DNA of 64,000 nucleotides from Planosporangium mesophilum (GTDB taxonomy: Bacteria > Actinomycetota > Actinomycetes > Mycobacteriales > Micromonosporaceae). The position numbers were made by a program, and so were the translations under genes. Positions 1 through 64,000 of the stretch are shown piece by piece (the first letter of the stretch is position 1; every line of letters begins with the position of its first letter). The stretch covers positions 1-64,000 of the forward strand of contig NZ_BOON01000030.1 of assembly GCF_016863255.1 (NCBI RefSeq). The letters are read 5' to 3'. The notes beneath the pieces are model-generated. The model worked only from the letters and a program-made list of their open reading frames with translations, ran no database searches and was not told where the DNA came from.

Positions 1-353
1 CCCCCCCCCCCCGGAGCCGCAAACCGGATTTTCGTCGCCATTCCGTCCTAATACAACGAACGGATTGGATCCCTCCCTCGGGTTTGCTCTAGCCTCCGGC
101 TGGACGGTGAGGGAGGGGCGGGCATGGGTGGTCGGCGCGTGCCTTTCGTCCGTCGTGACCTCCCGCTACCGGTGAGTCGGCCCACCCCTTCGCCCCACCG
201 CCACGTCACCCCCGCGATCACCGCTGATATCGCTCCCAGGGCCGTCCGGGTGACGGCGGTAACCGGCGCGACCGATGTCGCATCGACCGCCGTACGGATA
301 ATCTCCTCGGGGAAGCGCACGCCTGGGCTCCGGGGGCGGGAGAGGTAAGGCGG
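1..353. other. Non-coding stretch upstream of the GGDEF-EAL gene
   Basis: The window opens with a run of twelve C residues. No convincing gene is seen: a 74-codon open frame at 124-348 on the plus strand has arginine/proline-rich, family-less content typical of high-GC non-coding frames. A purine-rich AGGTAAGG lies just before the ATG at 354 and can serve as its ribosome-binding site. No clear promoter or hairpin was identified. Confidence 0.5.
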
Positions 354-2861
354 ATGACGGCAACGCTGCGGCGTCAGGGCACTCTCGTGCCACTGCTCGC
401 GTTCGCGTTGGCCACCGCCGGCGTACTGGTGGGCAGCCACGTCCTGGACACCGGTATCCCCGCGCTCGACGCGCCGGCGCCGCACCCCGCCTGGTTCGCG
501 ATCGCGGTCGGCGTGGTGATCGCCGCCCAGCTGCCCATGCTGCGGGTACGCGTCGGCACTGGCGCGATCGGGCTGGCCTGGGGCGAGTCGGCGGTCGTCA
601 TCCTCTGCGTGCTGCTGCCGGCGGCCTGGGTGCCGCCGGTGACGCTGGTCGGCGTCGGGTTGGCCCGCGTGATCCAGGTACGGCGCCGGGACCTGCCCGT
701 ACGGAGTTCGGCGGTGTGGGGCACCGGTGTGCTCACGCTCGCCAGCGGTGCGGCCGCCGCCGCGGCCAACCTCCTCACCGTGACCTACCGGCATCCGCTC
801 ACCCCGCGGCTGGCGGCGGCGCTGTTCCTGGCCGCCGGCGGGTACGCCGTCACCAGCCTCGGCGTGGTCTCGTGGCGGGTGGCGCGCCGCAACGGCGATC
901 CGTTCCCGCCGGTACTGCGCAGCGCCAACGCCAGCAAGCTGCCGATGGTGATCGGCAACGTGGCGGTCGGTCTGCTCGTCGTCGGCCTGTACGGGGTGAA
1001 CCCACGCTGGCTGGCGCTGCTGCCACCCGCGCTGTGGCTGCTGCACCGGGCGTACGCGTACCGGCTGCGCATCGACGACGAACGGCGCAACTGGCAGACG
1101 TTCGCGGACGCGACGCGCCAGCTCAACCGGCTCGACGACGAGGGGACGATCCGGGCCGGCATCGAGTGCGCGCTGCGCCTGTTCGACGGCGAGTGGGCCC
1201 GGTTGTCGCTGATCACGCCGGGCGGCGCGGTCCGGGCGTACGCGGGTTCGCGCGACGGCGAGGTCGAGGGGTGGGAGTGCGGCGACGCCGACGAGCCCGG
1301 CACCGTCGCGCGCGACCTCTCCGTGGCCGGGGTGCACGTCGGTGAGCTGCGGATCCGCCTGCGACTGCCGGACCGGATGGGCTCCCGCGACCGGCTCATG
1401 TTCGCCGCGTACGCCGATGCCCTCGCCGGGGCGCTGCACGACGCCGCGAGCCACGAGCAGTTGCGGGAGATGGGGGAGCGCAGCACCCGCGATCTCATCC
1501 ATGACTCGCTCACCGGGCTGACCAACCGCGTCGGGTTCCTGACCTCCGGCGACCGGCTGCTGCGGGAGCTGCCCGCCGGTACGCCGGTCGCCCTGCTGCT
1601 GCTCGACCTGGACCGCTTCAAGGAGGTCAACGACACCCTTGGCCACGGCGCGGGTGACGTGCTGCTGCGGATCGCCGGCTCGCGGCTGGGCGAGGCGCTC
1701 GGCCCCGGCGAGCTGCTGGCCCGGTTGGGTGGCGACGAGTACGCGCTGCTGCTGCCGGAGCTGTCCGGCGGCGGGATCGAACCGCCGCGGTGGCTGGTCA
1801 CCGATCACCCGGACGAAGTGGTGTACGCCCTGGTCCGGGCCCGCGCCCTGGTCCGCGGCCTCGCCGTCCCGACCGAGGTGGCCGGGGTCCAGCTCTCGGT
1901 CGAGGCGTCCGTCGGCGTCGCCGTCGGGGTCGCCGGCTCGGTCGACCTGACCGAGCTGCTGCGCCGCGCCGACATCGCGATGTACCAGGCCAAGCGCGGC
2001 GGGGTGCGGGTCGGCTGGTACGACGCGGCCCGGGACCTGGCCAGCACGGACCGGCTGTCGCTGCTGGCCGAGGTGCGCGAGGCGCTCGCCGTCGACGATC
2101 AGCTCACGCTCGTCCTGCAGCCGGCGGTCCGGCTCGGCGAAGGCGGCGGCGTCACCGGCGTCGAGGCGCTCGTACGGTGGAACCACCCCCGTCGGGGCAC
2201 TCTGATGCCCGACGACTTCGTGACCGTCATCGAGCACAGCGAGCTGCTCGGTGACTTCACCCGGTACGTGCTCGACCGCGCGCTCGCCGTCGCGGCGGGC
2301 TGGGCCACCGAAGGCCTCGACGTACCCATCGCGGTCAACCTGTCGCCGCGCAGCCTGCTGGACGCGACCCTGCCGGCCGACATCGCCGCGCTGCTCGACC
2401 TCCACGGCGTCCGGCCGGACCGGCTGGTCCTGGAGATCACCGAGACCGTGGTGATGAGCGAGCTGAGCGTCATCGACGATGTGCTCTCCGCGCTGCGCGA
2501 GCTGGGCGTCCAGTTCGCCGTCGACGACTTCGGCACCGGGTACTCGTCGTTGACGTTCCTGACCCGGGTGGCCGTCGACGAGGTGAAGATCGACCGGGCG
2601 TTCGTCCGTGGCATGGTCGAGTCCGCCGGCGCCGCCGCGATCGTACGGACCACTGTGGACCTCGCCCACCGCCTGGGCCTGCGGGTCATCGCGGAGGGTG
2701 TGGAGACCGCCGAGCAGCGTGCGGTGCTGACCGCGCTCGGCTGTACCGGTGCGCAGGGCTACTTCTTCCACCCGCCGATGCCGCCCGAGCGCATCGTCGA
2801 GGTGCTGCACGGGCTGACCGACGCCGAGGTCGTCCCGCTGCGCCAGGAGGGCGCCGGCTGA
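354..2861 (+). CDS. Membrane-bound GGDEF-EAL c-di-GMP turnover protein
   Basis: 835 aa. The first 240 residues or so hold about six or seven hydrophobic segments, so the protein is membrane-anchored. A GAF-like stretch follows (about 245-370), then a GGDEF domain with the signature GGDEY at residues 459-463, and an EAL domain with EAL at 604-606. The EAL domain keeps its metal-binding and catalytic landmarks: the N of AVNLSP, the E of LEITET, DDFGTGYSS from 724, the K of VKIDRAF, AEGVE and the late Q of AQGYFF. It therefore looks competent as a c-di-GMP phosphodiesterase. The cyclase site has Tyr for the last Phe, a mild change, so diguanylate cyclase activity or GTP-binding regulation are both possible. 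In actinobacteria c-di-GMP controls development. It stands alone, with 38 bp to the next gene. Family is certain; net activity is not. Confidence 0.93.
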   Translation: MTATLRRQGTLVPLLAFALATAGVLVGSHVLDTGIPALDAPAPHPAWFAIAVGVVIAAQLPMLRVRVGTGAIGLAWGESAVVILCVLLPAAWVPPVTLVGVGLARVIQVRRRDLPVRSSAVWGTGVLTLASGAAAAAANLLTVTYRHPLTPRLAAALFLAAGGYAVTSLGVVSWRVARRNGDPFPPVLRSANASKLPMVIGNVAVGLLVVGLYGVNPRWLALLPPALWLLHRAYAYRLRIDDERRNWQTFADATRQLNRLDDEGTIRAGIECALRLFDGEWARLSLITPGGAVRAYAGSRDGEVEGWECGDADEPGTVARDLSVAGVHVGELRIRLRLPDRMGSRDRLMFAAYADALAGALHDAASHEQLREMGERSTRDLIHDSLTGLTNRVGFLTSGDRLLRELPAGTPVALLLLDLDRFKEVNDTLGHGAGDVLLRIAGSRLGEALGPGELLARLGGDEYALLLPELSGGGIEPPRWLVTDHPDEVVYALVRARALVRGLAVPTEVAGVQLSVEASVGVAVGVAGSVDLTELLRRADIAMYQAKRGGVRVGWYDAARDLASTDRLSLLAEVREALAVDDQLTLVLQPAVRLGEGGGVTGVEALVRWNHPRRGTLMPDDFVTVIEHSELLGDFTRYVLDRALAVAAGWATEGLDVPIAVNLSPRSLLDATLPADIAALLDLHGVRPDRLVLEITETVVMSELSVIDDVLSALRELGVQFAVDDFGTGYSSLTFLTRVAVDEVKIDRAFVRGMVESAGAAAIVRTTVDLAHRLGLRVIAEGVETAEQRAVLTALGCTGAQGYFFHPPMPPERIVEVLHGLTDAEVVPLRQEGAG

Positions 2862-2899
2862 CGGCTGCCGGCGATCTTGGTGGCGCGTAGGGTGGACCC

Positions 2900-4888
<1,989 letters not shown>

Positions 4889-4948
4889 GTGCTCTTCGTG
4901 ATCCTGGACTCCCGCGTCGGGTGTCCGGGATCGGCGCGTCATCCGTCC

Positions 4949-4967
4949 TGTTCGCTGCCAGCGAACA
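4949..4967. repeat. 8-bp inverted repeat after the DUF255 gene
   Basis: TGTTCGCT, a 3-base loop and AGCGAACA form a perfect hairpin 60 bases after the stop of the DUF255 gene and 65 bases before the next start. There is no T-run. It may end transcription of the upstream gene or act as an operator for the gene at 5033. Confidence 0.4.
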
Positions 4968-4981
4968 CAATGGCGCTCCGG

Positions 4982-5009
4982 TTGGTGCAACGATGTAAGC
5001 ATGTAATCA
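4982..5009 (+). promoter_or_regulatory. Candidate promoter with ATGTAA direct repeats
   Basis: TTGGTG (4982-4987) and TAATCA (5004-5009) are spaced by 16 bases and could be -35 and -10 boxes. Two ATGTAA hexamers start at 4993 and 5001, one 8-bp step apart, and the block is flanked by GGTGCA (4984-4989) and TGCACC (5011-5016). Such short direct repeats are the kind of site bound by ribbon-helix-helix proteins, which fits the gene just downstream. This is seen by eye only. Confidence 0.3.
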
Positions 5010-5032
5010 ATGCACCGGAGGAGGAGGCCGCC

Positions 5033-5602
5033 ATGAGGAAAGAGCACTGGGGGATGGGCGCCGGTTGGAGCCGCGGCGGCCGTACGGAGCCGCCGCCCGC
5101 CGACGACGCCCCGGCCTGGATCGCGGGGGCGCTGCCCGATGACTGGTTCACCGGTACACCGGAGATCAGCATCGACCGGGATGAGATCGTCATCGTGGGC
5201 CGGCTGCCCGAGCCGACCCTCGCGCAGGACGCCGCCGACGCCGACCGGGCAGCGGCCGAACAGGGCAGGATCGCATCGTTCCGGGAGTCGACCCGGGACC
5301 GGCGGGTCGCCATCGCCCGGCAGCTCGAGCACCGGTACAGGCGCAAGGTCGGCTGGGGGGCGGCGGCCGGCGGCACCCGTGAGCTGTTCACGACGCTGTC
5401 CGCTCCGGTGATGACCCGGCTGCGCCAGGACGACCGCCAGGTCCTGGACACGCTCGTCGCCGCCGGCGTCGCGCGCTCGCGCTCGGACGCGCTCGGCTGG
5501 TGCGTGAACCTGGTCGGTCAGCACGCCGATGCCTGGCTGGCGGAGCTGCGCGCCGCCATGGGTGCGGTCGATGAGCTGCGCCGCCGCGGCCCGGAGCTTT
5601 AG
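5033..5602 (+). CDS. Small actinobacterial protein with a ribbon-helix-helix-like C terminus
   Basis: 189 aa from the ATG at 5033, chosen because GGAGGAGGAGG lies just upstream. The frame stays open for 144 bases before that, but that extension is unlikely to be translated. The N-terminal half is Gly/Pro/Asp-rich (DDWFTGTPEISIDRDEIVIVG region). The C-terminal half runs SAPVMTRLRQDDRQVLDTLV then AGVARSRSDALGWCVNL, which resembles the strand-helix-helix of ribbon-helix-helix repressors: a 'long residue before a turn, then ARSRSDAL' pattern. A regulatory DNA-binding role, possibly autoregulation through the repeats upstream, is inference. No specific family is recognised with certainty. Confidence 0.7.
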   Translation: MRKEHWGMGAGWSRGGRTEPPPADDAPAWIAGALPDDWFTGTPEISIDRDEIVIVGRLPEPTLAQDAADADRAAAEQGRIASFRESTRDRRVAIARQLEHRYRRKVGWGAAAGGTRELFTTLSAPVMTRLRQDDRQVLDTLVAAGVARSRSDALGWCVNLVGQHADAWLAELRAAMGAVDELRRRGPEL

Positions 5603-5670
5603 GGCGACCCGTGCCGGTAAGCGGCCCGGAGCTGTAACGGAGTGTCCGGGGCGCGGTAGTCTTTGCGCCG

Positions 5671-6813
5671 ATGAATTCCCACACCGGTCTGCCCGTTGTC
5701 GGCATGGTCGGCGGCGGTCAGCTCGCTCGGATGACCCACCAGGCCGCGATCGCGCTCGGCCAGTCCCTCCGGGTTCTCGCTACCTCGCCCGCCGACGGCG
5801 CCGCCTTGGTCACCCCCAACGTCGCCCTCGGCCACCACACCGACCTCGCCGCGCTGCGCGAGTTCGCCAAGGAGTGCGACGTGGTCACGTTCGACCACGA
5901 ACACGTACCGGGCGAGCACATCCGTGCGCTGGCCGCCGAGGGCGTCACGGTGCTGCCCGGCGCCGACGCCCTCCGGTACGCCCAGGACAAGCGCGCCATG
6001 CGCGAGCGCCTCTCGTCGCTCGGACTTCCCGTTCCCCGGTGGCGCGCGGTCTCGTCGCCGTCCGATATCGCCGACTTCGCCGCAGAGGTCGGCTGGCCGG
6101 TCGTCGCCAAGGCCGTCCGCGGCGGGTACGACGGGCGCGGTGTCTGGATGCTGGGTCCTGACGACCCGGCGCCCGACACCGAGTTGATCGTCGAGGAGAG
6201 GGTGCCGCTGCGCCGGGAACTCTCCGCCGTCGTGGCCCGGTCGCCGTTCGGGCAGGTCGCCGCGTACCCGGTGGTGGAGACCGTGCAGCGCGACGGCATC
6301 TGCGTCGAGGTGCTGGCCCCGGCGCCGAACCTGTCGGAGGACCTGGCCTGCGCCGCGACGCGGTTGGCGATCGACGTGGCGACCGAGCTCGGCGTCGTCG
6401 GCATCCTCGCAGTCGAACTGTTCGAGACGGCCGACGGCCTGGTGGTCAACGAACTGGCGATGCGCCCGCACAACTCCGGGCACTGGACGATCGAGGGCGC
6501 CCGTACCTCGCAGTTCGAGCAGCACCTGCGCGCCGTGCTCGACTACCCGCTGGGCGACACGTCGCTGGCGGCCCCGGTGGTCGTGATGGCCAACGTGCTG
6601 GGCGGCACCGAGGGCGGCATGTCGATCGACGAGCGCCTGCACCACCTGTTCGCCGCCGAGCCGGGCGCGCGCGTCCACCTGTACGGCAAGGAGGTCCGCC
6701 CCGGCCGCAAGATCGGGCACGTGACCGTGCTCGGCGATGACCTTGACGACGTACGGGCGCGTGCGGCGCGGGCCGCCCGCTGGCTGACCGAGGGTGGGGA
6801 CCCGCATGCCTGA
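5671..6813 (+). CDS. purK: 5-(carboxyamino)imidazole ribonucleotide synthase PurK
   Basis: 380 aa. ATP-grasp enzyme of purine synthesis that carboxylates aminoimidazole ribonucleotide (AIR) with bicarbonate and ATP to give N5-CAIR. The N-terminal [11 protein letters not shown] motif and the FDHEHVP segment are typical PurK signatures. The ATP-grasp core is seen in [15 protein letters not shown] and in the metal-ligand region [19 protein letters not shown]. Length is as expected. It overlaps purE by 8 bp, so the two consecutive steps are co-translated. Cytoplasmic. Confidence 0.97.
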
Positions 6814-7303
6814 CGTTGGCGTGATCATGGGCAGTGATTCGGACTGGCCGGTCATGAAGGCCGCCGCCGAGGCGCTCGCCGAGTTCGACGTGCCGTTCGA
6901 GGCACACGTCGTGTCCGCGCACCGGACGCCCGAGAAGATGATCGAGTACGCGCACAGCGCCGCCTCGCGTGGCCTTCGCGTCATCATCGCCGGCGCGGGT
7001 GGCGCCGCGCACCTGCCGGGCATGGTCGCCTCGGCGACGCCGCTGCCGGTGATCGGCGTGCCGGTGCCGTTGAAGTACCTCGACGGGATGGACTCGCTGC
7101 TGTCGATCGTGCAGATGCCGGCCGGGGTGCCGGTCGCCACGGTGTCGGTCGGCGGCGCCCGCAACGCCGGCCTGCTCGCGGTACGCATCCTGGCCGCGTC
7201 GGACGAGGCGCTGCGGTCGAGGATGGCGGCGTACCAGGAGGACCTGAAGCGCCTGGTGGCCGAGAAGGACGCCGCGCTCCAGTCGGAGATCGTGGACAGC
7301 TAG
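6806..7303 (+). CDS. purE: N5-carboxyaminoimidazole ribonucleotide mutase PurE
   Basis: 165 aa, class I PurE, which converts N5-CAIR to CAIR, the step after PurK. The N terminus [14 protein letters not shown] carries the phosphate-binding GSxSD loop; SAHRTPEKM and the GGAAHLPGM loop complete the active site. I start at the ATG at 6806, which gives the conserved beginning and has GGTGGGG just upstream; a GTG at 6794 would add four residues. The start lies inside the end of purK. The last codons and stop form the left arm of a terminator hairpin. Confidence 0.97.
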
Positions 7304-7344
7304 ACCGGTAGACCGGCTGTAGGCGGCCTCACTGTCCACGATCG
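7288..7344. terminator. Terminator hairpin over the purE stop codon
   Basis: GATCGTGGACAG at the very end of purE pairs perfectly with CTGTCCACGATC downstream (about 7332-7344). It lies between two convergent genes, purE on plus and the giant membrane protein on minus, so it may serve both. There is no T-run, as is usual in very GC-rich actinobacteria. The bases GTCCACGATCGCGGAG here occur again in the efeO-efeB gap. Confidence 0.6.
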
Positions 7345-7355
7345 CGGAGATGGGG

Positions 7356-10300
7356 TCAACGCAGGCGGTCGAAGGCGCCACGCAGTCGCGCCACGTTGTG
7401 ACGGCGCTTCTCGTACGTCGCACCCAGGCTGATCAGCAGCGCACCGGCCGCGCTGAACAGCAGGAGCAGCACCCACCAGGGCAGCATCGCGGACAGCCGC
7501 AGCAGTTCGTGCAGCGTCGCGACGGCCGTGACCGCGCTGCCCACCACGACCGGCGCCTTCTGCCGGCGGACGCTGCCCACCGCCAGGGTCAGTACCCCGG
7601 CGACGATCACCAGTACCCGGCGCGCGGGAGCGCCGTCCGCCATCAGGACCAGGGCCAGGCTGGGCGCGAAGCCGGCGACCAGGGCGGGCCCGTATGCCAA
7701 CCAGCTACCCAGGTCGGGCCGGCGGCGCAGCTCGAAGACGCCGACGAGCAGGGCGAACACGGCAAACGGCAGGCTGTACGCCTCGGGCAGCTCTACCCGG
7801 CCGGTGCTCATCAGCAGCCACACGCCGACGACCTCGGCCGCGGCCGCCGCGAAGATCAGACCTTGCAGGTACTTCTCCGGCCGGCCGGGGCGCAGCGCGG
7901 CCAGGCCGAGGATGGCGCCGAGCGCGGTGCAGGCCAGCGCGGTGTAGCGGGTGTTGTCCGAGGTCAGCACGAGCGCCCCGACCAGCCCGAGGAGAGCGGT
8001 CGCCTCGATGACCGTGGCCTCCGTGTCGACCGAGACGGTGGGCCGCAGCCGGGGCAGCGTCGCCGCCAGCGCGACGGCGATCGCGGCCACGCCGAGCAGC
8101 GGGAACGCCGCCGAGCGGGCGGGGTGGCCGGCGGCCAGGCTGGCGGCGAAGGCGAGTAGTTGGGCGGTACCCACGGCCACGTGCCAGCCGATCATCCGGG
8201 CGAGCGGGTACCGGCCCCAGAGCGCGCCGATCGCGCCGACCACCACCGAGCCCGCGAGGGCCTGGATCGTCATCGACCGGGTCGCGAGGCTGCCGACCTG
8301 CCCGGCGATCGCGGCGAGCACGGCCAGCGCGAACACCAGCCGCCGCGCCGTCCGCAGCGGCCCGCCCTCGATGCTGTCCGGGGCCGGCGGCAGGGTCAGC
8401 GCCAGGCTCAGCCCGCACAGCGTCGTCACCAGCAGGGCGAACGTCGCCTGGAGATGGTCGAGGTGCGCGGCGGTGGGGATGAGCAGCAGGGTCAGGGCGG
8501 CACCTGGTACGACCACCGCGACGGTCCGGTTCGCGACCTGCTCGCGTGACCCGCCCAGCCCGAGGGCGGCGAGGGCGGCCGCGAAGGTCAGCACGGCCAT
8601 CGTGATCACGTCGGTCGCGTGCGCCTTCCAGCCGTTGAACGACGCCAGGTTGCCCGCGCCGGTCTGGGTAGAGGTCCACGGGTGCAGCCCGAAGTGGTAC
8701 GGGCCGAAGAGGACGGCGACGAGCGGCAGCGCCACGGCGGCCACCGCGATCGCGGCCGGTACGGCGCTCGCGGCCGCCGCGCCGCCCCCGAAGCCGATCG
8801 GCTCACCGGCCGGGCGCCAGCGGCCCATACCGAGCCAGCCCCGCCCCGGCATCCACTGGTCGAACCGCGGTCCGCGGCCCGGGCTCCAGTCGGCCACCGG
8901 CTGCCAGCCGTCCTCCGGGCGCCAGCCGATCCGGCGTACCGCGCCGACCCGCATCAGCTCGGCCAGCACGCCGAGCAGGGCGCCGGTCGCCCCGTACAGC
9001 CCGAGGGGCAGCCGGTGCGGCAGTGCCGCCAGCGCGGTCGCCGTGCAGGCGACGGCCACCGCGGCCGTCAGGTACGGCAGGAAGCCGGGCGTACGCCAGC
9101 AGGCCAGCCCGGTCACGACCAGCGAGAGGCTGGTGGCGGCGAGGGCGCCGGCGAGCACCACCGGCGTCGGGTGGTGGCCGCCGGCGGACAGCGCGGCCGC
9201 GGCGCCGGTGAACGAGAGCACCGCGGCGGCGACGGCGCCGCCGCCGACGGGTACCAGATGAGCCCGTCCGACGCGGTCGTCGGCCAGCCGGACCCCGGCG
9301 AGCGCCGCGACGAGCGTGCCGACGAGCGCGATGCTCTGCAGGGTCGCGGCGGTGGACGCGGGCCGTACCAGGCTGGCCGCGGCGGTGTACAGCGCGAGCA
9401 GCCCGGCGACGCCGACGCGGGTGTACGCCACCCGTGGCAGGTCGGCCAGGCACGCGGCCACCCCCAGCCCGGTGATGGCCAGCAGGCCGACCACCATCGG
9501 CGACCACCAGGGCAGCCCGAGCGCGACCGGGGCGACGACGGCGGCGAGCCCCATCGCGACGGTCGCGATGTCCTCGCCCTGTGGGCGCGGTACGACGATC
9601 ACCGCCGCCAGGGCGATCAGCAGCAGCGCCACCGGCGCCTGCCACCCGTACGGGGTGTACTGCGCCGAGGTGTGCCCCCAGGCCGGGCCGAGGTCGGCCT
9701 GCCAGACCGGGTTGGCCGCGTGGATCACGCCGGCCGCGGCACCGAGAGCGGCCGCGCCGCTGGCCGCCGCGATCACCGCTCCGATGGCCATCTCGCCGGC
9801 GACCGGGCCGCGCCGCTGCCGCGCCGGCAGCCGCCGGACCGCGGTGGCGACGGCGACCACGAGCACCGCCGTCGTCACCAGCCCGATACCCGGTACGGCC
9901 AGCGCGAGTACCCGTGCCAGGGCCGCCGTGGCGCTGGCGGTGACCGCCGCGGCGGCGATGTCGTTGCCGTCGAGATCCTGGCCGAACACGATCCGCGAGC
10001 CGAACGAGGGCGCGGTCCAGAGCAGGATCGCACCGGTCGCCAGCAGGATGCCGACGGCCATGTCGATGACGGTCGTGCCGCGGCCCGCCAGCGCCCCGAT
10101 GGCCACCGCGAACGCGCCGAGCGAGGTACCGAGCAGCAGTGGCCGGCTCTCGCGGCGGCCGGACACGAGCCGGTAGGCCGAGTACCCGAGGGTGCCCGAC
10201 ACGGCGACGAAGCCACCGGCGAGAACCAGGGACGCGTTGGCGCCGGGGAAGACCCCCTCGCGTACCAGCGAGGCGAGCCCGGCGCAGACGGCACCGGGCA

Positions 10301-12659
10301 GCGCGAACGCCGCACCGCCGGCGGCCCACTCGCCGACGCGCTGCCCCACCAGCTCCGCCTGCGGGTCGGTACGGGGTGGCCGCAGCGTCGCGATCACGTA
10401 CCCGCCGAGCGTGATCGCGGCCAGCGTGAACGACGTCGCGGCCGGGTGGGTGAGCCCGGTGAGGGCGGCGTACCCGCCGAGAACCCCGGCGGCGGCCACG
10501 AAGCCGTTCGCGGCCTCCTCGTCGCGCGCGGTCAGCCCGCTCGCGCCCACCGCGACGGCGGCGATCACGAGCACGGCGGGCGTGACCACCCAGTTGAGGT
10601 GCCAGGCGGCGGGCATCGTGAGTATCGTGAGGACACCGCTGGCGAGCGCGGCGTTGACGCGGAGCGAACCGGGTAGCGCGAGCGCCGCCGCGAGGGTGAG
10701 CAGTGCGCCCGCCACGACCAGTTGCCACCCGGTCGGCCCGGCCGCGTCGCCGATCCTTTGCGCGTACCCGGGGAGGTCGGCGCGCCACCACGGGTACGCG
10801 GCCTTGACCGGGGCCACGATCGCCGGTACCGCCTGGGCGAGCAGCACCAGCCCGGTGACCGCCGCAGCGACGCCGCTGGCCAGCCGCGGACCGGTACGGG
10901 CGGCCGTCGGCAGCAGGGGTACGACCACGGCGGCGACCGCGACCGCGAGGGCGGCGAACAGCAGCGCCCGGCCGGGCAGCGCGACCATGCCGACCCGGGT
11001 GACCGCGACGACGACCGCGAGGGTGGCCAGCCCTCCGGCGAGGTCGGGCAGCGGGTTGCGCCGCCAGGTCAGCGCGCCGGCCAGGCCCAGCCCGGCGGCG
11101 AGCAGCAGGACCAGCGCGGCGCGTACCGCGGGTCCGGGTGTGGTGGCGGTGGTGAGGGCGACGGTGGCGTACGCCAGTGACGCTCCGAACGCGACGGTGA
11201 ACAGTACCCAGGTCAGGTCGCGCAGGATGGCCGGCGCCTGGACGGCCGGGGCCGGCTCGGTCAGCGTCGGGGTCGGCGCCGGCTTCGGGGCGGGCTCCGG
11301 TCGGGTGGGGAAGTCGGACGAGGTCTTGACGTCCTCCGGCTCCTCCGGGGCGCTCTCCGGGCGTACCGGGGGCGTGCCGTCGTCGACCGGTTCGGGCTCT
11401 TCGTGGTGCGGCCGGTGCAGGCGTACCGGCCGGACGAAGCCGGCCAGGGTGGCGAACCGGCCGGGGCGGGTGAGGCTGATGCCGAGGGCCAGGTCGAGCG
11501 CGGTGACCCCGGCCAGCGCGAGCCCCCAGCCGGCCGGGCCGGAGATCCAGTCGTACCCGAGCAGCGGCAGGACCGGCTGCAGGACCAGGACCGTGGCGTA
11601 CCGGGGTGCGATGAGGTGGCTCGCGCCCCGGTAAGCGGTCGCGATGGCGGCCGTGGCGAGGCAGACGAATCCGAAGTAGACCGGTGTCGAGATGAACGAC
11701 GCCCCGAGCAGCCCCAACGACCAGGTGACGTACCCGTCGAGCAGGACCATCAGCAGCCCGACCGAGGCGATGGTCTCGGCGGTGGCGACGAGGCCGCGGA
11801 CGGCCAGCCGTACCGGCAGCATGAGCAGGATGAACGTGGCGAGGGTGAGCAGGGCGACCCGCCCCATCGAGCCGAGGCTGCCGAACCCGAAGACCGCGAG
11901 CACGACGGCGGCGCCGGCCAGCAGCAGGCCGCCGACGGCCAGCAGCGCGCTCTGGGAGGTCGCGGTGGTGGTCTCCGCGCCGCCGACGCGCCCCGGCCCG
12001 GTCACCGGCGGGCGGGGCGTCCGGGGGCTGCGGGTCTCGACCTTCGGCGGGGCGTCGGCCAGCACACCGGGCAGGCGTCCGGCGATGGCGGGCGGAAGCC
12101 CTCCGGTGCGCCGCGGCCGACCGGCCTGCGCCGGCTCACCCGATCGCTCACCTGCCTCGCCCGGCTCGCCCGCGCGGGCGGGCCGCTCACCCGGGCGCCC
12201 GGGTGGCGCACCGCCCGGCGGTGCCGTGGGCGGGGCTGTCCTGTGTGGTGCCGCCCCGGAGGTCGGTGTCGCGCCGGGAGCCGGTGCCGCGCCAGCGGTC
12301 GGCTGTTCCGGCTCGGCACCCGTGGACTCGTCCACGGAGTCGGTGACGGGATCGGTATCCCCGCGGCGCGTGATGCGGGAGCGCAGCGAGCGGCCCTGGC
12401 CGCGGCCGGCGCCCTCCCGGTCGAACTTGGCGCGTACCCGTCTGGCGAGGGAGTCGCGCTGCGCGGACGCGTGCGCGAGCTGCGTCTTCAGCAGCAGTTG
12501 GTCTTTTTCGTACTGGCGCTTCTTGGCCTCGAGCGCGGCCACGGTCCGTTTGAACATGGCCAGCGCGGCGACGTCCTGGTCGTACGGGCTGCCGCAGCGG
12601 CGGCACCCCTCGTCCCGTGTCACCGTGCCACCGCAGACCGGACACTGATAGGTGTCCAC
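7356..12659 (-). CDS. Giant polytopic membrane protein with N-terminal zinc ribbon (SCO7613-type)
   Basis: 1767 aa. The start shows a zinc ribbon, C6-P-V-C9 and C19-R-R-C22. A charged, probably coiled-coil stretch follows (about 33-80), then a Pro/Gly/Ala-rich linker (about 85-225). From about 228 to the end it is almost entirely hydrophobic segments, several tens of predicted membrane helices, broken by one long acidic/proline-rich loop around residues 410-480 (EEPEPVDDG, PAPKPAPTPT). The overall plan matches the actinobacterial SCO7613 C-terminal-domain membrane proteins. No catalytic motif is visible and the function is unknown. The cytoplasmic ribbon and coil could bind a partner while the membrane part forms a repeat-built channel or scaffold. 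It is a single-gene unit. Confidence 0.85.
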   Translation of the reverse strand: MDTYQCPVCGGTVTRDEGCRRCGSPYDQDVAALAMFKRTVAALEAKKRQYEKDQLLLKTQLAHASAQRDSLARRVRAKFDREGAGRGQGRSLRSRITRRGDTDPVTDSVDESTGAEPEQPTAGAAPAPGATPTSGAAPHRTAPPTAPPGGAPPGRPGERPARAGEPGEAGERSGEPAQAGRPRRTGGLPPAIAGRLPGVLADAPPKVETRSPRTPRPPVTGPGRVGGAETTTATSQSALLAVGGLLLAGAAVVLAVFGFGSLGSMGRVALLTLATFILLMLPVRLAVRGLVATAETIASVGLLMVLLDGYVTWSLGLLGASFISTPVYFGFVCLATAAIATAYRGASHLIAPRYATVLVLQPVLPLLGYDWISGPAGWGLALAGVTALDLALGISLTRPGRFATLAGFVRPVRLHRPHHEEPEPVDDGTPPVRPESAPEEPEDVKTSSDFPTRPEPAPKPAPTPTLTEPAPAVQAPAILRDLTWVLFTVAFGASLAYATVALTTATTPGPAVRAALVLLLAAGLGLAGALTWRRNPLPDLAGGLATLAVVVAVTRVGMVALPGRALLFAALAVAVAAVVVPLLPTAARTGPRLASGVAAAVTGLVLLAQAVPAIVAPVKAAYPWWRADLPGYAQRIGDAAGPTGWQLVVAGALLTLAAALALPGSLRVNAALASGVLTILTMPAAWHLNWVVTPAVLVIAAVAVGASGLTARDEEAANGFVAAAGVLGGYAALTGLTHPAATSFTLAAITLGGYVIATLRPPRTDPQAELVGQRVGEWAAGGAAFALPGAVCAGLASLVREGVFPGANASLVLAGGFVAVSGTLGYSAYRLVSGRRESRPLLLGTSLGAFAVAIGALAGRGTTVIDMAVGILLATGAILLWTAPSFGSRIVFGQDLDGNDIAAAAVTASATAALARVLALAVPGIGLVTTAVLVVAVATAVRRLPARQRRGPVAGEMAIGAVIAAASGAAALGAAAGVIHAANPVWQADLGPAWGHTSAQYTPYGWQAPVALLLIALAAVIVVPRPQGEDIATVAMGLAAVVAPVALGLPWWSPMVVGLLAITGLGVAACLADLPRVAYTRVGVAGLLALYTAAASLVRPASTAATLQSIALVGTLVAALAGVRLADDRVGRAHLVPVGGGAVAAAVLSFTGAAAALSAGGHHPTPVVLAGALAATSLSLVVTGLACWRTPGFLPYLTAAVAVACTATALAALPHRLPLGLYGATGALLGVLAELMRVGAVRRIGWRPEDGWQPVADWSPGRGPRFDQWMPGRGWLGMGRWRPAGEPIGFGGGAAAASAVPAAIAVAAVALPLVAVLFGPYHFGLHPWTSTQTGAGNLASFNGWKAHATDVITMAVLTFAAALAALGLGGSREQVANRTVAVVVPGAALTLLLIPTAAHLDHLQATFALLVTTLCGLSLALTLPPAPDSIEGGPLRTARRLVFALAVLAAIAGQVGSLATRSMTIQALAGSVVVGAIGALWGRYPLARMIGWHVAVGTAQLLAFAASLAAGHPARSAAFPLLGVAAIAVALAATLPRLRPTVSVDTEATVIEATALLGLVGALVLTSDNTRYTALACTALGAILGLAALRPGRPEKYLQGLIFAAAAAEVVGVWLLMSTGRVELPEAYSLPFAVFALLVGVFELRRRPDLGSWLAYGPALVAGFAPSLALVLMADGAPARRVLVIVAGVLTLAVGSVRRQKAPVVVGSAVTAVATLHELLRLSAMLPWWVLLLLFSAAGALLISLGATYEKRRHNVARLRGAFDRLR

Positions 12660-12784
12660 GCCGCTCCCTCCCGCCGGACGGGTGTGTCAGCACCCGGCGC
12701 CTCTTACGGGAGTTTCCCGTACGCGAGGCTTCCACAGAAGGATTCTGCGTGTTTCGGCGGTCTTCCGCGCGTCACGATCATAAA

Positions 12785-12823
12785 TGTGTCCGCCACGATC
12801 GGTGATCGATCGTGGCGGACACA
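12785..12823 (-). terminator. 16-bp perfect hairpin after the UDP-glucose dehydrogenase gene
   Basis: TGTGTCCGCCACGATC (12785-12800), a 7-base loop and its exact complement (12808-12823). It starts 11 bases after the stop of the minus-strand dehydrogenase gene and lies 125 bases before the start of the giant membrane protein gene on the same strand. Termination is the simplest role. The CCACGATC core recurs in other junction palindromes of the window. Confidence 0.65.
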
Positions 12824-12833
12824 GGCGTGAGGG

Positions 12834-14258
12834 TCAGGAGAAGACGGGGCGACCCATGCCGCGGTACTCCCAGCCGGCGGCGGTCCACACGACCGGATCG
12901 AGGCAGTTCCGTCCGTCGATCACCTTGCGGCCGGCGACGAGCTCGCCGAGCGCCTGCGGGTCGGCGTTGCGGAACTCCTCCCACTCCGTGAGGACGCAGA
13001 CCAGGTCCGCGCCGGCGACCGCCTCGGTCAGCGCCTTGGTGTAGGAGACGTCGCCGACCTCGCGCTTGGCGTTCTCCATGCCCTCGGGGTCGTACACGTT
13101 CACCTGCGCGCCGGAGCGGGCCAGCTTGCGCACGATCGACAGGGCCGGCGAGTCGCGGACGTCGTCGGAGTTGGGCTTGAAGGTGGCGCCGAGCACGGCG
13201 ACGCGGACGCCGGACAGGTCCGGGCCGGCCGGGCCGTACGGGCGCTCGAGCAGCTCGGCGGCGAGCTGGACGACGCGCTGGCGGCGCCGCTGGTTGATCA
13301 GGTCGACCTCGTGCAGGAAGCGCAGCGCCTCGCCGGCGCCCAGCTCCTGGGCGCGGGCCTGGAACGCGCGGATGTCCTTGGGCAGGCAGCCGCCGCCGAA
13401 GCCGACGCCGGCACGCAGGAACTTGTTGCCGATGCGGGGGTCGTACCCGATGGCGCGGGCCAGCAGGGTCACGTCCGCGCCGGCGGCCTCGCAGACCTCG
13501 GCCATCGCGTTGATGAACGAGATCTTCGTGGCCAGGAACGCGTTCGCGGCCACCTTGACCAGCTCGGCGGTGGCGAAGTCGGTCACGACCACCGGAACCT
13601 CGCGGTCCTCGGTCATGGCCAGGTCGAAGACACCCTTGTGCGCGGCGTAGAGCATGGCGTTGGCCCACTCGCTCCGGACGCCGACGATGATGCGATTGGG
13701 CCGCAGCACGTCCTCGACGGCGAAGCCCTCCTGGAGGAACTCCGGGCTCCACGCGACCTCGACGCCGGCGTCGGCGGGCGCGTGCCGGCGGACCAGCTGC
13801 TCGATCCACTCGGCGGTGCCGACCGGTACCGTCGACTTGCCCACGATCAGCGCCTTGCGCTTCAGGTGCGGGGCGAGGTTGGTCACGGCGCTCTCGACGT
13901 ACGAGAGGTCGGCGGCCATGCCGTCGGCCCGCTGCGGCGTACCCACGCAGATGAAGTGCACGTCACCGAAGTCCGCCACCTCCTCATAGGACGTGGAGAA
14001 GCGGAGCTTGCCGGAGGCGAGGTTCTTTCGGAGCAGCTCGTCCAGGCCGGGCTCGTGGAACGGCACCTGACCCTCGGAGAGCATCGCGATCTTCGCCTTG
14101 TCGACGTCGAACCCGAGGACCTCGTACCCCAGTTCGGCGAAGCAGATCGCGTAGGTGGCACCCAGGTAGCCGGTACCGAGGAAGGTCAGACGCGGACGCG
14201 CGGCACCGGACGGCGGCGTCACCGCGGCGGGCGTCGTGCTGGGGTATGGGATCGTCAC
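12834..14258 (-). CDS. UDP-glucose / GDP-mannose dehydrogenase family protein (UDP-glucose 6-dehydrogenase)
   Basis: 474 aa from the GTG at 14258, chosen because ACGGAG lies seven bases upstream; an upstream in-frame extension of 12 residues (MRRRPSHQRRCR) looks non-coding. It would oxidise UDP-glucose to UDP-glucuronate with two NAD+. The N-terminal Rossmann motif is FLGTGYLGATYA; CVGTPQ and GKSTVPVGTAE follow. The nucleophile cysteine is in GVGFGGGCLPKD, and the C-terminal sugar-nucleotide domain contains ATFKPNSDDVRDSPA. The product could feed envelope polysaccharide. The substrate cannot be fixed from sequence alone; UDP-glucose is the default for this subfamily. Confidence 0.92.
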   Translation of the reverse strand: MTIPYPSTTPAAVTPPSGAARPRLTFLGTGYLGATYAICFAELGYEVLGFDVDKAKIAMLSEGQVPFHEPGLDELLRKNLASGKLRFSTSYEEVADFGDVHFICVGTPQRADGMAADLSYVESAVTNLAPHLKRKALIVGKSTVPVGTAEWIEQLVRRHAPADAGVEVAWSPEFLQEGFAVEDVLRPNRIIVGVRSEWANAMLYAAHKGVFDLAMTEDREVPVVVTDFATAELVKVAANAFLATKISFINAMAEVCEAAGADVTLLARAIGYDPRIGNKFLRAGVGFGGGCLPKDIRAFQARAQELGAGEALRFLHEVDLINQRRRQRVVQLAAELLERPYGPAGPDLSGVRVAVLGATFKPNSDDVRDSPALSIVRKLARSGAQVNVYDPEGMENAKREVGDVSYTKALTEAVAGADLVCVLTEWEEFRNADPQALGELVAGRKVIDGRNCLDPVVWTAAGWEYRGMGRPVFS

Positions 14259-14511
14259 GCGGCATCTCCGTTGGTGTGATGGGCGTCGGCGCACAAGGGT
14301 GTCGCGCGGGGCCGCTCGAGGTCAATATATCTGACGGGTACCTGGACAAACGTCGTCAATATTGCGTTTATCGCCACAGACGGCGTAGCACGGTGGTCGA
14401 CCGCCACGTCGCTCGGGCGAGGATAGTCCCACCCGGCCGACCGCGCCGGTAGCCCGTGGTTACCCGTCGGTATCCTGACAGCCGCCCACGTCGTTTCGGG
14501 AGGCTACAGCC

Positions 14512-15672
14512 ATGGCGGATTCGCAGTTCGACGCATACCAACTGCCCGAGGAGCACGAGGCGATCCGGGAGGCGGTGCGGGCGGTCTGTGAAGGCAAGGT
14601 CGCTCCCAACGCCGCGACCGCCGACGAGACCGGTGAGTTCCCCCAGGCGTCCTACGATGCGCTGCGGGCCGCCGACTTCCACGCCCCGCACATCCCCGTC
14701 GAGTACGGGGGAGCCGGCGCCGACGCGCTCGCCACGGCGATCGTGATCGAGGAGGTGGCGCGGGTGTGCGCCTCATCCTCTCTGATCCCGGCGGTCAACA
14801 AGCTCGGCACCATGCCGCTGCTGCTGTCCGCCTCCGAGGAGCTCAAGCGCCAGTACCTGACGCCGGTGGCGTCCGGGGAGGCGATGTTCTCGTACTGCCT
14901 GACCGAGCGTGAGGCGGGCAGCGACGCCGCGTCCATGAAGACCCGCGCCGAGCGTGACGGCGATCACTACGTGCTCAACGGCGTGAAGTGCTTCATCACC
15001 AACGCGGGTGTCTCCGAGTACTACACCGTGTTCGCGGTGACCCAGTCGGGCATCGGCGCGCGCGGCATCTCGGCGTTCGTGGTGGAGAAGTCCGACGCCG
15101 GCGTGAGCTTCGGCGCCCCGGAGAAGAAGCTGGGTATCAAGGGCTCGCCGACCCGCGAGGTGTACTTCGACAACGTGCGCATCCCCGCCTCCCGGATGAT
15201 CGGGGCGGAGGGCACCGGCTTCGCCACCGCGATGCGTACCCTCGACCACACCCGGGTCACGATCGCCGCACAGGCGGTGGGCATCGCGCAGGGCGCGCTC
15301 GACTTCGCCAAGGGCTACATCCAGGAGCGCAAGCAGTTCGGCAAGGCGGTCGCGGACTTCCAGGGCATCCAGTTCATGCTCGCCGACATGGGTATGAAGG
15401 TGGAGGCGGCCCGGCAGCTCACCTACACCGCGGGCGGCAAGTCCGAGCGCGGTGACGCCGACCTGACCTACTTCGGCGCGGCGGCCAAGTGCTTCGCCTC
15501 CGACGCCGCGATGGAGGTCACCACGGACGCCGTCCAGCTGCTCGGCGGGTACGGCTACACCAAGGACTTCCCGGTGGAGCGCATGATGCGCGACGCCAAG
15601 ATCACCCAGATCTACGAGGGCACGAACCAGGTACAGCGCATCGTCATGGCCCGGCAGCTGCTCAGGGGTTAG
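14512..15672 (+). CDS. Acyl-CoA dehydrogenase (short/medium-chain type)
   Basis: 386 aa, FAD-dependent alpha,beta-dehydrogenation of acyl-CoA with electrons passed to ETF. Signatures: CLTEREAGSDAASMKT for FAD binding, RKQFGKAVADFQ and QLLGGYGYTKDFP, and a C-terminal IYEGTNQVQRIV with the probable catalytic base E369. This Glu position is the short/medium-chain rather than the isovaleryl pattern. The ATG is preceded by GGGAGG. The gene is divergent from the UDP-glucose dehydrogenase; the 253-bp gap between them holds a TATCCT about 35 bases before the start that could be a -10 box. The substrate is not predictable. Confidence 0.95.
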   Translation: MADSQFDAYQLPEEHEAIREAVRAVCEGKVAPNAATADETGEFPQASYDALRAADFHAPHIPVEYGGAGADALATAIVIEEVARVCASSSLIPAVNKLGTMPLLLSASEELKRQYLTPVASGEAMFSYCLTEREAGSDAASMKTRAERDGDHYVLNGVKCFITNAGVSEYYTVFAVTQSGIGARGISAFVVEKSDAGVSFGAPEKKLGIKGSPTREVYFDNVRIPASRMIGAEGTGFATAMRTLDHTRVTIAAQAVGIAQGALDFAKGYIQERKQFGKAVADFQGIQFMLADMGMKVEAARQLTYTAGGKSERGDADLTYFGAAAKCFASDAAMEVTTDAVQLLGGYGYTKDFPVERMMRDAKITQIYEGTNQVQRIVMARQLLRG

Positions 15673-15983
15673 ATCGGGGATTCTCAGCGCCTGGGCCACT
15701 GCCGGGCCGGCTGATCGAAGCGGCCCTGGCCGGCGACCGGTAGTTCTCGAAGGCCAGGGTGCTCATCACCGGCCCAGGTTAAGGCGTGCGCCACCCAACG
15801 CCGCCGTTCGCGGGCGTCGGAGTTCGGCGGCGGGTGGACCGCGAGCTGAATCACCCCCGGCCATGCTTTCGTGGGGCCGGGGGACCGGCTCTTGATAACG
15901 TGCGCTGGTCTGGGCCGCCAACCCGCCGCGGGCCGTGAAACGGCCGGCGGGCACGGCAGGGAAAGTCGAAAAGAGCACCTGAG
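15673..15983. other. 311-bp gap before the thioesterase gene, with a hairpin
   Basis: No gene is seen. Near the 3' end, bases 15926-15936 and 15940-15950 form a hairpin of ten pairs with one mismatch and a GAA loop (GGCCGT gaa ACGGCC core). It lies about 35 bases before the thioesterase start. It may end the acyl-CoA dehydrogenase transcript or shape the leader of the next gene. No T-run follows it. Confidence 0.4.
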
Positions 15984-16499
15984 ATGTTGGACGGCAAGCC
16001 CACTTCGTACTCCCGGGTCACGCTGAGTCGGATCATGACCGCGGTGGACGTGAACCTGTACGGGACCGTCCACGGCGGAGTGATCATGAAGTTCATGGAC
16101 GACGTGGCCGGTGCCGCCGCCGCCCGGCACTGCGGCGGCACCGCCGTCACCGCGGCGATCGACGAGATCGCCTTCCTCGAGCCGGTCCGTACCGGCGACC
16201 TCGTGCACGCCCACGCCCAGGTCAACTGGACGGGCAAGGCGTCGATGGAGGTCGGCGTGCGGCTGGTGGCCGAGCGCTGGGACCGCGCCGAGGACGAGCC
16301 GGTCGACGTCGCCACCGCGTACCTCGTCTTCGTGGCGGTGGACGCCGACGGCACGCCGCGGGAGGTCCGGCCGGTGGTGCCGGAGACCGCCGAGGACATC
16401 CGCCGGTGGCGGGAGGCAGAGATCCGGCGGGCCCACCGGCTGGCCCGCCGGGAGGCGATCCAGGCGTCGCGCGAGACGGCCGGTCCACCACAATCCTGA
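15984..16499 (+). CDS. Hot-dog-fold acyl-CoA thioesterase (YciA/BACH type)
   Basis: 171 aa. Cytosolic acyl-CoA hydrolase. The N-terminal half matches the acyl-CoA hydrolase hot-dog: VNLYGTVHGGVIMKFMDDVAG, where the NxxGTVHGG motif and the following Asp form the active site, then FLEPVRTGDLVHAHAQV. The C-terminal 30 residues are a charged helix (RRWREAEIRRAHRLARR). The ribosome-binding site before the ATG is weak (AAAGAG). It lies between acyl-CoA dehydrogenase and acetoacetyl-CoA synthetase genes, which suggests CoA-ester recycling. Confidence 0.93.
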   Translation: MLDGKPTSYSRVTLSRIMTAVDVNLYGTVHGGVIMKFMDDVAGAAAARHCGGTAVTAAIDEIAFLEPVRTGDLVHAHAQVNWTGKASMEVGVRLVAERWDRAEDEPVDVATAYLVFVAVDADGTPREVRPVVPETAEDIRRWREAEIRRAHRLARREAIQASRETAGPPQS

Positions 16500-16559
16500 G
16501 CGCCGTATGTGGCGCGCACCCATGTCTGGTCAACGGCGGCCCGTGCGAGGATGGCCGCT

Positions 16560-18518
16560 ATGACAGGCGAGGTGCTCTGGACGCCACCGGGCGACATACG
16601 GGACTGCTCGCGCATCGGCGCGTACCTCCGCTGGCTGTCCGACGAGCGTGGGCTCGACGTCGCCGACTACGCCGCGCTCTGGCAGTGGTCGGTCGACGAC
16701 CTGCCCGGGTTCTGGCGCTCGATCTGGGACTACTTCGACGTGGTGGCGCACACGGCGCCGAGCGACACGCTGCCCGACGCCCGGATGCCCGGCGCGCGCT
16801 GGTTCCCGGACGCCCGGCTCAACTACGCCGAGAACGTGCTGCGCATGCCGGGCATCGGCGACGACGAGCCCGCCGTGATCGCGTACTCCCAGACCCGGGC
16901 GCCGGTCACGCTGACCGCGGCGCAGCTGCGCGACGAGGTCCGCCGGGTCCGCGCGGGCCTTGCGCGCCTCGGGGTGGCGGCCGGCGACCGGGTGGCGGCG
17001 TACGCCCCGAACATCCCCGAGACCTACGTGCTGATGCTCGCCTCCGCGAGCCTCGGCGCCGTCTTCTCCAGCTGCGCCCCGGAGTTCGGTACCCGCAGCG
17101 TGGTCGACCGGTGGCGGCAGATCGCGCCGAAGGTCCTGGTCGCCGTGGACGGCTACCGCTACGGCGACAAGGCGGTCGACCGGACCGGTGAGGTGGCCGC
17201 GATCCGGGAGGCGTTGCCGTCGCTGGAGCACACGGTGATGCTGTCCTACCTGGACGGCGACCGCCCGGACGGCTGGGCGGAGCTCGCCGGGCCGACCGAT
17301 GAGCCGCTGAGCTTCGCGCCGGTACCGTTCGACCACCCGCTGTACGTCCTGTACTCCTCGGGTACCACCGGACTGCCCAAGCCGATCGTGCACGGTCACG
17401 GCGGGATCCTGGTCGAGCACCTCAAGATGCTGGCCCTGCACCACGACCTCGGCCCCGGCGACCGGTTCTTCTGGTTCTCCACCACCGGCTGGATGATGTG
17501 GAACTACCTGGCCTCCGGCCCGGCGGTGGGTGCCGCGATCGTGCTCTTCGACGGCAATCCGGCCGCCCCGGACCTCGGTGAACTCTGGCGGGTCGCCGCC
17601 GACTCGGGCATGACCTACTTCGGTACCTCGGCGCCGTTCCTGCTCTCCTGCCGCAAGGCCGGCATCGTGCCGCGCGAGCTGGCCGACCTGTCGAAGCTGC
17701 GCGGGATCGGTTCGACCGGCGCGCCGCTGCCGCCCGAGGGATTCCGCTGGGTGTACCAGGCCGTGGGCAAGGACCTGCTGCTCGCCTCGGCGTCCGGCGG
17801 CACCGACGTGTGCACGGCGTTCGTCGGCGGGGTACCGCTGCTGCCGGTGTACGCCGGGGAGATCTCCTGCCGGTGCCTGGGCGCCCGGGTGGAGGCTTTC
17901 GGCCCGGACGGCTCGCCGGTCGTCGGCGAGCTGGGGGAGCTGGTCATCACCGCGCCGCTGCCGAGCATGCCGGTCGGCTTCTGGGGTGACGAGGACGGCT
18001 CCCGCTACCGGGAGGCGTACTTCGACGTGTACCCGGGGGTGTGGCGGCACGGCGACTGGATCACCATCGACGCCGAGCGCGGCACCTTGGTGATCACCGG
18101 GCGCTCCGACGCCACCCTCAACCGGGGCGGGGTACGCCTGGGCACCGCCGAGTTCTACTCGGTGGTCGAGGGGCTCGACGAGGTCGTCGACTCGGTCGTG
18201 GTGCACCTGGAGGACGCGGCCGGCGGCGCCGGTGAGCTGCTGCTGTTCGTGGTCCTGGACTCCGGCCTGGAACTGGACGGCGCGATGCGCGACCGGATCG
18301 CCCGCGAGCTGCGTACCGCGCTGTCGCCCCGGCACGTACCCGACGAGATCTTCGGAGTACGGGCGGTGCCCCGGACCCTGTCGGGCAAGAAGCTCGAGGT
18401 ACCGGTGAAGCGCATCCTCACCGGTACCCCGGTGGAGTCGGCCGCCGCGAAGGGCGCGCTGGTCAACCCCGAGTCGCTGACCGCCTTCGAGCGCTTGGCG
18501 GCGGAACGCCGCCCATGA
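16560..18518 (+). CDS. Acetoacetyl-CoA synthetase (acetoacetate-CoA ligase)
   Basis: 652 aa, AMP-forming ligase that activates acetoacetate to acetoacetyl-CoA. The start region (LWTPPGD, RWLSDERGLDVADYAALWQW, SVDDLPGFWRSIWDYFDV) is the AACS rather than the acetyl-CoA synthetase pattern. Adenylation motifs: YSSGTTGLPKPIVHGHGG, then STTGWMMWNYL, TGRSDATLNRGGVRLGT and the catalytic lysine region LSGKKLEVPVKRI. I choose the ATG at 16560, which yields the family-typical N terminus MTGEVLWTP; ATG 16551 or GTG 16509 are in frame but give unlike sequence. The stop codon lies inside a 52-bp palindrome shared with the convergent gene. Confidence 0.94.
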   Translation: MTGEVLWTPPGDIRDCSRIGAYLRWLSDERGLDVADYAALWQWSVDDLPGFWRSIWDYFDVVAHTAPSDTLPDARMPGARWFPDARLNYAENVLRMPGIGDDEPAVIAYSQTRAPVTLTAAQLRDEVRRVRAGLARLGVAAGDRVAAYAPNIPETYVLMLASASLGAVFSSCAPEFGTRSVVDRWRQIAPKVLVAVDGYRYGDKAVDRTGEVAAIREALPSLEHTVMLSYLDGDRPDGWAELAGPTDEPLSFAPVPFDHPLYVLYSSGTTGLPKPIVHGHGGILVEHLKMLALHHDLGPGDRFFWFSTTGWMMWNYLASGPAVGAAIVLFDGNPAAPDLGELWRVAADSGMTYFGTSAPFLLSCRKAGIVPRELADLSKLRGIGSTGAPLPPEGFRWVYQAVGKDLLLASASGGTDVCTAFVGGVPLLPVYAGEISCRCLGARVEAFGPDGSPVVGELGELVITAPLPSMPVGFWGDEDGSRYREAYFDVYPGVWRHGDWITIDAERGTLVITGRSDATLNRGGVRLGTAEFYSVVEGLDEVVDSVVVHLEDAAGGAGELLLFVVLDSGLELDGAMRDRIARELRTALSPRHVPDEIFGVRAVPRTLSGKKLEVPVKRILTGTPVESAAAKGALVNPESLTAFERLAAERRP

Positions 18519-18566
18519 TCATCGAGAGTCTGCGGCGCGATCGCGCCGCAAACTCTCGGCGATCAT
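18515..18566. terminator. 52-bp palindrome holding both stop codons of a convergent pair
   Basis: Bases mirror around 18540/18541 with only three mismatched pairs: ATGATC, CGAGAGT and TGCGGCGCGA on the left mirror TCGCGCCGCA, ACTCTCG and GATCAT on the right. The TGA of the acetoacetyl-CoA synthetase (18516-18518) and the TGA of the minus-strand gene (18563-18565) sit symmetrically in the outer arms. A bidirectional terminator is the simplest reading. Confidence 0.75.
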
Positions 18567-19297
18567 GAGAGGACGTGCGTGATCCGTTCGGCGTCGCGGC
18601 GGCGGTCGAGCGTGGTCGGGTCGAGGTTCGCGCAGAGGACGACCGACGCGCCGGCCACGAGCGGGGCGAGCAGCCAGGTCAGCGGATCGGGCGCGGCGGC
18701 GGCGTCGACGAGTACCCGGTCGGTCGGGCCGATGCCGCGCGCCGCCGCCAGTTCCCGCGCCGCGCCGCAGAGTTCGGCGTGGGTGGTGCCGTCGGCCAGC
18801 GCCGGGTCCGTGTCGCGGACCCGGGTGACCGGTTGGAAGCGGTCGCCGTGGCCGCGCACCTCGGCCACGTAGTCGACGAAGCCGGCCGGCACCTCCCGCA
18901 GCGGTAGGGCCATCGGGGCGAGCCCGAGTACGAATCGATCGGGGCCGTCGGGGGCCTCGCCGATCCGGTCGGCGGCGACGAAGGCCACCTCCGCCGCGGT
19001 CGGGTTCGTGTGGTCGACCACGAGCCCGGCCGACCACGCGCCCAGCAGGACGGCGGCCGTCTGCCAGTGCGGCGGCAGCACGATGCCGGCGGAGTCGCCG
19101 GCCATCAGGCCGCAGCCGTCCACGAGCAGGTTGGCGGTCTTGGCGACCCAGTTCTCCAGCGTCGTACCGGAGAGTTCGGTCCGCTCGCCGGTCGCGTCGT
19201 CGTAGAACGTCAGCAGCGGCCGGGTCGGATCCGAGGCGATCGCATCACCAAACGCGGCTGGAACGTTACCAAAACCGTCTTTGGCAGATATAACCAC
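18563..19297 (-). CDS. TIGR03089-type protein (truncated adenylate-forming homologue)
   Basis: 244 aa. It resembles only the first part of AMP-dependent ligases: PLLTFYDDATGERTELSG, then LENWVAKTANLL, GDSAGIVLPPHWQTAAVLLGAWSAG. It lacks the SGTTG phosphate loop, the TGRSD region and the C-terminal lysine, so it cannot be a normal ligase. Short proteins of this build are a known actinobacterial family, TIGR03089, of unknown role. The GTG at 19297 is chosen because GGAG lies six bases upstream; a TTG at 19309 would overlap that site. It converges with a genuine acetoacetyl-CoA synthetase, which may be coincidence. Confidence 0.85.
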   Translation of the reverse strand: MVISAKDGFGNVPAAFGDAIASDPTRPLLTFYDDATGERTELSGTTLENWVAKTANLLVDGCGLMAGDSAGIVLPPHWQTAAVLLGAWSAGLVVDHTNPTAAEVAFVAADRIGEAPDGPDRFVLGLAPMALPLREVPAGFVDYVAEVRGHGDRFQPVTRVRDTDPALADGTTHAELCGAARELAAARGIGPTDRVLVDAAAAPDPLTWLLAPLVAGASVVLCANLDPTTLDRRRDAERITHVLS

Positions 19298-19318
19298 GAG
19301 ATGCTCCAAAACGGATGA

Positions 19319-21658
19319 ATGGTGGTAGGTGTGAGCGGCGCGGCGGCACGGTCACGGCGACGATACCGGCTGGTCTCGGCGGGGGTCGTGGCCGCGGCGG
19401 CGCTGCCGCTGCTGCTGGCCGGCGCCTGGCGCGCGGACCGGGCACCGACGGCCGGGCCCGAACGGGGGGACGGCGACGCGGCCAACCGCGTGGCCGTCCG
19501 GGCACGGCCGGAGGCCGGGCAGGCCGGATCGTCGGGGGGCGGGATCGCGCCCGGGGCGGTCCGGCTTCGGCTCGGCCGCTTCGACGCGCCCGCCACGGAC
19601 GCGGTGGCCGGCTGGGGGGTACCCGACGGGGTGCCGCTCGTGGCCGGCTTCCCCGGGCCGGCCGGAGCACGCACGCTGCGCCTGGCCCGCGAGGGGTTGA
19701 CGCCGTTCCGCGCGGCCGGCGTGACGTGGACCGGCCCGGCCGACGGGGTCAGCGTCGCCGTACGCTCCCGGACCGGTACGGGGGAGTGGAACTCCTGGCA
19801 CCTCGCAGCCCCGACGGGCGGCGCCGACGGGGCCGGACCGGGAGCGCGGCAGGGCGCCCAACTGGTCTGGCTCGGCAGTGGCGACGCCGTACAGGTCGCC
19901 GTCACGTTCACGGCGGTCGCCACGCCGGACGACGTGAGCGTCGACCTGATCGACCCGCGCGAGGCGCCCGGGGACGCCGTGGCGGTGCCGTCGGTGACCA
20001 GTGTCTCGGTCGATGCCTCCCGCGTCGCGCGGCCGCCGATCCACAGCCGGGCGGAGTGGGGGGCCGACGAGCGGCTGATGAACTGGCCTCCGCAGTACGC
20101 GTCCGTGGCGCGCGCGCTCGCCGTGCACGACCAGTCGGTCGGCGGCGACTACGCCGAGACCGACGTACCGCGGATCCTGCGGGCGCTGTTCTACTACGAC
20201 GCGGTCAGCCGGGGCTGGGGCGACCTCGGCGACAACGTGATCGTCGACCGGTTCGGCCGGCTCTGGGAGGGCCGGTACGGCGGCCTGTCGCGCCCCGTCA
20301 TCGGCGCGCACACGCCCGGACGCAACGCCGGTACCGCGGGGATCGGGGTCCTGGGTGGTCCGCCGCCCACCGACCCGGCCGCATCCGGCCAGGCGACCGA
20401 CCCCGCCGTCGAGGCCGCCGCCCGGTACGTCGCCTGGAAGCTGTCCATGGGGCCCGCCGTCGATCCCCGCGGTGACGCGACGCTGCCGCCGGTGGCCGGC
20501 GCGCCGGCGGGCGGCTCGGCGCCGATCTCGCCGCCCGCGCCGCTGCCGCCGGCCGAAACCGTGACGCAGGCCGCGCCGGCGCCGGTCCCGCCGCAGGCCG
20601 CGCCGCCCCCGGTCGCGCAGCCCGCCCCCGACCCGAGGCAGGAGCGCGGGACGCTGCCGTCGGCCACCCCGACGCCGAAGCCGACGGCCCCGGTGGCACC
20701 GAAGGTGACGAAGCCGAAGCCGAAGCCGTCGGCGTCGAAGACGACGACCAAGGCGAAGCCGAAGGCGCCGGCGAAGCCCAAGTCCAAGCCGACCCCGCCA
20801 CCGGTCACCATTCCGCGCGTCTTCACGGCCGGCCAGGCCGTACCCGCGCCCATATTGTTCGCCGTCCGCGACCGCGCGTACGCGCTGATGGGTGGTTGGA
20901 CGCGGCCGGAGACGATGCGCCGCACGCTCGCCGTGTGGAGCCCGGGGCGCGCCGCCTTCGCCGAACTGGGCGGTGGGGCCGAGGCGTGGGCGGGGCAGCC
21001 GGGCGACGTACCGGTACCAGCGGACTACGACGGTGACGGCCAGTTGGACCTGGCGACGTGGTCGCCGGCGACCGGGGCGTGGACGATCCAGAACTCCGGC
21101 GGAGGTACCACCGAGCGGTCCGTCCTGGGCCAGCACGGCGACGTGCCGGTACCGGCGGACTACGACGGCGACGGGCGCGCCGAGCCGGCCACGTTCACCC
21201 CGGCGACCGCCACCTGGCACGTCCGCGGTGCGGCGGACGTGGTGTACGGCAAGCCCGGTGACCGGCCGGTGCCGGCCGACTACACCGGCGACGGGCGCGC
21301 CGACCTGGCGGTCTATCGAGCAAAGAGCGGCCTGTGGGAGATTCAGGGTCTCGGACGGGTGAATCTCGGTTCGCCGTGGCACCTTCCGGTACCGGCCGAC
21401 TACGACGGCGACGGCAGGATCGAGCCGGCGACCTGGTCGCCGCTGTCGGGCCTGTGGTACCTGCGCGGCAAGCCGCCCGTGCGGTTCGGCAACCCCGGCG
21501 ACGTACCGGTTCCCGGGCAGTACAACGGTGACGGGAAGGCCGATTTGGCCGTCTGGCGACCGCCGAGCCGTGGGGCGACCACCGGTACCTGGATCGTCCG
21601 AGGGGTGGGCAGCTATCCGCTGGGCACCCAAGGTGACGTGCCCACGACCCTCGGGTAA
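19319..21658 (+). CDS. Exported degenerate PGRP/amidase fused to Asp-Gly-Asp (FG-GAP-like) repeats
   Basis: 779 aa. Basic N terminus and hydrophobic core (residues ~10-35) form a signal peptide or anchor. Residues ~235-385 match the peptidoglycan-recognition/amidase fold (IHSRAEWGADERL, SRGWGDLGDNVIVD, RFGRLWEGRYGG, GAH331). Where active homologues have VHH, this has VH270-D271; the GYN tyrosine is D305; and the C-terminal HRD...CPG segment with the last zinc ligand is absent. A proline/lysine-rich linker follows (~395-505), then five repeats of the form VPVPADYDGDGxxDLATW (~560-775), which look Ca-binding and beta-propeller-like. I infer a non-catalytic wall-binding protein. Start could be ATG 19319 or GTG 19331. 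It is divergent from the TIGR03089 gene with a very short gap. Confidence 0.85.
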   Translation: MVVGVSGAAARSRRRYRLVSAGVVAAAALPLLLAGAWRADRAPTAGPERGDGDAANRVAVRARPEAGQAGSSGGGIAPGAVRLRLGRFDAPATDAVAGWGVPDGVPLVAGFPGPAGARTLRLAREGLTPFRAAGVTWTGPADGVSVAVRSRTGTGEWNSWHLAAPTGGADGAGPGARQGAQLVWLGSGDAVQVAVTFTAVATPDDVSVDLIDPREAPGDAVAVPSVTSVSVDASRVARPPIHSRAEWGADERLMNWPPQYASVARALAVHDQSVGGDYAETDVPRILRALFYYDAVSRGWGDLGDNVIVDRFGRLWEGRYGGLSRPVIGAHTPGRNAGTAGIGVLGGPPPTDPAASGQATDPAVEAAARYVAWKLSMGPAVDPRGDATLPPVAGAPAGGSAPISPPAPLPPAETVTQAAPAPVPPQAAPPPVAQPAPDPRQERGTLPSATPTPKPTAPVAPKVTKPKPKPSASKTTTKAKPKAPAKPKSKPTPPPVTIPRVFTAGQAVPAPILFAVRDRAYALMGGWTRPETMRRTLAVWSPGRAAFAELGGGAEAWAGQPGDVPVPADYDGDGQLDLATWSPATGAWTIQNSGGGTTERSVLGQHGDVPVPADYDGDGRAEPATFTPATATWHVRGAADVVYGKPGDRPVPADYTGDGRADLAVYRAKSGLWEIQGLGRVNLGSPWHLPVPADYDGDGRIEPATWSPLSGLWYLRGKPPVRFGNPGDVPVPGQYNGDGKADLAVWRPPSRGATTGTWIVRGVGSYPLGTQGDVPTTLG

Positions 21659-21850
21659 CCGTTTTGTCGATTCGGTCGCGGGTACGCGTGTGGACATCGG
21701 GCGGTGGGCCCGTAGCAGTAGGCTGACGAACAGATGCCGAACCCCGCGTACCCGCGCGGCGCCCGCTCGGTTTCGCTCCGCTCACGAAGCGGGGTACGGC
21801 CGGGTGGTGTCGGGTGGTTGCGCATCGCAACGAGTGCGAGGAGCTGCCCA

Positions 21851-23029
21851 GTGACCCCCGGCCGCCCGCCCCGCGTGCTAGTCGACGCCACGAGTGTCCC
21901 GGCCGACCGCGGAGGGGTGGGGCGCTATGTCGATGGCCTACTCGGCGCGTTGGGCACCATGGACGTCGATCTGGCAGTGGTCTGCCAGCGCACCGACGCG
22001 GAGCGTTACGGCAGGCTGCTGCCGTCCGCCAAGGTGATCGCCGCGCCCGCCGCAGCGGCCCATCGGCCGGCTCGGCTGGCGTGGGAGCAGACGGGCCTGC
22101 CGCTGCTCGGGCAGCAGGTCGGTGCCCAGGTGCTGCACTCGCCGTTCTATACCTGTCCGTTGCGCACAAACTGTCCGGTTACCGTGACTGTGCACGACGC
22201 GACTTTTTTCACGGAACCCGAGCACTACGACAAATCTCGCCGCACGTTCTTCCGGTCGGCGATCAAGACGTCGCTGCGCCGCGCCGCCCGGGTGATCGTG
22301 CCGAGCAAGGCCACCCGCGACGAGCTGATCCGGCTGCTGGACGCCGACCCGACCCGCATCGACGTGGCCTACCACGGGGTCGACTCCCACGCCTTCCACG
22401 TGCCGAGCGAGGACGAGAAGGCCCGGGTACGCGCGCGGCTCGGCCTCGGTAGCACCGACTACATCGCGTTCCTCGGTGCCAAGGAGCCGCGCAAGAACGT
22501 GCCCAACCTGATCCGGGGCTGGGCCGAGGCGGTACGGGACCGCGAGGACCCGCCCGCGCTGGTCATCGCCGGCGGGCAGGGCCACGACGACGAGATCGAC
22601 CAGGCCGTCAGCGAGGTGCCACCGCACCTGCGCCTGCTGCGCCCCGGGTACCTGCGCTACGCCGACCTGCCCGGGTTCCTCGGCGGTGCGCTGGTCGCGG
22701 CCTACCCGTCCTACGGCGAGGGCTTCGGCCTGCCGATCCTCGAGGCGATGGCGTGCGGCGCCCCGGTGCTCACCACCCCGCGGCTGTCGCTGCCCGAGGT
22801 CGGCGGCGATGCGGTGGCCTACACCGGCCCCAACTCCGACGAGATCGCCCGTGACCTGAGCGCCCTGCTCGACGACGAGCCGCGCCGGGTCGCGCTGGCC
22901 AAGGCGGGGGTCGACCGGGCGAAGGAGTTCACCTGGGAGTCCAGCGCCGAGGTACACCTCGCGGCCTGGGCCCGGGCCCTCGCGGGTAGCGCCGGTGGCA
23001 TCGCGATCCCGGATCTGTCGAGCCGGTAG
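21851..23029 (+). CDS. GT4-family glycosyltransferase
   Basis: 392 aa from the GTG at 21851, chosen for GAGGAG seven bases upstream; the frame is open 39 codons further upstream but that part has no family look. GT-B retaining transferase using a nucleotide sugar. Marks: RGGVGRYVDGLL at the N terminus, VTVHDATFF, a FLGAKEPRKNVPNLI hinge, and the donor-site GEGFGLPILEAMACGAPVLT with the E-x7-E pair. It sits 54 bp before a mannose-1-phosphate guanylyltransferase gene, so GDP-mannose is a reasonable but unproven donor. In M. tuberculosis the corresponding place holds wbbL, of another family. The 192 bp before the start contain a GAGCGGAGCGAA-like inverted segment related to the 82-bp junction elements. 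Confidence 0.9.
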   Translation: MTPGRPPRVLVDATSVPADRGGVGRYVDGLLGALGTMDVDLAVVCQRTDAERYGRLLPSAKVIAAPAAAAHRPARLAWEQTGLPLLGQQVGAQVLHSPFYTCPLRTNCPVTVTVHDATFFTEPEHYDKSRRTFFRSAIKTSLRRAARVIVPSKATRDELIRLLDADPTRIDVAYHGVDSHAFHVPSEDEKARVRARLGLGSTDYIAFLGAKEPRKNVPNLIRGWAEAVRDREDPPALVIAGGQGHDDEIDQAVSEVPPHLRLLRPGYLRYADLPGFLGGALVAAYPSYGEGFGLPILEAMACGAPVLTTPRLSLPEVGGDAVAYTGPNSDEIARDLSALLDDEPRRVALAKAGVDRAKEFTWESSAEVHLAAWARALAGSAGGIAIPDLSSR

Positions 23030-23083
23030 CAGGCACAACGTGGTTCGGGGCACCCCAGCTATGCCTCGGGGGATCTAGTCGGC

Positions 23084-24196
23084 ATGATGGTCGGCGTGTT
23101 CTACGCGGTTATTCCCGCTGGCGGCAGCGGCACTCGGTTGTGGCCCTTGTCGCGAGCCGGTCACCCTAAGTTCCTGCACACGCTGACCGGTACGTCGGCC
23201 AGCCTGCTGCAGGCCACCGTCGACCGGCTCGGCCAGCTGGCCGAGCCGGAGTCGACCTACGTGGTGACCGGGGTGGCCCACGCCGCCGCCGTCGCACGGC
23301 AACTGCCGGCGCTGCCCGACGCGAACATTCTCGTCGAGCCGTCGCCGCGGGACTCGTGCGCGGCGATCGGCCTCGCCGCCGCCATCATCGCCGCCCGCGA
23401 CCCGCACGCCGTGATGGGTTCGTTCGCCGCCGACCATCTCGTCCGCGACGGTGACGCCTTCGCCAGCGCGGTCCGCGCCGCCACCGACGGCGCCCGGGAC
23501 GGCCTGCTGATGACCGTCGGCATCACCCCGACCCATCCCGAGACCGGGTACGGCTACCTGCGCTGCGGCGAGGCCGTCGGCGCCGGCCAGGTACGCCGGG
23601 TCGCGGAGTTCACCGAGAAGCCGCCGTACGAGGTGGCGGTCTCCTATGTGGAGTCCGGCGAGTACTTCTGGAACGCCAGCATGTTCATCTGGCGGGTCGA
23701 CGTGTTCCTCGCCGAGCTGCTCCGTCAGCAGCCGCAGCTGCACGCCGGCCTGATGCGGATCGCGCACGCGTGGAACGGCGTGGATCGGGAGCGGGTCCTC
23801 GGGGAGGTGTGGCCCACGCTGCCGAAGATCTCCGTCGACTACGCGGTGATGGAGGGCGCGGCCGCCGCCGGCCTGGTCGGCACGGTGCCCGGTGACTTCG
23901 GCTGGAACGACGTCGGGGACTTCCACACCCTCGGCGACGTGCTCGAGCGCGACGAGCGCGGCAACGTCGTGATCGAGTCCGACGACGGCGCCGTCGGCAA
24001 GTCCGACATCCTGCTGCACGACACCGACCGCACCGTGGTCGTACCGCGGTCGGGCCGGCTGGTGTCGGCGGTCGGCGTGCACGACCTGATCATCGTGGAC
24101 ACGCCGGACGCGCTGCTGGTGTGCCCGCGGGACCGCGCTCAGGACGTCAAGAAGCTGGTCGACAGCCTGAAGGAGCGCGGCAACCCGCACGTGTAG
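23084..24196 (+). CDS. manC: Mannose-1-phosphate guanylyltransferase (GDP-mannose pyrophosphorylase)
   Basis: 370 aa. Transfers GMP from GTP to mannose-1-phosphate, giving GDP-mannose for envelope glycans. The nucleotide loop is IPAGGSGTRLWPLSRAGHPKFL; further marks are SFAADHLV, PTHPETGYGYLRCGE, RVAEFTEKP and GDFGWNDVGDF. Length fits the single-domain form, with no isomerase fusion, which agrees with a separate manA at 45197. The start is ambiguous: ATG 23084, ATG 23087 or GTG 23096, the last giving the typical FYAVIPAGG beginning. The stop is only 2 bp from the end of the convergent fbiB, with no hairpin in between. Confidence 0.94.
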   Translation: MMVGVFYAVIPAGGSGTRLWPLSRAGHPKFLHTLTGTSASLLQATVDRLGQLAEPESTYVVTGVAHAAAVARQLPALPDANILVEPSPRDSCAAIGLAAAIIAARDPHAVMGSFAADHLVRDGDAFASAVRAATDGARDGLLMTVGITPTHPETGYGYLRCGEAVGAGQVRRVAEFTEKPPYEVAVSYVESGEYFWNASMFIWRVDVFLAELLRQQPQLHAGLMRIAHAWNGVDRERVLGEVWPTLPKISVDYAVMEGAAAAGLVGTVPGDFGWNDVGDFHTLGDVLERDERGNVVIESDDGAVGKSDILLHDTDRTVVVPRSGRLVSAVGVHDLIIVDTPDALLVCPRDRAQDVKKLVDSLKERGNPHV

Positions 24197-24198
24197 AG

Positions 24199-25314
24199 CT
24201 AGCCCGGCACGCCCACCGCGAGCAGGCCGAGCGGCTCCTGGCCGGGCGGCAGGGCGGCCAGGCCGGTGATGGCCGCGGCCTCGGCCCGTACCCACGCGGT
24301 GGACAGACCGGCCGAGGCGAGCGCCGCGCGCAGCCGGTGGACGTCGGCGCCCGCGGCCGCGAGCGCCCACCGGTCGGCGGCGGCGGCCAGGTGCGGTACG
24401 ACCACCTCGGCGGTACCGCTCGGTGCGAGGTCACGCAGCTTGTCGCGGACTCCGTGGTCGGTGACGTGGGTGAACGCGGTGCCGACCGGCCCGACGGTGG
24501 CGAGCGCCGCCGCGACCAGCTCGGGATCCACCGGTACGTGGGCGAAGCTCGTCGCGTCGGCGAGCGTGGCAGCCTCGGCGGCGCCCCGCGCCCGCGCCTC
24601 GGCGGTACCGAGCGAGAACATGTCCTGCTCGGCGTCGCGTACCAGGGCCCGGGCGCCCGGGCCGTCGTCGTCGGTCACACCGGGGTAGCCGCGGACCACG
24701 GCGACCGGCACCTGGTCGTACTTGCCCTTGACCAGTTCGCCGGCGGCGGCCAGCTCGTCGACGTCGGCCATCTCGGTGACCCGTAGCTCGTTGCCGTACG
24801 GGTCGACGTGCCCCCGGTAGTCGCGTACGGGCGCGACCCCCGCCGCGCCGATCGCCACGTCGGTGAGGCCCAGCCGCCACGGCCGGCCCATCGTGTCGGT
24901 GATCACGATGCCCACGCGCACGTCGTACCGCTCCCGCAGGGCGGCGCGCAGCGCCCGGGCCGAGGCGTCCGGATCGACCGGGAGGAGGACCAGGCGAGTC
25001 GGCTCGACGTTGGACGCGTCGATACCGGCGGCGGCCATCACCAGGCCGTGGTGGGTCTGCACGATGCGGGTCGGCCCGCGGCGGGCCACCACGCGGGCGG
25101 TCTCGGCGGCCAGTACGGCGTCGCGTACCGCGTCGCGCTCCGGCCCGCTCTCCGGCACCTCGACCAGGCGCCCCTCCGCCTTGCTCACGATCTTGCTGGT
25201 GACCACGAGGACGTCGCCGTCACGGATCCAGTCGGCGGCGACCATGACGAGCGCGGCCAGGTCGGAGCCGGGCGTGACCTCACCGATGCCGGTGACCGGG
25301 TGGATCTCAAGCAC
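24199..25314 (-). CDS. fbiB: Coenzyme F420-0:L-glutamate ligase FbiB with a shortened C-terminal domain
   Basis: 371 aa. Residues 1-~245 are the CofE ligase, which adds glutamate to F420-0 with GTP: GDVLVVTSKIVSKAEGR, the TDTMGRPWRLGLTDVAIG metal/GTP region and DYRGHVDPYGNEL. M. tuberculosis FbiB is about 448 aa because a nitroreductase-like FMN domain follows, reported to reduce dehydro-F420-0. Here only ~125 residues follow (VDPELVAAAL ... PLGLLAVG). The ends of that domain align, but the HTRP-type FMN-binding segment and a large internal part are missing. So the ligase looks intact and the reductase does not. GTG start; overlaps fbiA by 8 bp, so the two are coupled. Confidence 0.93.
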   Translation of the reverse strand: MLEIHPVTGIGEVTPGSDLAALVMVAADWIRDGDVLVVTSKIVSKAEGRLVEVPESGPERDAVRDAVLAAETARVVARRGPTRIVQTHHGLVMAAAGIDASNVEPTRLVLLPVDPDASARALRAALRERYDVRVGIVITDTMGRPWRLGLTDVAIGAAGVAPVRDYRGHVDPYGNELRVTEMADVDELAAAGELVKGKYDQVPVAVVRGYPGVTDDDGPGARALVRDAEQDMFSLGTAEARARGAAEAATLADATSFAHVPVDPELVAAALATVGPVGTAFTHVTDHGVRDKLRDLAPSGTAEVVVPHLAAAADRWALAAAGADVHRLRAALASAGLSTAWVRAEAAAITGLAALPPGQEPLGLLAVGVPG

Positions 25315-26251
25315 CAGCCACCTCCAGCGCGGCCCGCACGATGGCGGCGGTGGACGCCTCGTCGCGCATCCAGAGGTCGTGGCTGCGTACGGTCACGCCG
25401 GGGATACTGACGTCCGCGTCGGTCGGGTCGACCAGCCAGCCGTCGAGCAACCCGCCGGTACTCCGCGCGCCGTAGAGCCCGCCCACGCCGGCCGCGCTGC
25501 ACTCGACCCCGACGGTGGCGAGGCACTTGTCGGCCATCCCGCGTACCGGCGCGCCGCCGATGATGGGGGAGACGCCGACGACCGGCGCGGTCAGGGCCTC
25601 CCGGATGCCGCCCACGGCGAGGATCGGCGCGATGCTCACCACCGGGTTGCTCGGCGCGACGAGGATCACGTCGGCGGCGCCCAGCGCGTCGAGGACGCCG
25701 GCCGCCGGCTTGCTGGCCTCCGCGCCGACGAAGACGAAGCGCTTCGCGGGAAGCTCGCCCCGGTAGCGGACCCACCACTCCTGGAAGTGGACGGCGCGCT
25801 GCTTGCCCTGCTCCTCCACCACGACGTGGGTCTCGGCCCGGTCGTCGGTGGCGGGCAGCAGGCGTACCCCCGGCTGCCAGCGTGTGGACAGCGCCTCGGT
25901 GACGGCCGACAGCGGGTACCCGGCGTCGAGCATCCGGGTGCGTACCAGGTGGGTGGCGATGTCGCGGTCACCCAGCCCGAACCAGGTCGGCTCGGCCCCG
26001 TACGCGGCCAGCTCCTCCTTGACGGTCCAGGTCTCGCCCCGGCGGCCCCAGCCGCGCTCCGGGTCGGCGCCGCCGCCCAGGGTGTACATCACGCTGTCGA
26101 GGTCGGGGCAGATGCGCAGGCCGTGCAGGGTCACGTCGTCGCCGACGTTGACCACGGCGGTCACCTCGGCACCGGACTCCCGCGCGACCGCGCGCACCCC
26201 CGTAAGGAACTTGGCCCCGCCGATTCCACCGGCCAGTACGACGATCCGCAT
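25307..26251 (-). CDS. fbiA: 2-phospho-L-lactate / phosphoenolpyruvate transferase FbiA (CofD)
   Basis: 314 aa. Joins the deazaflavin Fo to the guanylated phospholactate or PEP to form (dehydro-)F420-0. Marks: MRIVVLAGGIGGAKFLTG at the start, NVGDDVTLHGLRICPDLDSV, TWFGLGDRDIATHLVRT, LVAPSNPVVSIAPIL and VGVSPIIGG. I start at the ATG at 26251, which gives the classic first residue and has GAGG nine bases upstream; ATG 26260 would add three residues. It leads an operon with fbiB. No gene for the guanylyltransferase (CofC/FbiD) is in the window. Confidence 0.95.
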   Translation of the reverse strand: MRIVVLAGGIGGAKFLTGVRAVARESGAEVTAVVNVGDDVTLHGLRICPDLDSVMYTLGGGADPERGWGRRGETWTVKEELAAYGAEPTWFGLGDRDIATHLVRTRMLDAGYPLSAVTEALSTRWQPGVRLLPATDDRAETHVVVEEQGKQRAVHFQEWWVRYRGELPAKRFVFVGAEASKPAAGVLDALGAADVILVAPSNPVVSIAPILAVGGIREALTAPVVGVSPIIGGAPVRGMADKCLATVGVECSAAGVGGLYGARSTGGLLDGWLVDPTDADVSIPGVTVRSHDLWMRDEASTAAIVRAALEVAGA

Positions 26252-26428
26252 GCCTGCCATCCTCGCGTACCGGCCCGACGCGGGCCCTTCGGGTCCGGTG
26301 GTGCGCCACGAGGGTCCGGCGCTGCACCACGGCGGGCGGTACGGGTACTAGGCTTCGATCCGGCGTTCCGGTTCACCGTGCCCGTCGCGCCCGGGCAGCC
26401 ACTGACCGCCGACCCTCTGGGGGCAGCC

Positions 26429-27460
26429 GTGACCAGCCAGCCCAACGACACGCCGCCAGCCGCGCCGGCCGGTACGCCGGGCGACAGCGCGCCGTCCGGT
26501 CCGGTCGGCACCGCGCCCGCCGAACCGGCGGACAAGAGCATCCGTCAGCTCACCGAGCCGCTGCGGCAGCCCGCCGCGTTCCTGCTCCTCCTCGCGAACG
26601 CGCTGATCCTGCTGTTCGCGATGATCGACTTGATCGTGATCTTCGACGACTGGTCGGGGAGCTTCGTACAGCGGGCCGGCGGCACGTTCAGCAGCTTCGT
26701 CGGTCTGATCTCGATCGGGTTCCCGTTGCTGGCCGTGCTGCTCGCCCACCTCAAGCCGCGGGTGCCGCACGCCAGGGTCGTCACCGTCGTCGCGCTCGTG
26801 GAGTACGGGGTGTCGGCCGTCTTCGGCGCGCTGTGCCTGCTGGTGGACTTCCTGCACGGCGTGACGAACGGCCAGGCGATCCTCGGGATGAGCTCGGCCC
26901 GGCGGGCGTTCGAGGAGCTGCTGATCCGGGCCGGTGAGTTCGGACTGCTCGCCATCGCCGCGTTCGCCGTGTTCCAGATCTTCCAGGGCCTGTACCCGTC
27001 GGCCAGGCCGGCCCCGGCCCACCCGCCGTACGCCGGCGGGTACGCGCCCGGTTACGCGCAGCCGGGCTACCCCCAGCCGGGCTACCCCCAGCCCGGCTAC
27101 GGCCAGCCCGGCTACCCCGCCGGGTACGCCCAGCCGACCCAGCCGGCCGGTTACGGCCAGCCGGGGTACCCGCCCGCCTTCCAGCAGTACGGTCAGCAGT
27201 ACGGACAGCCGTACGGCGGGCAGCCCAGCGCCTGGGCGGCTCCGCACACCGAGGCCCCACAGGGAGCAGCGCCGCCGCAGGCATACGCTCCGGCGCCGGA
27301 GCCCCCCGCCGCCCCGGCTCCCGAGACCCCGGCCGCCGCTACCCCGCAGGCTCCCGAGACCCCGGAGAACAGGGACGACAACTCGGAGGCGACCCGGCCG
27401 ATCCGGCCCGCGGTCGCCCCCGAAGGGCCCTCTGACCAGTGGAACCGTCCACAGGGCTGA
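26429..27460 (+). CDS. Four-helix membrane protein with Gln-Pro-Gly-Tyr repeat tail
   Basis: 343 aa from the GTG at 26429 (CTGGGGG upstream). A polar N-terminal ~45 residues leads into four membrane segments: around [58 protein letters not shown] and [16 protein letters not shown]. From about residue 200 the chain is low-complexity: several [10 protein letters not shown] units, then [15 protein letters not shown] and a Pro/Ala/Glu-rich end with [13 protein letters not shown]. Such tails on actinobacterial membrane proteins are often cytoplasmic interaction or phosphorylation regions. The function is unknown. It lies between fbiA (divergent, 177 bp) and fbiC (55 bp downstream). Confidence 0.85.
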
Positions 27461-27515
27461 GAGCCCCACCGCCCGCCCGGGTGCGGGCCGGGGTACAACG
27501 CCTACTGTTGATCGG

Positions 27516-30050
27516 GTGAGCACCGGTAGGAGCCAGCCGATATCCGACAGCGCCATCCGACGCGCGCTGCGCCGAGCCTCAGACGGGCGCCCGCTCGACC
27601 CGGCCGAGGCGACGACGTTGCTCTCCTCCCGAGAGGAGGCGTTCGACCAGCTGCTCGGCATCGCCGCCGGGGTGCGCGACGCGGGCCTCGCCGACGCGGA
27701 CCGACCGGGCGTCGTCACGTACTCGAAAAAGGTCTTCATCCCGCTCACCCGGCTGTGCCGGGACCGTTGCCACTACTGCACGTTCGTGACGGTCCCGCAC
27801 CGGGTCCCGGCACCGTACCTGGAGCGCGACGAGGTCCTGGCGATCGCCCGGCAGGGCGCCGCGATGGGCTGCAAGGAGGCCCTGTTCACCCTCGGCGACC
27901 GCCCGGAGACGCGGTGGCCCCAGGCCAAGGCCTGGCTGGAGGAGCGCGGGTACTCGTCCACACTGGACTATGTGCGGGCCTGCGCGATCGCGGTCCTCGA
28001 GGAGACCGGCCTGCTGCCGCACCTCAACCCCGGCGTGATGTCCTGGGCGGAGCTGCAGCGGCTGCGACCCGTCGCGCCGAGCATGGGCATGATGCTCGAG
28101 ACGACCGCGACCAGGCTGTGGAGCGAGCCCGGTGGGCCGCACTACGGGTCCCCGGACAAGGAGCCGGCGGTCCGCCTGCGGGTACTGGAGGACGCCGGCC
28201 GCGTGGGGATCCCGTTCACCACCGGCATCCTGATCGGCATCGGCGAGACGCTCGCCGAGCGGGTCGACTCGCTGTTCGCGATCCGGCGGCTGTCGCGCGA
28301 GTACGGGCACGTCCAGGAAGTCATCGTGCAGAACTTCCGCGCCAAGCCGGACACGGCCATGCGTGGCATGCCCGACGCCGACCTGCACGACCTCGCCGCC
28401 ACGGTGGCGGTCGCCCGCCTCGTGCTCGGGCCCAAGGCCCGCATCCAGGCGCCGCCCAACCTGATCGCGGGCGAGTACGAGCTGCTGCTGCGCGCCGGCA
28501 TCGACGACTGGGGCGGGGTGTCCCCACTGACGCCCGACCACGTCAACCCGGAGCGCCCCTGGCCGCAGATCGACGAGCTGGCCCGCCGCAGCGCCGCCGC
28601 CGGCTTCGCCCTGCGCGAGCGGCTCACCGTCTACCCGGAGTACGTCCGGCGCGGCGAGACCTGGATCGACCCGCGGGTGTGGGGCCACGTGACGGCCCTG
28701 GCCGACCCGGTGACCGGGCTCGCGGTCGAGGAGGCGAGGGCGGTCGGCCAGCCGTGGCAGGAGCCCGACGGCGGGTTCCCCGACACCGGCCGGACCGACC
28801 TGCACGCCACGATCGACACGACCGGTCGCAGCGCCGACCGGCGCGGCGACTTCGACACGGTGTACGGCGACTGGGCCGAGGTCGCCGCGCACGCGGCGGC
28901 CGAGGACACGGCCGCCCGCCTGTCCACGGGTCCGGCCCGGCTCGGCGGTGACCTGACGGCGGCGCTGTCGCTGGCCGCCTCCGACCCGGCCGCGCTGCTC
29001 GACCCGGCCCGCGAGGCCGCGGCCCTCGCGCTGTTCACCGCCGACGGCACCGCGCTGGACGAACTGACCCGCATCGCCGACGGCTTGCGTCGCGACGCGG
29101 TCGGCGACGACGTCACGTACGTGGTCAACCGCAACATCAACTTCACGAACGTCTGTTACGTCGGGTGCCGGTTCTGCGCCTTCGCCCAGCGGGAGCGGGA
29201 TGCCGACGCGTACCGGCTCTCGGTGGAGCAGGTCGCCGAGCGGGCGGAGGAGGCGTGGCTGGCAGGCGCGACCGAGGTCTGCATGCAGGGCGGCATCGAC
29301 CCACAATTGCCGGTGTCGACGTACCCGGAATTGATTAAAGCGATCAAGAGGCGGGTACCGGGTATGCATGTGCATGCCTACAGCCCGATGGAGATCGTCA
29401 CCGCGGCGGCCAAGGCCGGGGTGTCGGTGCGGGAATGGCTGACCGAGCTGCGCGACGCGGGCCTGGACACGATCCCCGGTACCGCCGCCGAGATCCTCGA
29501 CGACGAGGTCCGGTGGGTGCTGACCAAGGGCAAGCTGCCCGCGGCGACCTGGATCGAGGTTGTGACCACCGCTCACGAACTGGGCGTCCGGTCCAGCTCG
29601 ACGATGATGTACGGCCACGTCGACAACCCGCGGCACTGGCTGGGGCACCTGCGTACCCTCGCGGCGCTGCAGGACCGCACCGGAGGGTTCACCGAGTTCG
29701 TCGGGCTGCCGTTCGTGCACAACAGCGCGCCGATCTACCTCGCCGGGATCGCCCGGCCGGGCCCGACCTGGCGCGACAACCGGGCGGTGCACGCGATGGC
29801 CCGGATCCTGCTGCACGGCCGGATCGCGAACATCCAGTGCTCGTGGGTGAAGCTCGGCGACGAGGGCACCGTCGCGCTGCTGCGCGGGGGAGCCAACGAT
29901 CTGGGCGGCACGCTGATGGAGGAGACCATCTCCCGGATGGCCGGCAGTGAGCACGGCTCCGCCCGTACCGTCGAGCAGTTGCACCGGATCGCGGCGACTG
30001 CGGGTCGACCGGCGCGGGAGCGGACGACCACCTATGCACTCGTGCACTGA
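27516..30050 (+). CDS. fbiC: FbiC, bifunctional Fo synthase (CofG-CofH fusion)
   Basis: 844 aa, near the 856 of M. tuberculosis FbiC. Two radical-SAM domains build 7,8-didemethyl-8-hydroxy-5-deazariboflavin from tyrosine and a flavin precursor. CofG half: C81-x3-C85-x2-C88 in [11 protein letters not shown], with [15 protein letters not shown]. CofH half: C547-x3-C551-x2-C554 in [10 protein letters not shown], with [13 protein letters not shown] and [11 protein letters not shown]. Both clusters are intact. GTG start at 27516 gives the conserved beginning. Close spacing after the four-helix membrane protein gene suggests co-transcription. The supply of Fo here matches the FbiA/FbiB steps encoded next door on minus. 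Confidence 0.96.
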
Positions 30051-30082
30051 ACGTCGGCAATCATCCGATTGTCCGAATATGC

Positions 30083-30100
30083 CCGACGGTTCGCCGTCGG
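30083..30100 (+). terminator. Hairpin after fbiC with a TTCG loop
   Basis: CCGACGG, TTCG and CCGTCGG form a perfect seven-pair stem with a stable tetraloop, 32 bases after the fbiC stop. TTACCCC follows rather than a T-run. It probably ends or protects the fbiC transcript. Confidence 0.55.
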
Positions 30101-30290
30101 TTACCCCACGATCAGCGGAATTGGAATGCGCCACGCCGAACGGCGCGCCGAAATCGCGGAAAAGGGCGTTACCAACCGCCCGGCTGGGTCGGTAACAGTA
30201 CGACACCGCGCGAATCGGTTCGGGTCCGACATCGGGCGAATCGGACGAGGACGGGGTGTTGGAGGGCAGGGCCTATTTATCAGGTTCCGC

Positions 30291-30320
30291 TTGACGACGC
30301 GAGCATTACACGCGTGTAAT
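30291..30320 (+). promoter_or_regulatory. whiB2 promoter with a 16-bp palindromic operator
   Basis: TTGACG (30291-30296) and TGTAAT (30315-30320) are separated by 18 bases, a good -35/-10 pair. The perfect palindrome ATTACACGCGTGTAAT spans 30305-30320 and includes the whole -10 box, so a dimeric regulator bound there would block or reshape promoter opening. Long leaders with conserved upstream elements are usual for whiB-like genes. The binding protein is not identifiable from sequence. Confidence 0.65.
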
Positions 30321-30454
30321 TTCACTGGGGATGCTCAATCAGGGCGCTGGGAAGCGCCATGTTTCGTGCAAATCGGAACGCGTTTCCGACGGGATGCGCC
30401 TTCCGCGTGGGGGGTTGCGTCGGCATGGCCGGCGCGCAAGAAGGAGGCACGCTG

Positions 30455-30712
30455 ATGGACGGCCGAGGTGTAGTGGCCGACCTGCTAGGTGACGCGCCCG
30501 AGTGGCAGGAGCGCGCTCTGTGCTCCCAAACCGACCCGGAAGCGTTCTTTCCCGAGAAGGGGGGCTCGACCCGCGAGGCGAAGCGCATCTGCACGCGGTG
30601 CGATGTGAAGGCGGACTGCCTTGAGTACGCGCTCGGGCACGACGAGCGCTTCGGCATCTGGGGCGGACTGTCCGAGCGCGAGCGTCGCAAGCTCAAGCGC
30701 CGGGCGGCCTAG
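30455..30712 (+). CDS. whiB2: WhiB-family iron-sulfur regulator, WhiB2/WhmD type
   Basis: 85 aa from the ATG at 30455, with an ideal AAGGAGG seven bases upstream; the longer in-frame start at 30359 is rejected. Four cysteines C23, C46, C49 and C55 (C-x22-C-x2-C-x5-C) would hold a [4Fe-4S] cluster. GIWGG (67-71) is the family turn, followed by the basic tail ERERRKLKRRAA. WhiB/WhmD proteins act in sporulation septation (Streptomyces) or cell division (mycobacteria), normally with the principal sigma factor. The position beside fbiA/fbiB, a zincin-like gene and DUF3499 matches M. tuberculosis whiB2 (Rv3260c). Confidence 0.95.
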   Translation: MDGRGVVADLLGDAPEWQERALCSQTDPEAFFPEKGGSTREAKRICTRCDVKADCLEYALGHDERFGIWGGLSERERRKLKRRAA

Positions 30713-30871
30713 CAGGGGGACGCAGAGCTGGCACGAGGGCGGGTACCGGTCGGGGGATCGGGTGCCCGCCCTCGCCGCGTCCGCGGGCGGGCAGAGCCCG
30801 CGAACTGACGATCATGCGATTCGACGGTGGCGCCGTCCGTGCTGCCGTGCTCAACCTCGGCCGGACCCGGA

Positions 30872-31429
30872 TCAGTCGAGATCCTCCGGCGCCACCCCGA
30901 GCAGGTTGGCGACCTGTTCGATGATCACGTCGTGCACGAGGTCGCCCAGGTCGTCACGGTCGGTCGCGCGGAACTCCAGCGGCCGCCGGTAGAGCACGAT
31001 CCGGGGCGGCACGCCGTGGCGGCCGGGCCGGCCGGGCAGCAGCCGGGCCAGCGGCACGTCCCCGTCCTCGAGCACGTCGGAGTCGTACACGTTGAGGTCG
31101 GGCGGTACGTCCTCGACCGCGAACTCCACCCCGGCCAGCTCCTTGGAGAACCGCTGCTCCAGCACCTCCACCGCGTCGAGCACAAGATCGTCGAAGATCT
31201 CGGCGCGGGTCCGGGAGAGCGGCGCCGAGGCGGGCACGAGGCGGCCTCGCAGCCCCCGTCCGTGACGGTCGCGCCCGCGCCGACCAGGACCACCGTGGCC
31301 CGGGGCTGCGCTGGACGCTCCGCCGCCGTGGCCCGGGGTTCCGGCGGGACCTGAGGCTGCGCCGGAGGCTCCGGCGGGACCCGAGGCTGCGCCGGAGGCT
31401 CCGCGATGGCGTCGGTCGGGACTGGTCAC
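30872..31429 (-). CDS. Zincin-like metallopeptidase-family protein with repeat-rich N terminus
   Basis: 185 aa. The C-terminal ~120 residues match the small actinobacterial metallopeptidase-family proteins (Rv3259 type): RAEIFDDLVLDAVEVLEQRF, the PPRIVLYRRPLEFR strand and a helix HDVIIEQVANLLG. True zincins have HExxH; here the helix reads H-D-V-I-I-E, so the usual second His is absent and activity is doubtful. The N-terminal ~65 residues are Gly/Ala/Ser/Pro/Arg low complexity, built partly by a 30-bp DNA tandem repeat. The start is uncertain; a shorter product beginning near the conserved part cannot be excluded. It is divergent from the DUF3499 gene, as in mycobacteria. Confidence 0.85.
   Translation of the reverse strand: MTSPDRRHRGASGAASGPAGASGAASGPAGTPGHGGGASSAAPGHGGPGRRGRDRHGRGLRGRLVPASAPLSRTRAEIFDDLVLDAVEVLEQRFSKELAGVEFAVEDVPPDLNVYDSDVLEDGDVPLARLLPGRPGRHGVPPRIVLYRRPLEFRATDRDDLGDLVHDVIIEQVANLLGVAPEDLD
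31341..31400. repeat. 30-bp tandem repeat in the zincin-like gene
   Basis: Two adjacent 30-bp units, 31341-31370 and 31371-31400, differ at one base only (CTGAGG against CCGAGG). Being a multiple of three, each unit adds a ten-residue block GAASGPAGxx to the protein N terminus. The near identity suggests a recent slippage duplication. Looser copies continue toward 31300. Confidence 0.85.
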
Positions 31430-31581
31430 GTCGCCAGATTAGCGCCGGCCTGCGACAAGACCGCACGGCGCGCCATCCGGTGTGTCCCATTCGTGATCGT
31501 CGTACCGGTGTGATGATCGGACTCGGCGTGTCGTGAGGCCAGCACGGCGTGCCATGAGGCGCGGGGCGATACCGTTCCGCC

Positions 31582-31941
31582 GTGAGGTCACCACGACGCT
31601 GCTCCCGCAATGGCTGTCCCCGGCAGCCCGTCGCGACGCTCACCTATGTCTACGCCGATTCGACCGCGGTGGTCGGTCCGTTGGCCGCGTTCGCCGAGCC
31701 ACACTCGTACGATCTGTGCGAGCAGCACGCACGTAGCCTGACCACCCCGCGCGGCTGGGACCTGGTGCGTCACGACGGCGAGTTCGAACCCCCGCCGCCG
31801 AGCAGTGACGACCTCGTCGCGCTGGCCGAGGCGGTCCGGGAGGCGGCCAAGCCGCCGGTCCAGCGTGACGACCTCGGTGACGGCCTCGGGCAGCATCTGG
31901 GCCGCCGTGGCCACCTGCGCGTCATCCCGCCGGGCCGGTAG
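31582..31941 (+). CDS. DUF3499 family protein
   Basis: 119 aa, GTG start at 31582. The N terminus MRSPRRCSRNGCPRQPVATL with C7 and C12, and the later DLCEQH with C46 and H49, form a likely zinc knuckle. TLTYVYADSTAVVGPLA and RGWDLVRHDGEF are typical of DUF3499, an actinobacterial family (Rv3258c in M. tuberculosis) of unknown function. Its place between the zincin-like gene and the mannose genes is conserved in mycobacteria; here a catabolic block separates it from manB. Confidence 0.9.
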   Translation: MRSPRRCSRNGCPRQPVATLTYVYADSTAVVGPLAAFAEPHSYDLCEQHARSLTTPRGWDLVRHDGEFEPPPPSSDDLVALAEAVREAAKPPVQRDDLGDGLGQHLGRRGHLRVIPPGR

Positions 31942-31978
31942 CTCAGCGTTCCGCGGGCGCCGCCCGCCACCCGCGAGA

Positions 31979-32012
31979 ACAGCGCCGCTTACGAGACAGC
32001 GCCGCTTACGAG
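31979..32012. repeat. 17-bp perfect tandem repeat over the amine oxidase stop codon
   Basis: ACAGCGCCGCTTACGAG occurs twice back to back (31979-31995, 31996-32012). The unit contains the last codons and TAA stop (32006-32008) of the minus-strand oxidoreductase, so the gene end has been duplicated just downstream. No termination hairpin is seen here. Confidence 0.85.
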
Positions 32013-33361
32013 AACAGTGGGGTCAGTAGTCGGGCCAGCCGCGAGGACCGGCCGGTACGCGCCTCCTCGGCGTCTGACGCGCCGGCCAGCCGGAGACCGG
32101 CGTTGACGCCCACCCAGCGCAGTGGCTCCGGCTCCCAGCGCCGCGACCGGTGGCCGACCCACGGCAGCCGGACCCGCTCGCTGTCGACGCCGAGGATCAG
32201 GTCGGCGAGCGTACGCCCGGCGAGGTTGGACGTCGCGACGCCGTCGCCGACGTAGCCGCCGGCCCACCCCAGCCCGTCGCGCAGGCCGACCGACGGCATC
32301 CAGTCCCTCGGTACGCCCAGCGGGCCGCCCCAGGCGTGGCTCACCGGTAGCTCGTCGCCGAACAGGTCGGCCAGGGTCGCCCGCAGCGCGGCGAAGACGG
32401 CCGGCTCCCGGTCGTACGACGGCCGGACCCGCGACCCGAAGTGGTACGGCGCGCCCCGCCCTCCGAAGGCGAGCCGGTCGTCGGCGGTGCGCTGCCCGTA
32501 GATGATGAGGTGGCGGTGGTCGGAGAAGGTCTCGCGGCGGCTCAGCCCCACCCGGTCCCAGAACGCCGCCGGCAGCGGCTCGGTCGCGATCATCAGCGAG
32601 TACACCGGGGCGAGGGCGCGCCGCAGGCCGGGCAGGCCCGGCGTGTACCCCTCGGTGGCGCGTACCACCACGTCGGCCCGCACCGTCCCGGTGGCGGTGA
32701 CCACCGCGCCGGGCCGCGCGGCGAGTACCCGGGTGCCCTCGTGGACGGTGACGCCCCGGCGTTCGACCGCTCCGGCCAGGCCACGGACCAGCCGCGCCGG
32801 GTGGATCGCGGCGCAGTCCGGCGTGTACGTGCCGCCGAGTACCCCGCAGGCGCCGCAGCGGGCCCGGGCCTCGGCGGCGGACAGCAGCGACAGGGGCAGG
32901 CCGTACTCCTCGGCCTCGGCCACCTCGGCGCGGGCCCGGTCGAGCTGGGCGGCCGACCGGGCCAGCACGACCGTGCCGCCCTTGGCGTAGTGGCAGTCGA
33001 TCTGCTCGGCGGCGGCCACCCGGCCCACCTCGTCGACGGTGTCGCGCAGCGCCTGGTACAGGGCGACGGCCGGTCCGCGGCCATACCGGCGGGCGAGGGC
33101 GGAGACGGGCTTCGGGAACAGCGCGGAGCACCAGCCGCCGTTGCGCCCGGAAGCGCCGAAGCCGGCGTACTCGGCCTCCAGTACCGCGATCCGCAGCCCC
33201 GGGGCGGTGGTGGCCAGGTAGTAGGCAGTCCACAGTCCGGTGAAGCCGGCACCGACGATGGCGACGTCGACGTCCCGGTCGCCGGGGAGTGCGGGCCTGC
33301 GGGCCACGTTGTCCACACCGGACAACCAGTACGGCCCGGCCGCGGCTGGTCCGCCGGTCAC
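32006..33361 (-). CDS. FAD-dependent amine oxidase of the DAO family (PuuB-like)
   Basis: 451 aa from the GTG at 33361. Other starts nearer the upstream stop at 33426 are possible. Rossmann FAD motif VDVAIVGAGFTGLWTAYYLA, then EAEYAGFGASGRNGGW, which is characteristic of the gamma-glutamylputrescine / glycine oxidase branch, and the C-terminal GYVGDGVATSNLAGRTLADL. It would oxidise a primary or secondary amine to an aldehyde with release of H2O2. Context (aminotransferase, Lrp regulator, permease, aminobutyraldehyde dehydrogenase) points to putrescine, free or glutamylated. No gamma-glutamylputrescine synthetase is in the window. Last gene of the lrp operon. Confidence 0.88.
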   Translation of the reverse strand: MTGGPAAAGPYWLSGVDNVARRPALPGDRDVDVAIVGAGFTGLWTAYYLATTAPGLRIAVLEAEYAGFGASGRNGGWCSALFPKPVSALARRYGRGPAVALYQALRDTVDEVGRVAAAEQIDCHYAKGGTVVLARSAAQLDRARAEVAEAEEYGLPLSLLSAAEARARCGACGVLGGTYTPDCAAIHPARLVRGLAGAVERRGVTVHEGTRVLAARPGAVVTATGTVRADVVVRATEGYTPGLPGLRRALAPVYSLMIATEPLPAAFWDRVGLSRRETFSDHRHLIIYGQRTADDRLAFGGRGAPYHFGSRVRPSYDREPAVFAALRATLADLFGDELPVSHAWGGPLGVPRDWMPSVGLRDGLGWAGGYVGDGVATSNLAGRTLADLILGVDSERVRLPWVGHRSRRWEPEPLRWVGVNAGLRLAGASDAEEARTGRSSRLARLLTPLFS

Positions 33362-33425
33362 GGCGCTCGGCGGTGACGTCGGGCCGGTGGACCAGCCGCG
33401 GTGCTCAATGGGCCACCCACGGTGC

Positions 33426-34793
33426 TCACATATGCGTCCAGGCCTCGGTGAGCACGCTCCGCAGGATCTGCTCGATCTCCGCGAAGTGCGACTCGTCGCA
33501 GACCAGCGGCGGGGCCAGTTGGATGACCGGGTCACCCCGGTCGTCGGCCCGACAGTACAGGCCGGCGTCGAAGAGCGCCTTCGACAGGAACCCGCGCAGC
33601 AGCCGCTCGCACTCCTCGTCGTTGAACGACTGCTTGGTGGCCTTGTCCTTGACCAGTTCGATGCCGAAGAAGTACCCGTCGCCGCGCACGTCGCCGACGA
33701 TCGGCAGGTCGGTCAGGCGCTCCAGGTACGACCGGAACAGTCCGCTGTTGGCGCGCACGTGCCCGTTGAGGTCCTCGCGCTCGAAGATGTCCAGGTTGGC
33801 CAGGGCCACCGCGGAGGCGACCGGGTGCCCGCCGTACGTGATGCCGTGGGCGAACCAGCTCGTGCCGCCCAGGAACGGCTCGGCCAGCCGCTCCGAGGCG
33901 ATCATCGCGCCGAGCGGGACGTAGCCGGAGGTCAGGCCCTTGGCAGAGGTGATGATGTCGGGCTGGTAGCCGTACCGGTCGGCGCCGAAGTACTCGCCGA
34001 GCCGGCCGAACGCGCAGATCACCTCGTCCGAGACGAGCAGCACGTCGTAGCGGTCGCAGATCTCGCGTACCCGCTGGAAGTACCCGGGCGGCGGCGGGAA
34101 GCAGCCGCCGGCGTTCTGGACCGGCTCCAGGAAGACGCACGCGACCGTGTCCGGCCCCTCGAACTCGATCGCCTCGGCGATCCGGTCGGCGGCCCAGATC
34201 CCGAACTGCTCCTCGGTCATGGACTGATCGGGACGCCGGTAGTAGTTCGTGTTCGGCACCCGGAACGTCGACGGGATCAGCGGCTCGAACTCCTGCTTGA
34301 GCACGGGCAGGCCGGTGATCGACAGGGCGCCCATCGAGGTGCCGTGGTACGCGACGGCCCGCGAGATCGCCTTGGTCTTCATCGGCTTGCCGACCTGCTT
34401 GAAGTAGCTACGCGCGAGCTTCCAGGCGCTCTCGACGGCCTCCGAGCCGCCGGTGGTGAAGAAGACCCGGTTGAGGTCGCCCGGGGCAAGCCCGGCGAGC
34501 CGGTCGGCCAGCTCGATCGCCGCGGGGTGTGCGTACGACCACAGCGGGAAGTACGCGAGCTCGGCGGCCTGCTTCGCGGCGGCCTCGGCCAGCTCGGTAC
34601 GGCCGTGGCCGACCTGTACCACGAACAGCCCGGACAGGCCGTCGAGGTAGCGCTTGCCGCGCGAGTCGTACACGTACGGGCCGGAGCCGCGCACGATCAC
34701 GGGTACGTCGGCCTCGGCGTACGCGGACAGCCGGGTGAAGTGCATCCACAGGTGGTCGCGGGCCGCCGCGTACATGGCATCGCCGTCGGTCAT
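33426..34793 (-). CDS. Class III PLP aminotransferase, putrescine/polyamine type
   Basis: 455 aa. The N terminus DHLWMHFTRLSAYAEADVPV and GSGPYVYDSRGKRYLDGLSG are typical of the putrescine-pyruvate / omega-amino acid aminotransferase branch. Cofactor region: FFTTGGSEAVESAWKLARS, the DEVICAFGR Asp, and the Schiff-base lysine in TSAKGLTSGY. Expected reaction: transfer of an amino group from a diamine such as putrescine to pyruvate, giving 4-aminobutanal. Start ATG 34793 overlaps the stop of the Lrp gene as ATGA, so translation is coupled and regulation by that Lrp protein is likely. Substrate is inferred from context. Confidence 0.92.
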   Translation of the reverse strand: MTDGDAMYAAARDHLWMHFTRLSAYAEADVPVIVRGSGPYVYDSRGKRYLDGLSGLFVVQVGHGRTELAEAAAKQAAELAYFPLWSYAHPAAIELADRLAGLAPGDLNRVFFTTGGSEAVESAWKLARSYFKQVGKPMKTKAISRAVAYHGTSMGALSITGLPVLKQEFEPLIPSTFRVPNTNYYRRPDQSMTEEQFGIWAADRIAEAIEFEGPDTVACVFLEPVQNAGGCFPPPPGYFQRVREICDRYDVLLVSDEVICAFGRLGEYFGADRYGYQPDIITSAKGLTSGYVPLGAMIASERLAEPFLGGTSWFAHGITYGGHPVASAVALANLDIFEREDLNGHVRANSGLFRSYLERLTDLPIVGDVRGDGYFFGIELVKDKATKQSFNDEECERLLRGFLSKALFDAGLYCRADDRGDPVIQLAPPLVCDESHFAEIEQILRSVLTEAWTHM

Positions 34794-35245
34794 CGGGTCC
34801 CCCAGGCGTAGGTTTGCTTGGCTAGTTTGAGATAGACGAACGTCTCCGTCGCGGTGACGCCGGGGACGGTCCGGATGGTGTCGTTGAGGAGATGCAGCAG
34901 GTGGTCGTCGTCGGTACAGACGAGCTCGACGAGGAGGTCGTAGCCCCCGGCGCAGATGACGACGTAGTCGACCTCGGGGATCGCGGCGATCGCGTCGGCC
35001 GCCGCGCGCAGGTCCCCGGTCACCTTGATGCCGATCATCACCTGGCGTGCGAAGCCGAGCATGAGGGGATCGGTCACGGCGACGATCTGCATCACGCCAC
35101 CGTCGAGCAGTCGCTGTACCCGCTGGCGGACCGCCGCCTCCGACAGCCCCACGATCTTTGCCAGGGCGGCGTAGGACAGGCGGCCGTCGCGCTGCAACTG
35201 TTCGATGATCAGCTTGTTCACGTCGTCCAGCACCGGCTCCACCAC
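34790..35245 (-). CDS. Lrp/AsnC-family transcriptional regulator
   Basis: 151 aa from the GTG at 35245, preceded by GAGAGAA; the frame is open to 35314 but the extra 23 residues do not fit the family. N-terminal helix-turn-helix: LDDVNKLIIEQLQRDGRLSY and GLSEAAVRQRVQRLLDGG. C-terminal RAM ligand-binding domain: FARQVMIGIKVTGDL, then VVICAGGYDLLVELVCTD. It leads the operon regulator - aminotransferase - amine oxidase. The protein probably senses an amino acid or amine and controls this operon and perhaps the divergent permease-dehydrogenase promoters. Confidence 0.94.
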   Translation of the reverse strand: MVEPVLDDVNKLIIEQLQRDGRLSYAALAKIVGLSEAAVRQRVQRLLDGGVMQIVAVTDPLMLGFARQVMIGIKVTGDLRAAADAIAAIPEVDYVVICAGGYDLLVELVCTDDDHLLHLLNDTIRTVPGVTATETFVYLKLAKQTYAWGTR

Positions 35246-35374
35246 GCCATGGATTCTCTCGCGTGACCGCTCATTTATCAATGAAATCCGTCGGCAGACC
35301 GTGCCTATTATCATGATTCCGCAGAGTTGGGGGCACCGCAGGGTCGCGACGCCCCCATCTCCGGGGTAGGTGCG

Positions 35375-36910
35375 TCAGTCGCTGAGGACCTCCTCGCCGT
35401 GCTCGCCGACCGCGACACCCTCGCGCATCGTGGTGCCCCGGAAGTACTCCGGGCGCACCGCGTTCCACGCCACCATCAGCACGACGCCGACCAGGATCGA
35501 GCCGATGCCGAGGACGAACACGCCGCCGATGCCGAACGGCGACGTCTCGCTGTCGCCTCCCGCCGGGAAGCTGTCGATGGCGGTCTTGACGAACGCGACC
35601 AGCAGGATCACGCCGCCCAGCAGCGGCATGATCACCTTCAGCCACAGGTCCTTCGCCGTGCGGCCCGGCTCGTTGCGGAAGTACCAGGCGGAGGCGAAGC
35701 CGGTCAACCCGTAGTAGAACGCGATCAGCAGACCGATGGCCGCGATGAGGTCGTTGAGCGAACCCGGGCTCAACCAGGTGAGGCCGGCGTAGAACACGAC
35801 CGACGCGATACCCATCGCCCAGGTCGACACGGTCGGTGTCTGGTAGCGCGGGTGGACGTCGCCGAACACCTTCGGTGCGGCCTTGTATGCGGCCATCGAC
35901 AGCGTCGTCCGGGCGGTCGGCAGGATCGTGGTCTGGGTCGACGCGGCGGCCGACGACAGCACCGCGAGGAAGAGGAACTTCGCGCCCCAGCCGCCGAGCA
36001 CCGCCTCGCCGATCCCGGAGAGCGGGTCGTCGATGGTGTCCGGGTTGGTCATGCCGATGCCGTCGGAGCCGACACCGGCGTACGCCTGGGCGGCCACCGT
36101 GACGATCACGTAGGTCGCCAGCAGGATCACCGTCGAGAGCACCGCGGCGCGTCCCGGGGTCACCGCGCGGTTGTCGGTCTCCTCGTTGACCGCGACCGCC
36201 GAGTCCCAGCCCCAGTAGATGAAGACCGCGAGCAGGAAGGCCGCCGACAGCGTCTTGAAGTCCATGCCGCCGCCGAACGGGTTGAACCAGTCCAGCGACG
36301 GGTGGATGGACTGGTCGCCGGCGCTGTTCGCGTACACCTGGACCAGTGCGACGACCGAGAACACCGCGAGGACGAGCAGTTCCAGGCCGAGCAGGACGAC
36401 CTGGGTACGCGCCGACAGTTCGACGCCCCGCCAGGCGATCCAGGTCATGACGAGGATCCAGACGCAGCCCAGGCCGGTCACGGCCCACGTGTTGCCACCC
36501 AGTTCCTTGAGCCCCAGCAGGTCGAACGTGTACTTGCCGGCGATCTGGGCGAGGTTGGCCATCACGATGACGTCCGCGGCGACGATCACCCAACCGGTGA
36601 GCCAGCCGAGGCGCCGGCTGAACACGCGCGCCACCCAGGTGAAACTGGTGCCGCAGTCGGGGTCGACGTTGTTGAGCGCCTTGTACGCGTACGAGATGAA
36701 CAGCATCGGGATGAACGCCAACAGCATGATGATCGGCCCCTTGGTGCCGACCTCGTCCGCGACGTAGCCCATGGTTGCCGCGAGGCTGTAGCCCGGAGCG
36801 GTCGAGGCCACGCCGATCACGACGGTCGATAACAGGCCGATGGCGCCGAGCCTGAGGCCCTTGTCAGCGGGCGACCGGGCCGGGGTCGCCGGGGGAGCGG
36901 AAGCGGTCAT
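35375..36910 (-). CDS. APC-family amino acid/polyamine permease
   Basis: 511 aa from the ATG at 36910 (GAGG nine bases upstream); ATG 36919 adds three residues. About 12 membrane segments. APC marks: GAIGLLSTVVIGVASTAPGYSLA near the start, DCGTSFTWVARVFSRRLGWL and YWGWDSAVAVNEET. It would bring in the amine or amino acid degraded by the surrounding enzymes, by proton symport or antiport. Transcribed separately from the Lrp operon, with 129 bp between, and divergent from the saccharopine-dehydrogenase-like gene. Confidence 0.93.
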   Translation of the reverse strand: MTASAPPATPARSPADKGLRLGAIGLLSTVVIGVASTAPGYSLAATMGYVADEVGTKGPIIMLLAFIPMLFISYAYKALNNVDPDCGTSFTWVARVFSRRLGWLTGWVIVAADVIVMANLAQIAGKYTFDLLGLKELGGNTWAVTGLGCVWILVMTWIAWRGVELSARTQVVLLGLELLVLAVFSVVALVQVYANSAGDQSIHPSLDWFNPFGGGMDFKTLSAAFLLAVFIYWGWDSAVAVNEETDNRAVTPGRAAVLSTVILLATYVIVTVAAQAYAGVGSDGIGMTNPDTIDDPLSGIGEAVLGGWGAKFLFLAVLSSAAASTQTTILPTARTTLSMAAYKAAPKVFGDVHPRYQTPTVSTWAMGIASVVFYAGLTWLSPGSLNDLIAAIGLLIAFYYGLTGFASAWYFRNEPGRTAKDLWLKVIMPLLGGVILLVAFVKTAIDSFPAGGDSETSPFGIGGVFVLGIGSILVGVVLMVAWNAVRPEYFRGTTMREGVAVGEHGEEVLSD

Positions 36911-36973
36911 CGCAGCCATCCTCGGAGTGGGAGAGAGATCGACGTGCTGCGTTTATCGCAGGTTTGGATGCTC

Positions 36974-37001
36974 TTGACAAGGGTTTCCGTAGCAGTAACG
37001 T
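36974..37001 (+). promoter_or_regulatory. Candidate promoter of the saccharopine-dehydrogenase-like gene
   Basis: Consensus TTGACA (36974-36979) followed after 16 bases by TAACGT (36996-37001). It lies in the 169-bp gap between the divergent permease and dehydrogenase genes. The motif GTAACG or GATAACG recurs at 36995 and 37007, which might be part of a regulator site, but no clear inverted repeat was found. Confidence 0.4.
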
Positions 37002-37079
37002 GCTTCGATAACGGTTTCAGTCTTACGTGGGCCGCCACGGTTACGTGGCTGTGCCCGTCTTCTGGTGAAAGGCGCACCC

Positions 37080-38285
37080 ATGCGGGTACTTCTCGTGGGC
37101 GCCGGCGGCGTAGGTGCTGCCGCGGCCGGTATCGCCGCGAGGCGCGACTTCTTCGACGCGTTCGTCGTCGCCGACCATGACGCGGCGCGGGCCGAGAAAG
37201 CGGCGTCGGGCACCGGCGATCCCCGCTTCGTGGCCGCCCGGGTCGACGCCTCCGCGCCGGAGGCCGTCGCGGCGCTGTGCCGCGAGCACGGCATCACGCA
37301 CGTGCTCAACGCGGTCGATCCCCGTTTCGTCATGTCGATCTTCTCCGGCGCGTACGCGGCCGGCGCGGACTACCTCGACATGGCCATGTCCCTGTCCAGC
37401 CCGCATCCGGAGCGACCGTACCGCGACTGCGGCGTCAAGCTCGGCGACGAGCAGTTCGCGGTGGCCGACGACTGGGCCGCCAATGGACGGCTCGCGCTCG
37501 TGGGCATCGGCGTCGAGCCCGGACTGTCCGATGTGTTCGCCCGGTACGCCGCGGACCACCTCTTCTCCCGCGTCGACGAGATCGGCGTCCGGGACGGCGC
37601 CAACCTGGTCGTGGACGGCTACGACTTCGCCCCGACGTTCTCGATCTGGACGACGATCGAGGAGTGCCTCAACCCGCCGGTGGTCTGGGAGGCCGACCGC
37701 GGCTGGTACACCACGGAACCGTTCTCCGAGCCGGAGGTCTTCGACTTCCCGGCCGGCATCGGGCCGGTCGAGTGCGTGAACGTGGAGCACGAGGAGGTGC
37801 TGCTGATCCCGCGCTGGGTCAAGGCCCGGCGCGTGACGTTCAAGTACGGCCTCGGCAACGAGTTCATCGAGGTGCTGAAGACGTTGCACAAGCTGGGGCT
37901 GGACTCGACCGGACCGGTGAAGGTCGGTGGCGTTTCGGTGGCCCCGCGCGACGTCGTGGCGGCGTGCCTGCCCGACCCGGCGACCCTGGGTGAACGAATG
38001 CGCGGCAAGACGTGTGCTGGAACCTTGGTTACGGGCCTGGACCGATCAAATCAGTATAAGTCGATATATCTTTATCACGTGGTCGACAATGAGTGGTCGA
38101 TGCGCGAGTACGGCTCCCAGGCGGTCGTCTGGCAGACCGCCGTCAACCCGATCGTCGCGCTCGAACTGCTGGCATCGGGTACGTGGTCGGGCGTCGGCGT
38201 GCTCGGGCCGGAGGCGTTCGACGCCGTCCCGTTCCTGGACAAGCTCGTCGAGTACGGCTCCCCGTGGGGCATTCGCGAGCAGTGA
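37080..38285 (+). CDS. Saccharopine dehydrogenase-like NAD(P) oxidoreductase
   Basis: 401 aa from the ATG at 37080, with GAAAGG eight bases upstream. N-terminal Rossmann motif VLLVGAGGVGAAAAGIAARR. ITHVLNAVDPRFVMSIFSGA and YLDMAMSLSS are the usual Sacchrp_dh segments, and GIGVEPGLSDVFARYA the domain join. The family includes saccharopine reductase, L-lysine dehydrogenase, carboxynorspermidine and homospermidine synthases, all acting on imines formed between an amino acid or diamine and a carbonyl. In this putrescine/GABA setting a polyamine- or lysine-linked imine is the best guess. It is monocistronic and converges with gabT. Confidence 0.9.
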   Translation: MRVLLVGAGGVGAAAAGIAARRDFFDAFVVADHDAARAEKAASGTGDPRFVAARVDASAPEAVAALCREHGITHVLNAVDPRFVMSIFSGAYAAGADYLDMAMSLSSPHPERPYRDCGVKLGDEQFAVADDWAANGRLALVGIGVEPGLSDVFARYAADHLFSRVDEIGVRDGANLVVDGYDFAPTFSIWTTIEECLNPPVVWEADRGWYTTEPFSEPEVFDFPAGIGPVECVNVEHEEVLLIPRWVKARRVTFKYGLGNEFIEVLKTLHKLGLDSTGPVKVGGVSVAPRDVVAACLPDPATLGERMRGKTCAGTLVTGLDRSNQYKSIYLYHVVDNEWSMREYGSQAVVWQTAVNPIVALELLASGTWSGVGVLGPEAFDAVPFLDKLVEYGSPWGIREQ

Positions 38286-38342
38286 GTCGCCGCGAGCACG
38301 GAACGCGGACACGATAAGCTGAGCCGCTCCCAGTAGCGATCT

Positions 38343-38402
38343 TGGAGTTGTGGCGCCGCTGCACCGCTGCCGCGGAGGCGGGCGGCAGGCGCCACAACTC
38401 CA
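38343..38402. terminator. 15-bp inverted repeat between convergent genes
   Basis: TGGAGTTGTGGCGCC (38343-38357) and its exact complement (38388-38402) enclose 30 bases that can fold further (GCTGC/GGCAG). The repeat lies between the plus-strand dehydrogenase end and the minus-strand gabT end, so it can serve as a bidirectional terminator. The flanking GATCTTGG recurs in other junctions of the window. Confidence 0.65.
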
Positions 38403-38421
38403 GGGTCGTCAAAGTCGTCGA

Positions 38422-39711
38422 TCATGACGCCAGTGCGGACCCCAGGATCTTCAGGCCGCGGGCGAGGTGCTCGTCGGAGATGACCAGGGGCGGCAGGAAA
38501 CGCAGCACGTTGCCGTGCGTACCGCAGGTCAGCACCAGCAGCCCCGCCTCGTGGCACGCCAGCGCGACCCGCGCCGTCGTCACCGGATCCGGCTCGGGCC
38601 CGGTCGGCCCGGAGGCACCCGGCACCACCAGTTCGATGGCGAGCATGGCGCCACGGCCGCGTACCTCACCGATCGCCGGATGCCGTGCGGCCAACTCTTC
38701 CAGGCCCGGCCGGAGCACCGACTCGATCCGCCGCGCCGCGGCGCACAGGTCCAGCTCGCGCATGGTCTCGATGGCCGCGAGCGCGGCGGCGCAGGCGATC
38801 GGGTTCCCGCCGTACGTGCCGCCCAGCCCGCCGGGGTGCACGGAGTCCATCAACTCCGCGCGCCCGGTCACGCCCGCCAGCGGCAGCCCGCCCGCCATGC
38901 CCTTCGCCGTGGCGACCAGGTCGGGCTCGACGCCCTCGTGGGAGGACGCGAACCAGTCGCCGGTACGGCAGAAGCCGGTCTGGATCTCGTCGGCGACGAA
39001 GACCGCACCGGCCTCGCGCGCCCACGCCGCGATGGCGGGGAGGAACCCCGGCGCGGGTACCACGAAGCCGCCCTCGCCCTGGATCGGCTCGATCAGGACG
39101 GCCGCCACGTTCGAGGCGCCGACCTGTTTCTCGATGACCTCGATGGCGCGCACGGCGGCGTCCACACCGGACAGTCCGCCGTCGCGCAGTGGGTACGACA
39201 TCGGCGCGCGGTACACCTCCGGCGCGAACGGGCCGAAGCCGTGCTTGTACGGCATCGACTTGGCCGTCATCGCCATGGTGAGGTTGGTGCGGCCGTGGTA
39301 CGCGTGGTCGAACACCACCACGGCCGGCCTGCCGGTGGCGTGCCGGGCCACCTTCACGGCGTTCTCCACCGCCTCGGCGCCGGAGTTGAACAGCGCCGAC
39401 CGCTTGTCGAACGTCCCCGGCGTCAGCGCGGCCAACTGCTCGCAGACGGCCACGTACTGCTCGTACGGGGCGACCATGAAGCAGGTATGGGTGAAGCGCT
39501 CAACCTGCTCGCGGACGGCCGCCACCACCCGGGGCGCGGAGTTGCCGACGTTGGTGACGGCGATGCCGGCGGCGAAGTCGACCCACTCCCGGCCGTCGAC
39601 GTCGACGAGCGTGCCGCCGCCAGCACGCTCCACATAGGACGAGATGACGGAGCCGACGCCACGGGCGACAGCGGCTGCCCGCCGCTTGTGCAGCTCAGCA
39701 GACGACGACAT
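38422..39711 (-). CDS. gabT: 4-aminobutyrate aminotransferase GabT
   Basis: 429 aa class III PLP enzyme: GABA + 2-oxoglutarate to succinate semialdehyde + glutamate. Marks: VDFAAGIAVTNVGNSAPRVV, LFNSGAEAVENAVKVARHAT, FDHAYHGRTNLTMAMT, the VADEIQTGFCRTG cofactor Asp and the Schiff-base lysine of ATAKGMAGGLPL. Ordinary length and complete. Its ATG directly follows the stop of the aldehyde dehydrogenase gene on the same strand, so GABA made by that enzyme is used at once. No dedicated succinate-semialdehyde dehydrogenase is seen nearby. Confidence 0.95.
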   Translation of the reverse strand: MSSSAELHKRRAAAVARGVGSVISSYVERAGGGTLVDVDGREWVDFAAGIAVTNVGNSAPRVVAAVREQVERFTHTCFMVAPYEQYVAVCEQLAALTPGTFDKRSALFNSGAEAVENAVKVARHATGRPAVVVFDHAYHGRTNLTMAMTAKSMPYKHGFGPFAPEVYRAPMSYPLRDGGLSGVDAAVRAIEVIEKQVGASNVAAVLIEPIQGEGGFVVPAPGFLPAIAAWAREAGAVFVADEIQTGFCRTGDWFASSHEGVEPDLVATAKGMAGGLPLAGVTGRAELMDSVHPGGLGGTYGGNPIACAAALAAIETMRELDLCAAARRIESVLRPGLEELAARHPAIGEVRGRGAMLAIELVVPGASGPTGPEPDPVTTARVALACHEAGLLVLTCGTHGNVLRFLPPLVISDEHLARGLKILGSALAS

Positions 39712-41148
39712 CTAGGCCTCGATGTTGTGCATGACGTGCTTGACCCGGGTGTAGTCCTCCAGCCCGTACACCGAAAGGTCCTTGCCGTGGCCGGAGTGCT
39801 TGAAGCCGCCGTGCGGCATCTCCGCCACCAGGGGGATGTGGGTGTTGACCCAGACGCAGCCGAAGTCCAGCCGGCGCGTCATCCGCATCGCACGGCCGTG
39901 GTCGCGGGTCCAGACCGAGGAGGCCAGGCCGTACTTGACGCCGTTGGCCCAGCGCACCGCCTCGTCCTCGTCGGTGAAGCGCTGCACGGTGATGACCGGG
40001 CCGAAGATCTCGTCCTGGATGACCTCGTCGTTCTGGTTCAGCCCCGCGACGACGGTGGGGGAGTAGAAGTAGCCCCGGTCGCCCACCCGGGAACCACCGG
40101 CCCGCAGCTCGGCGTGGTCGGGCAGCCGGTCGACGAAGCCCGCGACCCGGGCGAGCTGGTTGGCGTTGTTGAGCGGGCCGTACAGGACGTCCTCGTCGTC
40201 GGGGGCTCCGGTCCTGGTGCCGCGGGCCTGCTCGGCGAGGGCGGCCACGAAGTCGTCGTGGATCCCGGGGGCGGCCAGCACCCGGGTGGCGGCGGTGCAG
40301 TCCTGCCCGGCGTTGAAGTAGCCGCCGATCGCGATCGCCTCGGCGGCGGCCTCCACGTCGGCGTCGTCGAAGATCACCACGGGGGCCTTGCCGCCGAGCT
40401 CGAGGTGGGTGCGCTTGAGGTCGGCGGCGGCCGCGGTGGCGACCTCCATGCCGGCGCGGGTCGAGCCGGTGATCGAGACCAGCCGGGGGGTGGGGTGGTT
40501 GACCAGGGCGCGGCCGGTGTCCCGGTCGCCGGTGACCACGTTGAGTACGCCCGGGGGCAGGAACTCGGCGGCGATCTCGGCCAGCATCAGCGTGGTGACC
40601 GGGGTCGTGTCGGACGGCTTGAGCACGACCGTGTTACCGGCGGCGAGCGCCGGGGCGATCTTCCACACCGCCATCATGAGCGGGTAGTTCCAGGGGGTGA
40701 CCTGGCCGACCACCCCGATCGGCTCGCGCCGCACGTAGCTGGTGTGCCCGGCCAGGTACTCCCCGGCGGAGCGCCCCTCCAGCAGCCGGGCGGCGCCGGC
40801 GAAGAACCGGAGCTGGTCGACCGCCGGGGGGAGTTCCTCGTCCGTGGTCAGGCCGATCGGCTTGCCGGTGTTCTGGCTCTCCGCGGCGACCAGTTCGTCG
40901 GCGCGCGCCTCGACCGCGTCGGCAAACTTGAGCAGCGCCCGCTGCCGGTCGCCGGGCGTGGTGTCGCGCCAGGTCTCGAACGCCTTCTCGGCCGCCCGCA
41001 TGGCGCGGTCGACGTCTTCCGCGCCGGAGACAGGGGCTGCCGCGAAGACCTCCCCGGTGGAAGGATCGATCAGGTCCGCGTACCGGCCGTCGGCCGGCTC
41101 ACGCGCGGCTCCGTCGATGAAGTTGGAAAGTACACGCTTGTCGGGCAT
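39712..41148 (-). CDS. Gamma-aminobutyraldehyde dehydrogenase-type aldehyde dehydrogenase
   Basis: 478 aa from the ATG at 41148, preceded by GGAGG; the longer open frame upstream is rejected. NAD(P)-dependent oxidation of 4-aminobutanal to GABA. Marks: RVLSNFIDGAAREPADG at the start, VTPWNYPLMMAVWKIAPALA, the general base in LELGGKAPVV and the nucleophile in NAGQDCTAATRVL. The sequence pattern and operon with gabT favour the aminobutyraldehyde (PatD/YdcW) type; related betaine- or succinate-semialdehyde activity cannot be excluded. First gene of the ALDH-gabT pair. Confidence 0.92.
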   Translation of the reverse strand: MPDKRVLSNFIDGAAREPADGRYADLIDPSTGEVFAAAPVSGAEDVDRAMRAAEKAFETWRDTTPGDRQRALLKFADAVEARADELVAAESQNTGKPIGLTTDEELPPAVDQLRFFAGAARLLEGRSAGEYLAGHTSYVRREPIGVVGQVTPWNYPLMMAVWKIAPALAAGNTVVLKPSDTTPVTTLMLAEIAAEFLPPGVLNVVTGDRDTGRALVNHPTPRLVSITGSTRAGMEVATAAAADLKRTHLELGGKAPVVIFDDADVEAAAEAIAIGGYFNAGQDCTAATRVLAAPGIHDDFVAALAEQARGTRTGAPDDEDVLYGPLNNANQLARVAGFVDRLPDHAELRAGGSRVGDRGYFYSPTVVAGLNQNDEVIQDEIFGPVITVQRFTDEDEAVRWANGVKYGLASSVWTRDHGRAMRMTRRLDFGCVWVNTHIPLVAEMPHGGFKHSGHGKDLSVYGLEDYTRVKHVMHNIEA

Positions 41149-41359
41149 GCCTGGCCTCCAGCACTGATATCCGCCTTCAAAGCCACATCCTTCCATCGAA
41201 TCCGCAGCAGGCAAGGCCGTATTTCGATCGTTTCCGTCGGTGCGGACCAGGGCTGAGGGTCCGGGGAGGGCGCGTGCCCGGTGTCGTCGGCGGAGCGTGG
41301 GCCGCGATCGGTAGGCTCCTGGGTACATCCGACGACGTACCCCCGAGGAGCCCGAACCC

Positions 41360-42748
41360 GTGTCCGACCTGAGTCGCATCGTCAAGGCGTACGACGTCCG
41401 CGGGACGGTTCCCGACCAACTGGACGAGGCGACCGCCGAAGCGCTCGGCGCGGCCTTCGTGCAGACCGTGCGCGCGGGCGGTGACGACGCCTCCCGCGTG
41501 GTGGTCGCGCACGACATGCGGGACTCCTCGCCGGCGCTGTCCGGGGCGTTCATCCGGGGCGCCCGCGCGGCCGGCGCGGACGTGGTGGAGGCCGGGCTGG
41601 GCTCGACCGACCTGCTGTACTACGCCTCGGGCTCGCTCGACATCCCCGGCGCGATGTTCACCGCCAGCCACAACCCGGCGCGGTACAACGGCATCAAGAT
41701 GTGCCGGGCCGGCGCCCGGCCGATCGGGCAGGAGACCGGCCTGGCCGAGATCCGTGACCGGGCGCAGCGCATCCTCGACGGGACCGCCGCCGTCGGCGAC
41801 GGGGAGGGCAGCGCCACGCGTCAGGACCTGCTCACCCAGTACGCGGCGCACCTGCGTACCCTCGTCGACCTTTCCAAGATCCGGCCGCTGAAGGTGGTCG
41901 TGGACGCCGGCAACGGCATGGGCGGGTACACCGTCCCGGCGGTGCTCGGCGCCGCCGTGCTCGACCGGCTGCCGCTGGAGATCGTGCCGCTGTACTTCGA
42001 GCTGGACGGTTCGTTCCCCAACCACGAGGCCAACCCCCTGGAGCCGGCCAACCTGGTCGACCTGCAGAAGGCCGTTCGTGAGCACGGTGCGGACCTGGGC
42101 ATCGCGTTCGACGGCGACGCGGACCGGTGCTTCTTCGTCGACGAGCGCGGCGAGGCGGTCTCGCCGTCGGCGGTCACCGCCATGGTCGCGGTACGGGAGC
42201 TCGACAAGCACCCCGGCAGCGTGATCATCCACAACCTGATCACCAGCCGGGCGGTACCCGAGATCGTGAGCGAGAACGGCGGCGAGCCGATCCGTACCCG
42301 GGTGGGGCACTCCTTCATCAAGGCCGAGATGGCACGTACCAACGCGGTGTTCGGTGGCGAGCACTCCGCGCACTACTACTTCCGCGACTTCTGGTACGCC
42401 GACACCGGCATGCTGGCCGCGATGCACGTCCTCGCCGCGCTCGGTGAGCAGGACGAGCCGCTGTCGGCCCTGGTCAGCAGGTACATCCGGTACACGGACT
42501 CGGGTGAGATCAACTCCACGGTCACCGACCAGCGGGCCAGAACCGCCGAGGTCGAGGCCGCGTTCGCCGGTGTCGAGGGCGCGCACGTCGACACCCTCGA
42601 CGGGCTGACCGTGGACCTGCCCGACGGCAGTTGGATCAACCTGCGCCCGTCCAACACGGAGCCGCTGCTGCGCCTGAACGTGGAGGCGCCGACTCCGGAG
42701 CGGATGGCTCAGCTACGCGACCAGGTCCTCGCTATCGTGCGGGGTTGA
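41360..42748 (+). CDS. manB: Phosphomannomutase/phosphoglucomutase
   Basis: 462 aa, alpha-D-phosphohexomutase that interconverts mannose-6-phosphate and mannose-1-phosphate. The four active-site loops are present: the phosphoserine S103 in TASHNPARYNG, metal loop FDGDADRC, sugar loop GGEHSAHYYF and phosphate loop RPSNTEPLLRLN. GTG start with GAGGAG nine bases upstream. Together with manA (45197) and manC (23084) it completes the route from fructose-6-phosphate to GDP-mannose. The order with the Trm112 and SIS genes is as in M. tuberculosis manB (Rv3257c), and the three are closely spaced. Confidence 0.96.
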   Translation: MSDLSRIVKAYDVRGTVPDQLDEATAEALGAAFVQTVRAGGDDASRVVVAHDMRDSSPALSGAFIRGARAAGADVVEAGLGSTDLLYYASGSLDIPGAMFTASHNPARYNGIKMCRAGARPIGQETGLAEIRDRAQRILDGTAAVGDGEGSATRQDLLTQYAAHLRTLVDLSKIRPLKVVVDAGNGMGGYTVPAVLGAAVLDRLPLEIVPLYFELDGSFPNHEANPLEPANLVDLQKAVREHGADLGIAFDGDADRCFFVDERGEAVSPSAVTAMVAVRELDKHPGSVIIHNLITSRAVPEIVSENGGEPIRTRVGHSFIKAEMARTNAVFGGEHSAHYYFRDFWYADTGMLAAMHVLAALGEQDEPLSALVSRYIRYTDSGEINSTVTDQRARTAEVEAAFAGVEGAHVDTLDGLTVDLPDGSWINLRPSNTEPLLRLNVEAPTPERMAQLRDQVLAIVRG

Positions 42749-42773
42749 GCAAAAGACATTAAGGAGAACGACC

Positions 42774-42956
42774 GTGTCACTCGACCCGGCGCTGCTGGAG
42801 ATCCTGCGCTGCCCCGATGAGCACCACGCGGCCCTCGACTACGACGCCACGGCTTCGACGCTGACCTGCACCGAGTGCGCCCGCGTCTACGAGGTCCGCG
42901 ACGGCATCCCGGTCCTGCTGCTCGACGAGGCCCGTCAGGGCGGCGAGAAGTCCTGA
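42774..42956 (+). CDS. Trm112-family small zinc-binding protein
   Basis: 60 aa, GTG start with AAGGAGA upstream. LLEILRCPDEHHAAL at the N terminus and LTCTECARVYEVRDGIPVLL are the Trm112/YcaR pattern; cysteines C13, C32 and C35 remain, one of the usual four being replaced (possibly by His 17). Trm112 proteins activate methyltransferases in other organisms; the bacterial partner is unknown. Its stop overlaps the start of the SIS-domain gene as TGATG, so the two are translationally coupled. Confidence 0.9.
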   Translation: MSLDPALLEILRCPDEHHAALDYDATASTLTCTECARVYEVRDGIPVLLLDEARQGGEKS

Positions 42957-44173
42957 TGGCCGGTCCGTTCGAGGGCGAGGCCGGCGTCCGAGGCCACCGG
43001 CACCTGGATCTCGACCTGCTCGACGACGCCGAGGCGCTGGCGACCGCCGACCCCGGCGGGATGCTGCGCGCCACGGCGTCCTCCGGAGCACAGGTGCGCG
43101 AGTCCGCCGCCCTGGCGGCCGAGGCCAACCTCGGCTCGATCGCCGACGAGGGCCGGCCCAGGGCCGTGGTCGTCGCGGGCGTGGGTACCGCCGCGCGTAC
43201 CGGCGAGATCCTCGCCACGGTCGCCGGTGCCCGCTGCCCGGTCCCGGTACTCGCGCACCGCAGCGCCGGCATCCCGGGCTGGGTCGGCGCCGGTGACGTG
43301 GTCATCGCGGTATCGGCGTCGGGCCGCTCGCCCGAGGCGCTGGCCGCCGCCGAGGCGGCCTCCCGGCGCGGCGCCCGGCTGGTCGCGATCGGCGCTCCCG
43401 ACTCCGAGCTGCAGTCCATGGCAGAGCGCGCCCGCGCGCCGTTCATCCCGGTGCCGCGGCGTGCCCCGGCCCGGGCCAGCCTGTGGGCGCTCACCGTGCC
43501 GGTGCTGCTGGCCGCCCGTACCCTCGGGTTGGTCAAGGTCAACGAGGCCGACCTGGCGGAGACCGCGACCCGGCTCGACATGGACGCCGACCGGTGCCGG
43601 CCCGCCCTGGAGTCGTTCGTCAACCCGGCCAAGGCGCTCGCCCTCGACCTCGCCAACTCGATCCCGGTGATCTGGGGCTCGTCGTCGCTGGCGACGCTCG
43701 CAGCCCGCCGCTTCGCCGACACCCTCAGCTCGAACGCGCGCTACCCGGCGGTGGCGGGCGCGCTGGGCGAGGCCGGGCGCGGGCGCGTCGGCCTGCTCGA
43801 CGGGGTCTACGGCGGCCTGACCGAGGCCGGCCGCGACATCTTCGCCGACCCGGGTGAGAGCGACGAGGACGTGACCCGGCTGCGGCTGGTGCTGCTGCGC
43901 GACGGCGGCCTCTCCGACGACACCGACGACCAGGGCGAGCCGCTCGCCGTCGAGGAGCGCCGCGCCGACGCGGTGCAGGCTCTGGCCGAGCGTCGCGGGG
44001 TACGCGTGAGCGTGGTGACCGCCGAGGGCGCGTCGCCGCTGGAGCGACTGGCGTCGCTCGTCGCGGTCCCCGACTTCGCCTCGATGTACCTCGGTCTGGC
44101 CCACGGCCTGGACCCGATGGCCGTGCCGGCCGTCTCGGAGATGAAGGAGCTGTCGCGGCATGAGCGAGCGTAG
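42956..44173 (+). CDS. SIS-domain protein beside manB (Rv3256c-type)
   Basis: 405 aa. N-terminal sugar-isomerase domain: VVVAGVGTAARTGEIL, then GWVGAGDVVIAVSASGRSPE, a typical phosphosugar-binding SIS loop, followed by a second, more divergent SIS-like half (SIPVIWGSSSLATLAARRFA). Related to bifunctional phosphoglucose/phosphomannose isomerases, and to the protein between manB and manA in mycobacteria. Whether it isomerises, epimerises or only binds a sugar phosphate is unknown. The last codons (GAG CGA GCG TAG) are part of the 82-bp junction element. Confidence 0.88.
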   Translation: MAGPFEGEAGVRGHRHLDLDLLDDAEALATADPGGMLRATASSGAQVRESAALAAEANLGSIADEGRPRAVVVAGVGTAARTGEILATVAGARCPVPVLAHRSAGIPGWVGAGDVVIAVSASGRSPEALAAAEAASRRGARLVAIGAPDSELQSMAERARAPFIPVPRRAPARASLWALTVPVLLAARTLGLVKVNEADLAETATRLDMDADRCRPALESFVNPAKALALDLANSIPVIWGSSSLATLAARRFADTLSSNARYPAVAGALGEAGRGRVGLLDGVYGGLTEAGRDIFADPGESDEDVTRLRLVLLRDGGLSDDTDDQGEPLAVEERRADAVQALAERRGVRVSVVTAEGASPLERLASLVAVPDFASMYLGLAHGLDPMAVPAVSEMKELSRHERA

Positions 44174-44241
44174 CGAGCGAATCAGTAACTCAGTGCTTTG
44201 GCGAGCGCCGTCGCCGAGCGCCAGCGAGGTGACGGCATGAG
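44160..44241 (+). repeat. 82-bp gene-junction element, copy A
   Basis: Begins ATGAGCGAGCG and ends GTGACGGCATGAG. The 5' part contains the stop of the SIS gene (TAG 44171-44173). The 3' part supplies a ribosome-binding site (GAGGTG) and the ATG (44237) of the cation-efflux gene. CGGCATGAG occurs at both borders like a short target duplication. Copy B lies at 54831-54912, is also 82 bp, and by hand alignment matches at 61 positions, most strongly at the two ends. Confidence 0.8.
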
Positions 44242-45193
44242 TGCCGGCGGTGGTAACAAGGCGGTGGTCGCGGCGCTCGCGGCCAACCTCGGCATCGCGG
44301 TGACGAAGTTCGTCGCCTTCGCGCTGACCCTGTCGTCGTCGATGCTGGCGGAGGGGATCCACTCGCTCGTCGACTCCGGCAACCAGGTGCTGCTGCTGAT
44401 CGGCGGCAAGCGGGCGAAACGCCACGCGACGCCCAAGCATCCGTTCGGCTTCGGGCGGGAGCGCTACATCTATGCGTTCGTCGTCTCGATCATGCTCTTC
44501 TTCGTGGGTGGTCTGTTCGCCCTCTACGAGGCGTACCACAAGATCTCCCACCCCGAGCCGATCCTCAAATGGCAGTGGGTCCCGATCGTGGTCCTGGTGA
44601 TCGGCATCGTGCTGGAGTCGTTGTCGTTCCGGACCGCGATCCACGAGACCAACCAGATCCGCGGCGACGCGAGCTGGCCGGAGTTCATCCGCCGTTCCCG
44701 GGTACCGGAGCTGCCGGTGATCCTGCTGGAGGACTTCGCGGCGCTGATCGGCCTGGTGCTCGCGCTGTTCGGCGTCGGCCTGACGATCCTGACCGGCAAC
44801 GGGATCTGGGACGGCGTCGGTACCGCGGCGATCGGCCTGCTGCTGGTGGCGGTCGCGTTCGTCCTCGCGGTGGAGATGAAGAGCCTGCTGCTCGGCGAGT
44901 CGGCCACGGCCGACACGGTCGCGAAGATCGAGCGGGCGATCCTGGAAGGCGACGAGGCCGAGCGGATCATCCACATGCGTACCGTTCACGTCGGCCCGGA
45001 GGACCTGCTGGTGGCGGCGAAGATCGCGGTCCGCCACGACGAGACCGCCGGTGCGGTCGCCAAGGGCATCGACGCTATCGAGCGGCGCATCCGCTCCGCC
45101 GTACCGATCGCGAAGATGATCTACCTTGAGCCCGACATCTACCGGAAGCCGGGGACCAGCGTGGAGGCCGAGTCGGCGCTGACGGAGAGCTGA
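44237..45193 (+). CDS. Cation diffusion facilitator transporter (SLC30A9-like)
   Basis: 318 aa. About six membrane helices and a C-terminal cytoplasmic domain (HMRTVHVGPEDLLVAAKIAV). Metal site: HSLVDSGNQ in helix 2 and EDFAALIG in helix 5, the Glu-Asp variant seen in SLC30A9-type members rather than the His-Asp of classical zinc exporters, so metal specificity is open. HATPKHPFGFGRERY is the usual loop. The ATG and its ribosome-binding site belong to junction element copy A. The gene sits between SIS and manA genes that are neighbours in mycobacteria, so it was probably added to the operon. Confidence 0.93.
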   Translation: MSAGGGNKAVVAALAANLGIAVTKFVAFALTLSSSMLAEGIHSLVDSGNQVLLLIGGKRAKRHATPKHPFGFGRERYIYAFVVSIMLFFVGGLFALYEAYHKISHPEPILKWQWVPIVVLVIGIVLESLSFRTAIHETNQIRGDASWPEFIRRSRVPELPVILLEDFAALIGLVLALFGVGLTILTGNGIWDGVGTAAIGLLLVAVAFVLAVEMKSLLLGESATADTVAKIERAILEGDEAERIIHMRTVHVGPEDLLVAAKIAVRHDETAGAVAKGIDAIERRIRSAVPIAKMIYLEPDIYRKPGTSVEAESALTES

Positions 45194-45196
45194 TCC

Positions 45197-46348
45197 GTGG
45201 AGCCGCTCGACAACCCGGTCCGCGGGTACGCCTGGGGGTCGCGAACCGTTCTCGCGGCCCTGCAGGGGCGGCCCGCGACCGGGCGGCCCGAGGCCGAGCT
45301 GTGGATGGGTGCGCACCCGGGCAGCCCGTCGGCGGCGGGCGGGGTGCTGCTGACCGAGGTGATCGCGGGCGACCCGGCCGGCGTGCTCGGCGCCGGTACT
45401 GTCGCCCGCTTCGGGGAGCGGCTGCCGTTCCTGCTGAAGGTGCTGGCCGCCGCCGAGCCGCTGTCGTTGCAGGCCCACCCCACCAGCGGGCAGGCGGCCG
45501 AGGGGTTCGCCGCGGAGGAGGCGGCCGGCAAGCCGCGCGACGCGCCGGACCGCAACTACCGGGACCCGTACCACAAGCCTGAGCTGCTGGTCGCGGTCGA
45601 GCCGTTCGAGGCGCTGTGCGGGTTCCGCGACCCGGCGGTGACGGCGACCCTGCTCGCGGGCCTCGACGTCGCCGAGCTCGCGCCCACCGTCGCCGCGCTG
45701 CGCGGCGCGGATCCGGGCGTGGCTCTGCGCGAGGCGGTCACCGGCCTGATGGAGCTGGCCGAGGCCGAGCGCTCCGCGTTGGTCAAGGGCGTCGTCGCGG
45801 CGGCGCGCGGCCGGTCCGGCTACGAGCTGGCCACGGCGCTGGGGCAGCGGTACCGGGACGACCTCGGCGTGGTGGTCGCGCTGCTGCTCAACCACGTCAC
45901 ACTGCAACCGGGCGAGGCGGTCTGGATGCCGGCGGGCAACCTGCACGCGTACCTGCGCGGTACCGGGGTCGAGATCATGGCCGCCAGCGACAACGTGCTG
46001 CGGGGCGGGCTCACGCCGAAGCACGTGGACGTGCCGGAGCTGCTGCGGGTACTGCGCTTCGAGGTCCTCGCCGATCCGGTCGTACGCCCGCGCGAGGTGG
46101 CGCCGGGGCTGGTGACCTGGCCGGCGCCGGTCGACGACTTCGCGCTGTACCGGGCCCTGCCGGACGGTTCCGCGATCACCCTGCCCGGCGACGGCCCGCG
46201 CATCGTGTTCTGCCTGCGCGGAGAGGTTCGGGTCGACGACGGCGCGGGGGAGGTGGTCCTCGCCGGCGGGCAGGCCGCCTTCGGGAGGGCCGGCCGTGCC
46301 GCCACGGTCGCCGGCTCGGGTGAGGTCTACCAGGCGACGATCGCCTGA
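45197..46348 (+). CDS. manA: Mannose-6-phosphate isomerase, class I
   Basis: 383 aa, zinc-dependent interconversion of fructose-6-phosphate and mannose-6-phosphate. Marks: NPVRGYAWGSRTVLA at the start, PEAELWMGAHPGSPS, zinc ligands in SLQAHPTS and YHKPELLVAVEPFEALCGFR, and the NLHAYLRGTGVEIMAASDNV loop with the catalytic Arg downstream. GTG start, three bases after the cation-efflux stop, with GGAGAG upstream. It provides the first step toward GDP-mannose with manB and manC. Confidence 0.95.
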   Translation: MEPLDNPVRGYAWGSRTVLAALQGRPATGRPEAELWMGAHPGSPSAAGGVLLTEVIAGDPAGVLGAGTVARFGERLPFLLKVLAAAEPLSLQAHPTSGQAAEGFAAEEAAGKPRDAPDRNYRDPYHKPELLVAVEPFEALCGFRDPAVTATLLAGLDVAELAPTVAALRGADPGVALREAVTGLMELAEAERSALVKGVVAAARGRSGYELATALGQRYRDDLGVVVALLLNHVTLQPGEAVWMPAGNLHAYLRGTGVEIMAASDNVLRGGLTPKHVDVPELLRVLRFEVLADPVVRPREVAPGLVTWPAPVDDFALYRALPDGSAITLPGDGPRIVFCLRGEVRVDDGAGEVVLAGGQAAFGRAGRAATVAGSGEVYQATIA

Positions 46349-46370
46349 CCAGCCCGTACGGGCGCTGGTC
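46347..46370 (+). terminator. Hairpin over the manA stop codon
   Basis: GACCAGC (46347-46353) pairs with GCTGGTC (46364-46370) around a CCGTACGG centre, starting inside the manA TGA. No T-run. Possible end of the manB-manA operon, leaving ahcY to its own promoter. Confidence 0.45.
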
Positions 46371-46407
46371 TGCACCCGACTTGCAACCTGGAATGTCCCC
46401 ATTCGCC

Positions 46408-46435
46408 TTGACGGTAAGACTGCAGCCTGTAACTT
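46408..46435 (+). promoter_or_regulatory. Promoter of the ahcY leader
   Basis: TTGACG (46408-46413) and TAACTT (46430-46435) at 16-base spacing, with TG directly before the -10. The start of transcription would be near 46441, at the 5' edge of the structured leader. The local AT-rich patch TAACTTAATAA stands out in this GC-rich DNA. Confidence 0.55.
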
Positions 46436-46440
46436 AATAA

Positions 46441-46545
46441 CCACGCATTGTCACTCCTCTGGGAGTGCGAGCTGTGCGTGGGGGAACCAAACCGGGGGGA
46501 GACGCGGGGCGGTGGTGTCGGACACCACCGCCCCGCGCGTTTTCT
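46441..46545 (+). ncRNA. Structured ahcY leader or small RNA ending in an intrinsic terminator
   Basis: Predicted by hand: CCACGCA (46441-46447) pairs with TGCGTGG (46475-46481), enclosing CACTCC/GGAGTG (46452-46457 with 46462-46467). A single-stranded purine-rich stretch GGGGAACCAAACCGGGGGG follows, then a 15-bp terminator stem and TTTTCT. The whole fits about 105 nt between the promoter and the terminator, 58 bases before ahcY. It could be an attenuator or riboswitch for ahcY, or an independent sRNA. It does not match the SAH-riboswitch consensus I know. No coding frame of interest lies in it. Confidence 0.5.
46503..46545 (+). terminator. Strong intrinsic terminator upstream of ahcY
   Basis: CGCGGGGCGGTGGTG (46503-46517) pairs perfectly with CACCACCGCCCCGCG (46523-46537), five-base loop, then CGTTTTCTGTT. 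It is one of the few hairpins in the window with a true T-run, and the T-run is only on the plus strand. It lies in front of, not behind, a gene, which suggests regulated read-through into ahcY or the end of a small RNA. Confidence 0.8.
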
Positions 46546-46603
46546 GTTGCGCGTACGCTGGATTGTTGCCGCCCGCTTACGCATTGGCAGATCTGGAGAC
46601 TTC

Positions 46604-48100
46604 ATGACGAGCACAATTCAGCCGCGGGCCAACGCGGCCGCAGCCGGCCGTCCGCAGACCGTGGCTGACGGTGATTTCAAGGTTGCCGACCTGTCCCTCG
46701 CGGCGTTCGGCCGCAAGGAGATTCAGCTGGCCGAGCACGAGATGCCCGGCCTGATGGCGCTGCGCCGCGAGTACGGCGACGCCCAGCCGCTGCGCGGAGC
46801 GCGGATCACCGGGTCGCTGCACATGACGATCCAGACCGCGGTCCTGATCGAGACGCTGGTCGCGCTGGGCGCCCAGGTCCGGTGGGCGTCGTGCAACATC
46901 TTCTCCACCCAGGACCACGCCGCCGCGGCGATCGCGGTCGGTCCGAACGGCACGCCGGACAACCCGCAGGGCGTACCGGTGTACGCCTGGAAGGGCGAGA
47001 CGCTGCCCGAGTACTGGTGGTGCACCGAGCAGGTGCTGCTGTGGCCGGACGGCGGCGGCCCGAACATGATCCTCGACGACGGCGGGGACGCCACCCTGCT
47101 GGTCCACAAGGGTGCGGAGTTCGAGGGCGCGGGCGCGGTGCCGGCGGTGTCCGAGCACGACAGCGAGGAGTACGGCGTCATCCTGGAGACGCTGCGCCGC
47201 TCCCTCGCCGAGGACAACCAGCGGTGGACGCGGGTGGCGGCCGGGATCAAGGGCGTCACCGAGGAGACCACCACCGGCGTGCACCGGCTGTACGAGATGG
47301 CCCGCGCCGGCACGCTGCTGTTCCCGGCGATCAACGTCAACGACTCGGTGACCAAGTCGAAGTTCGACAACAAGTACGGCTGCCGGCACTCGCTCATCGA
47401 CGGCATCAACCGGGCCACCGACGTGCTCATCGGCGGCAAGGTCGCGCTGGTGTGCGGCTACGGCGACGTCGGCAAGGGCTGCGCGGAGTCGCTGCGCGGC
47501 CAGGGCGCCCGCGTGATCGTCACCGAGGTCGACCCGATCTGCGCGCTGCAGGCGGCGATGGACGGCTACCAGGTGACCACGATCGAGGACGTCGTCGGCA
47601 TGGTCGACATCTTCGTGACCACCACCGGCAACAAGGACATCATCACGGCCGCCCACATGGCCCGGATGAAGCACCAGGCCATCGTGGGAAACATCGGCCA
47701 CTTCGACAACGAGATCGACATGGCCGGCCTGGCGAAGACGCCGGGCATCGTGAAGAACGAGGTCAAGCCGCAGGTCCACGAGTGGGTGTTCCCGGACGGG
47801 CACTCGATCATCGTGCTGTCGGAGGGCCGGCTGCTGAACCTGGGCAACGCCACCGGGCACCCCAGCTTCGTCATGAGCAACTCGTTCACCAACCAGGTGA
47901 TGGCGCAGATCGAGCTGTACGCCAAGACCGACCAGTACCCGGTCGGGGTCTACACCCTCCCCAAGCACCTGGACGAGAAGGTCGCGCGGCTGCACCTGGA
48001 CGCCCTCGGCGTCAAGCTCACCACGCTGACCAAGGACCAGGCCGACTACATCGGCGTCCCGGTCGAGGGCCCGTACAAGTCGGAGCACTACCGGTACTGA
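46604..48100 (+). CDS. ahcY: S-adenosylhomocysteinase
   Basis: 498 aa from the ATG at 46604, preceded by GGAGA; the longer open frame upstream covers the leader and is rejected. Reversible hydrolysis of S-adenosylhomocysteine to adenosine and homocysteine with tightly bound NAD+, cytoplasmic. Marks: [51 protein letters not shown], the NAD loop [12 protein letters not shown] from G285 and the C-terminal KSEHYRY. The ~40-residue insert ([14 protein letters not shown] region) is the long form used by many actinobacteria. It removes the inhibitor left by methyltransferases. In M. tuberculosis sahH is also near manA. Confidence 0.97.
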
Positions 48101-48111
48101 TATATCTCCCG

Positions 48112-48150
48112 AAGATGCCGGCCACGGTCACCGTGGCCGGCATCTTTGTT
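48112..48150 (+). terminator. Intrinsic terminator after ahcY
   Basis: AAGATGCCGGCCACGG (48112-48127), loop TCA, and the exact complement (48131-48146), then TGTTTGTTCTGT. A 16-bp stem with a T-rich tail, 11 bases after the ahcY stop; a textbook rho-independent terminator. Confidence 0.9.
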
Positions 48151-48162
48151 TGTTCTGTCACC

Positions 48163-48221
48163 TTGACTTCCGACACCGGTCGCGCCGTAAGGTATCCCTA
48201 GCCTAAGTAAGGTCTACCTAA
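48163..48221 (+). promoter_or_regulatory. efe promoter with two overlapping IdeR/DtxR-like iron boxes
   Basis: A TTGACT (48163-48168) may be the -35. Box 1 at 48188-48206 reads TAAGGTATCCCTAGCCTAA and matches 14 of 19 positions of the DtxR consensus TTAGGTTAGCCTAACCTAA. Box 2 at 48203-48221 (CTAAGTAAGGTCTACCTAA) matches about 12. The boxes share four bases and cover the expected -10 region. Repression of efeUOB under iron sufficiency is inferred from this and from the iron-uptake genes that follow. Confidence 0.7.
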
Positions 48222-48251
48222 CTGGAACGTATCCAGTGTCAGGAGCGTGCC

Positions 48252-49100
48252 GTGTTGAACGCCCTTCTCGGCAACTTCCTCATCGGACTGCGTGAGGGCC
48301 TCGAAGCGACGCTCGTCGTCACGATTCTCGTCGCCTTCCTGGTGAAATCCGACCGCAAGGAGCGACTGCCCCAGGTGTGGGCGGGGGTCGGTGCCGCGGT
48401 GGCGCTGTCGGTCGGCTTCGGCGCCCTGCTGACGTTCGTGGCGCAGGATCTGCTGCCCTCGAGCAAGCGGGAGCTCTTCGACGCCGTGGTCTCCGTCGTC
48501 GCCGTCGTCTTCGTCACCTGGATGATCTTCTGGATGCGGCGGACCTCCCGGAAGCTCTCCGGCGAGCTGCGCACGAAGCTGTCCGACGCGATCAACGTCG
48601 GCGGGTTCGCCGTGGTCGGCATGGCGTTCCTCGCCGTGGCCCGGGAAGGGCTCGAGACCGCGACGCTGTTCTACACCGCCGCGCAGGGCGCCACCACGTC
48701 GGCCGGCCCGCTGGCCGGCATCACGCTGGGACTGGTCGCGTCCATCGCGCTCGGCTGGGCGCTGTACGCCAGCGCGGTGCGGATCAACCTCGCCACGTTC
48801 TTCAAGTGGACCGGTCTGCTGCTGGTCCTCGTCGCGGCCGGCATCCTCAAGTACGCCGTCCACGACTTCCACGAGGCCGGTGTGCTGCCCGGCGGCAACG
48901 TCCACGCCTTCGACTTCTCCAACGTCATCGACCCGGCCGCGTGGTACTCGGCCCTGGTGGGCGGCATGTTCAACCTCACGCCCACGATGAGCGTGTTCGA
49001 GCTGACCGCCTGGCTCGCGTACGCCGTGCCCGTGCTGTTCCTGTTCCTGCGCCCGGCGCGCCCGGTGACGCGGGTACCCGTGACGAGCGCCGCCGCCTGA
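48252..49100 (+). CDS. efeU: Iron permease EfeU (FTR1 family)
   Basis: 282 aa, seven membrane segments. Two REGLE iron-binding motifs: R14-E18 in LREGLEATLVV and R131-E135 in AREGLETATLF, as required for ferric-iron passage in the FTR1/EfeU family. GTG start with AGGAG upstream. First gene of efeU-efeO-efeB, with 42 bp to efeO. The operon imports iron, with EfeB oxidising ferrous iron and EfeO binding iron at the outer face of the membrane. Confidence 0.95.
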   Translation: MLNALLGNFLIGLREGLEATLVVTILVAFLVKSDRKERLPQVWAGVGAAVALSVGFGALLTFVAQDLLPSSKRELFDAVVSVVAVVFVTWMIFWMRRTSRKLSGELRTKLSDAINVGGFAVVGMAFLAVAREGLETATLFYTAAQGATTSAGPLAGITLGLVASIALGWALYASAVRINLATFFKWTGLLLVLVAAGILKYAVHDFHEAGVLPGGNVHAFDFSNVIDPAAWYSALVGGMFNLTPTMSVFELTAWLAYAVPVLFLFLRPARPVTRVPVTSAAA

Positions 49101-49142
49101 GCCAGCCTCTTCCCCCGATCCTCGCCGCCAGGAGTGCCCTTC

Positions 49143-50261
49143 ATGCGTAGCCACCGCCTGCCCGCCTGCGTCACGCTCGGCGCCCTCGCCCTCACCGGCC
49201 TCGCGGCGTGCGGGCAGAAGACGGACAAGTCGCAGAAGATCGCCGTCAGCGCCTCGGACAGCGCCTGCGAGGTCGCCCGGACCGAGCTGCCCGCCGGTGC
49301 CCACACCTTCTCGGTGACCAACAAGGGCAGCAAGGTCACCGAGTTCTACGTGTACGCCAAGGACGGCAGCATCAAGGGCGAGGTGGAGAACATCGGCCCG
49401 GGTACCACCCGCGACGTCCACGTCGAGCTGGCGGCCGGCGAGTACGAGAGCGCCTGCAAGCCCGGTATGAAGGGCGACGGGATCCGGGGCAAGCTGACCG
49501 TCACCGGTCAGGCGGCGGCGCTCGCGTCCGACCCCAAGCTGGCCGCGGCCGTGGCGACGTACAAGGCGTACGTGTCGACCGAGGCCGACGCCCTGCTGGC
49601 GAAGACCACCGAGTTCGCGGCCGCCGTGAAGGCGGGCGACACCGCGAAGGCCAAGGAGCTGTACCCGGTCGCACGTACCCACTGGGAGCGCATCGAGCCG
49701 GTGGCGGAGTCGTTCGGCGACCTGGACCCGGCGATCGACGCGCGGGAGAACGACGTCGAGGCCGGCCAGGAGTGGACCGGCTTCCACAAGATCGAAAAGG
49801 ACCTGTGGGTCACCGGCGACGTCAGCGGTGACGCCCGCGTGGCGGACAAGCTGGTCACCGACGTCACGGAGATCGTGACCCGTTCCAAGTCGGTGGACCT
49901 GTCCCCGGTGCAGTTGGCAACCGGCTCGAAGGAGCTGCTCGACGAGGTCGCGACCGGGAAGATCACCGGCGAGGAGGACCGGTACTCCCACACCGACCTC
50001 TGGGACTTCGCCGCCAACGTCGAGGGCTCCAAGGCCGCGGTCGACGCGCTGCGTGACGCCCTGACCGCCCGCGACCCGAAGCTGGCCGACGAGCTGACCG
50101 CCAAGTTCGCGGCGGTCGACGCCGCGCTGGGCAAGCACAAGGCCGGTACCGGCTGGAAGTCCTACACCGAGCTGTCCAAGGCCGACATCAAGGAGTTGTC
50201 GGACGTCATCAACGGTCTGGCCGAGCCGATCAGCAAGGTCGCGGCGGTGATCGCCAAGTAG
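49143..50261 (+). CDS. efeO: EfeO iron-binding lipoprotein (cupredoxin plus M75 domains)
   Basis: 372 aa from the ATG at 49143, nine bases after CAGGAG; the GTG at 49134 would sit on the ribosome-binding site. Signal peptide with lipobox L20-A-A-C23. Residues ~35-125 are the cupredoxin-like domain (TELPAGAHTFSVTNKGSKVT, GMKGDGIRGKLTV). Residues ~130-372 are the M75 imelysin-like domain, with HWERIEPVAESFGDLDPAID and the HxxE motif H215-K-I-E218. Both iron-site parts of the full-length EfeO type are there. Membrane-anchored outside the cell. Confidence 0.95.
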   Translation: MRSHRLPACVTLGALALTGLAACGQKTDKSQKIAVSASDSACEVARTELPAGAHTFSVTNKGSKVTEFYVYAKDGSIKGEVENIGPGTTRDVHVELAAGEYESACKPGMKGDGIRGKLTVTGQAAALASDPKLAAAVATYKAYVSTEADALLAKTTEFAAAVKAGDTAKAKELYPVARTHWERIEPVAESFGDLDPAIDARENDVEAGQEWTGFHKIEKDLWVTGDVSGDARVADKLVTDVTEIVTRSKSVDLSPVQLATGSKELLDEVATGKITGEEDRYSHTDLWDFAANVEGSKAAVDALRDALTARDPKLADELTAKFAAVDAALGKHKAGTGWKSYTELSKADIKELSDVINGLAEPISKVAAVIAK

Positions 50262-50270
50262 TCGTGTCTT

Positions 50271-50306
50271 GGACGGTTGTGCGACCTACGGGTTGAACAA
50301 CCGTCC
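50271..50306. repeat. 10-bp inverted repeat between efeO and efeB
   Basis: GGACGGTTGT (50271-50280) and ACAACCGTCC (50297-50306), 16-base loop, in the 72-bp gap within the efe operon. It is followed by GTCCACGATCGCGGAG, which overlaps the right arm and is identical to bases in the purE terminator. It may attenuate efeB or stabilise the efeUO message; no T-run. Confidence 0.55.
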
Positions 50307-50333
50307 ACGATCGCGGAGTTCGGGAGGGTGGCG

Positions 50334-51608
50334 ATGGCGGGCAGGTTCTCGCGACGGCGGATGCTCACGGTCGGCGGCGCGGGCGTGGCCGGCGCGGTGG
50401 CGGCCGGCGGGGCCGGTGCGTGGGCGCGCGGCCTGATGGCGGAGGAGCAGCACGGCTCGGAGGCGGGCGGTGCCGTCGCGTTCCTCGGTGAGCACCAGGC
50501 CGGTATCACCACCCCGGCGCAGGACCGGCTGCACTTCGTGGCGTTCGACGTGACCACGGACAAGCGGGCCGACCTGGTCGACCTGCTGCGGGAGTGGACC
50601 CTGGCGGCCGCCCGGCTGACCGCCGGGCACGACGCCGGGCCGGTCGGCGCGGTGAACGGGTCGCCGGAGGCGCCGCCCGACGACACCGGCGAGGCGCTGG
50701 GCCTCCCGCCGTCCGGGCTGACGCTGACGGTCGGTTTCGGGCCCACGCTGTTCCGGGACGCCGGCGGCCGCGACCGGTTCGGGATCGCCGACCGCAAACC
50801 GGCGGCCCTCGCCGACCTGCCGCACTTTCGCGGCGACGCGCTGGACCCGGCCACCGGTGGCGGCGACATCTGCGTACAGGCCTGCGCGCACGACCCGCAG
50901 GTGGCCGTGCACGCCATCCGCAACCTGGCCCGTATCGGCTTCGGCGCGGTGAGCATGCGCTGGTCCCAGCTGGGCTTCGGGCGTACCTCCTCCACGTCGC
51001 GCGCGCAGGCCACGCCCCGCAACCTGTTCGGGTTCAAAGACGGTACGGCCAACCTCAAGGCGGAGGACACCGCCGCGCTCCGCCAGCACCTGTGGGTACA
51101 GGCGGGGGACGGGCCGGCGTGGATGACCGGCGGCACGTACCTGGTCACCCGGAAGATCCGGATGATGATCGAGACGTGGGACCGCACCTCGCTGGCCGAG
51201 CAGGAGGCCATCGTCGGGCGGACGAAGGGTACCGGCGCGCCGCTCGGAAAGCGCGGCGAGTTCGACGAACTCAACCTCGCGGCGACCGGCGCCGACGGTA
51301 AGCAGGTGATCCCCGCCGACTCACACGTACGGCTGGCCCACCCGGACACCAACGGCGGCGCGCGGCTGCTGCGGCGCGGGTACAACTTCGTCGACGGCTC
51401 GGACGGGCTGGGCCGGCTCGGCGCCGGCCTGTTCTTCATGGCCTACCAGCGGGATCCGCGGCGGCAGTTCGTGCCGATCCAGACCTCGCTGGCCCGGAAC
51501 GACGCCATGAACGAGTACCTGCGGCACGTCTCCAGCGGGCTGTACGCCTGCCCGCCCGGGGTCCGTACGGCCGACGACTTCTGGGGCCGCGCGCTGTTCT
51601 CGTCGTGA
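50334..51608 (+). CDS. efeB: EfeB, Tat-exported Dyp-type heme peroxidase
   Basis: 424 aa from the ATG at 50334 (GGGAGGG upstream). Twin-arginine signal: FSRRRML at residues 5-11, then an Ala/Gly-rich hydrophobic core. Dyp signature GFKDGTANL with the distal Asp, the proximal heme His in DSHVRLAHP, and the Arg in GARLLRRGYNF. It would work extracytoplasmically with EfeO and EfeU, oxidising Fe(II) or acting as deferrochelatase-peroxidase. Complete length. It ends the efe operon; no termination hairpin was seen directly after it. Confidence 0.95.
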   Translation: MAGRFSRRRMLTVGGAGVAGAVAAGGAGAWARGLMAEEQHGSEAGGAVAFLGEHQAGITTPAQDRLHFVAFDVTTDKRADLVDLLREWTLAAARLTAGHDAGPVGAVNGSPEAPPDDTGEALGLPPSGLTLTVGFGPTLFRDAGGRDRFGIADRKPAALADLPHFRGDALDPATGGGDICVQACAHDPQVAVHAIRNLARIGFGAVSMRWSQLGFGRTSSTSRAQATPRNLFGFKDGTANLKAEDTAALRQHLWVQAGDGPAWMTGGTYLVTRKIRMMIETWDRTSLAEQEAIVGRTKGTGAPLGKRGEFDELNLAATGADGKQVIPADSHVRLAHPDTNGGARLLRRGYNFVDGSDGLGRLGAGLFFMAYQRDPRRQFVPIQTSLARNDAMNEYLRHVSSGLYACPPGVRTADDFWGRALFSS

Positions 51609-52026
51609 CCGGCGCGACCCTAGATACGGCGGTGTGACAACCGTGGTCTCGGCTCGGCCGACTCTCTTCGAACCCTTGCTCCGGGTCCGGAAATCGGGTT
51701 GCACGGCCGGGCGTCCCGGGCCGTCCGGTCCGAGCCGACGAGGCCGAGCGGGCCAGCATACCCGACATGTCGGGCGTGGATCGGGTTATCGGCGAGGTGA
51801 TGTGAACTTTCAGTCATACAGGATCGGACGTACGGATGACGGTCGTTACCCTGGCGTGGTGTCCGGATAACGGGACAGTCACGAATTCGGGCGCCCTCTT
51901 TGCAGGCGACCCCTGGCGACGTTTGCTTTATGCACTACAACGCAGCCCCTGCCTGCCCGGGTCCGTGCACCTTGCCATGGTCTCGGCGTGCCGGCGCGTG
52001 GGCTGCGGTAGCTGACTGGAGGGAAA
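51609..52026. other. 418-bp gap upstream of oppA
   Basis: No gene is supported. It contains a perfect 14-bp palindrome CCCGACATGTCGGG at 51761-51774 and a looser pair CGTTACC (51844-51850) / GGATAACG (51864-51871); either could be an operator for the opp operon. The stretch from about 51780 is less GC-rich than coding DNA around it. No convincing -35/-10 pair was chosen. GGAGGG lies just before the oppA ATG. Confidence 0.45.
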
Positions 52027-53745
52027 ATGCGCACAGCTAAGAGGTTGGCGGGCGCTGTCGCTGCCGCCGGCGTCTCACTGGCGGTGGTTGCGGCGTGTGG
52101 TGGCGGCGGCAGCTCGGATAGCGGAAAGACCGTCTCGACGAGCTTTGCCGACTGCGCCACCAAGCCGAACGACTGCAACGGTGGGGCGACCAAGCAGGGT
52201 GGCACGCTCACGTACGCCGTCGAGAAGAAGATCACCGGTTGGAACCTCAACGACGCGGAGACAAACACCGCCGACTACGTGCCGGTGATGACCGGCATCA
52301 CGCCCCAGGCGTTCGTCGTTGAGCCGGACTTCTCCGTCCGACTCAACGACGACCTGCTGGATTCGGCCGAGCAGACGAGCACCAGCCCGCAGACGATCGT
52401 CTACAAGATCAAGAAGGAAGCGGTCTGGGACGACGGCACGCCGATCTCCGCCGACGACTTCACCTACGCCTTCCAGACCCGCAACAGCAAGGACTGCAAG
52501 GACTGCAGCCCCGCGTCGGCCTCTGGCTACAACATCATCAAGTCGGTCACCGGCTCGGACAACGGCAAGACCGTGACCGTGGTCTTCGACAGCCCGTTCC
52601 CGGACTGGAAGGCGTTGTTCGACAACCTGCAGCCGGCGCACATCGCCAAGCAGCACGGTGACCTGGCGACCTCGTTCAAGTGGTTCAACGAGACCGTGCC
52701 CACCTTCTCCGGTGGCCCGTACAAGATCTCGGACTACCAGAAGGACGTCTCGGTCACCGAGGTGCCGAACCCGAAGTGGTACGGCAAGACCAAGCCGAAG
52801 CTCGACAAGCTGGTCTTCCGTATCATCACCGACCAGTCGCAGGAGGTGCCGGCCCTCCAGAACAACGAGGTCCAGGTCATCTACCCGCAGCCGGACCAGG
52901 ACATGGTCAACCAGGTGAAGGCGCTGGCCCCGAACGTTCAGTACAGCCTGGGCACGGGCCTGACCTGGGAGCACTTCGACCTCAACCTGAAGAACAAGTT
53001 CCTGGCTGACAAGCCGCTGCGACAGGCGATCTTCACGGCGCTCAACCGCCAGGAGGTCATCGCCAAGACGATCGGCCAGTTCGTGCCGGGCGCCAAGCCG
53101 CTGAACAACCACAACTTCAAGCCGAGCCAGGACGGCTACAAGGACGTCGTCACCTCCACCGGTGCCGGCTCCGGCGACGTCGAGAAGGCCAAGAAGGTCC
53201 TCACCGACGCCGGTTACAAGGGCGTCGGCACGGCACTGGCCACCCCCGCCGGCGAGCCCATCTCGCTGCGCGTCACTTACACCGCCAGCAACCCGCTGCG
53301 GAAGGCGACCGCCGAGCTGTTCCAGAAGCAGATGCAGGCGATCGGTCTCAAGATCGACGTCACCCCCACCCAGACTCTCGGCCCGACACTGACCAAGGGC
53401 GACTACGACGTGATCCTGTTCGCGTGGATCGGTCAGCCGTTCGCCTTGCAGGGCGCGGAGCAGCTGTGGGGCAGCGCCAGCGACAGCAACTACGGCAAGT
53501 GGGTGAACCCCAAGAGCGACGACCTGCTGAAGCAGGCCACCGCGCAGGTCGACCCCAAGAAGGCCACTGACCTGCTCAACCAGGCCAACCAGGTCATGGC
53601 GGACGACTACTACGTGCTTCCGCTGTTCCAGAAGCCGACGTTCCTGGCCGCGTACTCGCAGTTCGCGAACATCCGCGACAACGCGACCACGAGCAGCCCT
53701 GGTTACAACAACCAGGAGTGGGGCCTGCGCGCCTCGGCCAAGTGA
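52027..53745 (+). CDS. oppA: Oligopeptide ABC transporter substrate-binding lipoprotein
   Basis: 572 aa, family 5 extracellular solute-binding protein. Signal peptide with lipobox V21-A-A-C24, then a Gly/Ser-rich spacer. Family marks: GGTLTYAVEKK, TIVYKIKKEAVWDDGTPISADDF, FSGGPYKISDYQKD and KPLRQAIFTALNRQEVI. It captures peptides or similar solutes for the permease encoded downstream. Codon use is less GC3-extreme in places than its neighbours, typical of a highly expressed gene. A 19-bp hairpin separates it from oppB. The exact ligand (peptide, nickel, glycan or antibiotic fragment) is not predictable. Confidence 0.93.
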   Translation: MRTAKRLAGAVAAAGVSLAVVAACGGGGSSDSGKTVSTSFADCATKPNDCNGGATKQGGTLTYAVEKKITGWNLNDAETNTADYVPVMTGITPQAFVVEPDFSVRLNDDLLDSAEQTSTSPQTIVYKIKKEAVWDDGTPISADDFTYAFQTRNSKDCKDCSPASASGYNIIKSVTGSDNGKTVTVVFDSPFPDWKALFDNLQPAHIAKQHGDLATSFKWFNETVPTFSGGPYKISDYQKDVSVTEVPNPKWYGKTKPKLDKLVFRIITDQSQEVPALQNNEVQVIYPQPDQDMVNQVKALAPNVQYSLGTGLTWEHFDLNLKNKFLADKPLRQAIFTALNRQEVIAKTIGQFVPGAKPLNNHNFKPSQDGYKDVVTSTGAGSGDVEKAKKVLTDAGYKGVGTALATPAGEPISLRVTYTASNPLRKATAELFQKQMQAIGLKIDVTPTQTLGPTLTKGDYDVILFAWIGQPFALQGAEQLWGSASDSNYGKWVNPKSDDLLKQATAQVDPKKATDLLNQANQVMADDYYVLPLFQKPTFLAAYSQFANIRDNATTSSPGYNNQEWGLRASAK

Positions 53746-53785
53746 GGTAGCCGCCAGGCAACGTAAACGCCATCTGCACATTGGG

Positions 53786-53827
53786 TAGTGTCGGATCCCG
53801 GACGTTCGCGTCCGGGATCCGACACTA
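53786..53827. terminator. 19-bp UUCG hairpin between oppA and oppB
   Basis: TAGTGTCGGATCCCGGACG (53786-53804), TTCG, and the exact complement (53809-53827): 19 perfect pairs closed by a very stable tetraloop. No T-run, and the next gene follows 24 bases later on the same strand. Best read as a partial terminator or 3' stabiliser that keeps the binding-protein transcript in excess over the permease transcripts. Confidence 0.8.
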
Positions 53828-53851
53828 AGTGGGCACAGCTGGGAGGTACGC

Positions 53852-54838
53852 GTGCTCGCGTACGTCATACGACGCATTTTTGTTTCGATCCCGATCCTGA
53901 TCGGATCGACGATCCTGGTCTTCATCATGGTCAAGTTCTCCGGTGATCCGCTGGAGCCCTTGAAGATGCGCAACCCGCCGGCTCCGCGACAGACGATCCT
54001 GAACGAGGAGCACCGGCTCGGTCTGGACCAGCCGATTCACGTGCAGTACCTGAACTGGTTGAAGAACCTGGTCCTGCACGGCGACTTCGGCCCGTCGGTC
54101 CACTCCAACACCAACATCGGCCACGAACTGGGCGGCCGGCTCGTCGTATCGCTGCGTCTGGTCCTCATCTCGGTGTTGATCGCCCTCATCTTCGCGGTGA
54201 TCACCGGTGTGGTGAGTGCCGTGAAGCAGTACTCGGCGACCGACTACACCTTCACGTTCACCGGCTTCCTGTTCCTGGCCATGCCCACGTTCTGGTTCGC
54301 GATCCTGCTCAAGTCGGCGGCCATCTCGTACAACCAGGCAATCGGTACCCAGACCTTCTTCACCATCGGCGACAAGTCGCCGTTCCTGACCGACGACTCC
54401 GCCTGGGGGCACGTCAAGGACATCGCCGGCCACATGATCCTGCCGACCATCGTGCTGGGCCTCGTCAGCTACGCGGCGTGGAGCCGGTTCCAGCGCGCGT
54501 CGATGCTCGAGGTGCTCAACAGCGACTACGTCCGGCTGGCCCGGGCCAAGGGGCTGCGGCCCCGGCGGGTCCTGGTACGGCACGCGCTGCGTACCGCGCT
54601 GATCCCGCTGACGACCGTGACGGCGCTCGACATCGCCGCGCTGCTCGGCAGCACGATCATCACCGAACGGGTCTTCCAGTGGCACGGTCTCGGTGAGTTC
54701 TTCCTCGACTCGGTCGGGGACCACGACGCGAACGCGATGCTGGGCTGGCTGCTCATCTCCGCGTTGATCGTCATTCTCTTCAACCTCGTCGCCGACCTCT
54801 TGTACGGCGTGCTCGACCCGAGGATCCGCTATGAGTGA
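53852..54838 (+). CDS. oppB: Oligopeptide ABC transporter permease OppB
   Basis: 328 aa, GTG start with GGGAGG upstream. N-terminal IRRIFVSIPILIGSTILVF membrane segment, the conserved GLDQPIHVQYLNWLKNLV loop, and about six helices in all. The EAA-type coupling loop is YVRLARAKGLRPRRVLVRHA. Forms the membrane channel with OppC. The stop TGA overlaps the start of junction element copy B. Confidence 0.94.
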   Translation: MLAYVIRRIFVSIPILIGSTILVFIMVKFSGDPLEPLKMRNPPAPRQTILNEEHRLGLDQPIHVQYLNWLKNLVLHGDFGPSVHSNTNIGHELGGRLVVSLRLVLISVLIALIFAVITGVVSAVKQYSATDYTFTFTGFLFLAMPTFWFAILLKSAAISYNQAIGTQTFFTIGDKSPFLTDDSAWGHVKDIAGHMILPTIVLGLVSYAAWSRFQRASMLEVLNSDYVRLARAKGLRPRRVLVRHALRTALIPLTTVTALDIAALLGSTIITERVFQWHGLGEFFLDSVGDHDANAMLGWLLISALIVILFNLVADLLYGVLDPRIRYE

Positions 54839-54912
54839 GCGAAGCGAACGAATCATGGGCTCAGCGTGTGTGCTCATGCGGTCAGCGAGCCCCAGCGAGG
54901 TGGCGGCATGAG
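54831..54912 (+). repeat. 82-bp gene-junction element, copy B
   Basis: Begins ATGAGTGAGCGAAGCGA over the oppB stop and ends GGTGGCGGCATGAG with the ATG of oppC at 54908. ATGAGTGAG is repeated exactly at both borders (54831-54839 and 54908-54916). It carries the oppC ribosome-binding site GAGGTG. Same length and same polarity relative to the genes as copy A at 44160-44241. Confidence 0.8.
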
Positions 54913-55849
54913 TGAGATGCGTGCCAGTTCGGTGACGACGTCGGGAACCCCCCAGCCGACGTCTGTGACGGGCGGGTCCGACCGCGAGTTCAACGTCAAG
55001 GAGCGCAGCCAGCTTCAGCAGGCGCTGCGGCGCTTCCGGCGCCATCGGCTCGCCGTCGCCAGCCTGGTGCTGTTGATTTTCATCGTGCTGCTGGCGTTCG
55101 TCGGTCCGCTGGTGTGGAAGTACCAGTACACCGACATCACGCCGGACAACTCGCAGCCGCCGTCGCTGGCGCACCCCTTCGGCACCGACAGCCTCGGCCA
55201 TGACGGGTTCGCACAGGTGCTGCGGGGGCTCCAGCAGTCGATCAAAGTGGCGCTCTGCATCGCCCTCGTCGCCACCACCCTCGGCGTGGTGTGGGGCGGC
55301 ATCTCCGGGTACTACCGGGGCCTGGCCGACTCCGTGCTCATGCGTCTTGCCGATCTGATCCTGACGATCCCCGCGATCGCGCTGGCCGCCGCGCTGGGCA
55401 GCACCTCCGGCGGCGCCTGGTGGATGATCGCCCTGATCCTGGGCGGCCTGAGCGCGCCGCTGGTGGCGCGGGCCGTCCGCGGCGTCGTGCTCTCCCTGCG
55501 CGAGCAGGAGTTCATCGAGGCGGCCCGGGCGCTGGGCGCCTCGGACAGCCGGATCATCCTGCGCCACCTCGTGCCGAACGCGCTCGCGGTGGTCATCGTC
55601 TACGCGACGCTGCTGGTCGCCGCCGGCATCCTCGCCGAGACGGCGTTGTCCTACGTCGGCTTCGGGGTGCAGGCGCCCGATACCTCGCTCGGTCTTCTCA
55701 TCACCGCGGCCCAGTCGGCGGTACAGACCCGGCCGTGGCTGTTCTACTTCCCCGGCTTGTTCATCATCCTGATCGCGCTCACGGTCAACTTCATCGGTGA
55801 CGGCCTGCGTGACGCGCTCGACCCCCGACAGACGAGGCAACGCCGATGA
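54908..55849 (+). CDS. oppC: Oligopeptide ABC transporter permease OppC
   Basis: 313 aa from the ATG at 54908 in junction element B. A polar N terminus of about 45 residues precedes FRRHRLAVASLVLLIFIVLL. Then PFGTDSLGHDGFAQVLRGLQ (OppC/DppC signature), and the EAA loop EFIEAARALGASDSRIILRH. Six membrane segments. The last bases overlap the start of oppD as ATGA, giving translational coupling. Confidence 0.95.
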   Translation: MSEMRASSVTTSGTPQPTSVTGGSDREFNVKERSQLQQALRRFRRHRLAVASLVLLIFIVLLAFVGPLVWKYQYTDITPDNSQPPSLAHPFGTDSLGHDGFAQVLRGLQQSIKVALCIALVATTLGVVWGGISGYYRGLADSVLMRLADLILTIPAIALAAALGSTSGGAWWMIALILGGLSAPLVARAVRGVVLSLREQEFIEAARALGASDSRIILRHLVPNALAVVIVYATLLVAAGILAETALSYVGFGVQAPDTSLGLLITAAQSAVQTRPWLFYFPGLFIILIALTVNFIGDGLRDALDPRQTRQRR

Positions 55850-56946
55850 CCGCAGAGACCAATATCGAGCTGAGCCGCAAAGCCGGCGACCGCGAGGCCG
55901 TACTGGAGGTCGAGAACCTCACGGTCGAGTTCCCCACCGACGACGGTGTCGTCCAGGCCGTCCGCGGTGTCAGCTACCGGCTGGCGCCGGGGGAGGCGAT
56001 GGGCATCGTCGGCGAGTCGGGCTCCGGCAAGTCCGTGACGTCGATGGCGATCATGGGACTGCTGCCGAAGACGGCACGGATCAGCGGATCGGTCCGCTTC
56101 CGCGGTGAGGAACTGCTCGGCCGCAGCGAGAACGACTACTCGTCGATCCGCGGCAAGAAGATCGCCATGATCTTCCAGGACCCGCTGACGTCGCTCAACC
56201 CGGTGTACACCGTGGGCTACCAGATCTCCGAGGCGATCCTGGCCCACAACGACGTGTCCAAGAAGGCCGCGATGGACCGGGCGATCGAACTGCTCGCCAT
56301 GGTCGGCATCCCGAACCCTTCGCAGCGGGTGAACAACTACCCGCACGAGATGTCGGGCGGTATGCGGCAGCGCGTCGTCATCGCGATCGCGATGGCCAAC
56401 AACCCGGACGTCATCATCGCCGACGAGCCGACCACCGCCCTCGACGTGACGGTGCAGGCCCAGGTGCTGGAGGCGCTCGAGGCGGCCCGCGCCGCGACCG
56501 GCGCCGCCCTGGTGCTGATCACCCACGACCTGGGGGTCATCGCCGGCCACGCCGACCGCATCGGGGTGATGTACGCCGGCAGGCTGGTCGAGAAGGGCAC
56601 CGTCGACGAGGTGTTCTACGAGCCCAGAATGCCGTACACGCTGGGCCTGCTCGGCAGCCTGCCGCGCCTGGACGAGGCCGGCCGCGAGCGGCTGACCCCG
56701 ATCGTGGGCGCCCCGCCGTCGTTGATGAACCTCCCACCCGGCTGCCCGTTCACGCCGCGGTGCCCGCTGGCGCAGCCGGTCTGTGAGGAGCGGGAGCCGG
56801 ACCTGTACGTCACCGACGCGCCCGACCACCTGTCGGCCTGCCACTTCCACGAGCGGCTGGTCGGGGCGAGCGCCGCGCAGTTATTCCGGCCCACGTCAGT
56901 GGACACCGAGGACATCACGCCTCGGGATCTGGAGGTACAGCCATGA
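55846..56946 (+). CDS. oppD: Oligopeptide ABC transporter ATP-binding protein OppD
   Basis: 366 aa. Walker [11 protein letters not shown]-loop [10 protein letters not shown], signature MSGGMRQR, Walker [13 protein letters not shown] and the switch His in LITHDLGV are all intact. The C-terminal oligopeptide-transporter extension has [19 protein letters not shown] and ACHFHE. Hydrolyses ATP with OppF at the inner face of the membrane. Starts in the oppC stop and its own stop overlaps oppF, again as ATGA. Confidence 0.96.
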
Positions 56947-58013
56947 CGGCCGCCAACGTGGTCGAGGCGGGGGCCGGCGGCACGGCCGGTGGTCCCGGTG
57001 AGCCGGTCCTCGCAGTGCGCGACCTGGTCAAGCACTTCCCGGTACGCTCGCGCGGCCTCGTGCGCCGGACCGTCGGCGACGTGCACGCGGTGTGCGGGGT
57101 CTCGTTCGACCTGTTCGGGAACGAGACGCTGGGGCTGGTCGGCGAGTCCGGCTGCGGCAAGACGACGACCGGCCGGCTCCTGCTCAACCTGATCAAGGCG
57201 ACCTCCGGCGAGGTGGTCTACGCCGGCCGCAACCTGGTCGAGCTGTCGCCCGGCCAGATGCGGCCGCTGCGGCGCGACCTGCAACTGGTGTTCCAGGATC
57301 CGTTCGCCTCGCTGGACCCCCGGATGACGGTCAACGAGATCGTCGCCGAGCCGCTGCGCATCCACGGGCTGTTCGGTTCGGGGACGCAGGGTCGGGACAA
57401 GGTACGCGAGCTGCTGAAGTTGGTCGGGCTCAACCCCGAGCACGGCAACCGGTACCCGCACGAGTTCTCCGGCGGCCAGCGCCAGCGCATCGGCATCGCC
57501 CGCGCCCTGGCGCTGCGCCCGAAGGTCCTCATCCTCGACGAGCCGGTCTCCGCCCTGGACGTGTCGATCCAGGCCGGCGTGATCAACCTGCTCGAGGACC
57601 TGCAGAGCGAACTGGGCCTGTCGTACCTGTTCATCTCGCACGACCTGTCCGTGGTGCGGCACATCGCGGACCGGGTCGCCGTGATGTACCTGGGCCGGAT
57701 CGTGGAGATCGCCGACAAGGAGGAGCTGTTCACCAAGGCGGCTCACCCGTACACCCAGGCGCTGATCTCGGCGATCCCGCTGCCGGACCCGCGCAAGGAG
57801 CGCTCCCGCAAGCGCATCACGCTGACGGGTGACGTGCCGAGCCCGGTCAACCCGCCCAGCGGGTGCCGGTTCCGGACGCGCTGCCCGAAGTTCGCCAATG
57901 TGCTGTCCGAGGCGGAGCGGCGCAAGTGCGTGGACGAGGTGCCGGCGCTGACGGACCGGGGCCAGGGGCACGCCTCGGCATGCCACTACGCCGAGGCGAT
58001 CAAGCTCGTCTGA
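56943..58013 (+). CDS. oppF: Oligopeptide ABC transporter ATP-binding protein OppF
   Basis: 356 aa. Walker [11 protein letters not shown]-loop [10 protein letters not shown], signature FSGGQRQR, Walker [12 protein letters not shown], switch FISHDLSV. C-terminal [17 protein letters not shown] and ACHYAEA extension as in OppF/DppF. Unlike OppD it shows a long insertion-free [20 protein letters not shown] start. Last gene of the oppABCDF operon; a nested palindrome follows six bases after the stop. Confidence 0.96.
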
Positions 58014-58018
58014 TCATC

Positions 58019-58103
58019 AAGATCGGCACAACCTCCGATCTGGAAGAAGTGGTCTCGACCCCGGCCGGAGACCACGACCTCCGGTGGAGGTTGTGCCGAT
58101 CTT
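58019..58103. terminator. 85-bp nested palindrome between oppF and the RDD gene
   Basis: The outer arms, 58019-58036 and 58086-58103, are 18 bases and perfectly complementary (AAGATCGGCACAACCTCC). Inside, GTGGTCTC (58049-58056) pairs with GAGACCAC (58068-58075). It fills the whole gap between two convergent genes, ending one base before the stop codon of the minus-strand gene, so it can terminate transcription from both sides. Confidence 0.8.
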
Positions 58104-58104
58104 G

Positions 58105-58977
58105 CTATGTCGTGCCGGGCCAGGCCGGGGGCGCGTCGGGCCAGACCGAGGCGGTCGCGGCGCGGTTCGCGGCCAGCCGTCCCGTCGCGCGGCGATGCCG
58201 CTCGGCGAGGACCGCCGCGAGGTAGGCCCAGCCGGGTACCCCGGGCGGGGGCGGCGGCGTGACCCGGGCGGAGACCTCGACGGCCAGCGCGTACCCGATC
58301 CGGCTGCGCGCCGGTTCGTGGATCTGCCGGTTGCGCGCCAGGTAGTGCCGCAGTGCGAGCGCCAGCTCGTCGTCGAGGCGGGTGAGGTCGAGCAGCGAGG
58401 CCCACGAGGCCAGGTGGGGTGGCATCGCCGGTACCCAGCCCCAGGCGGCGGGGGCGCGCTCGTGGATGACGATCGTGCCGGCGGCCAGGTCGCCGATGCG
58501 CTTGCCGCGGGGGTGGGCGAGCATCGTGGCCAGCGCGATCATCGGGGCCAGGAACGGGAGGACCAGCCCCGGCCACTCCACCGCCACGGCGACGAGGCAG
58601 CGGGTCAGCGCGTGCCGGAACCGGATCGGCCCGCCGTCGTCGCCGACCACCCGCAGGCCGAGGGCGAGCTTGCCGATCGTGCGGCCACCGGCGAGCGTCT
58701 CCATCGTCACCGGGTACCCGACGAGCACGACGACCGCGACCACCACGGTGAGCGCCTGCGTGGAGGCCGCGTCGGCGCCCGGGACCAGCGGCTCCACCAC
58801 CAGCACGGCGACAACCAGGAGAAGCAGGTACAGCACGCCCTGCGCCAGGGCGTCGAGGATGCGGGCGAGGACCCGCGAGCCGACGCCGGCGACCCGGACG
58901 TCCAGCTCCACGGCCTCACCGCTGACCAGTCGGTCGACCGGCTCCTCGCTTCGATCCATCTCGATAGTCAACACCAT
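58105..58977 (-). CDS. RDD-family membrane protein
   Basis: 290 aa if started at the ATG at 58977; ATG 58959 (MDRSEEPVDRLVSGEAVELD) gives 284 and is equally plausible. RDD marks: RVAGVGSRVLARILDALAQG with the Arg and Asp, TIGKLALGLRVVGDDGGPI, and RIGDLAAGTIVIHERAP. Three or four membrane helices. A C-terminal cytoplasmic region of ~110 residues is mostly helical (RLDDELALALRHYLARNR). Function unknown; RDD genes next to stage II sporulation M-like genes are common in actinobacteria, and here the two are divergent with a 24-bp gap, so transcripts may be nearly leaderless. Confidence 0.9.
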   Translation of the reverse strand: MVLTIEMDRSEEPVDRLVSGEAVELDVRVAGVGSRVLARILDALAQGVLYLLLLVVAVLVVEPLVPGADAASTQALTVVVAVVVLVGYPVTMETLAGGRTIGKLALGLRVVGDDGGPIRFRHALTRCLVAVAVEWPGLVLPFLAPMIALATMLAHPRGKRIGDLAAGTIVIHERAPAAWGWVPAMPPHLASWASLLDLTRLDDELALALRHYLARNRQIHEPARSRIGYALAVEVSARVTPPPPPGVPGWAYLAAVLAERHRRATGRLAANRAATASVWPDAPPAWPGTT

Positions 58978-59001
58978 CCACGCCGGCACTAAAGTCACGG
59001 C

Positions 59002-59952
59002 GTGGACCTGGACGCCTACGTGGCCGAGCACGCCGACGAGTGGCACCGGCTGGAGGCGCTGTCGCGGCGGCGACGCCTGTCCGCGGTCGAGGCAGATGAG
59101 CTGATCCGGCTGTACCAGCGGGCCGCCACGCACCTGTCCCTGATCCGCAGCCGCTCGCCGGACCCCGTCCTGGTGGCACGCCTGTCGCACCTCGTGCTCG
59201 CCGCCCGGTCGGCGATCACCGGGCCGAGCGCGTTCTCACTCCGGCGGATCGGCCGGTTCTTCACCGTCTCGTTCCCGCTGGAGGTGTACCGGGCCAGGTG
59301 GTGGTCGGCGGCCGTCGCCGTCGGCTTCGTGACCCTGTCCGGGCTGGTCATCGGGTACATCGCGGGCCATCCGGCGGCCGCGCACGTGTTCATGGGCGAC
59401 GCCGAGATCAACCGGCTGGTCGACTCGGAGTTCGTCGGCTACTACAGCACCTACCGGCCGCAGAACTTCGCCCTCGCGGTCTCGAGCCACAACGCGTGGC
59501 TGTCGGCCCAGTGCCTGGCGTCGGGGGTACTGCTCGTGCCGGTGCTGTACCTGCTGGCCAGCAACGCGCTCAACCTCGGGGTCACCGGTGGCGTCATGGC
59601 GGCGGGCGGCCGTACCGACGTCTTCTTCGCCTACCTCACGCCGCACGGGCTGCTCGAGCTGACCGCCGTCTTCGTCGCCGCGGGGGTGGGGCTGCGGATC
59701 GGCTGGGCCTGGATCGCCCCGGGCCCGGCCAGAACCCGGGGCCAGGCGCTGGCCGAGACCGCCCGCGCCGGGATGCTGGTCGCGCTGGGACTGGTCGGCG
59801 TGCTCGCGGTCAGCGGAGCGATCGAGGCGTACGTGACGCCGTCGGGCCTGCCCACCGCGGTGCGGATCGGCCTCGGCGGGCTCGGCTGGCTGGCGTTCCT
59901 CGGGTACGTGACGGTGCTCGGCCGCCGCGCCGCTGCGGCGCAGGAGCGCTAG
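59002..59952 (+). CDS. Stage II sporulation protein M-like membrane protein
   Basis: 316 aa, GTG start at 59002; TAAAGT about ten bases upstream may be a -10 box, in which case the message is leaderless. The N-terminal ~95 residues are soluble and helical (DLDAYVAEHADEWHRLEALS, LIRLYQRAATHLSLIRSR). Five or six membrane helices follow with the SpoIIM/DUF95 pattern SNALNLGVTGGVMAAGG and LTPHGLLELTAVFVAAGVGL. Role unknown in this group; the RDD/MoxR/DUF58 neighbourhood suggests an envelope or transport-associated complex. Its stop TAG shares the bases CTAG with the stop of the convergent DUF58 gene. Confidence 0.9.
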   Translation: MDLDAYVAEHADEWHRLEALSRRRRLSAVEADELIRLYQRAATHLSLIRSRSPDPVLVARLSHLVLAARSAITGPSAFSLRRIGRFFTVSFPLEVYRARWWSAAVAVGFVTLSGLVIGYIAGHPAAAHVFMGDAEINRLVDSEFVGYYSTYRPQNFALAVSSHNAWLSAQCLASGVLLVPVLYLLASNALNLGVTGGVMAAGGRTDVFFAYLTPHGLLELTAVFVAAGVGLRIGWAWIAPGPARTRGQALAETARAGMLVALGLVGVLAVSGAIEAYVTPSGLPTAVRIGLGGLGWLAFLGYVTVLGRRAAAAQER

Positions 59953-61270
59953 AGGCGGCCGGTCGCCTTCATCGCCAGGTACGCGTCGGCCACCCGGGAG
60001 GCGAACGACTCGACCGGCGCGTCGACCACCTCGACGCCGTGCCGGGCCAGCGCGGCGCGGACCCGGTCACGCTCGGCGAGCGCCCGGTGCGCGGCCGCGG
60101 CGGCGTAGACGCGGTCGACGGGATCGGCATCATCCGGGGCCGACCCTTCGGCCAGGCGCGACAGGATCGGATCCTGGACCGAGGCGACGACCACCCTGTG
60201 CCTGGCGGCCAGCCGGGGGAGCACCGGTAGCAGCCCCTCGCCCAGGGCGGCCGGCTCCAGCGCGGTGAACAGTACGACCAGGGCGCGCTTGCGCTCGCGG
60301 CGCATCACCTCGCCGGCGACCAGGCCGAAGTCGGTCTCCACCAGCGCCGGCTCCAGCGGTGCCAGCGCCGACACCAGCCGCCACATCCACGCCCGCTTGC
60401 CGGCGCCGGCCACCGACGCGCGTACGGCGGTGTCGACGGCGAGCAGGTCCACCCGGTCGCCGGCGCGGGCCGCGATCCAGGCGAGCAGCAGCGAGGCATC
60501 GATCGCCGCGTCCAGCCGGGGCTCGTCGCCGACGCGTACCGCCGAGGTGCGGCCGGTGTCGAGGACGCACAGCACCCGCCGGTCGCGCTCGGGCCGCCAG
60601 CTACGGACCACCATGTCCGAGCGGCGCGCGCTGGCCCGCCAGTCGATCGAGCGCACGTCGTCGCCGACCACGTACTCCCGCAGCGCGTCGAACTCCGTAC
60701 CCTGCCCGCGACCCCGGATCGCCACCGTGCCGTCGAGGACCCGCAGCCGGGCCAGCTTCTCCGCCAGGTACCGGCGGGAGGCGAAGCGGGGCAGCACCCG
60801 GAGCGTCCACGGCGGGGTGCGGGCGTCGGCCACCCGCCGCCGGCTCTGCCGGTACGCCAGCCCCATCGGCCCGTACGAGCGGATGCTCACCCGTACGGCG
60901 CTCCGGTCGCCCCGCCGGGTGGGCGTCAGTACCGTCTCGACGGTCCGAATTTCCCCCGGCGCCAGGTCGAGGCGGTGTGAGTACGGGCCCGCGCCGGCCG
61001 ACGGTACCCAGGCGTCCCGGAGCAGGCACCGCAGCCGCCGGGGAGACCCATTGGTCAGGGTGAGTCGCACGGTGACCGTCTCGCCGAGCCAGGCCACCCG
61101 GGCGCCGTCGCGGCCGGCGGTCAACCGGCTCAGCGGTGCCGCCGCGAGCAGGTCGGCCGCGGCCAGGGCGAGCGGGAGCGCCACGGCGGCCAGCGCGCCG
61201 AGCCACGGCGAGGGCACCAGTGGTACGACCGGGACGCCGACGAGCAGGAGCAGCGGTACCCGCGCGGTGA

Positions 61271-61274
<4 letters not shown>
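59949..61274 (-). CDS. DUF58 domain protein with vWA-like fold
   Basis: 441 aa from the ATG at 61274, coupled to the MoxR stop as ATGA. Two N-terminal membrane segments (residues ~1-55), a beta-rich extracytoplasmic-type portion, then the DUF58 core: RGQGTEFDALREYVVGDDVR, SIDWRASARRSDMVVR and VLCVLDTGRTSA, the last resembling a MIDAS-like metal site. Usually an operon partner of MoxR ATPases, perhaps as a client or adaptor. Last gene of the minus operon. Confidence 0.93.
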
Positions 61275-62250
<976 letters not shown>

Positions 62251-62254
<4 letters not shown>

Positions 62255-63552
62255 CGGAGCTCTCCTCCATCCGTGCGCGTCACGGCGCGCAGCAGGCCGT
62301 CCAGGTTCGCCACCGCCGCGACGAGTTGCTCGTCGTCCGCGGGCGTCGGGGGGTACAGCGTCGAGTCGACGTCGGCCGCGCTCCAGCCGGCCTGCGCCGC
62401 GGTCGCGGCCACGAGCGCCTCGCGGTGCGCGTCGGCGGGCAGGTCGAACAGGTGGCCCAGGCGCTGCCGGGTCGCCGTCGCCCGGGTGGACAGGGCCGTA
62501 TCCCGGGCCCTGGCCCGCCGGTAGAGCCGGCCCCGCCCGAGTACGGTCTCGGCGGCGGGCACGGTGACCGGAAGCCGCTCGGGGACGGGCCCGTCCAGGC
62601 GGCGGCCCCTCGCTGCGGCCATCAGTACGCCGGCGGCGAGCAGCAGGGCCAGCGTGGCCCAGGCCGCCGGCGGGAACGCCGACCACACCGACGGCGGGCT
62701 GCCACCGCCTCCGTCACCGCTGCCTCCGTCACCGCCGCTGGACCCCGATCCCGGCCGGTCGGGGTCGCTGGTCGGAAGATCCGGGTCCGGCGAGGCGGGA
62801 GCCAGCGACGGCGGCGCCGAGCCGGGGGACGCACCGGGATCGACGGCCGGCGGCGGTTCGAGCCGGTGCACGTCCAGCCAGACCAGCCGCCCGGTACCGG
62901 TGAGGAGGTCCGTCGCGAGGGCCGCGTTGCCGTGCTCGCCGATCCGGTCGTTGCGGAACACGTCGTTCGCGCCGATCACGGTCAGGTCCATGCTGTACCA
63001 GCGCAGTTCGACCAGGCCGCCGCGGTAGCAGCGCCGCAGTTCCACCGCGTCGTCCTCGGGGGCGGTGAAGCTCTCCCGCCGGGCGGCGGCCCCGGCGCTC
63101 GCCGCGGCCGGCAGGTCGCACCCGGGCGGCTCGACCGCGGTCGCCCAGCGCCGGTCGGCTACCGAGATCGGCAGGCGGCCCCGGGACAGGGCGCTGTCGG
63201 TGGGCGCCACCAGGACCAGCCGGGTCGACGCCGGCAGCAGCGTGAGCATGCGCAGGTAGTACTGGTTGACCAGGGCGGGCGCCGGGACGAACAGGGTGAC
63301 CCCGCCCCGGTACGCCGCGACCAGCGCGTCGGAGGTCCTGGTCGCGCGCTCGACGGTCACCCCGCGCTGCTCGACCAGCCGGGCCAGCCGGGCCGCGCCG
63401 ATCGGGGCCTCGCTGGCCGGCGACAGGAAGGCCGGGTCGGACTCGTCCGGCTGCTGCAGCGCGTACGCCACGGCGGAGAAGATCATCAGTAGTACGACCA
63501 GCGCCGGCGGAGCGACCAGTCGCAGCCGTCGGGTACGAATGCGGGTCCTCAT
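62251..63552 (-). CDS. DUF4350 domain membrane protein
   Basis: 433 aa from the ATG at 63552. One N-terminal membrane segment (RLVAPPALVVLLMIFSAVAY), an extracytoplasmic ~250-residue DUF4350 domain (IGAARLARLVEQRGVTVERA, TLFVPAPALV), a Gly/Ser/Asp/Pro linker (DPDRPGSGSSGGDGG), a second membrane segment (PAAWATLALLLAAGVLMAA) and a cytoplasmic tail. Both ends overlap neighbours (ATGA with DUF4129, TTGA with MoxR), so the operon is tightly coupled. Function unknown. Confidence 0.9.
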
Positions 63553-64000
63553 CCCGCGTGCCCCGGTGCGGCCGGCCACTGGATCGCCTGCCGGACCGTG
63601 TCGGCGAGCGCCCGCATCCGGGCGTCCGTGGCGGCCAGGGCCGGGCGCTGCCCGTACCAGGTGTCGGAGAAGACGCCGGCCGCCTCGGCCAGCGGCCCGG
63701 CGACCGCGGGCAGGGCGGCGCCGGCAGCCCCGGCGAGCTCGGTGACGGTCCACCCCGGGCGGTGCTCGATCACGCCGCGCTCTATCAACTGCCGGACCAT
63801 CTCGCGGAGCCGTTCCCGGATCGCCTCGGCGTAGCGCTCCTCGGCGGCGAGCCGGTCGGCGAGCGAGGCGAACTCGGCGGCCGGGAGGTCGGGCAGGCCG
63901 GTACCGTCGGCCGGCTGTGACTGCGTGGCCGGTACGGCGCCGTCGGCCCGCTTCCGGCCCCGACGGCGCAGCCGGGGCAGCCGGGGCAGCCGGCGGGGCA
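63549..64000 (-). CDS. DUF4129 domain protein, C-terminal part
   Basis: Partial: the gene runs off the window end at 64000, so the start and any membrane segments are not seen. The visible ~150 residues begin with a basic RRLPRLPRLRRRGRKR stretch (likely just after a membrane helix) and continue with EERYAEAIRERLREMVRQLI, the GVIEHRPGWTVTELA motif and WYGQRPA, which are typical of the DUF4129 C-terminal domain. First visible gene of the DUF4129-DUF4350-MoxR-DUF58 operon. Confidence 0.88.
   Translation of the reverse strand, partial: PRRLPRLPRLRRRGRKRADGAVPATQSQPADGTGLPDLPAAEFASLADRLAAEERYAEAIRERLREMVRQLIERGVIEHRPGWTVTELAGAAGAALPAVAGPLAEAAGVFSDTWYGQRPALAATDARMRALADTVRQAIQWPAAPGHAG

What the first reader, a model, noticed from the sequence alone, without database searches (positions are those of the whole stretch)
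44160..54912. Two 82-bp junction elements that bring their own ribosome-binding site and start codon
Copies at 44160-44241 and 54831-54912 lie in the same orientation at same-strand gene junctions of unrelated operons (SIS to cation efflux; oppB to oppC). Both are exactly 82 bp; by hand alignment 61 positions agree, with the first 25 and last 25 bases most alike. Each starts at an ATGAG overlapping the upstream stop and ends at the ATGAG start of the next gene, with GAGGTG as ribosome-binding site. The border repeats (CGGCATGAG in A, ATGAGTGAG in B) look as if a unit of about 77 bp inserted at a start codon and duplicated it. A dispersed element that targets gene starts and re-supplies translation signals would be unusual.
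Basis: partly seen in the sequence, partly recalled or inferred. Interest (0 to 1): 0.7.

Follow-up and report, generated by a model that had tools for sequence, protein, structure and literature searches.

The report
Start-codon-inserting mini-gene repeats, MIRU-like
The two 82-base repeats belong to a scattered family of tiny genes that sit exactly at the start codons of other genes and probably hand translation on to them, much like the MIRU repeats known from mycobacteria, here in other actinobacteria and with hairpins that covary.

Summary
A (44160-44241) and B (54831-54912) agree at 61 of 82 positions. I picked 25 such units in this genome by eye, and all 25 mini-ORFs end with their TGA overlapping the RTGA start of the next ORF. 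Full-length units are 74, 77 or 80 bp (15 aligned), so the frame is kept (25-27 codons, MSERSERI...ERSEVAA*).

Both covary. Orthologous junctions in congeners are empty exactly at the start codon at 9 of 13 tested junctions and at B. Insertion at start codons is therefore supported.

The kind is not new: a 2025 review describes mycobacterial MIRUs as apparently mobile repeats that insert at start codons with an ORF coupled at -4 nt. This family shares a GAGCGNAGCGA core and the -4 layout with MIRU-type repeats, but not their full sequence. New are the hosts, the two-hairpin build, the covariation and the empty sites. The mover is unknown.

The parts
44160..44236 (+). Copy A, unit of 77 bp (without the following ATGAG)
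44160..44240 (+). Mini-ORF of copy A, MSERSERISNSVLWRAPSPSASEVTA*, 26 codons; its TGA (44238-44240) overlaps the ATG of the next gene at 44237
44160..44182 (+). Hairpin 1 of copy A (spans the mini-ORF start codon; GNA loop, tandem G-A mismatches)
   Evidence: covariation on 90 pattern hits; not in the minimum-energy fold of this single copy
44207..44236 (+). Hairpin 2 of copy A, 9-bp stem, then GA-GC-GCCA-GC-GA; contains the Shine-Dalgarno-like GAGGTG (44226-44231); the start codon is outside the stem here
42875..44173 (+). Upstream SIS-like ORF; runs 14 nt into copy A and stops at the TAG made by its GCGTAGC core
   Evidence: ORF start not resolved
44237..45193 (+). Downstream cation-efflux-like gene, starting at the ATG that ends copy A
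   Evidence: name by eye
54831..54907 (+). Copy B, unit of 77 bp
   Evidence: empty site in G002
54831..54911 (+). Mini-ORF of copy B, MSERSERIMGSACVLMRSASPSEVAA*, 26 codons; TGA overlaps the next ATG at 54908
54831..54853 (+). Hairpin 1 of copy B (T6-A18 where copy A has C6-G18)
   Evidence: not in the minimum-energy fold of this copy
54872..54913 (+). Hairpin 2 of copy B; its outer stem pairs the downstream ATGAG start with CTCAT
53852..54838 (+). oppB-like gene upstream of copy B; its TGA lies in the ATGAGTGA at the 5' edge of the element
   Evidence: name by eye
54908..55849 (+). oppC-like gene downstream of copy B
   Evidence: name by eye

Best explanation
A and B are copies of a dispersed insertion element of the MIRU kind with no transposase of its own. 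It enters at the RTGA of a gene start. The original upstream signals then drive the element's mini-ORF of 25-27 codons. The mini-ORF runs into a hairpin that holds a new Shine-Dalgarno and often the new start codon, and its stop TGA overlaps the gene's start by 4 nt. A ribosome that reads the mini-ORF opens the hairpin and passes to the gene by translational coupling, so the insertion is tolerated and the gene stays expressed. Shown here: dispersal, start-codon position, -4 layout, frame, hairpin covariation, presence/absence at orthologous junctions. Inferred: translation of the mini-ORF, the coupling, and insertion (not only precise loss) as the main direction. Unknown: the enzyme that moves it.
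For: 25 of 25 mini-ORFs that I picked in the own genome end 4 nt over the next start, all in sense (one tandem pair at C5 shares its stop, so 24 separate stops). Of 187 distinct copies in the loci then held, 173 have the stop overlapping a start: 153 before an ORF of 60 codons or more or one running off the stretch, 20 before a shorter ORF, of which 15 are a further unit; 12 have no early stop and 2 do not overlap. Shine-Dalgarno-like string before the gene start in 142 of 173, before the mini-ORF in 103 of 173, in-gene control 84 of 865. Empty sites in congeners at 9 of 13 junctions; junction B empty in G002. Hairpin 1: bases 1 and 23 are A-T 51, G-C 23, A-C 13, G-T 3 of 90, Fisher p 2e-9. 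Hairpin 2, 86 copies: pair -10/+10 paired in 71 against a shuffled maximum of 49, -11/+11 66 against 56, -8/+8 69 against 57. A review gives the same model for MIRUs.
Against: Fold energies of A and B alone are no better than shuffles (z -0.32 and -1.06) and hairpin 1 is not in either minimum-energy fold. In hairpin 2 the pairs -7, -13, -16, -17, -18 and -19 do not exceed the best shuffle; -16 to -18 cannot, because the start codon does not vary. The shuffles ignore relatedness. No expression data were at hand. C51a is filled in all three congeners and C47 in two of three, C5 is unclear in all six genomes, and at A all three congeners carry a variant. No mover was found. MIRUs between senX3 and regX3 are reported to have promoter activity (PMC4213456, passages); a promoter role was not tested here.
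Confidence: 0.82

Rival explanations
1. Regulatory leader rather than mobile element: the mini-ORFs are kept because they regulate each gene (attenuator, coupling switch or promoter), and copies spread rarely or by gene conversion.
For: Both hairpins covary and the frame is kept at 25 of 25 picked copies. Where the 3' core puts N at codon position 1 (offset 14), N is A in 21 of 22; at codon position 3 (offset 15) it is A 37, C 24, G 22, T 5, which hints at peptide constraint, though lineage could explain it.
Against: Downstream genes look unrelated by eye, congeners carry different variants at one junction (A, C74, C21), and many orthologous sites are empty.
Confidence: 0.25
2. Purely selfish hairpin DNA (REP or IS200/IS605-derived) moved by an HUH transposase, with the translation layout only a by-product of which insertions survive.
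For: Hairpins with GCGNAGC cores; at C74 and C15b the relatives' GTGA is kept 5' and ATGA is 3', as expected for insertion 3' of a short target without true duplication. Y1 transposases occur in some carriers: G003 (14 pattern hits), G024 (9), G002 (7).
Against: No Y1 transposase at E 1e-5 in G000 (15 pattern hits), G001 (17), G034 (7) or G033 (4); 10 of 61 genomes have one. The downstream ends of the three Y1 loci that could be read (L258, L259, L263) look unrelated by eye. No element-like match was antisense or away from a gene start among the 45 core hits of G000.
Confidence: 0.15
3. Vertical descent of a conserved intergenic sequence at each junction, similar by constraint and not by dispersal.
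For: C51a is filled in three of three congeners, C47 in two of three with one unclear.
Against: Empty sites at 9 of 13 junctions, tandem units with identical peptides, host genes that look unrelated.
Confidence: 0.03

Closest known systems
MIRU, mycobacterial interspersed repetitive units (Supply et al. 1997, seen only as a citation; described in one passage of the review PMC12548453)
   Same: Short dispersed repeats that appear mobile, insert at start codons and carry an ORF coupled at -4 nt; 77-bp and 53-bp units are reported side by side in PMC4213456 (passages). Shared core GAGCGNAGCGA, then GAGG, then RTGA; 26 of 32 MIRU-type copies read here have an ORF through the core ending 4 nt over the next start, by a permissive test.
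   Different: Hosts are other families; the tail GAGCGNAGCGATGAGGAGG has 0 matches in G000-G003 with up to 1 mismatch; the 5' hairpin half was not seen in the MIRU-type copies printed; the peptide differs.
Rickettsia palindromic elements, as described in the MITE review PMC10969869 (passages)
   Same: Small palindromic mobile repeats that stay translatable.
   Different: Those are reported in frame inside genes; here a separate mini-ORF lies before the gene (12 of 187 copies had no early stop).
REP palindromes (PMC3733652: abstract start in a listing and a term search without hits)
   Same: Dispersed hairpin repeats.
   Different: No Y1 transposase in G000; start-codon position and an ORF are not REP features as I recall them.
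Termination-reinitiation coupling at overlapping stop and start codons (PMC6728339, abstract start and passages)
   Same: Overlapping stop and start codons, and Shine-Dalgarno motifs before the restart.
   Different: There the coupled pairs are ordinary genes, not a repeat.
Leader genes close to start codons in bacteria (PMC4833913, first of three parts read)
   Same: Short leader ORFs proposed to raise translation of the next gene by reinitiation, in Actinobacteria too.
   Different: Non-overlapping leaders with a peak at 10-11 bp distance; no repeat family is described in the part read.

Membership tests
MIRU (mycobacterial interspersed repetitive units) | Short dispersed repeat inserted at start codons | tested here: met
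   25 mini-ORFs at 24 junctions in G000; empty sites
MIRU (mycobacterial interspersed repetitive units) | Internal ORF coupled to the host gene with a 4-nt overlap | tested here: met
   Layout met in 25 of 25 picked copies and 173 of 187; the coupling itself is not testable here
MIRU (mycobacterial interspersed repetitive units) | Sequence similarity to mycobacterial MIRU | tested here: inconclusive
   Shared GAGCGNAGCGA core and GAGG; full MIRU-type tail absent from G000-G003.
MIRU (mycobacterial interspersed repetitive units) | Tandem units at some loci | tested here: met
   Tandem units; 15 copies followed by another unit
MIRU (mycobacterial interspersed repetitive units) | Host is Mycobacterium | tested here: not met
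   Listed hosts are Micromonospora, Nocardia, Microbispora and others (80 of 116 stretches listed); hence MIRU-like, not filed as MIRU
REP / RAYT or IS200/IS605 MITE | Y1 (HUH) transposase in the genome, with related ends | tested here: not met
   PF01797 absent in G000 and G001 at E 1e-5, present in G002 and G003; downstream ends of three Y1 loci differ by eye
Rickettsia palindromic element | In-frame insertion inside an ORF | tested here: not met
   Separate mini-ORF in 25 of 25 picked own copies
Known structured RNA (Rfam) | Match to a covariance model | tested here: not met
   No match up to E 1 in 5 loci of G000

The most novel reading that the evidence does not exclude
An actinobacterium-wide superfamily, of which MIRU is one branch, whose 5' hairpin base-pairs with the target start codon itself (A1-T23 or G1-C23 plus tandem G-A pairs), so that the element chooses ATGA or GTGA starts by a built-in guide and then supplies a hairpin-gated start to the gene. 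Target choice by self-pairing at start codons would be a new targeting logic for a mobile element.
Probability: 0.25. Interest if true: 0.8.

Novelty: new variant of a known kind. Interest (0 to 1): 0.58.

Why it matters
It extends start-codon-inserting, translation-preserving repeats from mycobacteria to other actinobacterial families, gives them a covarying two-hairpin anatomy, and offers filled and empty orthologous sites in one genus. That makes two questions testable: how MIRU-type repeats move, and whether they are neutral passengers or set the expression of many operons. It also bears on annotation, since the mini-ORFs shift gene starts and sometimes seem to be fused to the N-terminus of the host protein.

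Tried and rejected
Y1 transposase as the mover: absent at E 1e-5 from G000, G001, G033 and G034 but present in the carriers G002, G003 and G024, so presence does not track copies; the downstream ends of three Y1 loci look unrelated by eye (of five loci tried, the script picked the wrong ORF in two). Faithful target-site duplication: partly against it, C74 and C15b have GTG at the 5' edge, as in relatives, and ATG at the gene. Partly for it, over 173 copies the 5' and 3' start bases correlate (A,A 137; G,G 11; G,A 12; A,G 12; A,T 1; Fisher p 1e-5), and the two bases before each start are equal more often than I would expect when they are not GC (both CG 6, both TC 4, both CC 4); so the border question stays open. 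Phage, plasmid or viral carriage: no exact pattern match in viral contigs, no blastn match to one 85-base copy in plasmids or phages at E 1e-3. Rfam: nothing for five loci. Single-sequence folding as proof of structure: not significant for A and B, somewhat better for C24 (z -2.8 as DNA, -2.3 as RNA). Peptide-level selection from base N: suggestive only. Even spread over the phylum: no, 8 of 396 genomes, own included.

Reading notes. The stability of d(GCGNAGC) minihairpins was recalled, and its citations were seen in passages of PMC6479982. Tandem G-A pairs in DNA are recalled only. That such repeats are not in print outside mycobacteria rests on the paper searches, in an open-access library only; one search listed 10 of 527 papers, none of the ten holding 'interspersed repetitive unit' or 'MIRU-like'.
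Full report
Observation. In the window the core is found only there. Searches of the window's own genome (6.62 Mb, 103 contigs) with A and B find further full or partial copies on other contigs; I did not read the weak matches above about E 0.01 one by one. The core GAGCGNAGCGAG has 45 matches against 21 for the reversed control. I read their context (and earlier prints) and sorted them by eye: 30 lie in elements and 15 are stray matches. All 30 are in sense orientation at a gene start. Of the 15 stray ones, all lie in open frames of at least 600 bases on the same strand, which says little at this G+C content; C35:102314 may be a degenerate element at a gene start.

Anatomy. In 15 full copies aligned, the length with the trailing ATGAG is 79, 82 or 85, so the unit is 74, 77 or 80 bp and keeps one frame. 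Each copy is a mini-ORF, 25-27 codons in the main forms, and its TGA overlaps the ATG or GTG of the next ORF by 4 nt. I picked 25 mini-ORFs in the own genome by eye, short and degenerate forms included, and 25 of 25 end this way; the upstream unit of the tandem at C5 reads in frame into the next unit and shares its stop, and C51:55589 is followed by a second mini-ORF. At least one more degenerate copy (C34:116528) was not in the list. Over the loci then held, 187 distinct copies were collected by a start codon plus the 5' core with up to 2 mismatches: 173 have the stop overlapping a start, 153 of them before an ORF of at least 60 codons or one running off the stretch, and 20 before a shorter ORF, of which 15 are a further unit and 5 are not (one of these, L073, is a frameshifted copy); 12 have no early stop and look fused to the host protein or are the gene itself; 2 do not overlap. 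A Shine-Dalgarno-like string lies 4-14 bases before the gene start in 142 of 173, before the mini-ORF start in 103 of 173, and in 84 of 865 in-gene control windows.

Two hairpins. Bases 1-23 can fold on a GNA loop as ATGAGCGAGC-GNA-GCGAGCGAAT with tandem G-A mismatches. In 90 pattern hits from 18 genomes (45 distinct sequences), where the pattern left A or G at base 1 and C or T at base 23 open, the two are A-T 51, G-C 23, A-C 13 and G-T 3 (Fisher p 2e-9), and bases 6 and 18 are C-G 76, T-G 11, T-A 3, never C-A (related copies are not independent). The ATG/GTG start of the mini-ORF thus covaries with codon 8, which coding alone would not ask for. The 3' hairpin is a palindrome round a second GNA core; in many copies its outer stem pairs the downstream ATGAG with CTCAT. 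In my stem search the start codon is inside the stem in 99 of 173 copies, and 51% of copies exceed the 95th percentile of 360 shuffles. In 86 copies with one register, pairs -3, -5, -6, -8, -9, -10, -11, -12, -14 and -15 exceed each of 500 shuffles (-5 is mostly G-A, and -15 by one copy), while -2, -4, -7, -13, -16, -17, -18 and -19 do not; -16 to -18 cannot, as the start codon is constant. In some lineages the 3' core is read in another frame (AAKRGRA in place of ERSEVAA), so the nucleic acid seems conserved more than the peptide; against this, base N is nearly fixed where it would change an amino acid (21 of 22), which may be lineage. For A and B alone, predicted RNA energy is not better than shuffles and hairpin 1 is not in the best fold.

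Empty sites. At junction B, G002 of the same genus reads GGATCCGTT-ATGAGTGAAATTCG with no element, while G001 and G003 carry shortened forms. At junction A all three congeners carry different variants, and G011 and G033 of other genera have none. Fourteen further junctions went into the query. From its 81 matches I carried on the 55 strongest; this left out C51b, which had only weaker partial matches, so 13 junctions were scored. Each orthologue was aligned to the G000 junction with and without the element and called by a score margin of 15. At least one congener is empty at C2, C6, C15a, C16b, C12, C1, C74, C21 and C15b, that is 9 of 13. C24 is filled in the one congener available and empty in G011. 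C51a is filled in all three congeners, C47 in two with one unclear, and C5 is unclear in all six genomes. For C2 in G001 and G002 the print shows a possible remnant, so G003 is its clean case. The insertion point is the start codon. At C74 and C15b the relatives that are empty start with GTGA, G000 has GTGA at the 5' edge, and its gene now starts with ATGA, so there the 5' RTGA looks target-derived and the 3' ATGA element-derived; over all copies the two start bases still correlate. Absence could also be precise loss; a tree would decide.

Spread. The 5' pattern with up to 1 mismatch is in 18 of 61 genomes, own included, and in all 4 genomes of the genus that were searched; the reversed control is zero throughout. 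In 396 genomes drawn over the phylum it is in 8, own included. By eye, lineages have their own 3' halves, as expected for repeated spread from local masters. Nothing was found in viral contigs, plasmids or phages or in Rfam for five loci.

What is known. A 2025 review (PMC12548453, passages) says that MIRUs appear mobile, insert at start codons and place an ORF at -4 nt to the host gene. A recalled MIRU fragment with up to 3 mismatches matches in 34 of 60 genomes of one unnamed genus, with zero for the control. Of 32 such copies in the 30 loci fetched, 26 have an ORF through the core ending at -4 by a permissive test (any in-frame start upstream), and 6 do not. Their core is GAGCGNAGCGA followed by TGAGGAGG, and their peptide often ends DDAERSDEEERRx, close to the Catellatospora ends DERSEERA and DERSEEKA. 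With up to 1 mismatch the MIRU-type tail is in 2 of 41 genomes searched (G037 of another family and G043) and not in G000-G003. I therefore call the family MIRU-like: it works like MIRU, probably shares its origin, and is not filed as MIRU. MIRUs between senX3 and regX3 are also reported to drive expression as promoters (PMC4213456, passages); I did not test that here.

Mechanism. Best supported: insertion at RTGA, original signals used by the mini-ORF, a hairpin-held Shine-Dalgarno and often start for the gene, and coupling by a ribosome that reads through. Shown are position, layout, frame, covariation and empty sites; translation, coupling and the direction of change are inferred. The mover is unknown: Y1 transposases are absent from G000 and G001 and present in G002 and G003, and the three whose downstream ends could be read have other ends by eye.

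Noticed in passing
G000:C2 (L013, L237): The gene after this copy, by eye an NAD-dependent DNA ligase, itself starts MSERSED..., as if a partial second element were fused to its N-terminus.
   Followed up: partly
L121, L127, L145, L159 (Nocardia) and L150: In-frame ORFs of 351-354 and 599 codons begin with MSERSERI; the last looks like a succinate dehydrogenase flavoprotein by eye. The element may have become part of these proteins or mis-set their starts.
   Followed up: no
L213 (G000:C15:128375) and L329 (G003, junction C21): A second repeated string, GAGCGAAGCGAGCCCCGCAGTCGCGAACAGGA, shares the core but not the rest of the element.
   Followed up: no
window 44160-44241 and its orthologues L240, L241, L242: Junction A carries a different variant or tandem in each of three congeners, so some start sites seem to be reused.
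   Followed up: partly
window 48252-51608: Three consecutive + strand ORFs look like an iron permease, an EfeO-like lipoprotein and a Dyp-type peroxidase (efeUOB order), read by eye from translations.
   Followed up: no
window 42935-46444 and 53825-55840, minus strand: Long antisense open frames of 1169 and 671 codons run across both elements; probably an effect of high G+C.
   Followed up: no
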